64,000 nt of DNA, taken from contig JAUNBF010000011.1 of the NCBI GenBank assembly GCA_030527185.1, positions 1 to 64,000 on the forward strand. Reading direction: 5' to 3'. The stretch is from Planctomycetia bacterium. Its GTDB lineage: Bacteria; Planctomycetota; Planctomycetia; Pirellulales; Thermoguttaceae. Of the stretch, positions 1-64,000 are shown piece after piece. The notes below the pieces were generated by a model. The model worked only from the letters and a program-made list of their open reading frames with translations. It ran no database searches and was not told the origin of the DNA. The position numbers and the translations under genes are program-made. Position 1 is the stretch's first letter, and every line of letters starts with the position of its first letter.

Positions 1-21
1 AATTATCAATTATCAATTATC
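1..21. repeat. Heptamer tandem repeat, three copies of AATTATC
   Basis: Three perfect AATTATC units lie directly before the kinase start codon at 24 and may continue outside the window. The same heptamer recurs at 10966-10991 and, inverted, at 47253-47275. It replaces any visible Shine-Dalgarno sequence for the kinase. Confidence 0.85.
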
Positions 22-23
22 CC

Positions 24-2402
24 ATGGGTTTTGAGTTGGAAAAAAACGACGGACATCGTAACAGTGCGGAAGACGCGACGCTTTGGATGGAAGAGGATGG
101 CGTGTCCACGGAATCGTTCTATTCGGAAGAATCGGTTCAGTCGGGGAACGCTCCACGGATTCATCCTCAGGCTCCCCCTGCCTCGATTTCGGGCTACACG
201 TTTCTGAAATTTCTCGGAGCGGGAGCGTATGGTGAGGTTTGGACGGCGGTGCAGGAAAATACCGGACGGACGGTGGCGGTCAAGTTTTTCACCCATCGTA
301 ACGGTCTGAATCGGGAATTGCTTTCGCAGGAAGTGGAGAAATTGGCGTTGCTTTTTTCCGATCGGACGGTGGTGCAGTTGTTGCAGGTGGGGATGGAGGA
401 GAATCCGCCGTTTTACGTGATGGAATTTCTGGAAAACGGTTCGCTGGCAGAGCGTCTGACGGAGCGGAAATTTCCACGAGCGGAAGCGGAGCGGATTTTT
501 GAGGAGTTGCTGACCGCACTGGCACATTCGCACGCCCGTGGGATTGTTCACTGCGACCTGAAACCGGGGAACATTTTGCTGGACAAAGACGGCAATCCAC
601 GGCTGGGCGACTTTGGGCAATCCCGTCTGACGAACGATATGTCGCCAGCGTTGGGGACGTTTTTTTTCATGGCTCCCGAACAGGCCAGTTTGACCGCCAC
701 GCCGGATGTGCGGTGGGATATTTATGCGTTGGGGGCGATTTTGCACACGCTTCTTCTGGGCCAGCCACCGCATTATACGCCGGATTTTGTGGAGAAAATC
801 CAGTCGCACAAAAAACTCTCCCACCGTCTGAAAGAGTACCGGAACCTTTTGGAAACCGAGCCGCCGCTTTCGCTTTATCGAGAGCTGAAACGGAGGGATA
901 TTTTCCTGATTCGTCTTTTGGAAAAGTGTTTGCAGGCCGACCCGGAAAAACGTTTTCAGAGCGTGCGGGAATTGCAGAGTGCCTGGAAAAAGTATCAGCG
1001 AATCAAGGTACGGCGGCCTCTGTTTTTGCTGGGGGCGGTGACGCCGTTTGTGCTGATGCTGGTATCGGCCTTTTTCATCTTTTGGGCGTTCAATTCCGCG
1101 TTTCACGAAGGTTTTCGAGCTTTGCTCATTTCGACGATTCAGGGCGATTCGTTTGCTGCCGAGTCGGTGGCGAAGAGTGCGGAATATGAGTTTGCCCGCC
1201 GGATTCGAGCGGTGCAGACGCTGGCGAACAACATGGAATTTCGGCTTCTGGTGGAGGAGGTGACCGCCTCCCCGCAGTGGGAAGCGTTAACGCGGAAATT
1301 ACGCGATCCGACGCTCAAAGACCGGGAAATTGCCCAGCTTCAGGAACAGTTCATTGCGCTGGAAGGCCGTCGCCGGATTCAGGAGGCGATGGAACGGATT
1401 TTGCCGGAGGATTTCGTGCCGGAGGATTTTCATGGGGTGGAGCTGAAAGAGGCCACCACACGCCCCACCGCACGGGTCATTGCCCATGAGGTGCAGCAGA
1501 TTCTGGAGGTGATTGAGGCGGAAACCGATTCGCAGGCCTCCTCCACTTCCACCTCCGCGAAAAAGCCGACCGCAATCGACAAAACGACCCGTCCGCCAGG
1601 GTTTTTGCCGGGAGAATTTGTGGGAGAAACGCCAATGCCGGAAGTTTCACGACGTCTGCGGGCGAACGTGGCCAGTTGGTTTTTCTGCGATGCTCACGGT
1701 CTGTCTGCCGTGCGGATTCCTTTTTCCACCACGATTGGAAAAGATTACTCACCGCTCGTTTTTCCCTGCCAGGAAGAGTGCCCCCTGAAAAGGACGCTCC
1801 CGCAAAATGTCACCGTTTCGGAGATTTACCGCAGTCCGGTTTCGGGGCAGTGGGTGGTGGGGATTTCCGCTCCGGTTTTCAGCACCGACGCTTCTCGCCG
1901 CCTTTTAGGGATGGTTTCCATGGCTGTGGGTGTGCGTCGATTTGTCGATACGATCTGCGACGATTCGCAATTTGCCGTGCTGGTCGACAACCGTCCGGGA
2001 AAGTATCACGGGCTGATTTTGCAGCACCCTCTATACGACAAGTTGATGGAAAAAGGGAATCCGCTCCCCGAAGAGTTCATGCGTCCGCAATACCGCGTGA
2101 CGCAAGAATCCCTCCCCAATACGTATGAAAAAGCGGCTCAATACCGCGACCCGCTTGCCCAGTCTCCCTACGGGCAGGAGTTTGCGGGGAGGTGGATTGC
2201 CCAAAGTGCCCGGGTTCATTTGCAGACAGACGATGGCGGTGATTGGCTCGTCATTGTCCAACAGTCCTACGACCGAACAATCGGCATGGTTCGCGAATCG
2301 GTTGGCAAGCACTTTTTCCGCGTCAATGCCGTCGCCGTGGTGGTTTTCCTTGTCGTTTTGTGGTTAATGTGGTTTTGGGTGCGAAAAAGCATGGAAGAGT
2401 GA
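24..2402 (+). CDS. Membrane Hanks-type Ser/Thr protein kinase with extracytoplasmic sensor region
   Basis: A 792-residue transmembrane protein kinase expected to phosphorylate Ser/Thr on cytoplasmic targets in response to an outside signal. The kinase domain covers about residues 57-325. It has a glycine loop GAGAYGEV (65-72), catalytic Lys87, HCDLKPGN with Asp178 as catalytic base (HRD changed to HCD), DFG at 196-198 and APE at 217-219. The first membrane segment is about 332-357. About 400 residues that look extracytoplasmic follow, and a second membrane segment lies at 766-786 with a six-residue tail. A sensor between two helices resembles Cache-type kinases, but I assign the Cache fold only by topology. 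No good ribosome site precedes the ATG at 24; Met22 is an alternative start. The Cys in HCD is a common tolerated variant, so activity is likely. Confidence 0.9.
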   Translation: MGFELEKNDGHRNSAEDATLWMEEDGVSTESFYSEESVQSGNAPRIHPQAPPASISGYTFLKFLGAGAYGEVWTAVQENTGRTVAVKFFTHRNGLNRELLSQEVEKLALLFSDRTVVQLLQVGMEENPPFYVMEFLENGSLAERLTERKFPRAEAERIFEELLTALAHSHARGIVHCDLKPGNILLDKDGNPRLGDFGQSRLTNDMSPALGTFFFMAPEQASLTATPDVRWDIYALGAILHTLLLGQPPHYTPDFVEKIQSHKKLSHRLKEYRNLLETEPPLSLYRELKRRDIFLIRLLEKCLQADPEKRFQSVRELQSAWKKYQRIKVRRPLFLLGAVTPFVLMLVSAFFIFWAFNSAFHEGFRALLISTIQGDSFAAESVAKSAEYEFARRIRAVQTLANNMEFRLLVEEVTASPQWEALTRKLRDPTLKDREIAQLQEQFIALEGRRRIQEAMERILPEDFVPEDFHGVELKEATTRPTARVIAHEVQQILEVIEAETDSQASSTSTSAKKPTAIDKTTRPPGFLPGEFVGETPMPEVSRRLRANVASWFFCDAHGLSAVRIPFSTTIGKDYSPLVFPCQEECPLKRTLPQNVTVSEIYRSPVSGQWVVGISAPVFSTDASRRLLGMVSMAVGVRRFVDTICDDSQFAVLVDNRPGKYHGLILQHPLYDKLMEKGNPLPEEFMRPQYRVTQESLPNTYEKAAQYRDPLAQSPYGQEFAGRWIAQSARVHLQTDDGGDWLVIVQQSYDRTIGMVRESVGKHFFRVNAVAVVVFLVVLWLMWFWVRKSMEE

Positions 2403-2429
2403 AAATAGAATAAAAGCAACGCAAAATAA

Positions 2430-2565
2430 TAGCCGCGCAAGTGGCAGACAAAAATCTTGGGAAAGAGGGGTCTGGGGAGGAGAACACTTTCTATAGAAAA
2501 GTTTCCTCCCCACGGCCGTCGTGATTGGACGGGCAAGCCACTCTCGTCTTTCGCCGTGAGTCGCG
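2430..2565 (+). repeat. Dispersed palindromic repeat, copy A
   Basis: This segment after the kinase gene matches the reverse complement of 44785-44922 over about 135 bp. The shared parts include AAAATCTTGGGAA, GAGGGGTCTGGGGAGGA, ACACTTTCTATAGAAA and CGGGCAAGC. The core at 2473-2512 is a long hairpin with GGGGAGGA pairing with TCCTCCCC and a TATA loop. No ORF lies inside, so it resembles a REP/MITE-like element. It may also terminate kinase transcripts. Confidence 0.75.
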
Positions 2566-2728
2566 CGGTGTCTTCCGCTGTTGCTATTGCCAGGTGCGAA
2601 AAGTCGAAATTTTTGCATGAAATCGACAAAATCTGGCTATCTTTTCCCCACTCTGCGAAAAAAAAGGGGAAAAAAACTCTTTTTTTGGAAAAAAAACGAA
2701 AAAAAGGGGTTTTCCGCAAAAATTCATC

Positions 2729-2757
2729 TTGACGGTTTTTTCAGTAATTTGTATGAA
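2729..2757 (+). promoter_or_regulatory. Predicted sigma70-type promoter of the secretin gene
   Basis: TTGACG (2729-2734), a 17-bp spacer and TATGAA (2752-2757) lie in an A/T-rich stretch. The predicted leader before the secretin ATG is about 220 bases. The whole gap 2403-2987 otherwise holds only repeat copy A and poly-A/T tracts; I see no gene in it. Confidence 0.5.
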
Positions 2758-2987
2758 TTTGAGAAGTCAGCAAGATAGAGGACGATTCTTCTGAGAGATT
2801 TTTCCCTCGAATCGAGACGTGCGGCAATCTGGCATCACGGCTCCTGGAGAGGGATGAGAATCTCACGAGAACGGACATAGATTCATGAAACGGGCTTTTT
2901 GCCATCGTTTTCAGAGCGAAAGGAATCCCTGAAAGTGGTGGCAGAGAGTCGTTTCATTTCTGCAATCAAGGCTTAGGAAACAGAAAC

Positions 2988-5900
2988 ATGAAGAGAGACA
3001 TGAAAAACAGATTCAGCGCACAGACCATTCTGGCGATCGCGGCTGTTGCATGGAGTCCTTTCGTGTCGGCAGTCTGGGGGCAACAGCTTCCAGGCGATTT
3101 GCCAACGAGTTTGGACACACCGACAATGGCCGGCAGCCAACCAGGTACGGGGATGTCTTCGTACACCACACGTCCGGCAGGGATTGATCCGAAATCCCAG
3201 GCACAACGTTTTCTCCAACTGGGGCGGGAAGCGTTGCAAACAGGCAATTTGCAACAGGCCGCACACTGGGGAAATCAGGCTTCCGCACTGGCTGTCCAGT
3301 ATGGCATTGGGGAAGATACGCCGGAAAAACTATTCCAGGATATTCGTCTGGCAGAACAACGGGTTGGTGGTACGGCAACCGCGAATACGGCAACTGTTCC
3401 GAATCCGATGATGGCCAATACCGCTCCAGCCATTGGTGCGACGGCAGTCACGACCGCCACCGTTTCGCCACGGCTGATTGGAAAGCGGAACCACCTCATT
3501 ATCGATGCCCGCGTGGCTCTGGCTTCGGGGGATGTCCCGCGAGCGACACGTCTGGCTCAGGAAGCGGGGGCGATGAATGTGCCGTACAATGCCAAGGACG
3601 ATACGCACCAGAATGTGCTGAAACATATCGACGATTTCAACCGGATTCTCGAAATGCGCAAGCGGGAAGGGGAAACGGAAAATGTCCGTCGTCTGATGGC
3701 CAAATCGTTGCTGGATCAGTCGCAAGTTCTGCTGGGATGGGGAAAACTGGAGGAAGCGAGCCAATTGGCACTGGCTGCCAGCCGTTTGGGAATCCAGTTC
3801 AACCAGTTTGAAGTCCAGCCGAAAGACCTGTTGGCGCGGATTGAAAATGCCCGGAAAGTGCAAGAAGCACGCCGAGCCGGGAAGAAGGCTCCGGTAGAAG
3901 CGGTGGCACAGACGCAGGCCGATCCCACGGTGGAAGGAAATACGGTCTCCGTGCCGATGACTACGCCGGTTCCCACCGCCACGCCTCCCGTGGGAATGCC
4001 GGTAGCTTCGCACGATCCCGCGGTCATGCCCGTCGCGGCTCAAAATCCGGTGCCTGGCGCGAATCCTGCCGTTTACAATACCGGTCTGGACAACACGCAG
4101 AACATCCAGGTCAACAGCACGCAACCTGTCGCGGGCGGAAGTGTTGGTTATTCACTTCTGCAACAGGCTCAGGTCGCTTTGCAACAGGGAAATCGGGAAC
4201 AGGCACGGCAGATTGTTGCTCAGGCGATGCAGTATCGCGGCGAACTCGACGCGGCAAGTGCGAAACGGCTGAACGATTTGCAGATGATGCTCTCGACGCC
4301 TGATCCCAACGCCATTTCCGCCACGGCACCGGCAGTCTCGATTCCTCCGGGACAGCCCGCGACGATGACGACCGAATCGTCTGCGCTGCTCGGACAATTG
4401 GCGACGGAATTGAGCAATCTGGAACAGAAAGTGAGCGTCGTCCGGGAGGAAGACCCCCAGGCCGCGTTGCAATTGTTGAAAGATTTCCAGACGAAAGTGG
4501 AAGGTGCCGGTCTGGCAGAGGGACAACGTGATTTGCTCTTGAAGCGCACACGTGCCAAAATCGTCGAAATGGAAGGGTACATTGCCGATAATCAGTCGGA
4601 AATTGACCTGAAAAACCGGAATCGTGCCAATGCGGATAATCGGAAGCTGGACAAAGAAAACCTGACCGGGAAACATCAACGGCTCCAGGAAATGACGGAG
4701 GAATTCAATCGTCTGGTGGACGAAATGCGTTTTGCGGAAGCGGAAGCGCTCGGGAAACGTGCCAAGGAACTTTTCCCGGAGGAGTCGGCGGCGGTCCAGT
4801 TGTACACCATGGGAAAAATGCTCAACCGCATGGCCATCAACACCCGAATCCGCGACGCGAAGGAAGAGGGGGTGGTTGACGCACTCCTGAAAGTGGATGA
4901 GAGTTCGATTCCGTTCACGAAGGATATTGAATACGCGAAAAACTGGGATGAAATCACGAAAAAGCGGGAAAAATACTCCCGACCGGAAACCCGTTACAGC
5001 GAAAAAGAGTTGGATATTCTGAAAAAGATGTCCACGCCGATTCAGGCCTCGTTCGAGAACCAGCCGCTGCAAAGTGTGATGGAAACGCTCGGGAAAATGA
5101 CCGGAATCAGCATTCACCTGGCGCCGGACGGACTCTCCGAACAGGGTGTGGCTCCCAGCCAGCCTGTCACGCTCGTGACGCAGGATGAAATCAGTCTGAA
5201 AAGTGCCTTGAACTTGATTCTCGGCCCGATGAATCTGGACTATGTGATTCGCAACGAAGTCCTGATGATTACCAGCAAAGGGATGAAAGATACCGATATT
5301 TATCAGGTGACGTATCCCGTGGCCGACCTGGTGATTCCGATTCCGAACTTCCAGCCCTCCGCCAACATGGGTCTGGAAGGGGCGTTGCGGAATGCCATGT
5401 CGCTGAATCAGAACAACGGTTCCAACTGGGCCAACCCGATGATGGCTCCCTCCGTGGCGATGGCGTCGCGTCCGGGAAGTGACCCGCGAATGGATCCTGC
5501 CGCGTTGGGACAGAGCGTTCCGATTGGGACGGCCAACGGTGGTGTCGGAACGGGCGCGTTTGGTGGTGTGGGACAGTCCGGCTTTGGAATTCCAGGAGCG
5601 GGCGGAAGTGGTGGTGCCGCGTCAGCCGACTTCGACAGTCTGATCGAACTGATTACCAAAACGATCAAGTCCGATTCCTGGGAAGAAAACGGTGGTTCCG
5701 GCTCGATTGCCCCCTTCCCGGTCAACCTGAGTCTCGTCATCAGCCAAACGCAGGAAAACCATGAGCAGATTGCCGATTTGCTGAAACAGCTCCGTCGTCT
5801 GCAAGACCTCCAGGTGACGATCGAAGTTCGATTCATCACCCTGAGCGACAGTTTCTACGAACGGATTGGCGTCGATTTCCAGATGAACATCCGTACCGAT

Positions 5901-6788
5901 GAGAATGCTCTGATTGGAACCAGCACGGGTGGTTACACCTCCAACAATTCGGCCACGATCGGCCACAACGCGATTGGCACCAACAACGCTCAGCCGGGGA
6001 ATATCAACCTGATCAACGGCAGTGCGGCATTGGCAACCCCGTCGTTTGGTGGTTACGACCCGTTGTCGCAGGCAGGCGCTCAGTTGGGCTTCGCGATTCT
6101 GTCGGATGTCGAGGCGTACCTCTTCATGGAGGCGGCTCAAAGTACCAAACGGTCGAACATCCTCCAGGCTCCGAAAGTGACACTCTTCAACGGCCAGCAG
6201 GCATTCGTGGCAGATACCTCCCAGACACCGTTCGTCATCAGCGTGACGCCGGTTGTGGGTGACTTTGCCGCCGCGTTGCAACCGGTGATTGTCGTCCTGT
6301 CCGAAGGTACTTTCATGACCGTCCAGGCCGTGGTTTCCGCCGACCGACGCTATGTCCGACTCACCGTCGTGCCGTACTTCAGCCAAATCGGCAATGTGGA
6401 AGAATTCACCTTCACCGGAACCAACACGACCTCCAGCGATACGACTTCTTCTGGAAATCAGGATGATCCGAACGACAGTTCCTCCAATTCCTCGTCCGAA
6501 AGCAGCGAGCGAAGTGGAACCTCCGTCCAGTTGCCGACGTTCTCCTTCGTCACCGTGACGACGACGGTCAGTGTGCCGGATGGCGGAACGATTCTGCTGG
6601 GCGGTATCAAGCGTTTGAGTGAAGGTCGAGACGAAATGGGTGTGCCGATTCTCAACAAGATTCCGTTCATCAACCGTCTCTTCAAAAATACCGGCATTGG
6701 TCGAGACACCTCCAGTCTGATGATGATGGTCACACCGCGAATCATCATTCAGGAAGAGGAAGACCCGTACCAGCCGGAAAATCCGTAA
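2988..6788 (+). CDS. Secretin (GspD/PulD-type outer-membrane channel) with long TPR-like N-terminal region
   Basis: A 1266-residue secretin, roughly twice the size of a classical GspD. A signal peptide covers about residues 1-31. Residues 60-430 hold several helical repeats of TPR type (for example LQTGNLQQAAHWG and LQQGNREQARQIV), followed by a charged coiled-coil-like part. An STN/N0-like domain lies at about 681-765, then a Gly/Asn-rich linker at 800-890. The secretin core starts near 940 and ends with the family signature VPDGGTILLGG and VPILNKIPFINRLF. It should form the outer-membrane gate of a type II or type IV pilus-like system. No pilin, ATPase or inner-membrane gene is nearby, so the partners must be elsewhere. 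ATG 2988 follows an AGGAAAC site; ATG 3000 is an alternative within the leader. Confidence 0.92.
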   Translation: MKRDMKNRFSAQTILAIAAVAWSPFVSAVWGQQLPGDLPTSLDTPTMAGSQPGTGMSSYTTRPAGIDPKSQAQRFLQLGREALQTGNLQQAAHWGNQASALAVQYGIGEDTPEKLFQDIRLAEQRVGGTATANTATVPNPMMANTAPAIGATAVTTATVSPRLIGKRNHLIIDARVALASGDVPRATRLAQEAGAMNVPYNAKDDTHQNVLKHIDDFNRILEMRKREGETENVRRLMAKSLLDQSQVLLGWGKLEEASQLALAASRLGIQFNQFEVQPKDLLARIENARKVQEARRAGKKAPVEAVAQTQADPTVEGNTVSVPMTTPVPTATPPVGMPVASHDPAVMPVAAQNPVPGANPAVYNTGLDNTQNIQVNSTQPVAGGSVGYSLLQQAQVALQQGNREQARQIVAQAMQYRGELDAASAKRLNDLQMMLSTPDPNAISATAPAVSIPPGQPATMTTESSALLGQLATELSNLEQKVSVVREEDPQAALQLLKDFQTKVEGAGLAEGQRDLLLKRTRAKIVEMEGYIADNQSEIDLKNRNRANADNRKLDKENLTGKHQRLQEMTEEFNRLVDEMRFAEAEALGKRAKELFPEESAAVQLYTMGKMLNRMAINTRIRDAKEEGVVDALLKVDESSIPFTKDIEYAKNWDEITKKREKYSRPETRYSEKELDILKKMSTPIQASFENQPLQSVMETLGKMTGISIHLAPDGLSEQGVAPSQPVTLVTQDEISLKSALNLILGPMNLDYVIRNEVLMITSKGMKDTDIYQVTYPVADLVIPIPNFQPSANMGLEGALRNAMSLNQNNGSNWANPMMAPSVAMASRPGSDPRMDPAALGQSVPIGTANGGVGTGAFGGVGQSGFGIPGAGGSGGAASADFDSLIELITKTIKSDSWEENGGSGSIAPFPVNLSLVISQTQENHEQIADLLKQLRRLQDLQVTIEVRFITLSDSFYERIGVDFQMNIRTDENALIGTSTGGYTSNNSATIGHNAIGTNNAQPGNINLINGSAALATPSFGGYDPLSQAGAQLGFAILSDVEAYLFMEAAQSTKRSNILQAPKVTLFNGQQAFVADTSQTPFVISVTPVVGDFAAALQPVIVVLSEGTFMTVQAVVSADRRYVRLTVVPYFSQIGNVEEFTFTGTNTTSSDTTSSGNQDDPNDSSSNSSSESSERSGTSVQLPTFSFVTVTTTVSVPDGGTILLGGIKRLSEGRDEMGVPILNKIPFINRLFKNTGIGRDTSSLMMMVTPRIIIQEEEDPYQPENP

Positions 6789-6860
6789 AAGTCTTCGCAG
6801 GAAGCGGAAGGACAATCGCGTGTTGCTCCCTAAGCCGTAACACAACCATTGTTCTTTGAC

Positions 6861-6902
6861 AAGAACCGTCTTGGAAGGGATTCCCAGGCGGTTCTTTTTT
6901 TA
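6861..6902 (+). terminator. Rho-independent terminator after the secretin gene
   Basis: AAGAACCG and CGGTTCTT form the base of a hairpin with a further GG/CC-rich inner stem, followed by a run of seven T. It lies 73 bases after the secretin stop and isolates it from purT. Confidence 0.85.
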
Positions 6903-7094
6903 ATGATTCATAAGCCACGAGGAAGATTTTTGCCCCACTCCCCCTTGGTTTCTCGGAAACGTCGTTTACAATGGTTTCCAGGTGCTTCTTTCCAACCCCG
7001 ACCAACTGGTGGAAAGGTAGAATGCTCACCCCATTCCCAATTATTCATGAATCGTTATTTTATTATTTCATTGTTGGAGAGGGAGAATGCTCGG

Positions 7095-8279
7095 ATGATT
7101 AGGAAAATATTGTTGCTCGGTTCGGGCGAATTGGGAAAAGAGTTTGTCATTGCCGCCAAACGGATGGGGCAATATGTCGTGGCCTGCGACTCGTATCCCC
7201 GTGCCCCCGCCATGCAGGTCGCGGATGAATCCGAGGTGATCAACATGCTCGACGGTGAGGAACTCGATCGCGTCGTGGCCAAACACCAGCCGGATATTAT
7301 TGTGCCGGAAATCGAGGCCATTCGGACGGAGCGTCTGTACGATTTTGAAAAAGCGGGCATCCAGGTTGTGCCCAGTGCCCGGGCAGTCAATTTTACGATG
7401 AATCGACGGGCAATCCGGGATTTGGCGGCCCAGGAATTACAATTGCAGACGGCAAAATATTTCTACGCCAAAACGAAAGCGGAAATGGTGGCCGCGGCAG
7501 AGAAAATCGGATATCCGTGCGTCGTCAAGCCACTCATGTCCTCATCCGGCAAAGGGCAGTCGTTGGTGAAAAGTGAGGCGGATCTGGATCACGCGTGGGA
7601 ATACGGCACCACGAAAAGTCGCGGCGATATTCAGGAATTGATTGTCGAGGAGTTCATTCCGTTCGACTACGAAATCACCCTTCTGACCGTCACGCAGGCC
7701 AACGGCAAGACGCTTTTCTGTCCCCCTATCGGTCATGTGCAGGTCGGCGGCGACTACCAGGAAAGTTTCCAGCCCATGCCGATGAAACCGGAACATCTTC
7801 GCCAGGCTCAGGAAATGGCGGAAAAAGTGACGCGGGAATTGACCGGTAACGGTATTTGGGGGGTGGAATTTTTCATCTCGAACGAAAAAGGTGTCTATTT
7901 TTCCGAACTTTCCCCCAGACCTCACGATACCGGCATGGTCACGCTTGCCAATACGCAGAATCTGAGCGAATTTGAACTCCATCTCTACGCCATTCTCGGA
8001 CTTCCCATTCAGGAAATTCGGCTTGAAAAAGCGGGTGCGTCGGCGGTGGTACTGGCGGAAACGGCTTCTTCCGAAGAGCCAGACTACGAGGGTGTGGAAA
8101 AAGCACTCGAATTTCCCAATACGTACGTGCGGATTTTCGGGAAACCATCCACACGTGTTCGACGACGGATGGCCGTGGCTGTCACTTACGAGGAGCCTGG
8201 AGCGGATTTGGAGATTTTGCGCAAGCGGGCGAAAGCGGCGGCGAAGTGCATTCGTATTGTGGAAAAAGAGGAGAAATAA
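7095..8279 (+). CDS. purT: Formate-dependent phosphoribosylglycinamide formyltransferase (GAR transformylase 2)
   Basis: PurT joins formate to glycinamide ribonucleotide with ATP in de novo purine synthesis, a folate-independent route. The 394-residue length matches the family (392 in E. coli). The N-terminal segment has the nucleotide-binding GSGELGKEF. The ATP-grasp loop SSSGKGQS lies near residues 147-154, [10 protein letters not shown] near 218, and the metal-binding stretch around VEFF to SELSPRPHD near 255-275. I chose ATG 7095 because GGAGAGGGAG lies about 9 bases upstream and homology begins at [12 protein letters not shown]; a longer in-frame ORF from 6849 adds 82 residues without family similarity. 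An ATG at 7087 opens a three-codon frame that ends across the purT start. The gene is followed closely by queA. Confidence 0.95.
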
Positions 8280-8341
8280 CGAAAAGAATAAAGAATCCGC
8301 GGTTGCGACATTTTTTTATTTTTGTTCCCTGGAATCCAACC

Positions 8342-9454
8342 ATGCCTGACCTTCAATCGCTTTCTCACTACGATTACCCTCTACCGGAACACCTTATCGC
8401 GTCGCGTCCGATGGAAAATCGTTTGGAAGCACGCCTGATGGTGGTGCATCGCCAGACGCAGACGATCGAACATGCGCATGTGGGAGATTTACCACAATGG
8501 CTGGAGGGTGGGGATTGCCTGGTGCTGAACGATACGAAGGTGGTTCCGGCACGGTTGAAAGGGGTGCGGACGTTGACAGGGGGGGCGTGGGAAGGGCTGT
8601 TTCTCGAACCGGTGGCGGGGCGTGATTTGCCGGAAGATTGGCCGTCGCAGCCGTTTGACCGTACGTGGCAGCGTTGGAACATCCTCGGAACGACGCGGGG
8701 AAAATTGCAGCCGGGAGAGACGGTGACGTTGGTGGACGCTTACGCACGGCCTTATATCCGCCTGCGAATGGAGAAAAAGAATCGGCAGGATGGGTCGTGG
8801 ATTTGCCTGCCGTTGCTGGATGGAGAGCCGACGGACGAGTCGTGCTGGGAGATTTTGCGGCAGGTGGGTAGTGTGCCGATTCCGCCATACATTCGCAAGG
8901 GGGTTTCAGACGCTTCGGATGTGCAAAATTACCAGACGGTCTATGCCTCTCAGCCGGGAGCCGTGGCAGCCCCCACCGCCGGATTACACTTCACGCCGGA
9001 GTTGCTGGAAACACTTGAAAAACAAGGCGTTGAGAAAATTTTCGTCACGCTTCACGTCGGACTGGGAACGTTTCGGCCTATTTCCGCGGAGAATCTGGAG
9101 CATCACACCATGCACCGGGAATGGGGGTCGCTTTCTCCGCTTGCCGCCCAAGAGCTTCGGGAATGTCGGCAGCGTGGCGGGAAAATTGTGGCGGTGGGAA
9201 CAACGTCTGTCCGCGTGCTGGAGTCGTCTTCGCAATTACAACCGTTTGAGGGCTATACCGATCTTTTCATCCGCCCGCCGTATACGTTCCATGCGGTGGA
9301 CGCTCTGATGACGAATTTTCATCTTCCGAAGTCGTCGTTGTTGGTTTTGGTACGGACATTTGGCGGCGACGAATTGTTGCGGCGAGCGTATGCCGAAGCG
9401 ATTGAAAAAGGGTACCGATTCTACAGTTACGGCGATGCCATGCTCATTTTGTGA
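8342..9454 (+). CDS. queA: S-adenosylmethionine:tRNA ribosyltransferase-isomerase
   Basis: QueA transfers and isomerises the ribosyl part of S-adenosylmethionine onto preQ1-modified tRNA to give epoxyqueuosine. The 370 residues contain the family signatures VLNDTKVVPARLKG, PIPPYIRKG, AAPTAGLHF, HVGLGTFRP and the C-terminal YRFYSYGDAMLI. ATG 8342 is chosen because homology begins at once; a 32-codon upstream extension overlapping purT shows none. It lies 62 bases after purT and may be co-transcribed. Its last 11 bases overlap the convergent gene at 9444-10094. No queuosine riboswitch is visible in the short gap. Confidence 0.95.
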   Translation: MPDLQSLSHYDYPLPEHLIASRPMENRLEARLMVVHRQTQTIEHAHVGDLPQWLEGGDCLVLNDTKVVPARLKGVRTLTGGAWEGLFLEPVAGRDLPEDWPSQPFDRTWQRWNILGTTRGKLQPGETVTLVDAYARPYIRLRMEKKNRQDGSWICLPLLDGEPTDESCWEILRQVGSVPIPPYIRKGVSDASDVQNYQTVYASQPGAVAAPTAGLHFTPELLETLEKQGVEKIFVTLHVGLGTFRPISAENLEHHTMHREWGSLSPLAAQELRECRQRGGKIVAVGTTSVRVLESSSQLQPFEGYTDLFIRPPYTFHAVDALMTNFHLPKSSLLVLVRTFGGDELLRRAYAEAIEKGYRFYSYGDAMLIL

Positions 9455-10094
9455 ACTCGTGCCGAAGGAGTTTTTTGCCAACGAAGAGAAAAATAGCTGC
9501 CATCCCCGACATTCCCGCCAGAAGAAACGCGACGGCAGAGTGGATGGTGCATTGTAATGAACGGAGACGGTTGTCCGCAAAATACGTTCCAGGAGGAGTG
9601 CCGTTGGAAATTCCCTCACTCACGTTCGCAAGGCTTTGTCGAAATTCAAAAAAGAGAAACTTCTCGATTTTTTCTTCCGCTGATTTTCGCTCATGAATAG
9701 ACTCCATGGCGAAATAAATTCCAATTGCGCTAAACAAAAAACAAAGTACACAACACCCGAACAATAAAAAACGCAACAGGATAAACGAGGTTCGTCCCGG
9801 AGACGCGGAGATGGATAAGCCAACGCTTGCTCCTTCCGAAGCATTGAGGCCGGGCGGGGAGGGAAATTCTGCCACGGGAGGAATGGCTCCGGGCGGAATC
9901 GGCACAAAAGGTTGCGTGACCAACTCCTGCGTGGGAAAAAGACCTTTCACATTTTTGGCCAGCGTCTGTCGCCCATCTTCCGTCTCGACGATCGTTTCCC
10001 ACCGAATTTCTCCCGATACTGCCAGTGAAAGAAACTCTTCCGAGGTAAACGGTCCTTTTTTCGCGTCTTTGTCAAAATAGAACCAGTTCGGCAT
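9444..10094 (-). CDS. GYF_2-domain membrane protein
   Basis: A 216-residue protein of unknown function. Residues 1-52 (MPNWFYFDKDAKKGPF onward) match the GYF_2 (DUF4339) pattern, a small aromatic fold thought to bind proline-rich peptides, with the typical order WFY, GP, L/W and a C-terminal LF. A Pro-rich linker at 60-82 follows, then membrane segments at about 103-129 and 183-206. Start Met at 10094 is chosen because the domain begins there; the longer ORF to 10277 has no support. It is the last gene of the leftward block and overlaps the end of queA tail to tail. A role in envelope stress or lipoprotein sorting would be guesswork. Confidence 0.75.
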   Translation of the reverse strand: MPNWFYFDKDAKKGPFTSEEFLSLAVSGEIRWETIVETEDGRQTLAKNVKGLFPTQELVTQPFVPIPPGAIPPVAEFPSPPGLNASEGASVGLSISASPGRTSFILLRFLLFGCCVLCFLFSAIGIYFAMESIHERKSAEEKIEKFLFFEFRQSLANVSEGISNGTPPGTYFADNRLRSLQCTIHSAVAFLLAGMSGMAAIFLFVGKKLLRHEFTK

Positions 10095-10290
10095 GTTCGT
10101 CTCGTCAAAACGGGAGGTTGAAAAATAAATAACGCAAAATTCGTGTGGCAAAAATCGAAAATTCTGGGAAAAAGGGATTGGGAGAGGAACCGAGATGACC
10201 AGGAACGATGGTTCGCAAGGTTCCGTATCACAAACGTTTGCCAAACGGTAAATCGTCCATTTCCTCTCCCACCACAACGCTCATGGAGGA

Positions 10291-10866
10291 CTAAAATTTC
10301 AGGAACTTCTCCGCGCTCACACCACAAATCGGGCATTTTTCCGGGGCTTGCCCTTCTTCCGTCCAGCCGCAGATGGAGCAGACGTAAAACGCTCGCTCTG
10401 CCTTCCACGCTTCTGTATTTTCCAACGCTTCGGTGTAAAGCCGGGCATGTACCACTTCCGCTTCCAACGCCCCTTTGAAAGAGGCAATCGCGGCCGCCTG
10501 ACCCTCTTTTTCCGCATCCGCAATGAAACCGGGATACATGTGCGTAAACTCTTCCGTCTCGCCCGCAATCGCGTCTTTCAGCATTTCCTCAATGCTCTTC
10601 CCTTCGTACGTCGCGATCTCCGCAACCGCTTCGCCTCCCAGAGCCTTGATAACCCGAGCGTGACGAGCCGCGTGGAGCGTTTCGGCCTTACTTGCCGCCG
10701 CAAACAGCGCAGCCAGTCCGAGATACCCTTCCGACTTCGCTTTTTCTGAATAGACGGCATACTTCGCACTGGCATTTGACTCACCGTTATACGCCGCAAT
10801 GAGGTTTTTCAGCGTCACGCCTTCTTCTTTTTTGCCGCAACCACAGCAACAACATCCGTTTGTCAT
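10291..10866 (-). CDS. rbr: Rubrerythrin with Cys-rich N-terminal tag
   Basis: Rubrerythrin reduces hydrogen peroxide using a diiron centre fed by a rubredoxin-like iron site. The 191 residues show the expected diiron ligands E29, E62, H65 (ETLH), E103, E106, E137 and H140, and a C-terminal rubredoxin site CSICG/CPICG (C163, C166, C178, C181). Unusual is the extreme N-terminus, MTNGCCCCGCGKKEEG, with five cysteines in positions 5-8 and 10. AGGAAG lies about 7 bases before the ATG. It follows the cytochrome gene of the PerR-peroxidase block, which fits a shared peroxide-defence role. Confidence 0.95.
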   Translation of the reverse strand: MTNGCCCCGCGKKEEGVTLKNLIAAYNGESNASAKYAVYSEKAKSEGYLGLAALFAAASKAETLHAARHARVIKALGGEAVAEIATYEGKSIEEMLKDAIAGETEEFTHMYPGFIADAEKEGQAAAIASFKGALEAEVVHARLYTEALENTEAWKAERAFYVCSICGWTEEGQAPEKCPICGVSAEKFLKF

Positions 10867-10965
10867 CGTTGTCTTCCTTTCGTATCAACTATTTTTTCCT
10901 GAAAGAGGCAGGCAGTCAGACTCTCCAACCGCACAACCCGCCCCTTTTTGCACAAAAACCCGAAA

Positions 10966-10991
10966 AATTATCAATTATCAATTATCAATTA
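10966..10991. repeat. Heptamer tandem repeat AATTATC, 3.7 copies
   Basis: Three full AATTATC units and a partial one lie directly against the stop codon of the cytochrome gene (10993) and upstream of rubrerythrin. Read on the minus strand it is GATAATT repeated, which also resembles half-sites of Fur-family operators. Confidence 0.85.
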
Positions 10992-10992
10992 A

Positions 10993-11628
10993 TCAGTGTT
11001 TTCCGTATTTGATCGGTTTATTGTTGGCCTGAGCGTACAGATAGGCTTCGATGGCGCGAATGCGCGCGTCGTCACCACTCATCGGTTCGGCTCGGCAGGG
11101 ATGTTCCAGACACCAGTTGATCATGTCACGCAGCACCGCCGCGCGACCGAGTTGCACCTGGTATTTGGGGTACGTTTCCGCGTGGGTGTTGGAGCCGTCG
11201 GGATGACACATGTCGCACGAGGTGCCGTTGGTGCTTCCGAGCAGGTCGGCACTGTGAAAAATGCGACTCCCCTCCAGCACAAGCCGTTCGGTCTCCTGTT
11301 TCCAGAGGAGGACGTCCGCTTCGGTATAACGTCCGTAGGCATGTCCGTCGCGCTGTTCGCCTTTGAGGACGCCGCGATTGTTGAAGGATGGCGGGATTGG
11401 GTGAGCCGCCCGTTCGTCTTCTATCCAGTCGGTCGACTGCGAATCGTTCCACTGATCATCCATTCCGGGGAACGGTTTCACGCCCTCTTTTTCGTTCTTT
11501 TCCACCTTTTCCGCAGGCTGCGCCACGGCCGGCCGCACCACTCGCACCGCACGTCGTTGAGCATAGCTGTTCGTGAGCCAGAACGTGGCCAGAAGCAGCA
11601 CGGGAAGTAATATTTTGAAATATTTCAT
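10993..11628 (-). CDS. Exported monohaem c-type cytochrome, SoxA-like
   Basis: A 211-residue periplasmic cytochrome. Residues 1-23 are a signal peptide ending NSYA. A low-complexity Ala/Pro/Lys linker and an Asp-rich segment follow. One haem site, CDMCH, lies at 138-142. The stretch INWCLEHPCRAEPM (170-183) and the ending EAYLYAQAN resemble SoxA/thiosulfate-oxidation cytochromes, in which a Cys serves as an axial haem ligand. C173, C178 or M183 could play that part here. The link to sulfur oxidation is weak because no other sox gene is present. It is the third gene after the peroxidase and could pass electrons to it. AAGGAAA precedes the ATG. Confidence 0.8.
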   Translation of the reverse strand: MKYFKILLPVLLLATFWLTNSYAQRRAVRVVRPAVAQPAEKVEKNEKEGVKPFPGMDDQWNDSQSTDWIEDERAAHPIPPSFNNRGVLKGEQRDGHAYGRYTEADVLLWKQETERLVLEGSRIFHSADLLGSTNGTSCDMCHPDGSNTHAETYPKYQVQLGRAAVLRDMINWCLEHPCRAEPMSGDDARIRAIEAYLYAQANNKPIKYGKH

Positions 11629-11687
11629 GGTTTTTCCTTTATATTATGAATCGGGTTGAAAATCTGGACTTTCCGCCTTGGCCGTTC

Positions 11688-12824
11688 TTAAAAGGACGGC
11701 AGATTCGGACGCATCGGACGGTCTTCTTTCCCGTCGCTGTTCAAATAAGCCGCCGAAACCAACATCGGTTTGCGGTTCCACAATCCATAAACCTTGTCCA
11801 CCAGTCCGTCGGGATGGACGAGGATTTCGCCATTTCCGCAGCCGTCGAGCGAATTAAACGGATCGGAGCGATTCATCTGAACCGTCCACTCCGGCATCCC
11901 TTTCGGAGCATACGGCCACGGCCAGGCGGTCGACAGGAGTCCATGAAAATGGATGTTGCCGATTTTGTTCGTCAGAACCTGGTGCGTATGGCCGTGAATG
12001 ACGGTCACACGGTCGAACCGTTTCAGGACGTTTTGCACCTTCTCCGCGTCGTCCGTCCAGAAATTCCAGTTTTTGTACAACTTGTAAAGCGGTGAGTGTG
12101 AAAAGACCACGATCGGCTTGGTGTTGTCGCAATCTTCCAGCGTTTTCTCCAGCCACGCGATCTGGTCGTCGCCGACGAAAAAGGGACGCTGTTTCTGATT
12201 ATCCAGCCCAGCCACCGTCTGCATTCGCTGCAACGGCGTCATCCCCGCTTCCGTCCAGAAATCCTCCTCATTCACGCTCATCAGGCAGACGAACCGCACT
12301 CCTTTGTGATCGAACGACCAGGTGGGACTGCCGAAAAGCGACTTCCATTTTTCGCCCATGTCGAAATACCAGTCATGTTCGCCCACCATAATCCGCAGCC
12401 GGTCGCGGTATTTCAGCCCGTTGAGAATCTCCGCGCCGAGTTCCAGTTCCTCCGGCTGGCCCAATTGAGCCAAATCACCCCCATAGAAAATGAAATCCGG
12501 GGCTTCCTCCATCGCGTTCACGTCCGCCACCGCCCGCATGAGCGCGTTGGCAAAACGGTCGTTGATATGCTTCTGGTAAAGGTGCGAGTCGGAAATGTAC
12601 GCAATTTTGAACGACTGCTCTTTTCCCTGCGCATCTTCGCCCAACGCAATCTTGATCGGCTGGAACGAGCCAAAGTCGGCCATTCCCGCAGTGGCTGCGG
12701 CGGCAAAACTGGCTGCCGAGACCTTCAGAAACGAACGTCGATCCAGATTCCGCAACCCGGCAAAAAACTCCGTCCGCTCCCGTTCCACCCGCGTTTCGAG
12801 GTTTTCTTTTCGATACTGAGTCAT
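11688..12824 (-). CDS. Tat-exported calcineurin-like metallophosphoesterase
   Basis: A 378-residue phosphoesterase of the calcineurin-like fold. A Tat leader has RRSFLKV at 29-35 and an Ala-rich segment to about 48. Metal-site motifs appear in order: D79-x-H81, GGD, GEHDW (in place of GNHD/E) and HGHTH. The substrate is unknown. Its ATG overlaps the stop codon of the peroxidase gene (ATGA at 12821-12824), so the two are translationally coupled, with AAGGAG upstream. The Asn-to-Glu change in the usual GNHD metal motif may alter metal choice. Placement between peroxidase and cytochrome suggests a shared periplasmic task. Confidence 0.85.
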   Translation of the reverse strand: MTQYRKENLETRVERERTEFFAGLRNLDRRSFLKVSAASFAAAATAGMADFGSFQPIKIALGEDAQGKEQSFKIAYISDSHLYQKHINDRFANALMRAVADVNAMEEAPDFIFYGGDLAQLGQPEELELGAEILNGLKYRDRLRIMVGEHDWYFDMGEKWKSLFGSPTWSFDHKGVRFVCLMSVNEEDFWTEAGMTPLQRMQTVAGLDNQKQRPFFVGDDQIAWLEKTLEDCDNTKPIVVFSHSPLYKLYKNWNFWTDDAEKVQNVLKRFDRVTVIHGHTHQVLTNKIGNIHFHGLLSTAWPWPYAPKGMPEWTVQMNRSDPFNSLDGCGNGEILVHPDGLVDKVYGLWNRKPMLVSAAYLNSDGKEDRPMRPNLPSF

Positions 12825-14146
12825 TGTGCCGCTCCTTCCTGCGAAATGGCCTGATTTTCCTGATGTCGGTAGTCTTCAAACGTCAAAACTTTTCGTGCCG
12901 CTTTCGCCGCATCCCGATTTTCACGGCTTTTTTCCGCAATTGCTTTCTGCTGAGCGTAAAACTTCGCGTTCTCCTCCGCAAAACGAACGTCGGTCAGCGT
13001 GAAGAGAAATTCCACCAACTGATCCACCTGGCGATCCGTCAAATTCAACGGCTCGATACCGCCGTCGAGATAGAGATTCGCTTCCCCACCTTTATTGTAA
13101 TGATCGATCACATCCCAGAGCGTTGCCAGCGACCCGTCGTGCATGTACGGTCCGGTAATGCCGATGTTGGTCAATAGCGGCGTCCGAAACGCACCGATGT
13201 CCGCTCGTTCTTTCGTCACCATGAAACGACCCAGTTCACTCAAATCGGTCGCAATCGCCAACTCGTCCAACTTCTCGTCCGAATTGTCTTCCGCCAGGGC
13301 ATGAAGCGCTTCCCGTGCCAACTGCTCAAAATTCTGATTTTTGGCCGCAATGCCGATGTTGTGGAATTTGCTGTCGCTGCCGATGGGATTCGAGGGACTC
13401 ATGGTGTGGCAACTCACGCAACGTCCTTCCCGATTGAACAACGCCCAACCCTGTTTGGCATCTTCCGAAATCGCGTTTTCGTCTCCGGCCAGATACCGTC
13501 GAAACGGCGAATCGAAGAAATTCAACGTCCGCTCAAACGCTCCCAGGGCCAGCCCGATGTCCGCGTAATTCACGTCCCGGCCATACGCTGCCTGGAACAT
13601 TTTCTGATATTCCGGGTCGTCCTTGATCGGAGCAATGATTTTCGCCTCCACATTCTCCACACCCATCTCCACCGGATTGATGATCGGCTGCATCGCCTGA
13701 TGATCCAGCGACGGAGAACGGCCGTCCCAGAAAAAGTTGTGCAACAGCGCCGCGTTGAGATTCGTCGGTGCATTCCGTTTTCCCAATTGCCCATCAATCC
13801 CTTCCGAAGTCGGACGCTGGTCGGTAAAGCCCCGCGTCACGTCGTGGCACGTCGCGCACGAAACCGTGCCGTCTGCCGAAAGCCGTGGGTCAAAATAGAG
13901 CTTCCGCCCCAAGGCCACACGCTCTGGCGTCGTTTCGTTCTCCTCAGGAACCAGCGACTTCCAGTACGTCGCGTCCACACCGCAGGGAATCGCCAGATTC
14001 GTCTCGAGACGATCCAGAACCTTCTCCTGATACGCTTCTTTCGCAGCTCCGTGAGGTCCCTGGGGAATCTCCTCCGCTGCCCACAATCCTCCTGCGCCCA
14101 CAGCAAGATACCCCGCCAGGACGGTTCGCCAAATTCTCTCCAGCAT
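12821..14146 (-). CDS. Di-haem cytochrome c peroxidase (CcpA/MauG family)
   Basis: A 441-residue periplasmic peroxidase that would reduce hydrogen peroxide to water with electrons from small cytochromes. A signal peptide (about residues 1-24) precedes two haem sites: CATCH (C97, C100, H101) and CVSCH (C243, C246, H247). Family landmarks FFDPRLS-like YFDPRLSADG, RNAPT, FWDGRSPSLDHQA, GAFRTPLL and GPYMHDGSLATL are present. I prefer ATG 14146, with TTGAGG upstream, over the TTG at 14158. It lies 53 bases downstream of perR, with an octamer repeat in the gap, and is coupled to the phosphoesterase. PerR control is likely from position. Confidence 0.93.
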   Translation of the reverse strand: MLERIWRTVLAGYLAVGAGGLWAAEEIPQGPHGAAKEAYQEKVLDRLETNLAIPCGVDATYWKSLVPEENETTPERVALGRKLYFDPRLSADGTVSCATCHDVTRGFTDQRPTSEGIDGQLGKRNAPTNLNAALLHNFFWDGRSPSLDHQAMQPIINPVEMGVENVEAKIIAPIKDDPEYQKMFQAAYGRDVNYADIGLALGAFERTLNFFDSPFRRYLAGDENAISEDAKQGWALFNREGRCVSCHTMSPSNPIGSDSKFHNIGIAAKNQNFEQLAREALHALAEDNSDEKLDELAIATDLSELGRFMVTKERADIGAFRTPLLTNIGITGPYMHDGSLATLWDVIDHYNKGGEANLYLDGGIEPLNLTDRQVDQLVEFLFTLTDVRFAEENAKFYAQQKAIAEKSRENRDAAKAARKVLTFEDYRHQENQAISQEGAAQ

Positions 14147-14160
14147 GATGAACCTCAATA

Positions 14161-14192
14161 ATAATGAAACAATGAAATAATGATATAATGAT
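14161..14192. repeat. Octamer tandem repeat (ATAATGAA/ATAATGAT), four copies
   Basis: Four 8-bp units, two of ATAATGAT and two near matches, fill most of the gap between perR and the peroxidase. It could be a member of the AT-rich tandem repeats found at gene ends in this window, or it could act as a PerR operator: Fur-family boxes are built from ATAAT-type half-sites. Confidence 0.7.
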
Positions 14193-14199
14193 TAATACG

Positions 14200-14637
14200 T
14201 TATTGGGTGGATTGGGCGCAGTCGGCACACAATCCCTGAAAATCAATGCAGTAATCCTGAATTTGAAATCCTTCGGGGACTTTGCGAAGCTCCACTTTGA
14301 AATTGACCGGCACGGGGTCGATGTCCTGCACCATCCCGCAATGGGTGCAGATCAGATGGTGGTGCGGAATGTAAAACATGTCGTATCGCGTCGCGTAGCC
14401 GGGGTGGTTCACACGACGAATCATCCGGCAGGCAGCAAACGTCTCCAAAATCCGATAAACACTCATTCGGGAGATTTTCGGAAATTGCTCCAGAATCTTC
14501 TCGTAAATCTGGTCGGCTGTGGGATGATTCTTCGACTGTGACAAAACGCGATAGACCAAATGTCGCTGTTTCGTCACCGCCAGGCCATATTCCTGACACT
14601 TCTCACGAAATTCGTAATACAAAGCATCTTTTATCAT
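14200..14637 (-). CDS. perR: Peroxide-sensing Fur-family repressor PerR
   Basis: A 145-residue metal-dependent repressor. Aligned by eye to B. subtilis PerR it keeps every key residue one position later: sensing ligands H38, D86, H92, H94 and D105 (H37, D85, H91, H93, D104 in PerR) and structural zinc cysteines C97, C100, C137 and C140. Asp86 in RYD is the residue that separates PerR from Fur. The winged-helix part has KNHPTADQIY and ISRMSVYRIL. In the family, iron-catalysed oxidation of the two His releases the repressor from DNA. The neighbours are a peroxidase and rubrerythrin, the expected targets. AAGGA lies upstream of the ATG, and a promoter lies at 14693-14720. Confidence 0.93.
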   Translation of the reverse strand: MIKDALYYEFREKCQEYGLAVTKQRHLVYRVLSQSKNHPTADQIYEKILEQFPKISRMSVYRILETFAACRMIRRVNHPGYATRYDMFYIPHHHLICTHCGMVQDIDPVPVNFKVELRKVPEGFQIQDYCIDFQGLCADCAQSTQ

Positions 14638-14692
14638 TTTTCACAATCCTTTTCAAAAATAGAAAAGTATCAAACAGACTTTAGTATGGTAC

Positions 14693-14720
14693 AGGATAAC
14701 AAAGATTCCAATTTTGTCAA
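14693..14720 (-). promoter_or_regulatory. Predicted perR promoter
   Basis: On the minus strand, a perfect TTGACA (14715-14720), a 16-bp spacer and TATCCT (14693-14698) lie about 55 bases before the perR start. The following A/T-rich leader could hold an autoregulatory PerR box, but I see no clear 7-1-7 palindrome. Confidence 0.5.
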
Positions 14721-14754
14721 GAGGGGGTGGATATTTTTTGGGGAGAACGTTTAT

Positions 14755-14786
14755 CCATTACATAAACCCTCCATTACATAAACCCT
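14755..14786. repeat. 16-bp perfect tandem duplication at a gene end
   Basis: CCATTACATAAACCCT occurs twice in a row and the next four bases begin a third copy. On the minus strand it duplicates the last codons and stop region of the upstream STN-domain gene. Confidence 0.85.
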
Positions 14787-16003
14787 CCATAATGATGTTC
14801 CGTATTTTTTTCTTGCAGTTCCTCTTGCCGTTTCTTCACACTTTCGGGAGAGGGCTGGTGATACATTTCGACCAACCGCATGATTTCGGCAATTTTTTGG
14901 TCTGAGAAAGGGTGATGCCGAATGACAACTTCATTTTGGAGAGGGTAAAACTGGTAATCCCACAGACGTCCTTTCAGGGAGGAGTCGAACCAAGCCGTCA
15001 ATTTTTGGACGGAGCCATGGTAGGGATAGCGGAACGGCTTCCTATTTTCATAGGCCACCTCATCTCTAACCAAAATCAGCGTCTGGTCTTGAATGATGTA
15101 GCCGATGGAAAAATCACCGAGCCATAATTGCAGTACCTCACCGACAGTCAGGTTTTTCTCCGGCCATAAGAGCAACTCCCAGGAAGGCAACGGTGTTTCC
15201 GGTTCCTGGTCCATTTCACACCAATTACAGAAGACCCCGATCTCCCCTTTTTCCCGTAGAAAAGGAATCAGTTCTCCGAGTGTCTGGACATTCCCATCGA
15301 ACGTTGCGGGCTGATTCAGAAAAGCGAGGATTTTCTCCTCCTCAGGTGTCCAGCGAGGAACTTCGTCATAGAGATACCGCAATTCCCGCTCCAGTTTCTG
15401 GTGGTAGAAAAAGTTCCCGCACGCCAGGATGAGGTTGTCGAGTTGTGCTGGCGGATACTGTTCGAGCAGATCGAACGCATACCTTTGGGGTTCAAACGTT
15501 GTTTGTAGCAGCTCGGCGAGAGGCCCTTTATTTTCCGGCAGGACGTACACGCGAGAAAAGATTTTTTCGGAGGTTTGTTGCAGTGTCGTCAAAAGAGGGA
15601 TTCCTTTCCACGGACGAAAAAAAATATCTTGCGAACCCCCTTCATTTTCACGAGAACGCAGGAGTTGTTCCAACGCGATTCGCAGAGGAACGTGTTCGAT
15701 ATGGAATTGAAACGTTATTTCCTCTGGCACGATTCCGGCCTCTTCCCAGAACGGCTTGGCGTCGAGAACCATTTTTATGCCATATTTCTGGTCAATTTCG
15801 CTCAGAACGTCCATCAACCTGGTATTTTCAAAGTGGAACGAAGCTCTCTGATTCAGCTTCTCCTCCAACTCCCGCTCCTGGGGCGTCCATTCGGGGAATG
15901 CTTTTACCAACGCTCTTTCCGCGGACTGTTCCTCCGCCACAAGAAAACCTCCCATCAGGAGAATTGTGAAAAAACAAACGTTCCGAATGGATGGGGCGAT
16001 CAT
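14774..16003 (-). CDS. Exported STN-domain protein of unknown function
   Basis: A 409-residue exported protein. A hydrophobic leader covers about residues 3-22 (VCFFTILLMGGFLVA). Residues about 55-120 (FHFENTRLMDVLSEID onward, then ITFQFHIEHVPLRIALEQLL) fit the STN fold found at the N-terminus of secretins and TonB receptors. A second, similar but weaker half starts near 230 (ATFDGNVQTLGELIPFL). No secretin core follows, so this looks like a free-standing periplasmic partner. The ATG at 16003 is chosen because AAGGAGGA sits 7 bases upstream; an in-frame start 11 codons earlier lacks this. The C-terminus is HHYGGFM, at a 16-bp duplication. Its promoter is at 16027-16055. Confidence 0.7.
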   Translation of the reverse strand: MIAPSIRNVCFFTILLMGGFLVAEEQSAERALVKAFPEWTPQERELEEKLNQRASFHFENTRLMDVLSEIDQKYGIKMVLDAKPFWEEAGIVPEEITFQFHIEHVPLRIALEQLLRSRENEGGSQDIFFRPWKGIPLLTTLQQTSEKIFSRVYVLPENKGPLAELLQTTFEPQRYAFDLLEQYPPAQLDNLILACGNFFYHQKLERELRYLYDEVPRWTPEEEKILAFLNQPATFDGNVQTLGELIPFLREKGEIGVFCNWCEMDQEPETPLPSWELLLWPEKNLTVGEVLQLWLGDFSIGYIIQDQTLILVRDEVAYENRKPFRYPYHGSVQKLTAWFDSSLKGRLWDYQFYPLQNEVVIRHHPFSDQKIAEIMRLVEMYHQPSPESVKKRQEELQEKNTEHHYGGFM

Positions 16004-16026
16004 GTCGTTTTCCTCCTTATTCGTCC

Positions 16027-16055
16027 AGTATTTCACCTTGGGAAACGATTGTCAA
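16027..16055 (-). promoter_or_regulatory. Predicted promoter of the STN-domain gene
   Basis: On the minus strand, perfect TTGACA (16050-16055), a 17-bp spacer and AATACT (16027-16032). The transcript would start only about 10-20 bases before the strong ribosome site. Confidence 0.5.
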
Positions 16056-16131
16056 TGGGTGGGACGAAAAAAGAGAGGAAAATTTCTCTACTTCATTCAC
16101 TTGAGTTTTTCGGATTCACTTCACAAAGCCT

Positions 16132-16151
16132 CTCCCTCTGGGAGTTTTTTT
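16132..16151 (+). terminator. Small hairpin with T-run in a 451-bp gap
   Basis: CTCCC-TCT-GGGAG followed by seven T. No plus-strand gene ends before it, so it may end a short transcript or be chance. The rest of the gap 16004-16454 is T-rich and shows no gene. Confidence 0.35.
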
Positions 16152-16311
16152 GCGTTTTCTGGAAATTCCAAATGGAAGAAATAGAAAACATCTTTTTTCG
16201 TCATGCTCTGTTTCCGTCATGTTCCTGGCGAGTTGCTGGCGGGCAATCGTGTTTCCGGGAGTCTTTTTTTATAAAAAACGGAAGTTTTTTACTGGATTTT
16301 TTCGCAAATAC

Positions 16312-16340
16312 TGGACTTTTTGGAGAGGATAGTGTATGAT
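16312..16340 (+). promoter_or_regulatory. Predicted promoter of the EF-G gene
   Basis: TGGACT (16312-16317), a 17-bp spacer and TATGAT (16335-16340), about 115 bases before the EF-G start. Confidence 0.45.
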
Positions 16341-16454
16341 AGAGGTTTATTCTCCTTTGGGGAAGAAAAATTTTGGCCGTTTGGGGGAATGTGCCGTTAT
16401 TGGAGAAAAGAAGATAATCCTGAAAATCCTGGCAGAAATTTCTGTGAAAAAAGC

Positions 16455-18545
16455 ATGAACGGAATTGAAAACATACGCAATATTGGCATTATCGCTCACA
16501 TCGACGCGGGAAAAACCACCGTTTCCGAACGGGTTTTGTACTACGCCCATTTCACCCACCGCGTCGGCTCGGTCGATGAGGGGACGACGGTGACGGACTT
16601 TGACGTGGAGGAGCAGGAGCGGGGAATCACGATTTATTCCGTGGCGGTAACGTTTGACTGGAACGGCTGTCAGGTGAATCTGATCGACACGCCGGGACAC
16701 GTCGATTTCACTGCCGAAGTCGAACGGAGCCTGCGGGTTCTGGACGGAGCGGTGGTGGTGTTCAGTGCCCGTGAAGGGGTGGAAGCGCAGAGCGAGACGG
16801 TCTGGCGGCAGGCGGACAAATACAACGTGCCACGGATTGCGTTCATCAACAAGATGGATCGCGAAGGAGCCGATTTTTACGCGACCGTGACCGAGATTCA
16901 GAAGCGGCTCGACGCGAATCCTTTGGTCGTCACGCTTCCTGTGGGGGCCGGGCCGGAACACACGAACGATCCTTTCCGCGCGACGATTGATCTGATTCGG
17001 ATGAAGATGTTGACGTTTGATCAGGAAAACTGCGGCAAGGAGTTTGAAATTCACGACATTCCCGACGAGATGCGGGACGAGGCGGAGTTGTGGCGGTCGC
17101 AGATGTTGGATCAACTTTCGATGTTCAGCGACGAGATTACGGAACTGATGTTGGCGGAAGAGGAAGTTCCCGAAACGTTGATTCACAAGGTGATTCGCGA
17201 CGCGACGATTCACGCGCTGTGTGTGCCGGTACTTTGCGGAACGGCGTTGCATTACATCGGGGTGCAGCCGTTGATGGACGCGGCGGTGGCGTATTTGCCC
17301 AGTCCGCTCGACATTCCGCCTGTGCAGGGGATGGACCCGAAAGCGAAACGGCAGGGGGAAGAGGCGAAAAAAGTCGTCCGCAAAACCGACCCGAAAGAGC
17401 CTTTCTGCGGGCTGGTTTTCAAGATTATCCCAGGGCGGCACGGCGATTTGACGTATGTGCGGGTGTATTCCGGGGCACTGAAGCCTGGAACGCGGGTGTT
17501 GAATGTGGGACGGAACGAGAAGGAAAACGTGCCGCAGATTTTTCGACTCCTGGCCGGGCACAAAGAGCCGATCAAAGACGCGGTGTATGCTGGCGACATC
17601 GTTGGTATCGTTGGGCTGAACCACTCGGTCACGGGAGATACGCTCTCCGATACGGGCAAACCGGTTTTGCTCGAATCGATCGATTTTCCCGAAACGGTCA
17701 TTTCCATGGCGATTGAACCGGAAACGACGGCGGAACGGAAAAAACTGGATGAGACGCTGGAAATCATGCGGCGGCAAGACCCGACTTTTTCTGCCGTGGT
17801 CAATCCCGAAACGGGGCAGACGCTCATCAGTGGAATGGGAGAGCTGCACCTCGAAATTATCAAACATCGGCTCTTGCGGGATTTTAAACTCAACGTCCGC
17901 GTCCGGCCACCGAGGGTCAGTTACCGTGAGACGATTCGCTCGACGGCGGAAGTGGTGGGGGAATGCCGTCGGAAAGTGGGAGAAACGGTGCTTTTTGCCC
18001 AGGTTTCACTGCGGATGGAGCCTTTCGACAAAGGGGACAAGTCGGTGCTGGTGATTCCGATGTTGCCGATCGAATCGACCTGCCCGTCGGAGTTCGTGGA
18101 GGCGGCCGTCCAGACAATGCGGGAACAGGGAGATGGCGGCGGCATGTACGGTTTTCCGCTCATCCATATCAAAATGACCATTTCCGACATTCAGACCGAC
18201 GACCAGACAACCGAAACAGCCGTTCGGATCGCGGCGGCGGACGCGTTCAACAAGGCGGTTTTGCAGGCAGGCGTTGAACTGATGGAACCGGTGATGAAGC
18301 TCGAAGTAACCGCTCCCGACGAGAATGTTGGCGACATCATCAGCGATTTGCAACAGCGTCGCGCCATGATCAACCAAACCTACGTTCGTGGCCGCAACAC
18401 CATCATCGAAGCGGAAGCCCCCCTGGTCAACCTTTTCGGCTACTCCAATGCCGTCAAAAGTCTCAGCCAGGGACACGCCTCCTTCTCCATGGAACCCTTC
18501 ACCTACAAACCCGCCCCCAAAGAAGTCCTCGAAGGATTTATTTGA
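16455..18545 (+). CDS. fusA: Translation elongation factor G
   Basis: A 696-residue GTPase that moves tRNAs and mRNA through the ribosome. Nucleotide motifs: G1 AHIDAGKT (14-21), G3 DTPGH (78-82), G4 NKMD (132-135), with the switch segment QERGIT at 54-59. Domain IV and the C-terminal part run to MEPFTYKPAPKEV. ATG 16455 is chosen because homology starts there; the ORF could extend 45 codons upstream without similarity. The switch-1 stretch VGSVDEGTTVTDFDVEEQ differs from the housekeeping pattern (usually DGAATMDWMEQEQ), and the gene is not beside rpsL-rpsG, so it may be a second EF-G paralogue. Confidence 0.9.
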   Translation: MNGIENIRNIGIIAHIDAGKTTVSERVLYYAHFTHRVGSVDEGTTVTDFDVEEQERGITIYSVAVTFDWNGCQVNLIDTPGHVDFTAEVERSLRVLDGAVVVFSAREGVEAQSETVWRQADKYNVPRIAFINKMDREGADFYATVTEIQKRLDANPLVVTLPVGAGPEHTNDPFRATIDLIRMKMLTFDQENCGKEFEIHDIPDEMRDEAELWRSQMLDQLSMFSDEITELMLAEEEVPETLIHKVIRDATIHALCVPVLCGTALHYIGVQPLMDAAVAYLPSPLDIPPVQGMDPKAKRQGEEAKKVVRKTDPKEPFCGLVFKIIPGRHGDLTYVRVYSGALKPGTRVLNVGRNEKENVPQIFRLLAGHKEPIKDAVYAGDIVGIVGLNHSVTGDTLSDTGKPVLLESIDFPETVISMAIEPETTAERKKLDETLEIMRRQDPTFSAVVNPETGQTLISGMGELHLEIIKHRLLRDFKLNVRVRPPRVSYRETIRSTAEVVGECRRKVGETVLFAQVSLRMEPFDKGDKSVLVIPMLPIESTCPSEFVEAAVQTMREQGDGGGMYGFPLIHIKMTISDIQTDDQTTETAVRIAAADAFNKAVLQAGVELMEPVMKLEVTAPDENVGDIISDLQQRRAMINQTYVRGRNTIIEAEAPLVNLFGYSNAVKSLSQGHASFSMEPFTYKPAPKEVLEGFI

Positions 18546-18591
18546 TAATGGTTGATGGGAGCGAGGAACCTGGAAGGCCAATTCCCCCCCC

Positions 18592-18619
18592 TTGTTATTA
18601 TGTGAGAATGTGGTAATAT
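18592..18619 (+). promoter_or_regulatory. Possible distal rpoB promoter
   Basis: TTGTTA (18592-18597), a 16-bp spacer and TAATAT (18614-18619). It lies about 580 bases before rpoB, so a long leader would result. A run of eight C lies just upstream. Confidence 0.3.
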
Positions 18620-18996
18620 ACGTGCTATTCATTTTTATGATGAAGGATTTTCCTTTTTCAAGCGGGTATTTTCCGCTCCGATAAGGAAAGCTATTTCCTC
18701 AGGAAGACATTTGTTATGTTCGGGTTGTGGTAGTCTCGAAAATAAGGGTGTCTTTTCTGGGGAGATATTTTAGAGAAAATTCCCTGTACTGGAATTCGTC
18801 CCCCGCCAGAAATGGGAATTTTTATGCTGCAACGCAGGTGATCGACCCAACTGTTCATTTTCTTCACAGGGCTGTGGAAGATGAATGAGTCCCGAAAAAG
18901 TAACATGATTTATTTCTTTTGGAATCAATTCGATTTCCCGTACGGAGAAGAATGAACAGATGCAGTCAGGCGACCTATTGAACAAATTTTATGGAT

Positions 18997-19036
18997 AAAC
19001 CGCGTGAAGCCTGGGGAAGAGGTTTTACGCGGTTTT
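18997..19036 (+). promoter_or_regulatory. Attenuator-like hairpin in the rpoB leader
   Basis: AAACCGCGT and ACGCGGTTT form a nine-base-pair stem ending in TTTT, about 170 bases before rpoB. The gap 18546-19202 (657 bp) contains no gene I can support. Since rplJ-rplL do not precede rpoB here, this hairpin may take part in its own control of rpoBC expression. Confidence 0.45.
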
Positions 19037-19202
19037 GTGCGTATGGTCACGGAAAAAGAAAATATCGTTGGTACGGAAGGCAGTCGCCGCCTCTTGCCAG
19101 GCGAGTATCGGGGTACGTTTTTTTCGAGCCACGTTTTGTATTTCTGACATCATGCTTCCGCTAGACGGAGCGATTTCAACGAAAATATCTGGTGAATAAT
19201 CC

Positions 19203-22200
19203 ATGGCAACATCTCCAACACGTCGTATATATCCTGAAAACATTCGTTATTTTGGTTCCAATTTCGATGTTATCGAAGTTCCGAACTTGACGAAATTGCA
19301 GACGGCCAGTTACGAACGCTTTCTCCAGTACCAGTACCCGGAAGAGGAACGGGAAGGTTTGCCGGATGAAGTCCGCCTGAACGACTACAAGATACCGCCT
19401 GAAGCACGCCAGGATATCGGTCTGGAGTCGGTTTTGCGGGAGATTTTCCCGATCAGCGGTCACGACGACAAGGTGAGTCTGGAATACGTGAATTACGATT
19501 TGGGGAAACCTCGCTTCGAGCCGGACGAATGCCGTCGATTGAAGTTGACGTATGGTCGTCCGTTGAAAGTGCGACTTCGGTTGAACAAGGACGAGCCGAT
19601 CGAGGAGGATGTTTTCCTCGGTGAGCTTCCGATCATGCTGGGGGGCGGCGAATTCATTATCAACGGTGCGGAGCGTGTGGTGGTGAGCCAGTTGCACCGT
19701 AGTCCCGGTGTCGATTTTGTCTCGGAAGAAGATGTTTCGGGGGAGAGCAGCCGCAGTTTCAATTGCCGGATTATTCCTGAACGGGGGAGTTGGATCGAGC
19801 TGAACATTTCGCGGAAGGAAAGTATCACGGTTCGGATCGACCAGACGGGGAAATTTTCGGCGTTGACGCTGTTGCGTGCGATGGACCCGAAATATTCGGA
19901 CAACGCGAGCATTTTGCGGGCATTTTTTGAGACGAGGAAGGTGAAGACGAAGGGGGGTCGGAACGTTGCGGACATAGAGGGAAAACTGTCGGTTGACAAT
20001 GTGATTTATCCTGCCACGTCGCCCACTGCTGGGGAGATCATTGTGGAATGTGGCCAGAAAATCACGAAGAATCTGGCGGAGATGATCTGTTCGTCGGAAA
20101 TTGAGGAAGTGGAGGTGATGGACGACGCGAAAAACACGTTGTTCATGAACACGCTGGCGGAAGACAATACGCTCAGTCATGAAGAGGCGTTGTTGCGAAT
20201 TTACCAGCGAATGCGTCCTGGCAACCCGCCACAGTTGGACAAGGCGAAGAAGCTGTTTGAGGAGAAATTTTACGATGTGAATCGGTATCGCCTGGGTCGG
20301 GTAGGGCGTTTTCGTATCAACCGGAAATTCGGGCTGGATATTTCCGAAGAGGTGATGACGCTTCAGCCGGAAGACCTGATTTCAGCGATCAAGGCCATGT
20401 TGGGATTGTACTATGGTGATCCGAGCATCCAGATCGACGATATTGACCACTTGGGAAACCGTCGTTTGCGGACGATTGACGAACTGGCGGCGGAAGAGAT
20501 TCGGAAAGGTTTTGCGAAACTGCGTCGGACGGTGATCGAACGCATGGGGGTGAAAGATCTTCATGAAATGTCGCCCCGGACGCTGATCAATCCGAAGAGT
20601 GTCTCCTCGACGGTCGATTTCTTCTTTGGACGTGGGGAATTGTCGCAGGTAGTGGACCAGACGAATCCGCTGTCGATGTTGACGCACGAACGGCGTCTTT
20701 CCGCGTTGGGGCCAGGCGGTTTGAACCGAAAACGAGCCGGTTTCGACGTTCGAGACGTACACAGTTCGCACTACGGACGGATTTGTCCGATTGAGACGCC
20801 GGAAGGTACGAATATTGGACTGATTTCCAGTCTGGGGATTTATGCCGGGGTGGACGAGTATGGTTTTCTGGTTACGCCGTATCAGGTGGTTGAAGAGGGG
20901 AAACTGACGGGAGAGATTCGGTGGCTGCGAGCGGATGAAGAAGGGGAGGCGATTTTTGCCCCTGCCGACGTGATTATTAAAGATGGGATGATTGTCGGCG
21001 ACACCCGCGCGGTGGGGGAGAACGTGATTGCCCGTAAAGATGGGGAATACGAGGTTGTCAGTACGAAGAAGGTGAATTACATCGACGTTTCGCCCAGCCA
21101 GATGGTCGGCGTGTCGGCAGGGCTGATTCCGTTCCTGGAACACGACGACGCGAACCGGGCACTGATGGGTTCCAACATGCAGCGCCAGGCCGTCCCACTT
21201 TTGATTGCGGAAACGCCCTTGGTGGGAACGGGGCTGGAACGGGTGGCGGCTTTGAATTCCAGCCTTTTGACACGAGCCAAACGTGGTGGGAAGGTGACGT
21301 ACTGCGACGCCAGCCGGATTGAAATTGGGGACGACGTTTACGAACTGCGGAAATTCATCGGTCTGAACGAACGGACGTGCCAGAACCAGAAGCCGATTGT
21401 GGTTCCTGGGCAGGAAGTGAAGGCGGGGGATGTGATTGCGGATGGTGCCGCGACGCACCAGGGAAATCTGGCGTTGGGTCGCAACGTTCTGGTCGCGTTC
21501 ATGGTCTGGGAAGGGTACAACTTTGAAGACGCGATCATCATCAGTGAAGAGTTGGTTCAGAACGACGTTTACACTTCGATTCACATTGAGGAATACGACA
21601 TTGAAATCCGGGAAACGAAGCTGGGGAAAGAGGAGTTCACACGCGACATTCCGAATGTGAGCGAAAAGATGCTTCGGAATCTGGACGAAAACGGGATTGT
21701 GTACGTCGGGACGTATGTGCAGCCGGGAGACATTCTGGTCGGCAAGGTGACGCCCAAGTCGAAAACGGAATTGACGCCGGAAGAGAAGTTGTTGCACACG
21801 ATTTTCGGACGTGCGGGAGAGGATGTGAAGAACGATTCGCTGGAAGTGCCGTCGGGTGTGGAGGGAATCGTGATCGACACGCAGTATTATTCGCGGAAAC
21901 TGAGTCTCAGCGAACTGGAACGAGCGGAGTTTGAAGCCCGTTTGAAGGAAGTGGAGAGTGAGTACAGTGAAGCGGTGACGAAGATTTTTGCCCGGATGGT
22001 CGATCGTCTGGAAGAGGCACTGGGGGCACCGGTTCAGGACAAGCATGGTCAGCCGATGCTGGAAGGGAAGTCGCACCGGGACATCGTTGCGGAAGCGCGA
22101 AATTTCGACTACAACATCTATCTTGATCTGCCTGGCAAGAAACGTGCGGCGGTATTGGAGATTCTGTTGGAAATGCGTCCTCGTGTGGAAAACGCGTTGG

Positions 22201-23006
22201 AGAAGCTGGATCAGAAGCTCAACTCGATGAAGATTGGCGACGAGCTGCGTTCCGGCGTATTGCGGATGGCGAAGGTTTACATCGCGACGAAACGGGTCAT
22301 TTCGGTGGGTGACAAGATGGCAGGCCGTCACGGAAATAAAGGGGTGATTTCCAAAATCATGCCGAAAGAAGACATGCCGTTTTTGGCGGACGGGACGCCG
22401 GTTCAGATTTTGCTCAATCCGTTGGGCGTGCCGTCACGAATGAACGTGGGGCAGATTCTGGAGACGCACCTTGGCTGGGCGGGGGCGACCTCGAATTTCC
22501 GCTCGGTCACACCGGTATTCAACGGAGCGTCGGAAGAGGACATCAACAACGCTCTGGAAGAGTCGGGTTTGCCGCGTCATGGCAAGACGCGACTTTTCGA
22601 CGGTCGAACGGGGGAACCGTTTGAACAGGAGACGACGGTGGGTTACATTTACATGCTGAAGTTGCACCACCTGGTGGACGACAAGGTTCACGCCCGCAGC
22701 ACCGGCCCGTACTCGATGATTACGCAGCAGCCGTTGGGCGGTAAGGCACGTTTTGGTGGTCAGCGCTTTGGCGAAATGGAAGTCTGGGCATTGGAAGCCT
22801 ACGGAGCGGCCTACATTTTGCAGGAACTGCTCACGGTCAAGAGCGACGATGTGGAAGGCCGAACGAAGATTTACGAATCGATGGTCAAGGGCGAAAACCG
22901 TCTGGAAGCGGGGACGCCTGCCAGTTTCGATGTGTTGACCAACGAAATTCGCGGTCTGGGTCTGAACATGCAGTTGGAACGCGGGAACAGTTTTACGTTC
23001 CAGTGA
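19203..23006 (+). CDS. rpoB: RNA polymerase beta subunit
   Basis: The 1267-residue catalytic beta subunit. Landmarks include [23 protein letters not shown], the rifampicin pocket at 476-502, [19 protein letters not shown], and the C-terminal clamp region [21 protein letters not shown]. In the pocket, several positions differ from E. coli: Q510 is Glu479, F514 is Val483 and M515 is Val484, while D516, H526 and S531 equivalents (D485, H495, S500) are kept. The ATG at 19203 lacks a strong ribosome site. rpoC follows after 63 bases. No rplJ/rplL lies upstream, which is unusual. Confidence 0.97.
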
Positions 23007-23069
23007 TTTTCGACAGGGCAGAAAAAACGTCTCAGACAAACCTTATTTAATAAACAGGAGATTCGGTGA

Positions 23070-26000
23070 ATGAGTAGTACAGATCGTACCTACGAGCGAA
23101 TTAACGATTACACGGCCGTGAAAATCAATCTTGCGCGGCCACACGATATTCGGAGTTGGTCTTATGGAGAGGTGAAGAAGCCGGAAACCATCAACTATCG
23201 TACGTATCGGCCGGAGCGGGACGGTTTGTTTTGCGAACGGATTTTTGGTCCCGAGAAGGACTGGGAATGCACGTGCGGCAAGTACCGTGGGATGAAGTAC
23301 AAGGGAATGATCTGCGACCGATGTGGCGTCAAAATCACGCACAGCCGTGTCCGTCGGCAGCGTATGGGACATATTGAACTGGCCGCGCCGATTGTACACA
23401 TTTGGTTTTTCAAGACGATGCCCAGTCGTCTGGGGAACTTGCTGGACATGAAGATGAGCCATCTGGAACGGGTGATTTATTTTCAGGACTACGTGGTGAC
23501 TGATCCTGGCGAAACGCCGTTGACACGATTGCAATTGCTTTCGGAAGGGGAGTATCGCGACGCGGTAAATTCGTATGGGGAGAAGAGTTTCAAGGCGGAC
23601 ATGGGAGCCGAGGCGATTCGGACGCTCCTGATGGATTTGGACTTGGTGAAACTGTCGGTCGATCTTCGGGAAGAGCTGAAAACGACGAATTCCAAACAGC
23701 GTAAAAAGGAACTGATCAATCGGCTGAAGATTGTGGAGTCGATTCGAGACAGCGACAATCGTCCTGAATGGATGGTGATGGATGTGATTCCGGTGATTCC
23801 GCCCGATTTGCGTCCGTTGGTGATGTTGGAGAGCGGGAACTTTGCCACGAGCGACTTGAACGATTTGTACCGCCGGATTATCAACCGGAACAACCGTCTG
23901 AAAAAGCTGGTCGATCTGAACGCGCCGGAAGTGATCGTCCGCAACGAGAAACGGATGTTGCAGCAGTCGGTCGATGCTCTGTTCGACAATGGCCGGTGCA
24001 AACGTCCGGTGGCAGGGAGCAGCAACCGTCCGTTGAAATCGTTGACCGATATGATTAAGGGAAAACAGGGTCGTTTCCGCGAAAACCTGCTGGGAAAACG
24101 TGTGGACTACTCTGCCCGAAGCGTGATTGTCGTGGGGCCGACGCTCCGATTGCACCAGTGCGGGCTGCCGAAAAAGATTGCGTTGGAACTGTTCCAACCG
24201 TTCATCATCCGTCGTCTCAAGGAGTTGGAACATGCCGACACGATCAAGAGCGCGAAAAAGATGCTGGAGCGGAAGGATGAGGAGGTCTGGGATATTCTAG
24301 AAGAGGTGATTCGGAACCATCCGGTCATGCTCAACCGTGCCCCGACGTTGCACCGAATGGGAATCCAGGCGTTCGAGCCGATTCTGGTGGAAGGAAACGC
24401 GATCAAGCTCCACCCGCTGGTCTGTAAGGGATTCAACGCGGACTTCGACGGCGACCAGATGGCGGTTCACCTGCCGCTTTCGATTGAGGCACAGGTGGAA
24501 GCGCACACGCTGATGATGTCGACGAACAACATTTTCAGCCCTGCCAACGGCAGCCCGATTATCAGCCCTTCGCAGGACGTGGTGATGGGGTGTTATTACA
24601 TGACGCTCCAGTTGGACAATTGTCGTGGAGAGGGGATGAAATTTGCGTCGTTTGAGGAGGTTCACACCGCCTTTGCGCATCATAAAGTGGCCTTGCACGC
24701 TCCGATTGAAGTCCGTCTTCCGGTGGGAATCACGGTGAACAACGATTCCCATATCCGTGCGGGGGATTTGCTGAAAACGACGGTCGGTCGCGTTCTGTTC
24801 AACGACAATCTTCCGAAAGGGATGCCGTTTTACAACGAACTGATGACGAGCCGGATGTTGGGACGGGTGATTTCGGACTGTTACGAGCTTCTGGGGACAC
24901 GGCAGACGATCGATTTGCTGGACGACATGAATCAGATGGGTTTCCGGCAGAGTACCCGTTCGGGATTGTCGTTCGCGACGGACGATTTGATTACGCCGGA
25001 AGCGAAAAAACAGATTCTGGACGATACGGAACGAGCGGTCATGCGAATCATGCGAGATTATCAGCGTGGTTACATTACCGACCGGGAACGTTACGCGAAA
25101 GTTCTGGACACCTGGACCAGCGCGAACAACACGATTACCAACGCGATGAAGGAGGCGTTGGAAAACGACCATCGGAAGCCGGGTTACGTCAATCCGATTT
25201 ACCTGATGGCGCAATCGGGTGCCCGAGGTGGTATCGAGCAGATTCGACAGTTGGCCGGAATGCGAGGTTTGATGGCCAAGCCGAGCGGCAAGATTATCGA
25301 AACGCCGATCAAGGCCAATTTCCGCGAAGGTTTGAGCGTTTTGGAGTATTTCTCCTCCACGCACGGTGCCCGCAAAGGTTTGGCCGACACGGCATTGAAG
25401 ACGGCGGACTCCGGTTATCTGACGCGAAAACTGGCGGATGTTTCGCAGAACGTGGTGATTACGTGCGACGACTGCGGCACGACGCAGGGAATTTCCAAAG
25501 GAATCATCTACCGTGGTGAGAAGGTGGAAGTTTCGCTGGCCGACTCGATCAAGGGTCGTGTGAGTTGTGTGAACGTGGTGAATCCGATCACGGACGAAGT
25601 GATTGTCCGGGCAGGTGAAATGATTACGATCGAAGCGGCTCGGAAAATCGACGAGATGGGAATCGAGAAGATCATGGTTCGCAGCCCGATGACGTGTGAG
25701 GCAGCGTTGGGTATCTGCGCGAAATGCTACGGCATGGACCTTTCCACCGGCATGATGGTGGAACAGGGAATGGCGGTTGGCACGATTGCCGCTCAGAGTA
25801 TCGGCGAGCCGGGAACGCAGTTGACGATGCGGACGTTCCACATCGGCGGTACCGCAGCCCGTGGTGTGGAAGAACGGGAAGTCCGGTGCAAAAAAGGGGG
25901 CACGGTTCACTACATCAATTTGAAAGTGGTGAAAAACGACGCGGGTCAACTGGTCGCGTTGAACCGTAACGGCGAATTGGCGGTTTTGGACAGTCGTGGT

Positions 26001-27425
26001 CGTGAACTGGATCGGTACAAGGTTCCGGTCGGAGCGCAAATCATGACGGAAGATCAGGCCAAAGTGCCTGGAGAATCGATTCTTTGCCGTTGGGATCCGC
26101 ACAGTATCCCGATTTTGGCGGAGCGAGACGGTAAAGTCCGTTTTGAAGACCTGATTGAAGGGGAAACGATTCGCGTCGAGAAGGATAATGTCGGCACGGT
26201 TCGTCGCACGGTCATGGAACACCGTGGGGAATTCCACCCGCAGATTGTTCTGGAAGATGAGAGCGGCAAGACGCTGGAATTTTACTACCTGTTTGAAAAA
26301 GCGAACATCGAAGTGGAAGAGGGGACGTGGGTCTCCGCAGGAACGATTCTGGCCAAGACGCCGCGAGAAGTTTCGGGAACGCAAGACATTACGGGTGGTT
26401 TGCCTCGTGTGGCGGAGATTTTCGAGGCTCGTAAACCGCACGATCCGGCAGTGATTGCGGAAGTCAGTGGAAAAGTGGAGTTGCTCCAGGAAAAACGTCG
26501 CGGCAAGCGTACGGTCATTATCACGAACGACGCGATTCGGGACGAGAATGGCGATGTGAAGATTCACGAACACCTCATCCCGCCGGGACGTCAACTGCGT
26601 GTTCGCACGGGCGATATGGTCAAGGCAGGCGACGCACTGGTGGAAGGTCCCCTGGTGCCGCACGATATTCTCCGAGTTTCCGGGGAAGAGGCGGTGCAGC
26701 AGTACCTCACGCGGGAAATTCAGAAAGTGTACCGCTCGCAAAACGTCCGTATCAACGACAAGCATATCGAAATCATCGTTTCGCAAATGCTTCGGAAAGT
26801 TCTGGTGGAAGACGTTGGCGACACCGGTCTTCTGGAAGGTTCGCTGATGGACAAATTCGATTTTTACGCGAAAAACAATGAGTTGGCGAAGTGCGTGAAG
26901 GTGACATCTCCTGGTGAGACCGATTTTGTGACCGGGGAAATTGTGCCGAAAGAGCGTTTTGAGGTTCGGAACGAGGAAGTCCTTGCCGCTGGTGGCACGG
27001 AAGCGAAGTTCGTGGCTCCGACGCCTGCCACTGCCAGTACGCAGTTGCTGGGAATTTCCAAAGCCGCCGTTCAGAGTTCCAGTTTCATCTCCGCCGCCAG
27101 CTTCCAGGAAACGACGAAAGTCCTGACGGAAGCGGCGTTGGCAGGGAAAATCGACCATCTGGTGGGCTTGAAGGAGAACGTGATTTTGGGACACCTGATT
27201 CCGGCAGGCACCGGTTTTCGGCTCTATCAGGACGCGGAATGGGGCCAGAGTGCCGATGCGGTGGCGATTGATTATCCATCGAGTACGCCGACGCTCGACG
27301 ACATTTTTCCCGAAGATCGTACGGAAGAAACGTTCCCGCTTTTGGATGACACTGCCCCTGGTTTGGAAGGTCTGGGGCTGTTGGACGACCATGCGGAGGA
27401 ACCGATAGAAGAAAACGAGGAATAG
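23070..27425 (+). CDS. rpoC: RNA polymerase beta' subunit
   Basis: The 1451-residue beta' subunit. The N-terminal zinc site has CTC (near residue 70) and CDRC (near 87). The active-site magnesium loop NADFDGDQM is present near residue 457. A second zinc site shows CDDC and [11 protein letters not shown]. The C-terminal 45 residues are an acidic tail, ending [14 protein letters not shown] lies 9 bases before the ATG. It forms an operon with rpoB and is closed by a strong terminator at 27452-27487, so rpsL-rpsG-fusA, often next in other bacteria, are not part of this transcript. Confidence 0.97.
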
Positions 27426-27451
27426 TTTTAAGAAAACGTTGAAAATATGGC

Positions 27452-27487
27452 AGAGAAATCGTTCGAGAGGGCGATTTCTCTTTTTTC
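27452..27487 (+). terminator. Rho-independent terminator of rpoBC
   Basis: AGAGAAATCG and CGATTTCTCT form a ten-base-pair stem followed by a T-run, 26 bases after the rpoC stop. Confidence 0.93.
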
Positions 27488-27636
27488 TTGGAAAAAAACT
27501 TAAAAAAAGAGAGAAAAAGGTGGCGATAAAAAGAAAATATGCCGAGGAGAGAAAAGTGGTATTCTCGAAACGTCGGGAATATGCTATATACCAATAGTCC
27601 CACGACGGGCTGGGAATTTTTGGTGAGGGAAAAAGT

Positions 27637-27717
27637 ATGGAATGGATTATCTGGGCATTAAATATTACTTTTGTTGTCATCTGGACATTTGTCGGAACAC
27701 TCATGATTCGGACATGA
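27637..27717 (+). CDS. Putative 26-residue single-pass membrane peptide
   Basis: A tiny ORF, M-EWIIWALNITFVVIWTF followed by VGTLMIRT, made almost wholly of one hydrophobic helix with a short charged end, as in known bacterial small membrane proteins. GAGGG lies about 9 bases before the ATG. TTCTCG, 17 bases and TATATA about 50 bases upstream could be a promoter. It lies alone between the rpoC terminator and a non-coding stretch. No homology is known to me; the call rests on composition and the ribosome site. Confidence 0.4.
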   Translation: MEWIIWALNITFVVIWTFVGTLMIRT

Positions 27718-28041
27718 ATCCCCCCTATAGTGACAGATGGAGAATTTTCTGGAATACCGTTGTGTTGAATGAAAATAGGAATCCTCTCTTCTGCCAGGGT
27801 ATGCCGTACCCCTCCCGAAGGCCGTGATTTTCCTTTCGTTTTCTGGAAATTTAAAGTGAAAGGAGTGCCAAAAACATTCCATCCTTTTTATTTTTTCCAT
27901 AAATTTATCTTCTTCATCAGGTCGATGATTCCCGTTTCAAGTCTCTGCCGAGAAAAAAGAGGGAATGGAAACGTGTGTGTCATCTGAGGATAAATATGAA
28001 CGTTGGAAGGGAAGGAAAATACGTTTTACCTTAACGGTTGA

Positions 28042-28236
28042 TATTGCTGGATTTATTCCAAAAACTTTCCTGTCATTCTTCTAAAAAATCCGTTTTGTGG
28101 AGAGGGAGACGATTTTGAACTCTCCACGATTTTGAAACAAAAACGTCTTTGGAGCCGATACGACCGGCAGCGACTTGGTGCTATCGCACCGTTCTCCGTA
28201 GTCCGTGTTGCGTTGCTGACACTGGTCAAGCGATAA
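28042..28236 (+). other. Structured or decayed-gene segment in a 1-kb gap
   Basis: Four inverted repeats follow each other: GTGGAGAG/CTCTCCAC (28097-28127), GCCG/CGGC (28154-28168), GGTGC-TATC-GCACC (28077-relative position 28177-28190) and an imperfect GTGT/ACAC pair (about 28206-28222), with GGAG/CTCC closing the middle two. The same bases also read as an open frame without a start codon, 64 codons ending LLTLVKR before TAA at 28234. It could be a small RNA or the tail of a lost gene. I see no other gene in 27718-28458. Confidence 0.35.
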
Positions 28237-28347
28237 ACAATTCGTTTTTCCCATCGTCATAAGGATGGAGAAATCCTAGAATTTTTTCGTTCACCCCTTG
28301 ACAATCCTGACGGTTGCTTTGGAAAAAGATTCCTCTGCCCAAGCCTC

Positions 28348-28376
28348 TTGTGGGAAAGTTGTTACGTTTGTATAAT
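28348..28376 (+). promoter_or_regulatory. Predicted promoter of the Tat-protein gene
   Basis: TTGTGG (28348-28353), a 17-bp spacer and a perfect TATAAT (28371-28376), about 75 bases before the start codon. Confidence 0.5.
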
Positions 28377-28458
28377 GGATTCCATGAGAGTGTTTTCGGA
28401 CATTTGAGAGTGGGCATGATGTTTGTTTTGAACCCTTTGACCAATGGAGACTTACGGC

Positions 28459-29886
28459 ATGAATCGACGTACTTTTTTAACCTCTTCCCTGGCGCTTTCC
28501 ACGGTAGCCTGGAGAGGCATTCTCCCCCGGATGGGACTTACGGCAGAGAAAAACGAGGTTCTTCTCAACGCCCAATGCCCGATTCCTTTTGACAAGACGT
28601 TGCGTGACCGACTTTGGATGTGGGGACACGACGCGGGTTCTCTGGCACGTGCGTGGGGGCTGGATGCGTATGGCGGAGGAAAAATTTTGCCTGTGGACGC
28701 GATAGAATCAATGGGAATTCCCAACGTCTGCATGGTACCTTTCACCGGAACACCTCGACCGGAAGAGTACGCGGAATATGCCCAACCGTTTCATCGCCCT
28801 TCGGTGAAGCGTTTTACGTGGAGTTTCGTGCATGGAAAAGCCAAAATAGCGGATTCGATTCGTCGCTCTCTCTACGCCATCGCTCCCGAATACCCTAATT
28901 TTGTCGGGTTGGACATGGACGATTTTTTCCATGGAAACGGCGACCCGCAACGGAATTTTGACGTGTGGCTGGCTGGCAATCTGTCCGCTGGGGAACCTGC
29001 CGCACGGTTTCCTGTGACATGGACCGCAACGTTGGAAAAACCTGTCGCAATCGACCGAATCGAATTGATGCAGTCGGACTGGGAGGCTGGAAATTTCCGA
29101 ACCAAAGAGGTGACGGTGCTTTTGCGGACGGAAGATGGAGTTTGGAAGGAGGTCGCCCAACAGCAACTTTCCAAAGAGGCTCGTTCGCTTGCCGAAGTAC
29201 GTTTTCCACGCACGTCAACCTCGGCCATTCAACTGAAAATCACCAGCACTCACGATACCGGAAGTGTCTGTTCTGTCGGGCTAAAACGGCTCTTTGCCTA
29301 CGATGGAAATTGCCTGCTCGACTGGTCGTCGGCTAAAGTTACCGCCAGTTCTCTCTGGGGTCATGGCGAATTTCCGGCAGAAAGCCTCGTCCGGCCTTGG
29401 AATGAGGAGTATCGCCAGGGTTTTTCCCCCGCCGCTTATGCTCCCTCTCAGGTGACAGGGATTCAGGAGGAGCTTCAAACCACCGCTCCCCGATGTCATG
29501 GAAAAAAACTCGATTTATCTATCGTCTTGTATTCCAACCAGTTACATCCCGCCATTCGCCAGCATTTGCAGCGTGTCGATGTGGTTTATTTTTGGACGTG
29601 GGTGGCAAAAGACCTGATTCATCTGGAGAAAAACTTTGCCACTTACCGTGCCATTTTGCCGAAACATCGCACACGGTTGGGGATTTACATGTGGGATTTC
29701 GGTGCCAAAAAACCGATCAGTCGGGATTTGATGGAACTGCAGTGCAAGCTGGCACTCCAATGGCTGCGAAGCGGGGAAGTGGAAGGGTTGATTTTCCACT
29801 GCACGCCGTTGTGTGACATGAATCTCGAAGCGGTGGACTTTGCCCGAAGATGGATCGATACGTATGGAGAATCGTTGATAGAATAA
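28459..29886 (+). CDS. Tat-exported protein of unknown function, possibly carbohydrate-active
   Basis: A 475-residue exported protein. Residues 1-20 form a Tat-type leader with NRRTFLTSS. The first part (about 55-170) has GHDAGSLARAWG and VGLDMDDFFHGNGD, which fit an active-site loop of a TIM-barrel glycosidase-like fold. The middle (about 175-290) resembles a discoidin/F5-8C-like beta sandwich (PVAIDRIELMQSDWEAGNFR). The end (about 355-470) returns to barrel-like strands (LGIYMWDFG, EGLIFHCTP). I know no named family. ATG 28459 is chosen for the leader; an upstream ATG adds five residues. A bidirectional terminator follows. Confidence 0.7.
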   Translation: MNRRTFLTSSLALSTVAWRGILPRMGLTAEKNEVLLNAQCPIPFDKTLRDRLWMWGHDAGSLARAWGLDAYGGGKILPVDAIESMGIPNVCMVPFTGTPRPEEYAEYAQPFHRPSVKRFTWSFVHGKAKIADSIRRSLYAIAPEYPNFVGLDMDDFFHGNGDPQRNFDVWLAGNLSAGEPAARFPVTWTATLEKPVAIDRIELMQSDWEAGNFRTKEVTVLLRTEDGVWKEVAQQQLSKEARSLAEVRFPRTSTSAIQLKITSTHDTGSVCSVGLKRLFAYDGNCLLDWSSAKVTASSLWGHGEFPAESLVRPWNEEYRQGFSPAAYAPSQVTGIQEELQTTAPRCHGKKLDLSIVLYSNQLHPAIRQHLQRVDVVYFWTWVAKDLIHLEKNFATYRAILPKHRTRLGIYMWDFGAKKPISRDLMELQCKLALQWLRSGEVEGLIFHCTPLCDMNLEAVDFARRWIDTYGESLIE

Positions 29887-29933
29887 AATAACTTTTCCTG
29901 ATTCCAGGGGAAATTTTCAGAAAACAAAACCAC

Positions 29934-29958
29934 GCCCCTTCCTTGAAAAGGGGCTTTT
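29934..29958. terminator. Bidirectional terminator between convergent genes
   Basis: GCCCCTT and AAGGGGC form a seven-base-pair stem followed by TTTT. It lies between the Tat-protein gene (+) and the lipid acyltransferase fusion (-). Confidence 0.75.
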
Positions 29959-29977
29959 GAAAACGAACCCGAAAAAC

Positions 29978-32900
29978 TTACTTTTTCGTCAACTCCTTGG
30001 CTTTTTCGTGAATCGCGTACAGGTCGAGTTTTCCCGTTCCCAACAGCGGAATATGGTCAATCTGGTAGTAGGCGTCCTGTGCCGGAATCCAGAGTGCGGG
30101 ATACTTCTGCTCCAGCAACTCCGCGTGAATTTCTTCCGGCGTTTTACTTAATTCGGTATAGAGAACGATGATTTTCTCCCCTTTTCGCTCGTCGGGAACG
30201 GAGGTGACGCAGAGTTTCAAGTCCTCGTCCGCCTTATTTCCCAGGATTTTGTTCAACGCATCTTCCAAACCTTCGTGCGGAACCATCTCACCGCCGATTT
30301 TCGCAAATCGACTCAAACGTCCGGCAATGAAGAGGAAATTGTCCGCGTCCTGATAAACCAGGTCGCCCGTGCAGTACCAGCCATCCTTGATCACTTCCGC
30401 CGTTTTTTCCGGCTCGCCGTAATAGCCTTTCATGATGTTGACGCCAGAAACCCACAACATTCCCACCTCACCCGTTTTGCACAGTTCCCCGGTATCCAGA
30501 TTCAGCACCTTCACACTCACCCCCGGCATCGGGAACCCGATCGACTCATCTTTCGGATTCGGTTCGGCACCGGAAAAGTGGCGGGACGGTGGAATATTGG
30601 CGGCGACGACCGGCGACGTTTCCGTAATCCCGTAGCCCTGAATCGGACGAACGCCGAAACGGTTTTCGTACTCGTCCATCAGTGCCACCGGACATCTTTC
30701 CGCACCGGAGACGACCAAATTGACGGAACTCAAGTCGTCCCGCTCCATCCGTCGGGCATACGTTCGGAGAAACGTCGGCGTTCCGACCAACATCGTCGGA
30801 CGGTATTTGCGGCAGAGCTTCGCAATCGGACGGACTTCCAATGGCGAATAGTGGTAATACCCTTTCATGCCGCGTGTCAACACCGTCCAGAGCGTTCCCG
30901 TAAAGCCAAACGAGTGGAAAAACGGCAAAACACCAATCGCGCTGTCGTGAGACCCGATGTGGAAGAAATTGGCATAGCACGCGATATTGGAGCCGATGTT
31001 TTTGTGCGTCAACATCACCCCTTTCGGGATTCCGGTGGAGCCGGAGGTGAAGATGATCGTCATCGTATCGTCGGGATCGATTTTGTCCAGCCCCAGCACC
31101 TTGTACAGCATTCCCAACGGCATCACTTTGGCCTGAAACGCGCAGACCAGTTTGTCCCAGAGCGTCACTTTCGGAACGTAGTCCTCCAGATAGATCACCT
31201 CGCACGAAGGCTGGAACTGGAATTTCTCCATCACCTTGCGGCTGGTCAAAAGGTGCTTCATCCCCACCTTTTCGATACACTGGTTCAAAATGTCGGGACT
31301 GACGGTATAATTCAGATTGATCGGCACACGCTGGTCGATCGTCAATGCCACATTCGCCAGCACGCCAGGAACACTTGGCGGAATCAACAGCCCGACGTTC
31401 TTTTCGTCCTTCTCCAGAATATGCTTCCGCAGCAGTCGGCGGAAAATCAACGCCCGCAGCAGTGCATTGGAACCGGTCAATTCCATCCCCGTCGAGTCCG
31501 CAATCGCCAATTCGTTGGGAATCGTCTTTTTCCACTGGCGAATCACCGCTCGCGCCGGAATCCAGTCGTTGTTGAAATTGTCCGTCTCCGAACCTGTTTT
31601 CATAATCGTATTCCTGATAAAGTCATGTTCGAGATCGTAAACGGCTCGTTGCGCCGTCCGAACATCCTGATCGCACAAATTGTAAATCGGTTTCCCGATC
31701 TTGACCGTCACTTTCCTGCGAAAATGACCATGCAAAAGGTAACGCCACGAGAAACGCTCCGGCCATTTGCCAAAAAACGTCGTCCCCTTGAAGCTGAAAA
31801 TGCTTCCATACAGGCCACCAATATACATCGGAATGACCGGCACGTCCCCTTTGCCACGCATCATGTGCCGTATGCCCGGTTTGAAAGGCATGATGATGGC
31901 ATGGCGAGTGATTCCACCTTCCGGGAAAATCCCCACCACATCCCCTTCCTCCAACGCTTTGCGGGATTCCCGAATCGCGTAAACGGCCGTTCGACCTGGC
32001 GCCACGGGAATCGACCGGTACAGAATCGAAAGTTTCTGCATGATCGGCGGCTTTCCGAAAACGTGCCAGTACAAAATCCGGGGAATCCGCTTTCCCAGTG
32101 GAAGCAACATCTGCATGATGATTCCGTCCAGGTAACTCACATGGTTGCTGACGAGTACCGCCGGACCCTCCGGTGGCAAATTCTCCACACCCTCCAGCCG
32201 AATCCGGTAAAACATCCGTAAAAACCCGACGAGAAGGATTCTGGCGGACAATTTCAGGAAGACGAAAAAAAACGCCACTCCCGCCACCAGCAGACTCACC
32301 ACCCCCGCGGCAAGCCAAATTTCCCTCGCATTCAACCCCAACCACGAAAAGAGACCAAACGCCCCCGCTCCCAAAAACATGGCGGTGAAGCTCAAAAAGT
32401 TACTCCCCGCAATGATTCGACCCCGTTGCGTCTCCTCCCCTTTTTCCTGCATGTAAGCCAAAAGCGGAATGTCGAACAGCCCTGCCGCCACGCCCAGCAA
32501 ACCCAACAGCGTCGCCGCGTACGTAAACGCTGCCGACGGAAGACTGCCCGTCCCTGGTGGGGTGAAAAACAACAGGCAACTGAAAATTCCCAACCCGGCC
32601 ATCGCGAACGGCACCGGTTTGAGCGTCACCCCCTGGCGGGAAATCCACCCGGCCAGAAAACTCCCCACGCCGATCCCCATCGTGAGAATCCCCAGCAAAT
32701 AGCCGACTTCCGTCTGCCCGTTCGGTCCGACCAGCTCCGGCAGGGCAAATTTATCGATCGTGGTCTGTGCCAGCGAAGCCAGCCCCCAGTAATACGCACT
32801 CCCCAAGGCCACCAGCAAAATCGCCTGATGATTCCACAAATAGCCCAAATCGCGGAAACTCTGCCTCACGGGATTCCACGAAAATGGCCGTTGCGGATTC

Positions 32901-33628
32901 GCTGCCCGCAATCGTCCGACCATCAGCGAAGTCAACAGTCCCAGCGTCGCCACTCCCAGCAAAACGCTGGCGGAGAGCCACAACGCGTGTTGTCCCGGAG
33001 CCGACGAAAGATGTTTCCCCGCCGTGCCTTCCAGCGTCGTCGCCGCGTAGAGCCATCCTCCCAGGAATGTTCCCAGGATAATCGCTGCCATCGTCGTCAG
33101 ACCAATCCAACCGTTCGCCTTGGCAATGTTCTTTTCCGAAACAATCTCCGGTATACAACTATATTTGGCCGGACTATAAAACGTACTTTGCAACCCCATC
33201 GCAAAAAGAACGACAAACAGCAGCCACGGATTCCCCAGGTAAATCGCTCCCACCCCGGCAGCCATGATGAGAATCTCCGCCACCTTGCAGCCAATCATCA
33301 CCGACCGTTTGCTGAACCGATCCGCAAAAAATCCGCCATACCCGGAAAACAGAACGAACGGCAGGAGAAAAACCATCCCACCAAGTGTCAGCGCAAGTCC
33401 TGCTCCGTAGTCGTAATCTTCGTACATCACGCCGAATCGGGCTTTGCCTATCGGAATAATCAGCCAGCGAAAGATGTTGTCGTTCAGCGCTACCGTAAAT
33501 TGTGTCAGCAACAGTCCCAGAAAACTCCACGATAAAAGCCCTCTGGAAGATGATGTTTCAGACAGGTTGTCACCAGGCAGAGCGGAATTCGTCTCATTCT
33601 TCTTCATATCGTATCCGTCCATCCCCAT
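29978..33628 (-). CDS. aas: Trifunctional lysophospholipid recycling protein: MFS transporter + PlsC acyltransferase + acyl-ACP synthetase
   Basis: A 1216-residue inner-membrane fusion. Residues 1-445 form a major-facilitator transporter (LplT-like, with FFADRFSKRSVM). A PlsC/LPLAT acyltransferase follows, with NHVSYLD near 494 and FPEGGIT near 569. Residues about 690-1216 are an AMP-forming acyl-activating domain with FTSGSTGIPKG near 858. In other bacteria LplT flips lysophosphatidylethanolamine inward and Aas reacylates it using acyl-ACP; here the whole path is one chain. ATG 33628 has AGGATAGGGGG upstream; ATG 33607 is an alternative. Confidence 0.9.
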   Translation of the reverse strand: MGMDGYDMKKNETNSALPGDNLSETSSSRGLLSWSFLGLLLTQFTVALNDNIFRWLIIPIGKARFGVMYEDYDYGAGLALTLGGMVFLLPFVLFSGYGGFFADRFSKRSVMIGCKVAEILIMAAGVGAIYLGNPWLLFVVLFAMGLQSTFYSPAKYSCIPEIVSEKNIAKANGWIGLTTMAAIILGTFLGGWLYAATTLEGTAGKHLSSAPGQHALWLSASVLLGVATLGLLTSLMVGRLRAANPQRPFSWNPVRQSFRDLGYLWNHQAILLVALGSAYYWGLASLAQTTIDKFALPELVGPNGQTEVGYLLGILTMGIGVGSFLAGWISRQGVTLKPVPFAMAGLGIFSCLLFFTPPGTGSLPSAAFTYAATLLGLLGVAAGLFDIPLLAYMQEKGEETQRGRIIAGSNFLSFTAMFLGAGAFGLFSWLGLNAREIWLAAGVVSLLVAGVAFFFVFLKLSARILLVGFLRMFYRIRLEGVENLPPEGPAVLVSNHVSYLDGIIMQMLLPLGKRIPRILYWHVFGKPPIMQKLSILYRSIPVAPGRTAVYAIRESRKALEEGDVVGIFPEGGITRHAIIMPFKPGIRHMMRGKGDVPVIPMYIGGLYGSIFSFKGTTFFGKWPERFSWRYLLHGHFRRKVTVKIGKPIYNLCDQDVRTAQRAVYDLEHDFIRNTIMKTGSETDNFNNDWIPARAVIRQWKKTIPNELAIADSTGMELTGSNALLRALIFRRLLRKHILEKDEKNVGLLIPPSVPGVLANVALTIDQRVPINLNYTVSPDILNQCIEKVGMKHLLTSRKVMEKFQFQPSCEVIYLEDYVPKVTLWDKLVCAFQAKVMPLGMLYKVLGLDKIDPDDTMTIIFTSGSTGIPKGVMLTHKNIGSNIACYANFFHIGSHDSAIGVLPFFHSFGFTGTLWTVLTRGMKGYYHYSPLEVRPIAKLCRKYRPTMLVGTPTFLRTYARRMERDDLSSVNLVVSGAERCPVALMDEYENRFGVRPIQGYGITETSPVVAANIPPSRHFSGAEPNPKDESIGFPMPGVSVKVLNLDTGELCKTGEVGMLWVSGVNIMKGYYGEPEKTAEVIKDGWYCTGDLVYQDADNFLFIAGRLSRFAKIGGEMVPHEGLEDALNKILGNKADEDLKLCVTSVPDERKGEKIIVLYTELSKTPEEIHAELLEQKYPALWIPAQDAYYQIDHIPLLGTGKLDLYAIHEKAKELTKK

Positions 33629-33812
33629 TCCCCCTATCCTGTTTCATTTTATCATAACACGAAACCCAGGATTTGGGTAGGGAAAAAGTGTCAAATTTCT
33701 GTAAATATCTCCAACCCTCCCCCCCTTATCTCTCCAAAAACAAGAGGCAGAATCCCTATTATACCTCAAAATTAAAATCTGAAAAGGATGAATGTAAAAG
33801 AAATGTAAAAAT

Positions 33813-33842
33813 ATTAATGAGATAATGATTAATGAGATAATG
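33813..33842. repeat. 15-bp tandem repeat ATTAATGAGATAATG, two copies
   Basis: Two perfect units in the divergent gap before the EEP gene. Its words TAATGA and ATAATG recall the AT-rich short repeats at 14161-14192 and 41792-41805. The gap 33629-34190 otherwise holds only the promoter listed next. Confidence 0.8.
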
Positions 33843-33940
33843 GGATCCCAATACCTACAAAGAAAACTGATCGGAGTTTCCTTGTATCTTCCCTTTCACC
33901 TGGCAATACAAGCCAGAACCAGCATCATTAATCATTGCCC

Positions 33941-33968
33941 TTGACGTAATCGATACAATCCTTATAAC
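33941..33968 (+). promoter_or_regulatory. Predicted promoter of the EEP-fold gene
   Basis: TTGACG (33941-33946), a 16-bp spacer and TATAAC (33963-33968), leaving a leader of about 215 bases before the start codon. Confidence 0.5.
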
Positions 33969-34190
33969 CGATTCTTTTTCGCATAAATTTTTAAAATTTT
34001 CGTTGTAAAAGGTGTGAGGATATTATCATTATTCCAAATATATGGTATATTACAAATAGAGGAGTCTACAAACCTCCCGTGGAAACTGGTCTTCTGTTTG
34101 CGAGGAATGGAAGGGTTTCGGAGGGTAGATGGATTGACAGGGAGTGGCAATCCGTTGGATGGAGAATCTTGCGGAAGGGATTGGAAAACC

Positions 34191-35507
34191 ATGTTCAGAA
34201 ATATTCTCGTTATTGCGGTTGCTGGGATTTTGTATCTGGTCTTTACGAACTGCCAGTTCGATGTGTTTACCTGGAAAGATTCCAATAATCTGGAGCGTAT
34301 TGTCATTACTCCCAAAAATCCCCAACAGCCATCCGATCATGCCATCTATCCTGAGGCGTTGGAGACGGACTCCCGGCTGCAACATCAAAAAGGACCTGTC
34401 GGGCTGGGGAGTTATACGTTTAAAAACGCGGTTAAAATGATTCCCAGCAACAAAGAACCGCAGGAAGAACAGACGGCCTCACGCGGACGTTATCCACGCA
34501 CGCACTCGGTGGGAAGCCCGGAAAAGGAGGAGCCGCTGGCCACCCCGGAACTGCAAGGGGAGAAAGCCACCCCGGAAAAACAGACCGGCACCAACGTTTC
34601 CGCCATGGACCAGGTTCGCGAGGCATACGGCCAAAAAGAGGAGAAAAAACCGGATGTTCCCGAAGAGGAATCCTATGCGGGCATCGTTTCGCCAAGGGTC
34701 TGCGAATCTCCTGAAGAAATCCTGATCGGCTCTTTCAATATCGATCCGTGGGATCAGGAGGATATGTTGTATCCGCAGTTGCTGGATGAACTTCTGGTGA
34801 CGCTGGCGCAGTTCGATCTGGTGGCGGTGCAGGGAATCAAAACGGATCAGGTGGCAATGCTGGAAGATTTGGCCCGACGTTTGAGTCGCCGTGCAGGGAG
34901 GAAGTTTCACTACGTCGCCGCCGTGGCGCGATTGCAAAACACGCCCAACGACCCGGTTCCGGTCTTCTTTTACGACACGACGACCATGGAAGTCGATTCC
35001 CGAACCGTTTTTTATGCTGGAAAACCGGGGAAACCGTTTGTCTTTCCGCCGTTGGTGGCGAAATTTCGCACGAAAAAAACTGCCCCGGAAAAAGCGTTTA
35101 CGTTTTTGGCGGTGAATATGAACCTCTTTCCGACTTACGAAGCGTACGAGATGGAGTATTTGCCGGATGTTGTGCGAGTGGTGCAGGAAAATACGATGGA
35201 GAATGGGAAGATGGAGGACGACATCCTCTTTCTGGGACATATCGGCATCGACCCGGATAAAATCCATATCCGAAACCGCTCGTTTCACGAAAATCTGAGT
35301 TGGGCAGTCGTGGGACTGGCGACGAACACCTGGGGAAAGTATCGGCTGACAGCCGAGAACATATTCTTCCTCACTCAGGCAACTTCCGAGTTTGCCGGTG
35401 CAGGTGGTGTCTGGGATTTGCGGGAACAGTTCCAGCGAAAAAGCCAGATTCCCTTCGATCAGACCCCTGTCTGGGCCAAGTTCAGTATTTACGAAGGGGG
35501 AAAATAA
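34191..35507 (+). CDS. Membrane-anchored endonuclease/exonuclease/phosphatase-fold protein, probably degenerate
   Basis: A 438-residue protein. Residues 2-18 (RNILVIAVAGILYLVF) form a signal anchor, followed by a disordered Pro/Glu-rich linker to about residue 175. From ILIGSFNIDPWDQ onward the order of strands matches the DNase I-like EEP fold: SFNI, then AVQGIK where active members have QE, then LGHIGIDP where active members have GDFN. Both changes remove metal-binding residues, so nuclease activity is doubtful; a phosphatase or binding role is possible. ATG 34191 is chosen because the anchor begins there and AAGGGA lies upstream; the frame is open back to 34014. Confidence 0.65.
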   Translation: MFRNILVIAVAGILYLVFTNCQFDVFTWKDSNNLERIVITPKNPQQPSDHAIYPEALETDSRLQHQKGPVGLGSYTFKNAVKMIPSNKEPQEEQTASRGRYPRTHSVGSPEKEEPLATPELQGEKATPEKQTGTNVSAMDQVREAYGQKEEKKPDVPEEESYAGIVSPRVCESPEEILIGSFNIDPWDQEDMLYPQLLDELLVTLAQFDLVAVQGIKTDQVAMLEDLARRLSRRAGRKFHYVAAVARLQNTPNDPVPVFFYDTTTMEVDSRTVFYAGKPGKPFVFPPLVAKFRTKKTAPEKAFTFLAVNMNLFPTYEAYEMEYLPDVVRVVQENTMENGKMEDDILFLGHIGIDPDKIHIRNRSFHENLSWAVVGLATNTWGKYRLTAENIFFLTQATSEFAGAGGVWDLREQFQRKSQIPFDQTPVWAKFSIYEGGK

Positions 35508-35523
35508 ACCTCCCTTTCCAAAT

Positions 35524-35562
35524 AAAAAAGGAGGAACGCAATCGCCATTCCTCCCTTTTTTA
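35524..35562. terminator. Bidirectional terminator
   Basis: AAAAAAGGAGGAA and TTCCTCCCTTTTTT form a strong stem with A/T tails on both sides, between the EEP gene (+) and the aminotransferase (-). Confidence 0.88.
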
Positions 35563-35583
35563 GGGTTACTTTTGGTGGAGAAC

Positions 35584-36777
35584 TTATTCCGCCACGAATT
35601 CTTCGATCAACGCGAACGCTTTTTCGAGATTTTCCATACTGGTGGCAAAACTGGCACGTGCGTAACCGGGAGCGCCAAACGCACTTCCCATGACCATCGC
35701 CACCCCCTTCTTCTCCAGAAGTTCCAGACACCAATCGGTATCGGTGGCAATCATTTTGTCGCCATATTTTCGCCCCAGGTGAGCGGAGATGTTGATGAAG
35801 GCGTAAAACGCCCCCCCCATGACCGGGCAGGAAAGTCCCTGAATCTCCTCAATCCGCCGGGCACAGAAATCACGACGTTTGGCAAATTCTGCCAGCATGT
35901 CCGCCACGCACTGCTGCGACCCCTGAAGGGCAGCGAGGGCGGCATACTGCGAAATGCTGCACGGATTGGAGGTTTCCTGGCTCTGTAAACTGGCCATTTT
36001 CTTGGAAACGTCGGCGGGGGCAATCGTCCACCCAATTCGCCAGCCCGTCATGGCATACGTTTTGCTGACGCCATTGACCAGGCAGGTACGCTCTTGCAAT
36101 CCTGGCCGGACGGTGGGGAAACTGACGAAAACATTGTCGCCGTAAATCAGATTTTCGTAGATTTCGTCGGAGATGACCCAAAGGTCTTTTTCCAGAACCA
36201 CGTCGGCCAATTCACCCAATTCGTCGCCACTGTACATGCTTCCGGTCGGGTTGGAAGGGCTGCACAGAAGGAGACATTTGGTCTTTTCGGTGCAATTTTC
36301 CCGAAGTTGCGCGGCTGTCAACTTGAAATTGTTTTCCTGCCGCGTGGAAACAATCACCGGAACGCCCCCCGCCAGCTTCACCAATTCCGCATAGCTGACC
36401 CAGTACGGCGCGGGAATGATGACTTCTTCTCCCTCGTCAATCAGGACGGTGAAAATGTTGTGCAGAGCATGTTTCGCACCATTGGAAACAACGACGTTGG
36501 CCAGGGAGTAGTCGAGTCCATGCCGCTCTTTGTACTGCTGGATGACCGCTTCTTTGAGGGCAGGAATGCCAGACGCGACGGTATAATGCGTCTGCCCCGA
36601 CTGCATGGCGGCAACGGCGGCTTCGCAAATATGCTGAGGTGTGCAGAAATCCGGTTCGCCCAGACTTAAATCATAGACGGTTCGCCCCGCCGCCTTCAAT
36701 TCTTTGGCTTTGGCGGCCATGGCCAGCGTGGCAGACGGTTCCAGTGCCTGGATTCTGCGGGAAAGGTTTGATTTCAT
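35584..36777 (-). CDS. Aspartate aminotransferase-type class I PLP enzyme
   Basis: A 397-residue pyridoxal-phosphate aminotransferase of the Ib aspartate type. It would exchange the amino group between aspartate and 2-oxoglutarate; related substrates such as prephenate cannot be excluded. Visible residues: NPTG at 176-179, D204 in SDEIYE for the pyridine nitrogen, the Schiff-base lysine K239 in VSKTYAMTGWRIGW, and R247 for the cofactor phosphate. The substrate carboxylate Arg is expected in the C-terminal GYARASFA. GGAG lies 7 bases before the ATG. A TATAAT at 36830-36835 (minus strand) may be its -10 box. It is monocistronic, convergent to the EEP gene. Confidence 0.93.
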   Translation of the reverse strand: MKSNLSRRIQALEPSATLAMAAKAKELKAAGRTVYDLSLGEPDFCTPQHICEAAVAAMQSGQTHYTVASGIPALKEAVIQQYKERHGLDYSLANVVVSNGAKHALHNIFTVLIDEGEEVIIPAPYWVSYAELVKLAGGVPVIVSTRQENNFKLTAAQLRENCTEKTKCLLLCSPSNPTGSMYSGDELGELADVVLEKDLWVISDEIYENLIYGDNVFVSFPTVRPGLQERTCLVNGVSKTYAMTGWRIGWTIAPADVSKKMASLQSQETSNPCSISQYAALAALQGSQQCVADMLAEFAKRRDFCARRIEEIQGLSCPVMGGAFYAFINISAHLGRKYGDKMIATDTDWCLELLEKKGVAMVMGSAFGAPGYARASFATSMENLEKAFALIEEFVAE

Positions 36778-36880
36778 GGATCATTCTCCGATTTATCTGG
36801 GACTTTCAATGACGGGTAGAAACGTCTGCATTATAACAAAATATTTTCACGAGGGTAGGGGGCGGCTACAAGGTGACTGT

Positions 36881-36914
36881 TTCCCCAATATTGACGCTTC
36901 CCCAATATTGACGC
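36881..36914. repeat. 17-bp perfect tandem duplication
   Basis: TTCCCCAATATTGACGC occurs twice in a row within the 299-bp divergent gap between the aminotransferase and rimO. Like the 16-bp duplication at 14755 it looks recent. Confidence 0.88.
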
Positions 36915-37076
36915 GGCACGAGGTGTGTTCCTGCTTCCCGAAGTGGTTTTCCGGGGGGCATGAGTCCGAAAAATTTCCGGGAAATCCATAATTTTTCAAA
37001 AACCTGGGCGGAAAGAGCGTTCACCCCCTACCATCGTTCTGTTTTTTCGGTATCCTATACAAAAAGGAGTGGAAAA

Positions 37077-38441
37077 ATGGTGACATGCGCAATGATTTCT
37101 CTCGGATGTCCGAAAAATCTGGTGGACAGTGAGCAAATGCTGGGACTTTTGCAAAAAGAAGGACTGGAGGTTTCGTGGGAAGAGGAAAACGCGGAGGTGG
37201 TGCTGATCAACACGTGCGGTTTTCTGGCGGCTTCACGGGAGGAAGGTCTGGAGCAGATTCATGCCATGGAAGTCCTGCGTCGTGACCCGAATCGTCCGCT
37301 CCAATGCCTGATTGTGGCGGGCTGCCTGGTTTCGCGAGACCGGGAAAAACTGGTGGCGCAGTGTCCCGATGTGGATGCGTTTCTGGACGTTTTTTCCCGA
37401 GATGCCGTGGTGGAAGTGGTTCGGCAAATGGGCGTTGGGAAAAAGGAACCACCGCGGAAGTTGGAAAATCGGCTCTACTGTGGCGGTACGGAAGGGATTG
37501 CGCGGGATGAGAATCGATTTCCTCTTTTGCCGTCGCACGTGGCGTATTTGAAGATTGCGGAGGGGTGCAATCGCCGCTGTGCGTTCTGTGCCATTCCCAA
37601 CATTCGCGGCAAATTTGTCAGCAAACCGCTTGAGGAAGTCCTTGTGGAAGCGCGAAATTTGGTGAAAAGTGGGGTTCAGGAGCTGATTCTCATTGCGCAG
37701 GAAACCAGTTTTTACGGAAAAGATTTGGCAGACGGCAAAACCTCTCTGGCCGCGTTGATTCGGGAGTTGGGAAATTTGGAGGGGCTGCGTTGGATTCGCG
37801 TGATGTATCTTTATCCGCAGCATTTTGATGACGATTTGATCGATGCACTGGCAGAGACGCCGCAGGTGGTGCCGTATTTGGACATGCCGCTACAGCATAT
37901 CAACAATCGGATTCTCAAGTCGATGCGGCGATCCGTTTCGCGGACCGAGACACTGGCACTTCTGGAACGGCTTCATGCGCAGATTCCGGGGCTGGTTTTG
38001 CGGACGGCGGTCATTGTGGGGTATCCCGGCGAAACGGACGCGGAATTTGAGGAACTGATGGCCTTTTTGCGAAAACAACGATTTCCCCGACTGGGCGTTT
38101 TTCAGTTTTCCCCGGAGGAGGGAACGCCGGCTGCGGAAATGGAACATCCCGTTTCGCGGAAGGTGGCTCGGAAACGAACGGAAAAAGTGATGGCCTTGCA
38201 GCGTCAGATTTCTGCCGAGTGGGTACGCCGGCAAATCGGCACGACGCTGGACGTGATTCTGGACGTGGAATTGGGTGAAGGGAAGTGGTTGGGGCGAACG
38301 GCGTACGACGCACCTGATGTGGACGGCAAAGTTTTTGTCACAGGAAAAGGGCTGGCTGTCGGAACGATTGTCCCGTGCGAAATAGTGGGTGGGGATGACT
38401 ACGATTTACAGGCCATTGCCCGACAGGAACCGATAGATTAG
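37077..38441 (+). CDS. rimO: Ribosomal protein S12 methylthiotransferase
   Basis: RimO is a radical-SAM enzyme with two 4Fe-4S clusters that adds a methylthio group to an aspartate of ribosomal protein S12. The 454 residues contain the auxiliary-cluster cysteines C11 (SLGCPKN), C47 (NTCGF) and C83 (AGCL), the radical-SAM motif C164-NRR-C168-AF-C171, and a C-terminal TRAM-like domain from about residue 385. ATG 37077 has AAGGAG 8 bases upstream; the ORF can be extended 39 codons without similarity. A GNAT acetyltransferase follows 37 bases later. SLGCPKN near the start separates RimO from MiaB. Confidence 0.95.
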   Translation: MVTCAMISLGCPKNLVDSEQMLGLLQKEGLEVSWEEENAEVVLINTCGFLAASREEGLEQIHAMEVLRRDPNRPLQCLIVAGCLVSRDREKLVAQCPDVDAFLDVFSRDAVVEVVRQMGVGKKEPPRKLENRLYCGGTEGIARDENRFPLLPSHVAYLKIAEGCNRRCAFCAIPNIRGKFVSKPLEEVLVEARNLVKSGVQELILIAQETSFYGKDLADGKTSLAALIRELGNLEGLRWIRVMYLYPQHFDDDLIDALAETPQVVPYLDMPLQHINNRILKSMRRSVSRTETLALLERLHAQIPGLVLRTAVIVGYPGETDAEFEELMAFLRKQRFPRLGVFQFSPEEGTPAAEMEHPVSRKVARKRTEKVMALQRQISAEWVRRQIGTTLDVILDVELGEGKWLGRTAYDAPDVDGKVFVTGKGLAVGTIVPCEIVGGDDYDLQAIARQEPID

Positions 38442-38478
38442 ATTGCGGCAACCAGGCAACTTAAAAAACAGAGCAGCC

Positions 38479-39036
38479 ATGGAACTGAAGACCTTCAAAC
38501 GTTATCGGATGGAAATCGACCTTCGACAAACGGCCTTGGAAATTCCGCCCTTACCGCAAGATTATTATGTGGAGCCGTGGAGCCGTTCCCTTCTGGAGGC
38601 TCATGCCACGGCACATTATCTGAGTTTCCGCGACACCCCGGACGCGACGTTGTTTGGCAATTTTCAGACGTTTCGCGGATGTCGGCGGGTGATGGAGAAC
38701 ATTTTCACCCGACGAAATTTTCTTCCCGCGGCGACGCATCTGATTGTCTACCATCCGGCAGAATCGTTTCATACGGAGTTTGTGGCGACGATTCAGGGAG
38801 TTCTCGACGCTCACGGTCAGGGGGCGATTCAGAACATCGGCGTTGTTCCCAACCATCAGGGAAAAGGACTGGGGAAGATTCTTCTGCAACTCTCCTTGCG
38901 TGGCTATCAGGAATGGGGGGTTCGGATTGCGAATTTGGAAGTGACCTCCGACAACACTCGCGCCTTGCGGCTCTATTCCCAAACGGGCTTTCGGATTACG
39001 CAGGTATTTTACAAAGCCGCCACCCCGCGACAATGA
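38479..39036 (+). CDS. GNAT-family N-acetyltransferase
   Basis: A 185-residue acetyl-CoA-dependent acetyltransferase of unknown substrate. The acetyl-CoA loop is NIGVVPNHQGKGLGKILL, followed by the strand and helix of motif B (LEVTSDNTRALRLYSQTGF). The N-terminal 60 residues (LPQDYYVEPW and so on) are shared with small planctomycete GNATs as far as I can judge. I chose ATG 38479; a TTG at 38443, two bases after the rimO stop, would give 12 more residues and near-contact with rimO. The two genes are probably one operon. Confidence 0.85.
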   Translation: MELKTFKRYRMEIDLRQTALEIPPLPQDYYVEPWSRSLLEAHATAHYLSFRDTPDATLFGNFQTFRGCRRVMENIFTRRNFLPAATHLIVYHPAESFHTEFVATIQGVLDAHGQGAIQNIGVVPNHQGKGLGKILLQLSLRGYQEWGVRIANLEVTSDNTRALRLYSQTGFRITQVFYKAATPRQ

Positions 39037-39045
39037 AAAGAGGTG

Positions 39046-39062
39046 CCCCTTGAAAAAAGGGG
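39046..39062 (+). terminator. Weak terminator-like hairpin after the GNAT gene
   Basis: CCCCTT-GAAA-AAGGGG directly after the stop codon, followed by a short ATTT tract only. It may attenuate read-through into the isomerase gene. Confidence 0.4.
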
Positions 39063-39141
39063 GGAAATTTCTTACGATGGAGGGTGGTAAAATTTTTTGC
39101 CGATAGAATGGATGAAAAAGAATAAAATCAGGGAGAAATCA

Positions 39142-40002
39142 ATGAATCGACGCGATGTTTTGAAATCATTATCCGCACTGGCTGCGGTCGGAATCCTGCC
39201 TCACAACCTCGACGCGCTGGCTGCCGCAGGCAAATATGGCCTGAAGCAGTCGGTCTGTCTCTGGTGCTACAACGGTTATCTGAAAAAGAACCACCTTTCC
39301 CTGGACCAGTTCAGTGAATTTTGTGCCAAACTGGGACTGAAATCGATTGAGTTGACCGGGCCGAACGAGTGGGAAGTGATGAAGAAGCATGGCCTGATGT
39401 GCGCCATGGTTCCCAGCGGAAGTATCCCGAAAGGGTTCAATCGGCTCGAAAACCACGAGGAACTCATCGGCGTTACCAAAGCGGCTATCGACCGTGCGGT
39501 GGCGTGGAACTTCCCCAACGTCATCTGTTTCTCCGGCAATTGCGATGGCATGGACAAAGAAGAGGGACTACGCAACTGCGTCACCGGCCTGAAACAGGTG
39601 ATTCCCTACGCCAAAGAAAAAGGGATTATTCTGAACATGGAATTCCTCAACTCGATCAATCATAAGGATTACATGGGAGACAAAACCGACTGGCTGGTGC
39701 GGCTGGTACACGAACTCGATTCGCCGCATTTCAAGGTGCTTTACGACATTTATCACGCCGCCATGATGGGCGAAGACCCGATTCAGGACATCCGCGAACA
39801 CCACGACTGCTGGGGACATTACCACACAGGCGGATACCCCGGACGGGCGGAAATCGACAAGGCATCGCAGGAACTCGATTACGTCGCGATCATGCGGGAA
39901 ATTGCCAAAACCAATTATCAGGGGTACGTCGGACAGGAATTTTGTCCACGGCGGGATGCGTTGAAGAGTCTGGAAGAGGCTGTGGCGCTGTGCGACATTT
40001 GA
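39142..40002 (+). CDS. Exported TIM-barrel sugar isomerase/epimerase (hydroxypyruvate isomerase-like)
   Basis: A 286-residue protein of the xylose isomerase-like TIM-barrel family. Residues 1-29 look like a Tat leader (NRRDVLKSLSALAAVG). The metal-binding set of hydroxypyruvate isomerases is visible: E167 in NMEFLN, D202 in YDIYH, H228 in HYHTGG and E266 in GQEFCPR. The physiological sugar is unknown. ATG 39142 is preferred because GGGAG lies about 8 bases upstream and the leader begins there. The gap to the next gene (40003-40283, 281 bp) holds no clear feature. Confidence 0.85.
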   Translation: MNRRDVLKSLSALAAVGILPHNLDALAAAGKYGLKQSVCLWCYNGYLKKNHLSLDQFSEFCAKLGLKSIELTGPNEWEVMKKHGLMCAMVPSGSIPKGFNRLENHEELIGVTKAAIDRAVAWNFPNVICFSGNCDGMDKEEGLRNCVTGLKQVIPYAKEKGIILNMEFLNSINHKDYMGDKTDWLVRLVHELDSPHFKVLYDIYHAAMMGEDPIQDIREHHDCWGHYHTGGYPGRAEIDKASQELDYVAIMREIAKTNYQGYVGQEFCPRRDALKSLEEAVALCDI

Positions 40003-40283
40003 GAACGCCCGAAAGGGAGAGTGTGAAAGAAATAGTTGTGGAGAGCGGTTTCCGGTGCAATATACCCCGGGCATCTCTCCAGAAGGGTCAATCCACCAAC
40101 TCCGCAGGTTGAAATTGATTTACTCCCTGGCTATTTGTTTCACACCCTCCCGGCAAGTTTCTGAAAAAACATTCTTTTTCGGCTATTTTTTCCAAGTTCT
40201 CCCTAATCTCCATGATTCCAGGTTGGACAAACTGTCAGGAAAGTGTGGAGGGTTTCCTTGTATTATTTCCAGAGGAAGGTATA

Positions 40284-41801
40284 ATGGGAGTTTTGAGATT
40301 TTCGATGAATCCGCAAGAATACCTCCAGACAACCGACTTTTCCTATCGCCAACAGTGGGGACAGTTTTTCACTCCACCGGTGGTGGCCGATTTTATGGTG
40401 GAATGGCTCTTGCGGAAACCGTGCGAGACGTTGTTCGACCCGGCGTTTGGGTTGGGTGCTTTGGCAACGGCGGCGTGGCAGCGAAACCCGAAAATCCGCG
40501 TGCAGGGAATGGAAATTTGCCCAAAAATCCTGGATGCCTGGAAAAAAGGGGAAAAAGCTGGTTTTGCGGAAGTCTGTCAGGGAGATTACCTTCTTCACTG
40601 GGGAGCGGCGCGGGATGCCATTGTGTGCAATCCGCCTTACCAACGATTCCAGCATTTCCGCAATCGCGGGGAAGTGTTTTCGCTGTTCGAGCAGCACCTG
40701 GGAATTCGGCTTTCCGGCTACACCAACATGGCGTCGGCTTTTTTGGTGAAATCGGTGTCGGAGTTGTGCGTCGGCGGCCGTTTGGCTTATTTGATGCCTC
40801 TGGAATTTTTGAATACCGGTTATGGCGTGCCGGTGAAACGATTTTTGACGCAGCAGGGAAAAATTGTTGCGTTGGGGAAGCTCCGGTGTGAGACGGAGGT
40901 TTTTCCCGAAGTGATGACGACGGTGGGAATTCTATTTTTTGAGAAAGGAAAACGAAGCGGAAAGACGATTTTTTACAACCTTTCTTCCCTGAGCGACCTG
41001 TCGAAAGCGTTTCGGCAAGGGACGGCGTGGGGAGGTTTGACCCCAGAGAAAAAGTGGGAGCCATTTTTCCAGAATCGGCGTCCCGCGACCGTTACCGCAG
41101 GTTGGATACCTCTGCGGGAGTGGGGAACTTTTCAGCGGGGGATTGCTACCGGGGCGAACGCGTTTTTTACGATGAATGAAGAGGAGCGAAAGGGGAGAGG
41201 ACTCTCCCGTCGGGAGGTGATTCCCTGTGTGACGAAGAGTCGCCAGATGACCCAGCCCGTGTTGCTCCCGGAAGATGTGAAGCGGCTACAGAAAGCGAAT
41301 GCCGCGATTTTTTTGTTGCACCCTCAAGAACCGTTGTCCCGGAACATGCGACGTTACTTGCAGGAAGGCGAAGCGCAGGGGATTCCTCGGCGGTTTTTAA
41401 CGCGGCACCGCCACCCCTGGTATCGGCAGGAGAGAAAAGAGCCTGCACCGATTTGGATTGGCGTTTTTTCACGTCAGGGGTATCGCGTGGTTCGGAATTT
41501 GACCAATACCCGGCATTTGACGTGTTATCATGGCTTTTATCCCAACGAAGAAGGGAAAAAGCATATCGACGCACTGTTTCTGTTCTGGATGTCCCGCACG
41601 GGTCGGGAAACGATCCTCCAACAGATGCGTTCTTACGGCAATGGTTTGTACAAACTGGAGCCAGGCGACTTGAACGCGATTTGGATTCCAGGCAAAAATT
41701 TCTGGAAACGATGGAGTCCGCAGGAAATTGCCCAGGAAATGACATACGTACGACAGCACGGCCAGCTTTCCCAGGAAGCAGAAACGAAATTTAATGATTA
41801 A
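40284..41801 (+). CDS. Solitary N6-adenine DNA methyltransferase (gamma class, TaqI/PaeR7-like)
   Basis: A 505-residue DNA methylase that would transfer a methyl group to adenine N6 in a specific site. The SAM motif I is FDPAFGLGAL (51-60) and the catalytic motif IV is NPPY (116-119). The gamma arrangement has motif I first and the target-recognition domain at the C-terminal side (about 270-500), with ERGIATG-like QRGIATGANAFF. I chose ATG 40284 because GAGGAAGG lies just upstream. No restriction endonuclease gene lies on either side, so it is an orphan methylase or its partner is elsewhere. The stop codon lies within a TAATGAT repeat. The long shadow frame at 40055-40891 is not a gene. Confidence 0.88.
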   Translation: MGVLRFSMNPQEYLQTTDFSYRQQWGQFFTPPVVADFMVEWLLRKPCETLFDPAFGLGALATAAWQRNPKIRVQGMEICPKILDAWKKGEKAGFAEVCQGDYLLHWGAARDAIVCNPPYQRFQHFRNRGEVFSLFEQHLGIRLSGYTNMASAFLVKSVSELCVGGRLAYLMPLEFLNTGYGVPVKRFLTQQGKIVALGKLRCETEVFPEVMTTVGILFFEKGKRSGKTIFYNLSSLSDLSKAFRQGTAWGGLTPEKKWEPFFQNRRPATVTAGWIPLREWGTFQRGIATGANAFFTMNEEERKGRGLSRREVIPCVTKSRQMTQPVLLPEDVKRLQKANAAIFLLHPQEPLSRNMRRYLQEGEAQGIPRRFLTRHRHPWYRQERKEPAPIWIGVFSRQGYRVVRNLTNTRHLTCYHGFYPNEEGKKHIDALFLFWMSRTGRETILQQMRSYGNGLYKLEPGDLNAIWIPGKNFWKRWSPQEIAQEMTYVRQHGQLSQEAETKFND

Positions 41802-41805
41802 TGAT
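41792..41805. repeat. Heptamer tandem repeat TAATGAT, two copies
   Basis: Two perfect units overlap the methylase stop codon. It is one more member of the short AT-rich tandem repeats at gene ends. Confidence 0.7.
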
Positions 41806-41856
41806 GGGCGATAGGTGCCGTTGTACGGTTTACGATTATGAGAGAATAGAGGAAAA

Positions 41857-44745
41857 ATGAATCCTTACATGGATAAAAATTTGTGTCATAAAAATACGCT
41901 GCCGATCTCTTTGGAAGAAATGTCGGAGCATGGTTGGGATCAGGTCGATGTCGTTTTTGTGACAGGCGACGCGTATGTGGATCATCCGTCGTTTGCCGCG
42001 TCGCTTTTGGGACGGTGGCTGGAGGCTCACGGTATTCGCGTGGCGATTTTGTCGCAGCCGGACTGGAAATCGTGCGACGCGTGGCGAAAATTCGGGAAAC
42101 CGCGACTCTGTTTTGCGGTCAGTGCGGGAAATATGGACTCGATGGTGAATCACTATACCGCGAACCGCAAGATTCGGAACGTCGATGCGTACACGGCTGG
42201 CGGCAAGATTGGAATGCGACCGGATCGAGCAACGGCGGTTTATTGCCAACGTGCCCGCGAAGCGTTTCCGGGGGTGCCGGTGCTGGCCGGAGGGTTGGAG
42301 GCCAGTTTACGGCGGTTAGCACATTACGATTACTGGAGCGACAAGGTGCGACGTTCCGTTTTGCTCGATTCCAAGGCCGATTTGCTGCTTTTCGGGATGG
42401 GGGAATTGTCGTTGTTGGAGGTGATTCGTCGGCTGGACGCAGGGACGGCGGTGGAGGAAATTCGCGACATTCCCGGCACGGCGTATCGGCTTGGTGCGTC
42501 GGAATTTCTGGAAAAAGAGGGGGAGGAGTCGCGTATTCGCATGGAAGCTCTTCCCGAATCGGTGGTGATATTGCCGAGTGTGGAGGAGGTGCAGGCGGAA
42601 AAAGCGTCGTTTGCGGCCATGACGAAGCAGATTTACGACGAGCTGAATCCCTGGTCGGGACGGCCGTTGTTCCAGCAGTGCGGCACGGAGGCGGTGGTGG
42701 TGAATCCTCCCGGACGGCCCCTTTCCACGGAGGAGATGGACGCGATCTATTCGCTTCCGTTCACTCGCCGGGAACACCCTTCCTACGGCGAAGAAAAAGT
42801 CCCGGCATTGCAGATCGTCCAGGATTCGGTGCAGGCGGTTCGTGGCTGTTACGGCGGGTGCGCGTTCTGTGCGATTGCGGCTCACGAGGGGAAGCAGATT
42901 CAGTGCCGTTCGCAGGAATCGATCGTTTCGGAGATTGCAACGATTGCTTCCGACACGCATTTTTCCGGCACGATTACCGATATTGGCGGCCCGACGGCGA
43001 ACATGTACGGCACGGGCTGTACCAACGCGGAAGCGCGACGGGCTTGCAAACGGACGAGTTGTCTGTATCCTGAAGTCTGTGGGAATCTGGACACTTCGCA
43101 TGAAGCGTATCTGGGCGTTTTGCGGGCGGCACGTGGCGTTGCGAATGTCCGTAACGTCTTTATCGCGTCGGGAATTCGGACAGATTTGGCGCGGAAGAGT
43201 CCCGAATTTCTTCAGGAACTGGTCGAACACCACGTCGGTGGGCATTTGAAAGTCGCTCCTGAACACTCCGTGGCACGGGTTTTGGCCTGTATGCGAAAGC
43301 CGACGATCGACGATTTCGACGCCTTTACGGTGGAATTTGAGGAAGCGGCGGAAAAAGCGGAAAAAAATGTCTATACCGTGCCGTATTTCATTGCGTCGCA
43401 CCCGGGATGTGACCTGGAGGCGATGTTGGAATTGGCCGTTTACCTCCACAACAACGGGTATCGCCCGCAGCAGGTGCAGGATTATCTCCCCGCTCCGTTT
43501 GCGATTTCGACGTGCATGTACTACACCGGTCTCGACCCGATGACGGGAGAGGAAGTGTACGTTCCGCGAGGCGACCGGGAACGGCGTTTGCAGCGTGCGT
43601 TGTTGCAGTATTACAAGCCGGAAAACTATCATGCCGTGCGGGATGTTCTGGAGCGTCTGGGGCGGGAAGATTTGATGGGGGATGGGGTGGAATGCCTCAT
43701 CAGAAGTTATCCGCCCGCCGAAAATGGGGCAAAACCCGAACGTGCCCGTGCCGAAGGAGGAGGTTACCGCCAGCGCAGCCGGGAAGAAAACGCTCAGCGG
43801 GAACAGCGTGCCATGCAGCGAATCACCCAACGGGAACGATGGGGGCGGGAGCGAGATCGGGAGGAGAGCCCGGAAAAACGTTCCTCGGATCGATACGCCA
43901 AACGTCAGTTCAATCACCGACCGGAACGGCGTTGGGAAGACCGTCAGGAACGACGCTGGGACGACCGGCCACGGGAAGGACGGGAAGGACGGCGGGAAGA
44001 CCATCGTAACGATCATCGTCGGGATTTCCGCAACGACGACCGTCGGGAAGATCGTGGCGGGAATCGGGAATTTCGCCGGGAATCGCGGGGAGATTTTCGT
44101 CCCGACCATCGGCGAGACAACCGTCGTGACCATCGGGAAGGTGATCGTGGCGGACGTTGGGAAAATCGACGAGAGAATTATCGGGGAAATGACCGGGACA
44201 ATAATCGTGGAAATGACCGGGGGAACCGGTGGGAAAATCGGCGGGAGGAGAAGCCTTTTTCCAGAGATGACCGTCCGCCGCGTCGGAATTTCGACGACCG
44301 CCCGCCACGGCGTGAATGGCAGGAACGGCGACCTCGGCAAGACGATTCGGGAAATACCGACCGTCCGGCACCGCGTCAGTGGGATGCGGACAGCACCGAC
44401 CGACGGAGCGTTTCCACCTGGCGTCCGCGTCGTGAGGAACCGCGTCGGGAAGGATTTCGCCGGGATGACCGCCGGGATGACTCTCGCCGGGAGGGGCGTC
44501 GGGATGATTTTCGACGCAATGACCGACCGGATTTCCGGCAGCGACGTGGCGACGACTCCCGTTTTCGCTCTCGTGATGACCGCGACTCCAAGCCACGGGA
44601 ACGCTCCGATGACTGGAAACCACGGGAACGCTCCGGTGAGTGGAAGCCACGAGAACGTTCTGGTGAGTGGAAGCCACGGGAGAATCGTGACGGCTCCTTC
44701 CGCCGAAAAGATGGTTTTCGCGGCAAACGTTTTCCAGGTCGATAA
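41857..44745 (+). CDS. ygiQ: YgiQ-family radical SAM protein with long Arg/Asp-rich tail
   Basis: A 962-residue protein of the YgiQ/UPF0313 radical-SAM family, whose function is not settled. Residues 1-615 are the family core, with [33 protein letters not shown], the cluster motif C331-YGG-C335-AF-C338 and the substrate-side GHLKVAPEH. From about 618 to the end, roughly 340 residues are low-complexity Arg, Asp, Glu, Gly and Asn, with repeats of RRDDRRDD and [10 protein letters not shown]. coli YgiQ (739 residues) has a folded C-terminal domain instead. The tail resembles RNA-binding RD/RGG regions. AGAGGA precedes the ATG. Several long frames on other strands here are consequences of the repetitive tail. 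Confidence 0.9.
44590..44682 (+). repeat. 27-bp in-frame tandem repeat in the ygiQ tail
   Basis: Three 27-bp units plus a partial fourth encode [27 protein letters not shown] and KPRE (residues 912-942). Repeat number could change the tail length in frame. Confidence 0.85.
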
Positions 44746-44784
44746 ACTTTACGCAATGGGAAACAGGTCTTTTGGCCAGGGGTA

Positions 44785-44922
44785 GCGCGGCTTGCGCCAA
44801 GGCGATAGCCGCTTGCCCGCCAAGATTTGAAGCGTCGTGGGAGAGGAAACCTTTCTATAGAAAGTGTTTCCTCCCCAGACCCCTCCTTCCCAAGATTTTT
44901 ATTTGCCGCTACGCGGCTTTTA
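44785..44922 (-). repeat. Dispersed palindromic repeat, copy B
   Basis: The reverse complement of this segment matches 2430-2565. It includes the hairpin with GGGGAGGAAACAC, the CTTTCTATAGAAAG centre and TTTCCTCTCCC. It fills the gap between ygiQ and trkH and ends 18 bases before the trkH start, so the trkH ribosome site must lie at its edge; no clear Shine-Dalgarno sequence is seen. Confidence 0.75.
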
Positions 44923-44940
44923 TTGTCATTATTATTTATC

Positions 44941-46494
44941 ATGAATTTGCGGTTGGTTTCTTACAATTTGGGAATTATATCGCTGCTGATTGCCTGTGCG
45001 ATGGTTTTCAGTATGGTGTGGGCTTTGCCGTGTCTGGGTGGGGTTTGGGAGTATGAGCGTCGGGGAGTGTTGGGGCTGGGATTTTCGATTCTGGTGTCCG
45101 GGCTGTTGAGTTTCTTCTTCTTTTCGCAGGGAAAAGAGGCAAAACAGGCTCCTCTGTTCCGTCGGGAAGCGTACGCCATTGTTGGGCTGGGGTGGATTAC
45201 GGCGGCGATTTTGGCCAGTTTGCCGTATTGGTTGAGCGGAACGTGCCGGGGGGTGGAGACGCCCATGTCGGTGGTGGACGCTCTGTTCGAGTCGGTTTCG
45301 GGATTGACGACTTCGGGTGCCACGATTTGCTCGGAGTTGGAAGACCCCCGGTGGATGCCGCGATGTATCCTTTTCTGGCGTTCAACGACGCATTTTATCG
45401 GCGGTTTGGGGATTATTGTGCTGTTGGTGGCTCTTTTGGACACGGGGATGTCGGGAAAGTCGCTCGTCCAACGGGAATTGACCGGGCCACGGCAGAATCT
45501 GCAATCGTACACGCGGACGCAGATGATCGTTCGGCGGACAGTTTCGGTCTATCTGTTGTTGAACGTTTTTTTGACGGCACTGTTGCTGGTGGCGGGGTTG
45601 TCGGTTTTTGACGCGCTGTGCCACTCCTTCGGCACGATTGCCACGGGCGGTTTGGGGACGTACAACGACAGTCTGATCCATTTTCGCACGGCGGAAGGGG
45701 TTCATTTTCGGCTGGTGGAATGGGGAATGGCGACGTTCATGTTCCTGTCGGGAATGAATTTGCTGGGGCTGTTTTTTGTGGCGACGGGGAACTGCGGCTG
45801 GCTCGTTCGGAAGACGGAGTGGCAGGTTTACGTTTTGATTGTTGCCGTGGCCGCTCTTCTGATTTTTCAGACGGAATTTTCCTCGTTTGAGAGTTTGGAA
45901 GAAGGCCTTCGAGTCAGTTTTTTGCAAGTCTCCTCCATCATCACGACGACCGGTTATGCCAGTGTGGATTACGTTTACTGGCACCCTTTTGCGCAGGGGA
46001 TTCTCTTTTTACTGATGTTCGTGACGGCCTGTTCGGGGAGTACGAGCGGTGGTCCGAAAGTGGTTCGTTACGTCCTGCTGTTCAAGATTTTGCGGCTGGA
46101 AATGGAGCGAGCCTACCGTCCGGCAATCGTCCGTCCGCTCTATTTCAACGGCGAACGGATTGTCAACGATGCCCTTTCCCGCAGCGTTTTGCTTTATTTT
46201 GCGATGATGTTTGTCACGCTGCTGATTTCGTGGCTGGCGATTATGTTTTGCGAGCCGAATACGCTCTGGTCGCATTTTGATCACCCGATGCAATGCAAGG
46301 CTTTCGACCTGTTCAGTGCCATCGTGTCGCACTATTCCAACGTCGGACCAGGTTTCGGGAGCGTCGGACCGATGAGCAATTTCGGCAACCTTTCCACCCC
46401 CTCGAAATTCATCCTACTTTGTGATATGCTCATTGGAAGGTTGGACTTTTTTGCGATTTTACTCCTCTTTTCACCGGCGTTTTGGAAAAAGTGA
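44941..46494 (+). CDS. trkH: Trk-type potassium uptake protein
   Basis: TrkH forms the potassium pore in the inner membrane. The 517 residues show four pore-loop repeats with the selectivity glycines: TTSGAT (123-128), ATGGLG (234-239), TTTGYA (335-340) and SNVGPGFGS near 470. About ten membrane helices surround them. ATG 44941 is chosen because similarity begins there; the ORF could extend 38 codons into repeat copy B, without similarity. The regulatory partner TrkA is not next to it. A PPP-type phosphatase follows after 7 bases. No good ribosome site is visible. Confidence 0.93.
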   Translation: MNLRLVSYNLGIISLLIACAMVFSMVWALPCLGGVWEYERRGVLGLGFSILVSGLLSFFFFSQGKEAKQAPLFRREAYAIVGLGWITAAILASLPYWLSGTCRGVETPMSVVDALFESVSGLTTSGATICSELEDPRWMPRCILFWRSTTHFIGGLGIIVLLVALLDTGMSGKSLVQRELTGPRQNLQSYTRTQMIVRRTVSVYLLLNVFLTALLLVAGLSVFDALCHSFGTIATGGLGTYNDSLIHFRTAEGVHFRLVEWGMATFMFLSGMNLLGLFFVATGNCGWLVRKTEWQVYVLIVAVAALLIFQTEFSSFESLEEGLRVSFLQVSSIITTTGYASVDYVYWHPFAQGILFLLMFVTACSGSTSGGPKVVRYVLLFKILRLEMERAYRPAIVRPLYFNGERIVNDALSRSVLLYFAMMFVTLLISWLAIMFCEPNTLWSHFDHPMQCKAFDLFSAIVSHYSNVGPGFGSVGPMSNFGNLSTPSKFILLCDMLIGRLDFFAILLLFSPAFWKK

Positions 46495-46501
46495 GGACGG
46501 T

Positions 46502-47251
46502 ATGCTCTGGGCGATTGGCGATATTCATGGCTATTCCCTGTCGCTGCGGCGGCTTCTGGATCGGATTGCACCGGAACCGGAAGATACGGTGGTGACGTTG
46601 GGAGACTACATCGACCGCGGTCCCGATACGCGAGGGGTTTTGGAGCGACTCATACAGCTACAAAAAGAGTGTCATTACGTTCCTCTGCGGGGAAATCACG
46701 AGGCGATGTTGCTGGCGATCTGGCTGCGGCACCAGGTCTTGGGCAAAAAACGCCCGTTCAGCTTCCGCAAATTCCTCCGTCGGCAGTGGACGTACTGGAC
46801 GGTCGGCAAATACCGTGCGGAAACGATTCGGTTTCCTGAGTGGGTGCTTTTGGGAGGGCGACAGACGCTGGCCTCCTACGGTCCGAATGTCTGGCAGATT
46901 GAGCAAATCCCAACCGACCACCTCGAATTCCTCCAGCAAACCCGCCTTTATTACGAAACCCCGGACGCGATTTTTACCCACGCCGCGTATCTCCCGGAAC
47001 TTCCCATGGAGGAACAGCCCTCGGAAGCACTCCTCTTTCACCGACTGCGAGAATCAATTCCCGCACCGCACTTTTCCGGGAAAAAAGTCTACGTCGGCCA
47101 TTCCGCCCAGCGCCAGGGAGAAATCCTCGACGTCGGCCACCTCATGTGCATCGACACCTTCCTCTACGGCGGCGGCTGGTTGACAGCCATCGAAGTAACT
47201 TCGGGACAAATCCTCCAAATCGACGCGGGCGGAAGAATGCGAGGAGGTTGA
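46502..47251 (+). CDS. PPP-family metallophosphatase (serine/threonine phosphatase-like)
   Basis: A 249-residue phosphatase with the PPP metal motifs GDIHG (6-10), GDYIDRGPD (34-42) and RGNHE (63-67). This group includes bacterial protein Ser/Thr phosphatases and ApaH-like hydrolases. ATG 46502 lies 7 bases after the trkH stop and follows a GAGGACG site, which implies co-translation. A phosphatase next to a potassium channel could control it, but this is only a guess. It may also act opposite the Hanks kinase. Tandem heptamers follow the stop. Confidence 0.88.
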   Translation: MLWAIGDIHGYSLSLRRLLDRIAPEPEDTVVTLGDYIDRGPDTRGVLERLIQLQKECHYVPLRGNHEAMLLAIWLRHQVLGKKRPFSFRKFLRRQWTYWTVGKYRAETIRFPEWVLLGGRQTLASYGPNVWQIEQIPTDHLEFLQQTRLYYETPDAIFTHAAYLPELPMEEQPSEALLFHRLRESIPAPHFSGKKVYVGHSAQRQGEILDVGHLMCIDTFLYGGGWLTAIEVTSGQILQIDAGGRMRGG

Positions 47252-47252
47252 C

Positions 47253-47299
47253 TAATTGATAATTGATAATTGATACTGGTTGAGGGTTGAGGGTTGAGG
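47253..47299. repeat. Two adjacent heptamer arrays: TAATTGA/GATAATT type and GGTTGAG type
   Basis: Positions 47253-47275 hold three GATAATT units (the inverse of AATTATC). Positions 47278-47298 hold three GGTTGAG units. The second array runs into the dnaB ribosome site GAGGAAGGGG. Two different arrays with the same 7-bp period side by side are striking. Confidence 0.88.
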
Positions 47300-47314
47300 A
47301 AGGGGTTTTGAAAA

Positions 47315-48748
47315 ATGGTAGAAGATGTTAAGAAAACACGGCGAACGAAAAAAATAGCGACCGCAGCGGAGAATTTGCCGCAGCATGTCCCGCCGCACGA
47401 CCTCGATATGGAACGGGTGGTGCTGGGAAGCGTGATGCTCGACCCGGAAGTGTTCGACGACGTGGTAATGCTGCTTCGAGAGCAAGATTTTTATCTGGAA
47501 CAACACCAGATTCTCTTCCACGAAATGGAGGAACTCAGTCGTGCCAACCGTCAAATCGACGAGATGATTCTGATCAACCACCTGCGAAATGTAAAGAAAT
47601 TGCAGCAGGTTGGCGGGGTGGAATATCTGGCGGAAATCCTCCACAGCGCTCCCCATGCCGCTCATGCGAAAGCGTATGCGGAGATTCTGCGGGACAAGGC
47701 GAAATTGCGACAACTGATTCATGCCAGCAACGCGATTTTGCAGAGTGCCTACGAACCGGATGTGGAAATCGACAAACTCGTTTCGCAGGCGGAGGAAAAG
47801 ATTTTTGCGGTACACGACGAGCGTTCCAACGATTCCGTGGCCGATATTCACATGGTTTTGGATGAAGTCTGGACGAAAATCGATATTTTTTCGCGGGAAG
47901 GTGGTTCCGTGGGAATTCCGACCGGTTTTATCCGGCTGGACGAATTGACAGGCGGTCTGCACAATTCGGAATTGATTATTCTGGCCGCCCGCCCAAGTAT
48001 GGGAAAAACAGCGTTTGCCACAAACATTGCCGACTCGGTTGCCATTGCGCAGAATCGTGGCGTCCTGTTCGTCAGTCTGGAAATGGCACGTCAGGAACTC
48101 GTCATGCGCCTGCTCTGCGGAAGAGCCAAAGTGGACAGCCAGCAACTGCGTCGCGGTCGTCTTTCCCGGTCGGAGAAATCGAGCCTCCAGGAAGCCTCCA
48201 GTCAGATGATGGACGCTCCGTTTTTCATCGACGATTCCCCCAGCCGTACCGTTTCGGAAATTGCCGCCACCGCGCGCCGTCTGAAACGTCAGGGAAAGTT
48301 GTCGTTGATTATCATCGACTATTTGCAACTGATTAAAGAGGACAATTCCCGGGATTCACGTCAGGAACAGGTCTCCAAAATTGCCCGACGACTGAAAGGC
48401 CTGGCACGTGAGATGGACGTTCCGGTCATCTGCCTCTCCCAGTTGAACCGCCAGACCGAAGCGACGGGCGACCACCGTCCGAAATTGAGCCAACTCCGCG
48501 AATCAGGTGCGATTGAGCAGGATGCCGACGTGGTGATGTTCGTCCATCGGGAAGAATACTACCATGCCGGAGACCGGGATTACATCGAGAAAAAACAGTT
48601 GGCAGGCAAGGCGGAAATTATCATTGCGAAACAGCGTAACGGTCCGACCGATACCATCCCCCTGGCGTGGATTGCGAAACAGACCAAATTTGAGAATCTG
48701 GCTAGCCCGGTGTATCAAGACCTGGAAGAATTTAGTGAGTATGAATAG
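47315..48748 (+). CDS. dnaB: Replicative DNA helicase
   Basis: DnaB is the hexameric 5'-3' helicase of the replication fork. The 477 residues carry the N-terminal collar domain (about 25-130), a linker, and the RecA-like motor with Walker A RPSMGKT (226-232), the H1a Glu in LEMAR, Walker B LIIIDYLQL and the QL-type LSQLNRQ stretch. No intein is present. The ATG follows GAGGAAGGGG, whose 5' half is the last GGTTGAG repeat unit. The gene is convergent with the YkgJ-type gene 27 bases away. Confidence 0.96.
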   Translation: MVEDVKKTRRTKKIATAAENLPQHVPPHDLDMERVVLGSVMLDPEVFDDVVMLLREQDFYLEQHQILFHEMEELSRANRQIDEMILINHLRNVKKLQQVGGVEYLAEILHSAPHAAHAKAYAEILRDKAKLRQLIHASNAILQSAYEPDVEIDKLVSQAEEKIFAVHDERSNDSVADIHMVLDEVWTKIDIFSREGGSVGIPTGFIRLDELTGGLHNSELIILAARPSMGKTAFATNIADSVAIAQNRGVLFVSLEMARQELVMRLLCGRAKVDSQQLRRGRLSRSEKSSLQEASSQMMDAPFFIDDSPSRTVSEIAATARRLKRQGKLSLIIIDYLQLIKEDNSRDSRQEQVSKIARRLKGLAREMDVPVICLSQLNRQTEATGDHRPKLSQLRESGAIEQDADVVMFVHREEYYHAGDRDYIEKKQLAGKAEIIIAKQRNGPTDTIPLAWIAKQTKFENLASPVYQDLEEFSEYE

Positions 48749-48775
48749 AAAAAAGGCTTTCCTGGCCATGAAAAT

Positions 48776-49195
48776 TCACATTTTCCGCAAACCTTTGCGT
48801 TTTTGAATCTCTTCCAGTGGTACCACCGCCCCACGATTGCACCCCTTGCAGGAACGGGAGATTTTCTCCCATTCCTCCAGGTTTTCCAGATTGGAACTCC
48901 AAAAAGGCCAGGTGCGGCACTGAATCGGACGTTCTTCATAAACTTTGCAGCGTCGCTGGAAGCGGTCGAAAAAAATGCAGTCGCCATTCGGCAATTCGAT
49001 CAGACTCTTCCGCCGTCCCACCTTTTTGACGAAACGGTTTTCAAAAGCCTCAAAATCGATTCCCAAACGGTCTGCCAGATGTAAAATTTCCTCCTCGGAA
49101 ACCCAGATATACCCCGGTTCCCCGGTACAACAACAACCACATTCCTGGCACTCAAACGCCAGCCCGGCTTCGTACCAGACCTTTTCTTCATCCAT
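48776..49195 (-). CDS. YkgJ-family zinc/iron-chelating cysteine-cluster protein
   Basis: A 139-residue protein of the CxxCxxCC (YkgJ) family, thought to bind zinc or iron-sulfur. Cysteines lie at 16, 19, 21, 22 and 23 (CQECGCCC), then C73, C83, C93, C116 and C119. Motifs NGDCIFFD and RPIQCRTWPFW are typical. ATG 49195 is chosen because AAAGGGGAG lies 4 bases upstream; a longer frame to 49267 overlaps the preceding gene. It follows the LexA-like gene by 23 bases, so the two share a transcript. The molecular role of this family is not known. Confidence 0.88.
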   Translation of the reverse strand: MDEEKVWYEAGLAFECQECGCCCTGEPGYIWVSEEEILHLADRLGIDFEAFENRFVKKVGRRKSLIELPNGDCIFFDRFQRRCKVYEERPIQCRTWPFWSSNLENLEEWEKISRSCKGCNRGAVVPLEEIQKRKGLRKM

Positions 49196-49218
49196 TTTCT
49201 CTCCCCTTTCCTCCGAAA

Positions 49219-49857
49219 TTACTCTATCGGCACCACCCAGCCTTTCACAATTCCGAGAAATGTCCACTTCTTCCAGTCAAAATAAAGTTTCGCGTCTCCT
49301 CTCCGCTGGATGGCATAACGTTTCGTTGCGGAATGATAAATGCACGTTCCAAGAATCAGCTCTTTTTTCGGTGTCATCCAGGCCAGTCTTCGATTTTCCT
49401 CCACGATGGGAGAGGCATGCAAAAGAAGCGAATAACCTTTCTGAACGCGCGAACAGGAAGGAGGTGCCTCTTCCACGTAAAGAGAAAGATAGGGATAAAA
49501 GGAGCCTTTGGAAAATTGTTGTCGACCGGAATACTCCTCCGAAAGCGTGACCGTATTTCCCCGTATCGTCCCCAACCGAGGTATTTCATCATAACTCTTC
49601 GTCGATTTTCGCTTCAAAAGGGTAATGGCTCGCGAACAGTTGGGAATCCGTTTCAGATACCCTTTTCTTTCCAGTGCATCCAGGTGAGTACGAACGCCAT
49701 AGGAGGAATGAATTTTCAAGTGCTGCGCAATTTCCCGATAAGAAGGACAAATTCCCTGTCCTGAAATACAACGGGAAAGATAACGCCAGACCTCTAATTG
49801 CCGTGGTGTGAGAGATGGTAAAGAATCGAAATTTGAATGTTGTTGACGGCTTTTCAT
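49219..49857 (-). CDS. LexA-like repressor lacking the self-cleavage residues
   Basis: A 212-residue protein. Residues 16-81 match the LexA winged-helix DNA-binding domain (LTPRQLEVWRYL, PSYREIAQHL, SRAITLL). The C-terminal part follows the LexA peptidase-dimerisation fold (IPRLGTIRG onward, ending FLGIVKGWVVP) but its chemistry is gone. The Ala-Gly cleavage pair is Arg99-Gly100. The nucleophile motif G-S/M-S-M is replaced by EEAPPSCS at 129-136. The general-base Lys in VKR is Gln184 in AIQRR. It should therefore bind DNA and dimerise without RecA-driven cleavage. AGGAGGA lies 7 bases upstream. It is co-directional with the YkgJ-type gene. Confidence 0.75.
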   Translation of the reverse strand: MKSRQQHSNFDSLPSLTPRQLEVWRYLSRCISGQGICPSYREIAQHLKIHSSYGVRTHLDALERKGYLKRIPNCSRAITLLKRKSTKSYDEIPRLGTIRGNTVTLSEEYSGRQQFSKGSFYPYLSLYVEEAPPSCSRVQKGYSLLLHASPIVEENRRLAWMTPKKELILGTCIYHSATKRYAIQRRGDAKLYFDWKKWTFLGIVKGWVVPIE

Positions 49858-50480
49858 GGATCATTCCTCCTAAAAATACATTCTAACAATAAAACATAAC
49901 CTGCTCCACTCCAGAAACTCCGCGCCTTTTCCTAAATTTCGTGCCAGGCAAAAGTCCTCAGAAATGGGAGGTTCCCTTTTTATACCACTTCCCTTAAAAA
50001 TAATGGTAGGGATTGGTAATCCTTTCAGAGAAGTTCCTTCCGAAAAATTATCTCATGGCACCTCCCTTCTGGCAATAAAAACGAAAAAAATTCTTAAAGC
50101 CAGTAGGATGATACCATGAAATGTTTCTTTCGACGAATTCTATCTTTAGTATAACCTATTTTCAGTGGAAAAATGTTTTCTCTTTGGTTTTTTTAACCTA
50201 TTTTTTGCATTTCTGTCCATTACAAAAGTTAAATCGCGAAAAGTTGATGTAACGATAAACTTCTTCATGTTTTGCAAGCCTCTCCCAATCGATTTATCTT
50301 CTATTGTATTTTCCACATGCCTCCTATTTTTACACTCCTTCAAAAAAGTTCCCCTCAAAATCTCTGTCCGGGGTAGAAAAAATATTTTTTTGATATATAA
50401 TGGAAGTTATTATCGTAAAATATTGAAAAATCGCCTGCCGCGAAAAAAATACCCTTTTCCTTTTTACGGATTCCTGTCCC
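49858..50480. other. 623-bp AT-rich intergenic region
   Basis: The divergent gap between the LexA-like gene and the export ATPase. It has no ORF with a ribosome site. A TATAAT at 50396-50401 (+) may serve the polysaccharide operon, but no fitting -35 box is seen. The composition break begins here. Confidence 0.5.
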
Positions 50481-51722
50481 ATGTCCGAAATTGCCGTCCA
50501 AGTCGATCATGTCTGGAAACGTTTTCACAAAGGGGAATTTCACGATTCCCTGCGAGACGCCATCCCCGCCTTTTTCAAATCACTCGTCGGCAAAACCAAC
50601 CAGCAAGACCTCGGTAAAGGAGATTTCTGGGCACTGAAAGATATTTCCTTTGAAGTCAAAAAAGGAGAATCCTTCGGAATTATCGGCCATAACGGGGCGG
50701 GCAAAAGCACCTTGCTGAAACTCCTCTCCCGAATCATCCGTCCCAACCGCGGCAACATCCGCATGGAAGGCCGGCTCGGGACGCTCATCGAAATCGGGGC
50801 GGGTTTTCATGGCGATCTCACCGGCCGCGAAAACATCTACCTCAACGGCACGATTCTCGGCATGAAAAAAGCGGAAATCGACCGCAAGTTTGACGAAATC
50901 GTCGACTTTTCCGGCATTGAAGACTTCCTCGACACCCCAGTCAAACGCTACTCCTCCGGCATGCACGCCCGCCTCGGCTTTGCCGTCGCCGCCCACCTCG
51001 AACCCGACATCCTCATCGTCGACGAAGTCCTCTCCGTCGGCGATACCGCCTTCCAGAAAAAATGCCTGGGGAAAATGAACGAAGTCACTCGGGAAGGAAG
51101 AACCGTGTTGTTCGTCAGTCATAATATGGGTGCGGTGAAAAATTTGTGTCAACGAGCGATTTTGCTTCAAAAGGGGGAGAAGAAGGGGGATGGTCGGGCA
51201 GACGAGGTGATACATGGATACCTGCAATCTGTTGGCAATCCTTCGACAGACCTGACGAGTCGAAAATCGTACGATGGTTCTGGTGAAGTTCGATTTACAA
51301 AGTTCCTGTTACGGGGACTTCAAACTCGAACAAATATTGTTGGTTTGGGCGAGGGGGTTCGTATTGAGCTACATTTTCACGTGAATAAACCTGTAGAAGA
51401 TTTTGAATTGTACATCAGCGTTTGGGACGAAAACGACATCAACATACTCCAATTCAACAGTCGTGACGTCCCGCAGCCGATCAAACGATTGGATCGCGAT
51501 GGTTGTTTCTGCTTTGAGACGCAAATGTTGCCTTTAGCACCGAGAAACTATCGTATTTCCGCGTTGATTATGGATGGGCGGGGCGCAATAGATCGTGTTC
51601 TTCACATAGATGATCTCACGGTGGAGGGAAAACGATTCGGGAAAAATGTTTTACTTCGTGCGCCTTATTCACCTCGATGTCTGACGGACTTTTCATTTCA
51701 CGTAACCGAGGCGACCGAATGA
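50481..51722 (+). CDS. Wzt-like polysaccharide export ABC transporter ATPase
   Basis: A 413-residue ATPase that would drive export of a lipid-linked polysaccharide. Walker A GHNGAGKS (69-76), signature YSSGM (157-161) and Walker B DILIVDE (176-182) are present. Residues about 270-400 form a Wzt-type beta-sandwich carbohydrate-binding domain that recognises the chain end. No Wzm permease gene lies nearby, which is unusual, as the two are normally adjacent. Codon use changes from C-ending codons to A/T-ending ones around 51100, inside the gene, so the 5' and 3' halves may have different histories. No ribosome site is visible. The stop overlaps the next start. Confidence 0.88.
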   Translation: MSEIAVQVDHVWKRFHKGEFHDSLRDAIPAFFKSLVGKTNQQDLGKGDFWALKDISFEVKKGESFGIIGHNGAGKSTLLKLLSRIIRPNRGNIRMEGRLGTLIEIGAGFHGDLTGRENIYLNGTILGMKKAEIDRKFDEIVDFSGIEDFLDTPVKRYSSGMHARLGFAVAAHLEPDILIVDEVLSVGDTAFQKKCLGKMNEVTREGRTVLFVSHNMGAVKNLCQRAILLQKGEKKGDGRADEVIHGYLQSVGNPSTDLTSRKSYDGSGEVRFTKFLLRGLQTRTNIVGLGEGVRIELHFHVNKPVEDFELYISVWDENDINILQFNSRDVPQPIKRLDRDGCFCFETQMLPLAPRNYRISALIMDGRGAIDRVLHIDDLTVEGKRFGKNVLLRAPYSPRCLTDFSFHVTEATE

Positions 51723-53149
51723 ATGCAAGGCTAAGGTACTGGTTGGGAACAACTCTTGACTTGCTAGAGACGTGTGCTTGTCCGCAACATTGGGGACGTG
51801 TGAGTGAAATGCGCCAGCGTTTCTGTGTAATTCAAAGTTGGCGCCAGAACCGATACTACCACCAACGTATATTTCAGGAATGGTATCCCGCAAAAGAAAA
51901 AAAGATTCGCGAAAAGATGCGGCAAAAACAACCTGTGCGAGTCGGCTTTTTCGTTTCCGAGCCGTCGAAATGGTCTTGTGACTCCCTGTACAAAGCGCTC
52001 AGCCAACACGATGCTTTTGAAGCTGTTGTATGTGTATTTCCACAGGTCCAGCGAGGTTTGCCTCTGAAAAAAAATTATTCGAGTAAAGATTTTTCCGCAG
52101 GTAGCGTCAAAATCGAAAACCACCTCTCTTTTGCAGAAAGTTATGAAGAGAATATCCGGTTCTACACAGAGAGAGGTTGCTCCGTATTGCGCGGATTTGA
52201 TATAGGGCACAGGCGTTATGAATCGTTATCGTTTTTCAGAGATTTGGATATCGTCTTTTTAGAACAGCCGTGGGCGATCGTACCGCCAGAGATTTTTGTT
52301 TTACCTTTGTCCCGGCAATCGTTAGTCTGCTACATCCCATACGGATTTATGAGTGCTGCTGGAATTGAAAACTATCAATACAATCTCGATTTGCACAATT
52401 TTTCGTGGAGAAACTTTGTTGAAACGGATTGGCACAAAGAGCAGTACATTAAATACGGAAAGCGAAACGGGGAAAACGTAGTGGCGTTGGGATACCCCAA
52501 ACTCGACGCCTATGCATATCCAACCGAAAAACCCGCAGACAAAATATGGAAGTCTGGACTGAACCCCAATGTTCGTCGTGTTGTTTGGGCACCGCACTGG
52601 AGTGTTGCGGAAGATATGCTGGTACTTTTTTCTCTCTTCAAAGGAACCTACCGAGAAATCTTAAGTTACGCTCGCAGAACGCCCCAAGTGGACTGGTTGT
52701 TTAAGCCACATCCACTACTGTATCAAGAAATAATCCATCGTGGGATTATGTCGACAGAAGAGACCGATGCTTATTATCATGAATGGGCGCAACTTCCCAA
52801 CGGGCAGGTCTGTTTTGACGGGGGGTATATGGATTATTTTAAAACGTCCGATGCGCTTATAACCGATTCAGTAAGTTTTTTGATTGAATATTTGCCGACT
52901 CGCAAACCTATTCTACGATTGCTGTCGGAAAAAAATTTGGGATTAAACGATTTCACAAATCGACTCGTACAATCTTATTATCAGGCAAAAGACATGGAAG
53001 GCATTAAAGAATTCCTGTCCCAGGTGGTTTTGCCACAATCGGACACGCGATATAATGAGCGGATGGAAGCGTTGTCCGAATTGTTGAACCTTGGTTCCGC
53101 AGGAGAGAGTATTCTGCAATATTTGGTCGAACTGTTCCAATCCGACTGA
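51719..53149 (+). CDS. CDP-glycerol glycerophosphotransferase-like protein
   Basis: A 476-residue protein resembling the TagB/TagF family, GT-B-fold enzymes that add glycerol-phosphate from CDP-glycerol to a growing chain. Signs are RVGFFVSEPSKW at the first domain start, VVWAPHWS and DWLFKPHPLL in the second domain, and the donor-side motif ALITDSVSFLIEYLPTRKPI. The ATG at 51719 overlaps the stop of the export ATPase (ATGA), so the pair is translationally coupled. A teichoic-acid-like polymer in a planctomycete would be unexpected, so the product may be a phosphodiester-linked surface glycan. Confidence 0.78.
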   Translation: MNARLRYWLGTTLDLLETCACPQHWGRVSEMRQRFCVIQSWRQNRYYHQRIFQEWYPAKEKKIREKMRQKQPVRVGFFVSEPSKWSCDSLYKALSQHDAFEAVVCVFPQVQRGLPLKKNYSSKDFSAGSVKIENHLSFAESYEENIRFYTERGCSVLRGFDIGHRRYESLSFFRDLDIVFLEQPWAIVPPEIFVLPLSRQSLVCYIPYGFMSAAGIENYQYNLDLHNFSWRNFVETDWHKEQYIKYGKRNGENVVALGYPKLDAYAYPTEKPADKIWKSGLNPNVRRVVWAPHWSVAEDMLVLFSLFKGTYREILSYARRTPQVDWLFKPHPLLYQEIIHRGIMSTEETDAYYHEWAQLPNGQVCFDGGYMDYFKTSDALITDSVSFLIEYLPTRKPILRLLSEKNLGLNDFTNRLVQSYYQAKDMEGIKEFLSQVVLPQSDTRYNERMEALSELLNLGSAGESILQYLVELFQSD

Positions 53150-53255
53150 GGGTGAAAATAACTTCGAATACGAAGGGCTGTTCGACTAAGATGTGTTTCG
53201 TTACTAGAAAAGGGGTTTTCTACACTATTCCAAATTTCAAGGAAGGGGTGACAAT

Positions 53256-53981
53256 ATGGCAAGAATTTATGGCGAAAAATGTGATTTAAATCACGAGTCC
53301 CTCAGGAAGTTTTTTGAAGAACGCTCTAAGAAGAGTATGGAAAGCATTTTGTCCTTAGTTATGTACCAAGACAAGGAAAACGTAGAAAAACGCCATGCCA
53401 TGGATGTTCAGACGCTGGTGCCCTTGCTTCGCCTTTCTGGTCAATCTAAAATATTCGAAGTTGGTTGTGGGGTTGGTCGCTGGGCAGACGCCCTTCATGA
53501 TAAGATACAAAAGTACCTAGGCATTGATTTTTCATCAGGATTGATTCAAATTGCCAAAGAACATTTTGGCTACGATAACTGCCTCTTCCAAGTGATGTCT
53601 GCCACGCAAATCATCGAACGTGAACTGCTTTTGCCACCACCTTATGATATCATCCTTTTCTCTGGAATTTTGATGTATTTGGATGATGAAGAAATCATCG
53701 CATTGTTCAAATTGTTAAATTCTTTCGTTGCTGAACATGCACAGATTGTTGTCCGTGAGCCGGTTTCCATTATAGACGAGCGCCTCACACTGAGAGACTT
53801 TTATTCGGAAGGTCTTCAGGCTGAGTATAGCGCAATTTATCGAACGGAAGGGGAAATGATCGATTTATTTAAATCTCTTCATGGCTTCCACGTCACCCAT
53901 AAAGGATTTTCGTACAGTAGAAACTTGGATTCTAGAGTTGAAACTCAGGCAAAGTACTACCTGTTAGAAAAAGAGAAATGA
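53256..53981 (+). CDS. SAM-dependent methyltransferase, class I
   Basis: A 241-residue methyltransferase with the SAM-binding EVGCGVGRW (68-76), the acidic strand end LGIDFS and the motif-IV region DIILFSGILMYLDD. It is near the family of chain-terminating or sugar methyltransferases found in O-antigen loci. Together with the Wzt-type sensor domain upstream, it could cap the chain by methylation, as in Wzt systems, but this is inference. AAGGAAGGGGTG lies before the ATG. It is followed after 7 bases by the nucleotidyltransferase. Confidence 0.82.
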   Translation: MARIYGEKCDLNHESLRKFFEERSKKSMESILSLVMYQDKENVEKRHAMDVQTLVPLLRLSGQSKIFEVGCGVGRWADALHDKIQKYLGIDFSSGLIQIAKEHFGYDNCLFQVMSATQIIERELLLPPPYDIILFSGILMYLDDEEIIALFKLLNSFVAEHAQIVVREPVSIIDERLTLRDFYSEGLQAEYSAIYRTEGEMIDLFKSLHGFHVTHKGFSYSRNLDSRVETQAKYYLLEKEK

Positions 53982-53988
53982 GAATATC

Positions 53989-54651
53989 GTGAGTATTATC
54001 AAACACGTAATTGTTAGCATGGCGGGCATGGGATCCCGGTTAGGGAAGAACTGCCCAAAGGGGTTGGTTGATATTGGTCAACACAAGCTCGTTTGGTATT
54101 TGCTGCAAAACACTTTTGATATTCCAGATGTAAGAATTGTCGTTGGTTATTGTGCCGAAAAGGTAATTGATTACGTTCGATCCATAAGAAACGATGTTAC
54201 CTTTGTCCATAACGACATTTACGAGACAACGTCATGTGCATTCAGTATTAATATGGGGTGCCGGGATATCGATGAACCCTATTTAATCGTTGACGGAGAT
54301 TTGTTGCTGAATTGTCAATCGTTCAGGCAGTTTGTCAATCAGACGCAGGACGGAAAAACGTTGATTGGGATAACTCTTGCCAAAACCCAAGACGCTGTAT
54401 TTGTCGAACTGGATTCCCAAGAGAAGAACATATTGTCATTCACTCGAAAACCTGTATCGAAATGGGAATGGAGCGGGGTCGCGTATATTAACGGATTTAC
54501 AATTGAATCATCAGAACAGTTCATTTGCGACACCCTCGCAAAACATTTGCCTCTGCGTTGCCAACCGATTGATTGTTACGAAATTGACACACCCGCCGAC
54601 TATCAACTGGCGCTTGAACACCTTGGCGAGTTGGGATACGATTTGCCCTGA
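53989..54651 (+). CDS. Nucleotidyltransferase (sugar- or choline-phosphate type)
   Basis: A 220-residue enzyme that would join a nucleotide to a sugar- or alcohol-phosphate. The nucleotide loop is MAGMGSRLG (11-19) with the following K24 in CPKGLVDI, and the metal site is VDGDLLLN with D102 and D104. Small size and the sequence around EWSGVAYI recall LicC-type cytidylyltransferases, so the CDP-linked donor of the upstream glycerophosphotransferase-like enzyme is a plausible product. I use the GTG at 53989; ATG 54019 would remove residues before the loop. Confidence 0.78.
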   Translation: MSIIKHVIVSMAGMGSRLGKNCPKGLVDIGQHKLVWYLLQNTFDIPDVRIVVGYCAEKVIDYVRSIRNDVTFVHNDIYETTSCAFSINMGCRDIDEPYLIVDGDLLLNCQSFRQFVNQTQDGKTLIGITLAKTQDAVFVELDSQEKNILSFTRKPVSKWEWSGVAYINGFTIESSEQFICDTLAKHLPLRCQPIDCYEIDTPADYQLALEHLGELGYDLP

Positions 54652-54730
54652 CGTATAATGAGAATGGGGGTTGAGGAACGATTGTTTTTATGTTCTTTCG
54701 GGTAACGTCGATCAAACGAATTGCCAGTAG

Positions 54731-54895
54731 AGATGTCCCAAAACATCAAAACATCTAAAGTGTTTTAAGCAATTTATGGCAGATTGGCTGGCAAGACAAT
54801 TGGTTCCACACTCTGTCTGGTTACAGTCGGTTTTAGATACAATCAATGATCAAAGACTGGAAATAGAACGGTTGAAAAATAATGAAAAGTCCTAA
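54731..54895 (+). pseudogene. 3' remnant of a GT2 glycosyltransferase gene
   Basis: An open frame without a proper start ends DTINDQRLEIERLKNNEKS before TAA, identical to the C-terminal end of the next gene (54882-55964). The part before it (HLKCFKQF, DWLARQLVPHS, VWLQSVL) is a diverged version of that gene's WWKCLLANLFVKRLIPHSGWLQSVL. The remnant overlaps the next start by 14 bases exactly as the next gene overlaps its own successor. The rest of this gap (54652-54730) is blank. Confidence 0.8.
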
Positions 54896-54937
54896 AATTT
54901 CCATTATCATCCCGGTATACAACGTGGAAAAATATCT
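54818..54937 (+). repeat. 120-bp direct repeat, copy 1 (gene-junction module)
   Basis: Matches 55887-56006 with four differences by my count. It covers the last codons of one glycosyltransferase, the 14-bp overlap and the first 19 codons of the next. The distance between copies, 1069 bp, equals one whole glycosyltransferase gene less its overlap. Confidence 0.9.
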
Positions 54938-55964
54938 ACGTCAGTGTCTGGACTCCGTTGTGAATCAAACGATGCCTGAGATTGAGGTTATTTGTATTGA
55001 TGACGGTTCGACAGACGGTAGTGGTGCCATTTTAGACGAATATGCAGCGAGAGACTCGCGAATTCATGTTATCCGACAACCCAATCAAGGAGTGGGAGTA
55101 GCTCGCAATCTGGGAATTCAACAATCATCTAGTCCCTATATTGCATTTTTAGATTCGGATGACACTTATGAGCCAACACTTTGTGAAAAGGTTTACAGGT
55201 TTGCTGAACAATCCGGAGCCGATATTGTTCGTTTTCGCTATCAAAAAATGGATGGAACGAAACTACTGGACAGAACGTTTATTTCAGAGAAAGAAGATAC
55301 TTGTTTACGGCGATGCCAAATAATTTACAGTGGTGGACCAAACGTGTGGAGTAAACTTTGGCGACGTGATTTTGTGTTGGAAAATCAACTTTGTTTTCCT
55401 AATTGGCAGGATGGAGAAGACATGTATTTTGCCATGCATGGAGCGGTTGTGGCGAAAAAACTGTGCCTGTTACAGGATGTTCTCTACAATTACCGAGTTC
55501 GTGAAAATTCACTGACGGCCACGCATACTACCGATTATCTCGGCAAAATCCAATCTTTTCAGACAACGTTGCAAAAGATGTTGGAGTGTGGCTGTAGTGA
55601 ACAGACATATTATTGGTATCTTGAGTCATTTTTTCCAAGCTTTTATACAAGCTCACAATATTTCCCAAGAAATACCTGGAAACAATGCCAGCAAATTCGA
55701 CTTAACATTTGTAAAGAGTATTGGGATTTATTAGAGCAAGGTAAATTGAATGTTTCCTATGAAGCCTCCTTATGGCTACTAAGCATTGGTAGCAGCTCTC
55801 CGTTTCATCGAGGAGTCTATCGATTGAAGTGGTGGAAGTGTTTACTGGCAAATTTATTTGTCAAACGGTTGATTCCTCATTCGGGATGGTTACAGTCGGT
55901 TTTAGATACAATCAATGATCAAAGACTGGAAATAGAAAGGTTGAAAAATAATGAAAAATCCTAA
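54882..55964 (+). CDS. GT2-family glycosyltransferase
   Basis: A 360-residue inverting GT-A glycosyltransferase, expected to add a sugar to the surface glycan. The nucleotide-sugar site starts IIIPVYNVEKYLRQCLDS (8-25), the first acidic pair is in CIDDGSTDGS (38-47) and the DXD-type motif is DSDD (91-94). The catalytic-side segment WQDGEDMYF is near 180. A coiled C-terminal tail ends ERLKNNEKS. The start is embedded in the 120-bp repeat, and the end overlaps the next gene by 14 bases. It is AT-rich compared with the housekeeping genes, which suggests transfer. Confidence 0.92.
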   Translation: MKSPKISIIIPVYNVEKYLRQCLDSVVNQTMPEIEVICIDDGSTDGSGAILDEYAARDSRIHVIRQPNQGVGVARNLGIQQSSSPYIAFLDSDDTYEPTLCEKVYRFAEQSGADIVRFRYQKMDGTKLLDRTFISEKEDTCLRRCQIIYSGGPNVWSKLWRRDFVLENQLCFPNWQDGEDMYFAMHGAVVAKKLCLLQDVLYNYRVRENSLTATHTTDYLGKIQSFQTTLQKMLECGCSEQTYYWYLESFFPSFYTSSQYFPRNTWKQCQQIRLNICKEYWDLLEQGKLNVSYEASLWLLSIGSSSPFHRGVYRLKWWKCLLANLFVKRLIPHSGWLQSVLDTINDQRLEIERLKNNEKS

Positions 55965-56006
55965 AATTTCCATTATCATTCCGGTGTACAACGTGGAAAA
56001 ATATCT
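55887..56006 (+). repeat. 120-bp direct repeat, copy 2 (gene-junction module)
   Basis: Second copy of the module at 54818-54937, spanning the end of one glycosyltransferase gene and the start of the next. Confidence 0.9.
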
Positions 56007-57099
56007 CCGAGAGTGTTTGAATTCCGTTGTAAATCAGACAATACAAGAGATTGAAATCATCTGTGTCAACGATGGTTCCACCGATGGCAGTGCCGCTATT
56101 TTGGAGGAATACGCAGCAAAAGATAAGCGAATTCAAATTCTTACCCAAGAAAATGGTGGACTATCGGTTGCGCGAAATGCTGGGATGGACGTGGCAAAGG
56201 GGGAGTATGTTGCGTTTGTTGACTCAGACGATTATATTGATTTACAACTCTATGAGAGAGTTTATACTAAGGCTATAGTGTCCGATGCGGAAATGACAGT
56301 ATTCTTTTTTTACAGAATTGAAAACTCACAAATTGTTCCAGGTTATTCTATGTTGGGAATTTCTCCTTTTCCCATCACGGAGGAGTGTGAAAAGATTAAA
56401 ACCATTCTTCATTCAGGAAATTCGGCTTGCAGCATATTGTACAAAAATTCTTTTTTGAAAGAAAACAATTTACGTTTTGTTCCAGGATTGATTTGGGAAG
56501 ATAATGTATTCAACTCACTTTCAGCATATAAAGCGAACAAAATTGTATTCTGTTTCGAAAGAGGGTACTATTATCGGCAACGGCCTGGCTCGACAACCCA
56601 ATGTCGTTCTAACCATTTCAAATGGCTGGAAACTATGAAAACCTTTTTTGACAATTTCCAAGGTGTTAATTTACAACCAGAAACTCGATTATTTCTCTCT
56701 TCATACAAGTTGAAGCAATTATACGAATCCTACCATCATCTCCCTCTTTTTCTGAAAAGGAGTTTTGCGAAAAAAGTTTTTGAGATAATTTCTTCGGAAG
56801 AGTTAAAATTACTGGAGAATTTCACGTTAGACGTGAATGCCAAAGTTCGTTGTTTTTATTTGTCCATGAGACCAACATCCGTTAAACAATTTATATTTTT
56901 ATTAAAATACTGGAAAAACGTATCTGTGGATTATTTTGTCACCTCGATTTATCGCATGTTATTACGCCATTCCTGTTATTTACAAAAAATTACACAAAAT
57001 GAGGAAAAGCAGGTAGATTCAACGATTGCTCAATGGCGTAATTATGCTGATGAAAAAAGAGTGCTTGAGGTAGAGTATGACGATGTTGGGCAAGTGTGA
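55951..57099 (+). CDS. GT2-family glycosyltransferase
   Basis: A 382-residue paralogue of the preceding enzyme. The first 20 residues are almost the same (KISIIIPVYNVEKYLRECL), with DGSTDGSAAILEEYAAKD, DSDD at 91-94 and WEDNVFN near 180. After about residue 60 the sequences part, and the C-terminal half is quite different, so acceptor or linkage should differ. The start overlaps the previous stop by 14 bases. It is AT-rich. Confidence 0.92.
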   Translation: MKNPKISIIIPVYNVEKYLRECLNSVVNQTIQEIEIICVNDGSTDGSAAILEEYAAKDKRIQILTQENGGLSVARNAGMDVAKGEYVAFVDSDDYIDLQLYERVYTKAIVSDAEMTVFFFYRIENSQIVPGYSMLGISPFPITEECEKIKTILHSGNSACSILYKNSFLKENNLRFVPGLIWEDNVFNSLSAYKANKIVFCFERGYYYRQRPGSTTQCRSNHFKWLETMKTFFDNFQGVNLQPETRLFLSSYKLKQLYESYHHLPLFLKRSFAKKVFEIISSEELKLLENFTLDVNAKVRCFYLSMRPTSVKQFIFLLKYWKNVSVDYFVTSIYRMLLRHSCYLQKITQNEEKQVDSTIAQWRNYADEKRVLEVEYDDVGQV

Positions 57100-57316
57100 A
57101 TTATGGAAGAACGGATGTTTCCCTCGTTCTTTGTACATACAATGGCAAATGATTTTTGCGTTTCGTTATTTCCAACGAATTCAGCCGTTCAAGTCGATGG
57201 TATACGATTGTGGAATGGGAATTTGGAATGGCTTGAACCCTGTTAAAACGTTTAAGGAGGGTTGGTCCGTGATGAGAAAAATTTTTCATCGAAAGGGGAA
57301 TGTGAAATGTCCTTGA
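57100..57316 (+). pseudogene. 3' remnant of a third-type GT2 gene
   Basis: The frame ending at 57316 contains AFRYFQRIQPFKSMVYDCGMG, matching the C-terminal ends of the genes at 57307 (LRYFHGIQPIHSLLFDMKEG) and 60715 (GRYFRYEQPWKSFCFDCKEG). Its stop overlaps the next start by 10 bases. Body and start are missing. An ATG at 57077 could in theory express a 79-residue peptide. Confidence 0.7.
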
Positions 57317-58302
57317 CCGTTTCCATCGCACTTTGCACCTACAATGGCGAACGTTTTTTGCAGGAGCAGTTGGACAGTCTGGTGTCGCAGAGTCGATTGC
57401 CGGACGAGGTGGTGGTGAGTGACGACGGTTCGATGGACGAAACGATGGCGATTCTGGAAAGTTGGGCGAAAGGTGTACCCTTTCCGGTGTGGGTGGAACA
57501 GAACGCGAAAAACTATGGGTTTGCGAGGAATTTTGAAAACACGATGCGTCGTTGTACTGGAGACGTGATTTTCCCGTGTGACCAGGACGATGTGTGGTAT
57601 CCAGAAAAACTGGAGAAGATGGCATCGGTGTTGGAAAACGACCTGCATGTGGGGTTGGTTTTCTGCAACGCGACGTTTATAAATGAAAAGGGGGAGGAAC
57701 TTCCTGGAACGCTGGAAACGGACGTACGGGATTGGTTGCGATACGGGATGCCGCGGTTCGTGTCGATTCAGGATACGCGAAAGAATCCCATCAACACGGG
57801 GTGTTGTGCCGCAGTGCGGAGGGATTGGTTGCCGCACTTGTTCCCGATTCCGGAGGGCTGGTATCACGACATGTGGTTTTATACGTTGATGCCATCGCTT
57901 GCCCGGACGCGAACACTTCAGGAACCACTGATTGCGCATCGTCTGCATGGCAATAATTTTTCCCACCAGGGTGAGGAGTGGTTTGAGGAAGGAAAAGCCC
58001 ATGGTTTTCGCGGAGCTACACACCTCTATCAACAGTATCGTCCCCGGATGGAGCAGCTTCGAGAGCGTCTGAAAACCTTTCCCGACTCCCCTCTCAAAGC
58101 GTATCATCTGCGATTTCTGGATCGGATGGAAAAGCACTTTGCTGCGAGGCTGGCGATCCAGTCTGACTTTGGGAAACATTTTTTCCTCTGGTTGCGGGAA
58201 ATCGTGATGCTGCGCTACTTTCATGGGATTCAACCGATACATTCGCTTTTGTTTGATATGAAAGAAGGGTTAACAGCCAAGGGAGAAACTCCTGACCAAT
58301 AG
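57307..58302 (+). CDS. GT2-family glycosyltransferase (rhamnosyltransferase-like)
   Basis: A 331-residue GT-A enzyme with SIALCTYNGERFLQEQLDSL (6-25), SDDGSMD (38-44) and DQDDVW (92-97), the pattern of rhamnosyl- and related transferases. CHDMW-like YHDMWFY and the C-terminal RYFHGIQPIHSLLFD follow. ATG 57307 has AAGGGGAA upstream; earlier in-frame codons belong to the remnant region. It is about half identical by eye to the gene at 60715. Its GC content is higher than that of the two GT2 genes before it, so the locus is a mosaic. Confidence 0.92.
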   Translation: MSLTVSIALCTYNGERFLQEQLDSLVSQSRLPDEVVVSDDGSMDETMAILESWAKGVPFPVWVEQNAKNYGFARNFENTMRRCTGDVIFPCDQDDVWYPEKLEKMASVLENDLHVGLVFCNATFINEKGEELPGTLETDVRDWLRYGMPRFVSIQDTRKNPINTGCCAAVRRDWLPHLFPIPEGWYHDMWFYTLMPSLARTRTLQEPLIAHRLHGNNFSHQGEEWFEEGKAHGFRGATHLYQQYRPRMEQLRERLKTFPDSPLKAYHLRFLDRMEKHFAARLAIQSDFGKHFFLWLREIVMLRYFHGIQPIHSLLFDMKEGLTAKGETPDQ

Positions 58303-58411
58303 ACAGTTTCTTTCCATTGCGATGTGTACCTATGACGGGGAAGAACCTTCTTTACTGAAGCCACAGAATCGTCGTATTGTAAAAATCTGCATAGTAAAAA
58401 CCACGACGTGA
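58292..58411 (+). pseudogene. 5' stump of a GT2 gene
   Basis: An open frame overlapping the end of the previous gene reads FLSIAMCTYDGEEPSLLKPQ and stops at 58411. SIAMCTYDGE is the start motif of this glycosyltransferase type (SIALCTYNGE in the previous gene, SVALCTYNGE in the later one). Everything after it has been lost. Confidence 0.75.
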
Positions 58412-58484
58412 AACAGGGGCGAAATATGTGAAAAATATATCCCATGATTCCTGGATTCACTGTACGATCACCTGTTTCCAGTGC

Positions 58485-58513
58485 TTGACGGTCCTGTAGG
58501 TTTATGTTAAAAT
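58485..58513 (+). promoter_or_regulatory. Predicted promoter of the sulfatase-fold gene
   Basis: TTGACG (58485-58490), a 17-bp spacer and TAAAAT (58508-58513), about 50 bases before the ATG. It suggests that this gene and those after it are transcribed separately from the upstream operon. Confidence 0.6.
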
Positions 58514-58563
58514 CGCTGGGTTAGGGGGGGAGAGTTATGGAACTTTAGGAGGAACGTAAAAAC

Positions 58564-60642
58564 ATGTTTGGAAAAATAAATACGTGGATGAGAAAGTATG
58601 CCTCAGAAATAGTCCGAGCCGGGATGGTGTCGCTTTTGATTTCGGGGACGGTACTTTGCGCTGTGTTGACAGTATTTTTCGCGAATATTTCGGAGTTTTC
58701 CTTTACGTTTCGTGACTTGGCCGGGCCGTTAATGGCAGGTTTTCTACTTTTGTTTTTGTTTCTGTTTATTTTACAGGGAGCTTTTCGTTTTGCAGGAGAA
58801 AAAATCTTTTCGGTAGTAAATCTGCTCTTTTTTGTTATTGGAGTCTATTTATTCATCTTATCCAACATTCTCATCTGGGACATCGGTACGATGATGGGGC
58901 AGGATTTTTGGTGGGACTGGCGTGAACATGGAATGTACACTTTTATTGAGTTGACCTGTCTGATAGTGTTGGCGTTCCTGTTTTGGAGGGATCGCGAATG
59001 GTTTTCCAAACATATCGTATTTCCCTGTGGACTTCTTTTATTGTTTGGGTTTATTTGGCCGTCTTACCTAATGTTGACTGTCACTGGCGAATCGGAGTTT
59101 AGCTACAAAAATTATGTCATTGACCGAACGGATGAATTTCGTTTTGGAAAAGAGCGGAATGTCATTTTGTTGATTTTAGATGCGTATCCGAATGTTTTGT
59201 TGGATGTGGAGGAGGAGAAATATCCTGGTACATGGCGTGCCTTGCGTGATTTTACACGTTATCAAAGATGTCTATGCGAAAATCCTGCGACGGTCTATGG
59301 AATGCCCGCATTATTGGCGGGTATACAAATTCCTCCCGTGGATCTTAATTCTGAAGAGTATACGCAAATTATTCAAAAAATCTATTATGCGGAAAATTCT
59401 ATTCCTAAAAGGCTCCGTGAAATGGGCTTTCGAGTTGAAAACTACTATATTCCCTGCGCACTTCCGGGGGCAGTTTTTTTACATCATGATAAATCGCTAC
59501 TTTCTAATATACGACATAAGTCAGAAGTGGAAAAAGATTCCTCTATTTTTCTACCACGACATAGACCCTCGGTTCAATTACTTGCCGATGCAACGATTTT
59601 ACGACTAATGCCTATCCGAATAAAAGGATTTATGGTTCGCTTTGTTTCCAGTTTGAGAAATTCTTTTTTCCGAAGTGATTCCGAAGAGCCTGATGGTGAT
59701 TTTATTTTTTACAACGGCATACAAAAAGGTGTAGAAATTGGGGATGCTAAAAATGTTTTCAAGTATTATCATTTGAGTGGAGTCCATGGTCCCTATCAAA
59801 TGGATGAAAATTGCGCCCCTCACCCCGGCACCTCGCTGGATGGATACCTTCGTCAGGGCAAAGCCTGCATGAAAATGGTATCCTTATTTTTGGAGCAACT
59901 AAAAAAAGAGGGTATTTACGATAACAGTCTGATAATCATTGCCGGAGACCATGGTCGAGAAGAAAAATTTTTCGGCTTGTCGGAACTTCCTCATGGGATG
60001 AATCCATTGTTTCTTGTGAAGATGCCGAACGAAACCCATGAAACTATGCAGGAAAACAACGATGTTCTTCCTCAAACAGAAGTAGCACCTGCGTTGATTG
60101 CGGCGGTGTCGCAAAATTCCAGGGGAAACACACTTTTTTTCGCTCCTTCCGAATCGCAAAAGAAACTTTTTGAAGAACAGTGGAATAAAAAAATCCATTC
60201 TCACGACGACAGCGTATGGAATCGACAAAAACTCGTTTTCAGCAATTCACTCAACGAAACCATTGCGATACCTGAACAACTTGGGCAGGAAGTTACTTGT
60301 TACGTAAGAGCGAATTACTTTCTGAACAATCATTTGGTAGGATTTGTAATCATTCCGTCCAAACCAGACAAGGGTGTCGTTTTGGCTTATCTGGAAGATT
60401 CTCAGGGAAATCGTTTCGGGGGTGAATCGTTAAAAGTATATAACTTTAACGCACTGTATTCCTGGGGTTTTCAAATAGGTTTATCTCCCGAATTGCCGGA
60501 TGAGGAATATACCCTCTATTTCCGCTACCAGATAGACGACGAATGGAAATACTCAAAATATCCCAAAACTCTGAAAAAATTAGGCAACGATTTCATATTC
60601 GCAGAATCTCGCTTGGCGGGCAGTTCTGAACGAAGCGAGTAA
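58564..60642 (+). CDS. Membrane-bound sulfatase/phosphotransferase-fold protein
   Basis: A 692-residue protein with about five N-terminal membrane helices (residues 15-175) and a large outside domain of the alkaline phosphatase superfamily. Metal-site landmarks are LLILDAYPN near 205, ATVYGMPALLAG near 238, where a Thr stands at the nucleophile position, and IIAGDHGREEKFFG near 460. A Thr nucleophile fits lipoteichoic acid synthase- or phosphoethanolamine transferase-like enzymes better than sulfatases, which need Cys or Ser. It could therefore add a phospho-alcohol group to the glycan. AGGAGG lies 9 bases before the ATG. The gene is AT-rich and sits between a GT2 stump and another GT2 gene. 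Confidence 0.82.
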   Translation: MFGKINTWMRKYASEIVRAGMVSLLISGTVLCAVLTVFFANISEFSFTFRDLAGPLMAGFLLLFLFLFILQGAFRFAGEKIFSVVNLLFFVIGVYLFILSNILIWDIGTMMGQDFWWDWREHGMYTFIELTCLIVLAFLFWRDREWFSKHIVFPCGLLLLFGFIWPSYLMLTVTGESEFSYKNYVIDRTDEFRFGKERNVILLILDAYPNVLLDVEEEKYPGTWRALRDFTRYQRCLCENPATVYGMPALLAGIQIPPVDLNSEEYTQIIQKIYYAENSIPKRLREMGFRVENYYIPCALPGAVFLHHDKSLLSNIRHKSEVEKDSSIFLPRHRPSVQLLADATILRLMPIRIKGFMVRFVSSLRNSFFRSDSEEPDGDFIFYNGIQKGVEIGDAKNVFKYYHLSGVHGPYQMDENCAPHPGTSLDGYLRQGKACMKMVSLFLEQLKKEGIYDNSLIIIAGDHGREEKFFGLSELPHGMNPLFLVKMPNETHETMQENNDVLPQTEVAPALIAAVSQNSRGNTLFFAPSESQKKLFEEQWNKKIHSHDDSVWNRQKLVFSNSLNETIAIPEQLGQEVTCYVRANYFLNNHLVGFVIIPSKPDKGVVLAYLEDSQGNRFGGESLKVYNFNALYSWGFQIGLSPELPDEEYTLYFRYQIDDEWKYSKYPKTLKKLGNDFIFAESRLAGSSERSE

Positions 60643-60714
60643 GGCCATTTTGGGGACCGTACAGACTACCAGAGGAACCTGAAATCATCGTTCACTCCTT
60701 TAGGAAGAATTACT

Positions 60715-61710
60715 ATGAGACATTGGAAACTTTCAGTCGCCTTGTGTACCTATAATGGCGAGCGTTTTTTACAGTCGCAGTTGGAAAGTTTGTCCTGCCA
60801 GACGCGATTGCCGGATGAGGTGGTGGTTGGTGACGACGGTTCGAGCGATTCGACGCTGGAGATTCTGGAAACATGGGCAAAAAAAGTTCCTTTTCCCGTA
60901 CATATCACGCGCAACGAGAAAAATCTCGGTTTTGCGAAAAATTTTGAGGCAACCTTGTCTCGTTGTCGGGGCGAAATTCTCTTTCCGTGTGACCAGGATG
61001 ATGTCTGGCATCCTGAAAAAATCGAGAAAATGACGCAGGTACTGGAGCAGGAACCTACTGTGGAGGTGGTTTACTGTGGGTATCAATGTATTGACCAGGA
61101 TGGAAATCCGTATTTGCCACGTGAGGCCATGGATTGGCAGGTACTGTCTCAGGCCAATATTTACTGGACAAAATTGCGAGAGGAAACACCGCAGGGGGCT
61201 GGTTGTTATTCCGCAATCCGAAAAACTTTGTTGGAAAAGATTTTTCCGCTTCCACCTCATTGGCCGCACGATATGTGGATTTACGTTTCCGCCCCTATTT
61301 TTGGGTCGATGCGAACGCTGAATCTTCCCTTGATACAATATCGGCGACATGATCAAAACATTTCGGATTTCGGCTCTCCCCTTACCTGGAAGGCAGGACA
61401 AAACACCTATTACATTCATTCCGTCCAGCTTTATGCAGCACAACTCCCTTTGCGGGAGGCTCTTTACCAACGGTGGAAGGCATTTCCTGACAATGCGTAC
61501 AAAAAAGGTTATCTGGAATATTTACGGCAGCAGGACATTCATTTTGGAAATCGGCTGAAAATTGAAAAGAATTTTCTGAGGTACTTTCCTCTCGCATGGA
61601 CAGAATGGTTTTCTGGACGATATTTTCGATACGAACAGCCCTGGAAGTCTTTTTGTTTCGATTGCAAGGAAGGTTTGCTGAATCTGTTTCAAGTTCAGAA
61701 AAAGAATTGA
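60715..61710 (+). CDS. GT2-family glycosyltransferase (rhamnosyltransferase-like)
   Basis: A 331-residue paralogue of the gene at 57307, the same length, with SVALCTYNGERFLQSQLESL (8-27), GDDGSSDS (39-46) and DQDDVW (93-98). PHDMWIYVSAP and the C-terminal RYFRYEQPWKSFCFD match the family pattern. TAGGAAGA lies before the ATG. The four-gene spread of this type (two complete, one 3' remnant, one 5' stump) in 5 kb points to repeated duplication and loss. Confidence 0.92.
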   Translation: MRHWKLSVALCTYNGERFLQSQLESLSCQTRLPDEVVVGDDGSSDSTLEILETWAKKVPFPVHITRNEKNLGFAKNFEATLSRCRGEILFPCDQDDVWHPEKIEKMTQVLEQEPTVEVVYCGYQCIDQDGNPYLPREAMDWQVLSQANIYWTKLREETPQGAGCYSAIRKTLLEKIFPLPPHWPHDMWIYVSAPIFGSMRTLNLPLIQYRRHDQNISDFGSPLTWKAGQNTYYIHSVQLYAAQLPLREALYQRWKAFPDNAYKKGYLEYLRQQDIHFGNRLKIEKNFLRYFPLAWTEWFSGRYFRYEQPWKSFCFDCKEGLLNLFQVQKKN

Positions 61711-61749
61711 AAAATGAGGTAGGATAAAGAAAGATGCGAATGTTAAGCT

Positions 61750-61761
61750 GGGGGGGGGGGG
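61750..61761 (+). repeat. Homopolymer of 12 G at the start of a glycosyltransferase gene
   Basis: Twelve consecutive G lie between an upstream ATG (61734) and the ATG of the GT4 gene (61768). With 12 G the upstream start is out of frame and ends at 62021; with 11, 8 or 14 G it is in frame with the whole enzyme. The run also lies 6 bases before ATG 61768, where it could act as part of the ribosome site. Confidence 0.93.
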
Positions 61762-61767
61762 CACAAT

Positions 61768-62973
61768 ATGCAGAATCTGCAAAAGGCTTCCTCTTTCTAC
61801 AAAGGTGGGAAAGGTTTTTCAGTATCCGGGTGCAAGCGGGAAATCCCGGCACTTTCGGAGTCGGAAAAGGGGAAAACGCGAGTTCTGTTCGTCCATCCGC
61901 TCATGGCTCTGGGGGGTGGCGAACGGGTGACGCGAGATTTGCTCGCCGGGCTGAATCGGGAACGGTTCGTGGCGGATATGGCGGTTGTTTGTCGGAATCC
62001 GTTGCGTCCGAATCTTTTTGAAAACGAGCTGCGAGCCGTGGCAGACCATCTCTGGGACATCCCTGCACTGGCGGGGAGCCTTTTCAACGTGGAGTTTTTC
62101 GAACGGTTGTTGCAAACGCGGCAATACCACCAGATCTTCTGGATCGGCGGCAATTCCTATCTCCACTTTTTGCGTCCGGTACTTCACCGAAAGTGTTGGA
62201 AACGCTCGACTTATGTCATTCACAACGACTGGCCGGAATTTTTGGCAGACGCGGCGCAGAATCAGGATATATGCGACGATTTTATTGCTGTGTGCGATTA
62301 TATTCGGGAAAAGCTCCATGCGTGGGAGGGGGTTCCGAAAGAGAACGTCACGGTTTTGTACAACGGGATTCACACGGAGATTTTCGACGCAAGTCTTTAT
62401 CCGACAGCCACTTACCGACCGTCGTCAGGCCTTTCGCGGGACGATTTTGTCGTTTCGTACACGACCCGTTTTGACGCGGAAAAACATCCTGAGTATTTCC
62501 TGCAAATGGCGGAGGAACTCTCCGATTTGCCGCAGATTAAGTTTATTCTGGCAGGGGATGGCGTTCTCCGCGAAACGATTCGGCAGAAAATAGACGCTGC
62601 GGGGCTGGCGAATCGGATTTTTCTTCCGGGGATGATTTACGACGTTCCGCAATTGTTGAGCGAAAGCGACTTGTATTGCCACTGTGTGCGGTACGAGGCG
62701 TGGGGATTGAGTATCATGGAAGCGTTGTCGATGGGCTTGCCGGCGGTGGTAACGAACGTGGGCGGTATCCCGGAATTTTTTGAAGATGGCGTTCATGGTC
62801 GGATGATTCCGTACGATGAGCAGACGCCGCACCGTGCAGCCGAGGCGATTCGGGAGATTTTTGAGATGCCAGATCGCGAAAAGTATCGAGAGGTGAATCG
62901 AGCCAGGGCAGAGCAATTTTCTGTCGAACGGATGGTTGCCAGTTACGAGCGATATTTATCCAATTTGCCGTAA
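61768..62973 (+). CDS. GT4-family glycosyltransferase, possibly phase-variable
   Basis: A 401-residue GT-B retaining glycosyltransferase. Similarity begins at TRVLFVHPLMALGGGERV (near residue 37). FVVSYTTRFDAEKHPEYFL and ILAGDGVLRE mark the donor domain, and the EX7E motif is YEAWGLSIMEALSMG. The first 35 residues have no family similarity, and 12 G lie just upstream, so the true start is uncertain: ATG 61768 as given, or ATG 61734 after a one-base slip. GC content is high again, as in the housekeeping genes. It is the last gene of the glycan locus and ends before a bidirectional terminator. Confidence 0.9.
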   Translation: MQNLQKASSFYKGGKGFSVSGCKREIPALSESEKGKTRVLFVHPLMALGGGERVTRDLLAGLNRERFVADMAVVCRNPLRPNLFENELRAVADHLWDIPALAGSLFNVEFFERLLQTRQYHQIFWIGGNSYLHFLRPVLHRKCWKRSTYVIHNDWPEFLADAAQNQDICDDFIAVCDYIREKLHAWEGVPKENVTVLYNGIHTEIFDASLYPTATYRPSSGLSRDDFVVSYTTRFDAEKHPEYFLQMAEELSDLPQIKFILAGDGVLRETIRQKIDAAGLANRIFLPGMIYDVPQLLSESDLYCHCVRYEAWGLSIMEALSMGLPAVVTNVGGIPEFFEDGVHGRMIPYDEQTPHRAAEAIREIFEMPDREKYREVNRARAEQFSVERMVASYERYLSNLP

Positions 62974-63050
62974 CCTCCCTTTAAGAAAGGAGTTCCGTAG
63001 AGGCGTTTTCCTCTGTTCTCCTCACGTTTCCCACAATACTGAAAGAAAGT

Positions 63051-63087
63051 AAAAAAGGCACAAGAGAAATATTTCCCTGTGCCTTTT
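63051..63087. terminator. Bidirectional terminator
   Basis: AAAAAAGGCACA and TGTGCCTTTT form a strong stem with an inner GAAATATTTC pairing. It lies between the convergent GT4 and pyrophosphatase genes. Confidence 0.9.
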
Positions 63088-63112
63088 CGCTTTCAGAAAA
63101 TCACGCCTCGGT

Positions 63113-64000
63113 TTAGAAGAGAGCGAATTTCACAATCAGTCCAGCCGCAACGACGGAAACCATACTCATCAGTTTGATGAGGATGTTCAAAGACGGACCG
63201 GTCGTGTCTTTGAAGGGGTCGCCAACGGTATCGCCAACGACGGTCGCTTTGTGTGTATCGGACTTTTTGCCACCGAAAACGCCGGTTTCGACGTATTTCT
63301 TCGCGTTGTCCCACGCACCGCCCGCGTTTGCCATGTAAACAGCGACGCAGAAACCGGTGGTCAGTGTTCCGACCAACAGACCAATCACGCCCGTCACGCC
63401 GAGGAGCAGCCCGACGACAACCGGCAAAATCAGCCCCAGAAGCGACGGGACGATCATTTCCCGCTGAGCCGCCATGGTGGAAATTGCGACCGGTTTTCGG
63501 TAGTCAGGCTTGTTTTTGTATTCCATGATTCCAGGAATTTCACGGAACTGGCGACGCACCTCTTCGACCATACCGGAGGCCGCCCGTCCGACAGCCATCA
63601 TCGTCATGGCGCCAAAGACGAACACGCTCATCGCGCCGAGGAAGATTCCGACGAGTACTTTCGGGTTCAGGAGGTTGCAGGTGTAGTAGTTCATCCAGTC
63701 CATCATGTTGGCGTTTTTCACGCTCACGAGGTCTGGCTGGTCTGCCAGCGTTTCGGGAATGAACGGACAGAGCTTCATCACTTCGCCGTCGAGGTACTTC
63801 GGACCATCCTTCACATCGACCGATTTCCAGGCTTCGTTGGACTGTGCCCAGGTCGTTTCGGCACCACGATAAATCGGGGCGGTGTCGTTCGGGTTGCTTG
63901 CCTGATTCGGCATCACCAGATACGATTTCGGGAACCATTCCTTGCCCAACTTGGCATATTCGGCTTTTTCCGCTTCGGTCGCTTCAAAACCGGGATAAAA
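63113..64000 (-). CDS. hppA: Membrane-bound proton/sodium-pumping pyrophosphatase, C-terminal part
   Basis: The last 295 residues of an integral membrane pyrophosphatase that couples pyrophosphate hydrolysis to ion pumping. The gene continues past the window edge. Family signatures: [41 protein letters not shown] and [16 protein letters not shown]. Before NPKVLVG about 110 hydrophilic residues ([16 protein letters not shown], then [11 protein letters not shown] and so on) stand where plant and most bacterial enzymes have a short loop, so this is an insertion facing outside. The residue that decides potassium dependence is upstream of the window. Confidence 0.93.

Follow-up and report, generated by a model that had tools for sequence, protein, structure and literature searches.

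RecA-stimulated cleavage of LexA and its relatives requires a Ser-Lys pair. A stretch of 64,000 nucleotides from a Planctomycetia bacterium (the window; contig JAUNBF010000011.1, positions 1 to 64,000) features a gene for a LexA-like protein that a first-pass annotation described as lacking this self-cleavage dyad. The locus raises the question of whether the protein can still act as an SOS repressor and, if it cannot, what a LexA scaffold without its proteolytic switch is used for. The window genome is a gut Thermoguttaceae MAG of 174 contigs that is 91% complete, and its sister genomes are Thermoguttaceae from goat and water-deer gut.

Gene and Neighborhood

The lexA-like gene is located at 49219..49857 on the minus strand, where the reading frame is intact from ATG to stop over 212 codons. 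The 212-residue product matches PF01726, does not match PF00717, and has a LexA fold according to AlphaFold2 (AF2) models and Foldseek. A CxxCxxCC protein of 139 residues (PF03692, 47.5 bits) is encoded 23 bp downstream at 48776..49195 (minus strand), and the two genes are probably co-transcribed. The dnaB gene is convergent to the lexA-like gene. On the other side a divergent, AT-rich gap of 623 bp (49858..50480, 35% GC) leads to a Wzt-type ABC transporter gene (50481 onward), which opens a glycan locus. The gap contains no canonical LexA box and no clear operator palindrome; a palindrome search found AT-rich chance-like repeats only, and an Rfam scan of 48500-51000 gave no match. A promoter-like element, TTGCCA-17-(TG)GATAAT, lies upstream of the lexA-like gene at 50047..50075 (minus strand) by consensus scan only, and its use would predict a leader of ~180 nt. 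A PHROGs search produced matches confined to the DNA-binding domain of the protein, and a defence library search produced none. Elsewhere in the window, 41857-44745 (plus strand) encodes a radical SAM protein (PF08497, PF11842) whose long C-terminal tail, some 300 residues of low complexity, is rich in Arg, Asp, and Glu.

Cleavage Site and C-Terminal Domain

The positions of the cleavage site and of the catalytic residues were read from 157 aligned LexA-like rows, drawn from the window genome, its relatives, and named planctomycete genomes. Ala-Gly, Ser, and Lys are present in 125 of these rows, none of which is the window protein. The Ala-Gly site is replaced by Arg99-Gly100-Asn101 (TIRGNT) in the segment GTIRGNT, residues 96-102 (49552..49572, minus strand, by alignment and numbering), in agreement with the Arg-Gly reported by the first-pass annotation. 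The EEAPPSCS motif at the position of the nucleophile (49450..49473, minus strand) was also assigned correctly, and its Ser column is occupied by Pro132. The substitution of the catalytic Lys by Gln184 was a misalignment: the Lys column is Gly170 in LILGTC (49342..49359, minus strand), and Gln184 is 14 residues further on. This error does not affect the conclusion that the dyad is absent. By alignment, the residues required for RecA-stimulated self-cleavage are missing from the window protein, and autocleavage is almost certainly gone.

Residues 82-212 (49222..49614, minus strand) form a degenerate former S24/dimerisation domain, as described by profile scores, codon-position differences, and AF2 models. 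A search of the window protein for Peptidase_S24 (PF00717) found nothing at E up to 1. A profile built from canonical LexA proteins only does not recognise the domain, as 49 of 500 shuffled sequences do equally well. The domain scores 10.9 bits with a profile of genus members that leaves out both proteins of the window's own genome, and the best of 500 shuffles reaches 2.7. AlphaFold models from two alignments, the second without any canonical LexA, have pLDDT values of 86.5 and 81.9, with the C-domain mostly at pLDDT 80-94, and the best PDB matches of both models in Foldseek are LexA. The C-terminal domain is modelled as a LexA fold in which the dyad columns are lost; the placement of the two domains relative to each other is uncertain (pTM 0.55-0.59).

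LexA-Like Proteins and SOS Genes in the Same Genome

The genome encodes two LexA-like proteins, the window protein and a paralogue on contig 73 (C73:5422-6066) that is 40% identical to it. The paralogue has the cleavage site KICENR, Ala in the Ser column, and Gly in the Lys column. The two proteins are sisters in the tree with support of 100/93, and the long branches make finer placement unsafe. A third LexA_DNA_bind match (C168, 23.9 bits) was rejected, as its sequence looks more like a DtxR/MntR-type regulator than a LexA. No second, intact LexA was found in the genome, the sole other LexA-like protein being likewise without the dyad, and a Peptidase_S24 search of the 91% complete assembly at E up to 0.001 gave no match. 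An intact LexA could be missing from the assembly because the genome is an incomplete MAG. The genome has recA and a gene for a UmuC-type polymerase; umuD was not found in the assembly. An IS5-type transposase-like gene is located directly upstream of the UmuC-type gene (G000:C2:1-3396).

DNA-Binding Domain and Operators

The first-pass annotation of a good LexA DNA-binding domain is borne out by the match of residues 14-76 (49627..49815, minus strand) to PF01726 (LexA_DNA_bind; 67.5 bits, 8.9e-19, cut-off 23.7). The lexA equivalog model TIGR00498 gives 69.8 bits, which is below its cut-off of 110.95, and matches residues 14-106 only. The recognition helix is SSYGVRTHL, residues 51-59 (49681..49707, minus strand, by alignment column counts and numbering), and it features Tyr53 at a position that is Asn in 122 of 122 canonical rows. 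Since this Asn is present in every canonical row, the DNA binding of the window protein could be altered or weak. The combination of a duplicate pair and an Asn to Tyr53 change in the recognition helix suggests that the two paralogues may now read different operators.

Canonical lexA genes are preceded by a LexA box, TTGACTrTGTACAnnCGTATATTGTACTAT, in 88 of 130 cases. The box is probably autoregulatory in Pirellulales; a literature search on it found no paper. A strong box overlaps the promoter of canonical Pirellulales lexA genes, for example, L063, L065, and L033. The box was found upstream of none of the 13 lexA-like genes of the window's genus, g1 (best score for the window gene, -13.7), and its core, with up to two mismatches allowed, is in none of the eight g1 genomes. 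The core is found in 27 of the 60 genomes searched, none of them g1, with many of the listed sites at lexA itself. A search of the window's own genome for operators of either paralogue found none, and an arbitrary exact pattern had no match there. A 24-nt leader motif thought to be common to the window gene and the paralogue on contig 73 was rejected: with two mismatches allowed, the only site in the genome is the window's own.

Distribution in the Genus and Family

LexA-like proteins were found in six of the eight g1 genomes, and no LexA was found in the other two. All 13 aligned LexA-like proteins from these six genomes have lost both Ala-Gly and the catalytic Lys, and several of the proteins retain Ser. 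A recA gene and a Y-family polymerase gene were found in all eight. Across most of the family and of the order LexA is canonical, and a scan of 119 genomes of the family gave full-length LexA matches in 28 genera by hand tally, those read being canonical. Genera g20, g25, and g9 and most of g29 and g63 have UmuD-like matches only. Genera g19 and g21 and one g63 genome have LexA-like proteins in which at least one of the features is missing; in g21 the register of the Lys is ambiguous. Incomplete assemblies could account for isolated absences, but the overall pattern less easily.

The UmuD-type S24 proteins of gut Thermoguttaceae (L050-L055, from sister genera and genus relatives) feature a basic N-terminal extension, GGKRKGAGRPKGTGKFG..., that is unrecognised by Pfam. 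An example is encoded at L052:1477-1995 (minus strand), and a UmuD-type protein of a sister species has the N-terminus GGKRKGAGRPKG. In genomes without LexA these proteins are candidates for a damage-sensing regulator. Apparently separate losses of catalytic residues are seen elsewhere in Planctomycetota in L161 (Rhodopirellula maiorica), L160 (uncultured Schlesneria), L009, and L187. The R. maiorica LexA has SALAFW in place of ATLKRW, and a LexA-box-like site is still seen.

Divergence of the Two Domains

In a conserved group of the genus, the DNA-binding domain is 7% diverged versus 49% for the C-terminal domain, with a median ratio of 5.3, and the corresponding ratio for canonical LexA pairs is 1.28. 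Canonical pairs matched for divergence of the DNA-binding domain have a median C-terminal divergence of 0.19 and a maximum of 0.38. Nei-Gojobori dN values for the conserved genus group are 0.05-0.10 in the DNA-binding domain versus 0.22-0.42 in the C-terminal domain, with dS saturated. The drift of the C-terminal domain far exceeds that of the DNA-binding domain, and therefore DNA binding appears to be under selection and the switch domain relaxed. Between the window protein and its contig-73 sister, the DNA-binding domain differs by 0.37/0.30/0.62 at codon positions 1/2/3 and the C-terminal domain by 0.53/0.47/0.64. The excess of third- over second-position change in both domains argues weakly against a dead gene.

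Proposed Function and Alternatives

The best reading, and a probable one, is that the window protein is a DNA-binding, dimeric, RecA-independent repressor derived from LexA. The winged-helix domain and the LexA-type dimerisation domain would still fold, self-cleavage would be lost, and the protein would probably bind its operators as a dimer. DNA damage signalled through RecA would leave it in place, and its output would depend on how much of it is present or on a non-RecA input such as a ligand, a modification, or a partner protein. Dimerisation, DNA binding, and repression are inferred. The non-SOS repressor proposed by the first-pass annotation is a reasonable inference that is strengthened by the loss of the ancestral operator.

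The main rival, which is considered unlikely, holds that the gene is a decaying relic without present function, a copy being lost from gut Thermoguttaceae. Two genomes of the genus and several sister genera have no LexA and only UmuD-like proteins, the C-terminal domain drifts fast, the recognition helix has changed from Asn to Tyr, and the codon-position GC signal is weak. Against a relic stand the two full-length intact copies within one genome, the excess of third- over second-position change in both domains, and the retained DNA-binding domain, which is nearly unchanged in the conserved genus group. Far less probable is a protein that continues to act as an SOS repressor, with RecA inactivating it by way of a rearranged active site (such as Ser134 or Ser136 paired with Lys164 or Lys165) or another S24 protein cutting it in trans. 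Such Ser and Lys residues do lie 2-6 positions from the lost ones, and intact UmuD-type S24 proteins occur in relatives within the genus; however, the cleavage site is gone too, the four candidate residues are not conserved in the sister protein, no S24 protein was found in the own genome, and the ancestral operator is lost.

A narrower form of the preferred repressor reading, in which the protein represses the adjacent glycan locus across the gap and is released by the CxxCxxCC partner or a ligand, is improbable. It draws on the adjacency and divergent arrangement of the locus, on the Wzt-like ABC protein, and on the 23-bp spacing to the PF03692 gene. Against it, the gap is without a LexA-type palindrome, the neighborhoods of the paralogues are not conserved, and the PF03692 neighbor is seen with no other LexA-like gene of the genus. 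No PF03692 homologue was found near other LexA-like genes in the fetched loci, and the CxxCxxCC protein was rejected as a conserved partner. The earlier proposal of release by the co-transcribed Cys-cluster protein is not supported, as the only link is the 23-bp spacing. For control of the glycan locus the evidence is adjacency, next to a gap without a clear LexA-like operator.

The LexA pair is almost certainly non-cleavable, a change found across the genus, and LexA-type genes would therefore have to be switched some other way. There is about an even chance that, once the LexA box had been lost in this gut planctomycete genus, LexA became a small family of repressors that cannot be cleaved, whose switch domains drift and whose recognition helices diverge, while recA and the Y-family polymerase were kept. 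The SOS genes would then be expressed constitutively or answer to a different regulator, for which the UmuD-type S24 proteins of sister species, with their basic N-terminal extension, are one possibility. Canonical relatives, intermediates in which Ser is kept and Lys is gone, and sister genera that seem to have lost LexA altogether form a natural series for decay versus re-use of a proteolytic stress switch, which bears on how gut bacteria without the LexA switch control DNA-damage genes.

Comparison with Known Systems

Canonical Pirellulales LexA (for example, L012 and L063) is the parent family, and it has the winged-helix domain, the architecture, and the predicted fold in common with the window protein. 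The canonical proteins feature Ala-Gly, the GDSM Ser, the ATLKRW Lys, and mostly a LexA box at their own promoter, all of which are absent from the window protein and its gene. UmuDAb of Acinetobacter (PMC11332147) belongs to a lineage without LexA in which DNA-damage control has been rewired. UmuDAb keeps autocleavage, whereas the window protein has lost cleavage and keeps the LexA DNA-binding domain. A non-cleavable form of UmuDAb retains nearly wild-type DNA binding (PMC11332147). Non-cleavable LexA is represented in the literature searched by one cyanobacterium, Synechocystis, and a loss of this kind is followed here across a genus. The LexA of Synechocystis PCC 6803, in which Ala-Gly and the catalytic Ser are absent, is believed not to govern SOS (PMC3091678, PMC7567884). 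It resembles the window protein as a LexA scaffold without these features and, by analogy, may serve as its functional precedent. In contrast to Synechocystis LexA, the window protein is also without Lys, is duplicated, and has a strongly diverged C-terminal domain, and the loss is genus-wide and in another phylum, presumably independent of the Synechocystis event.
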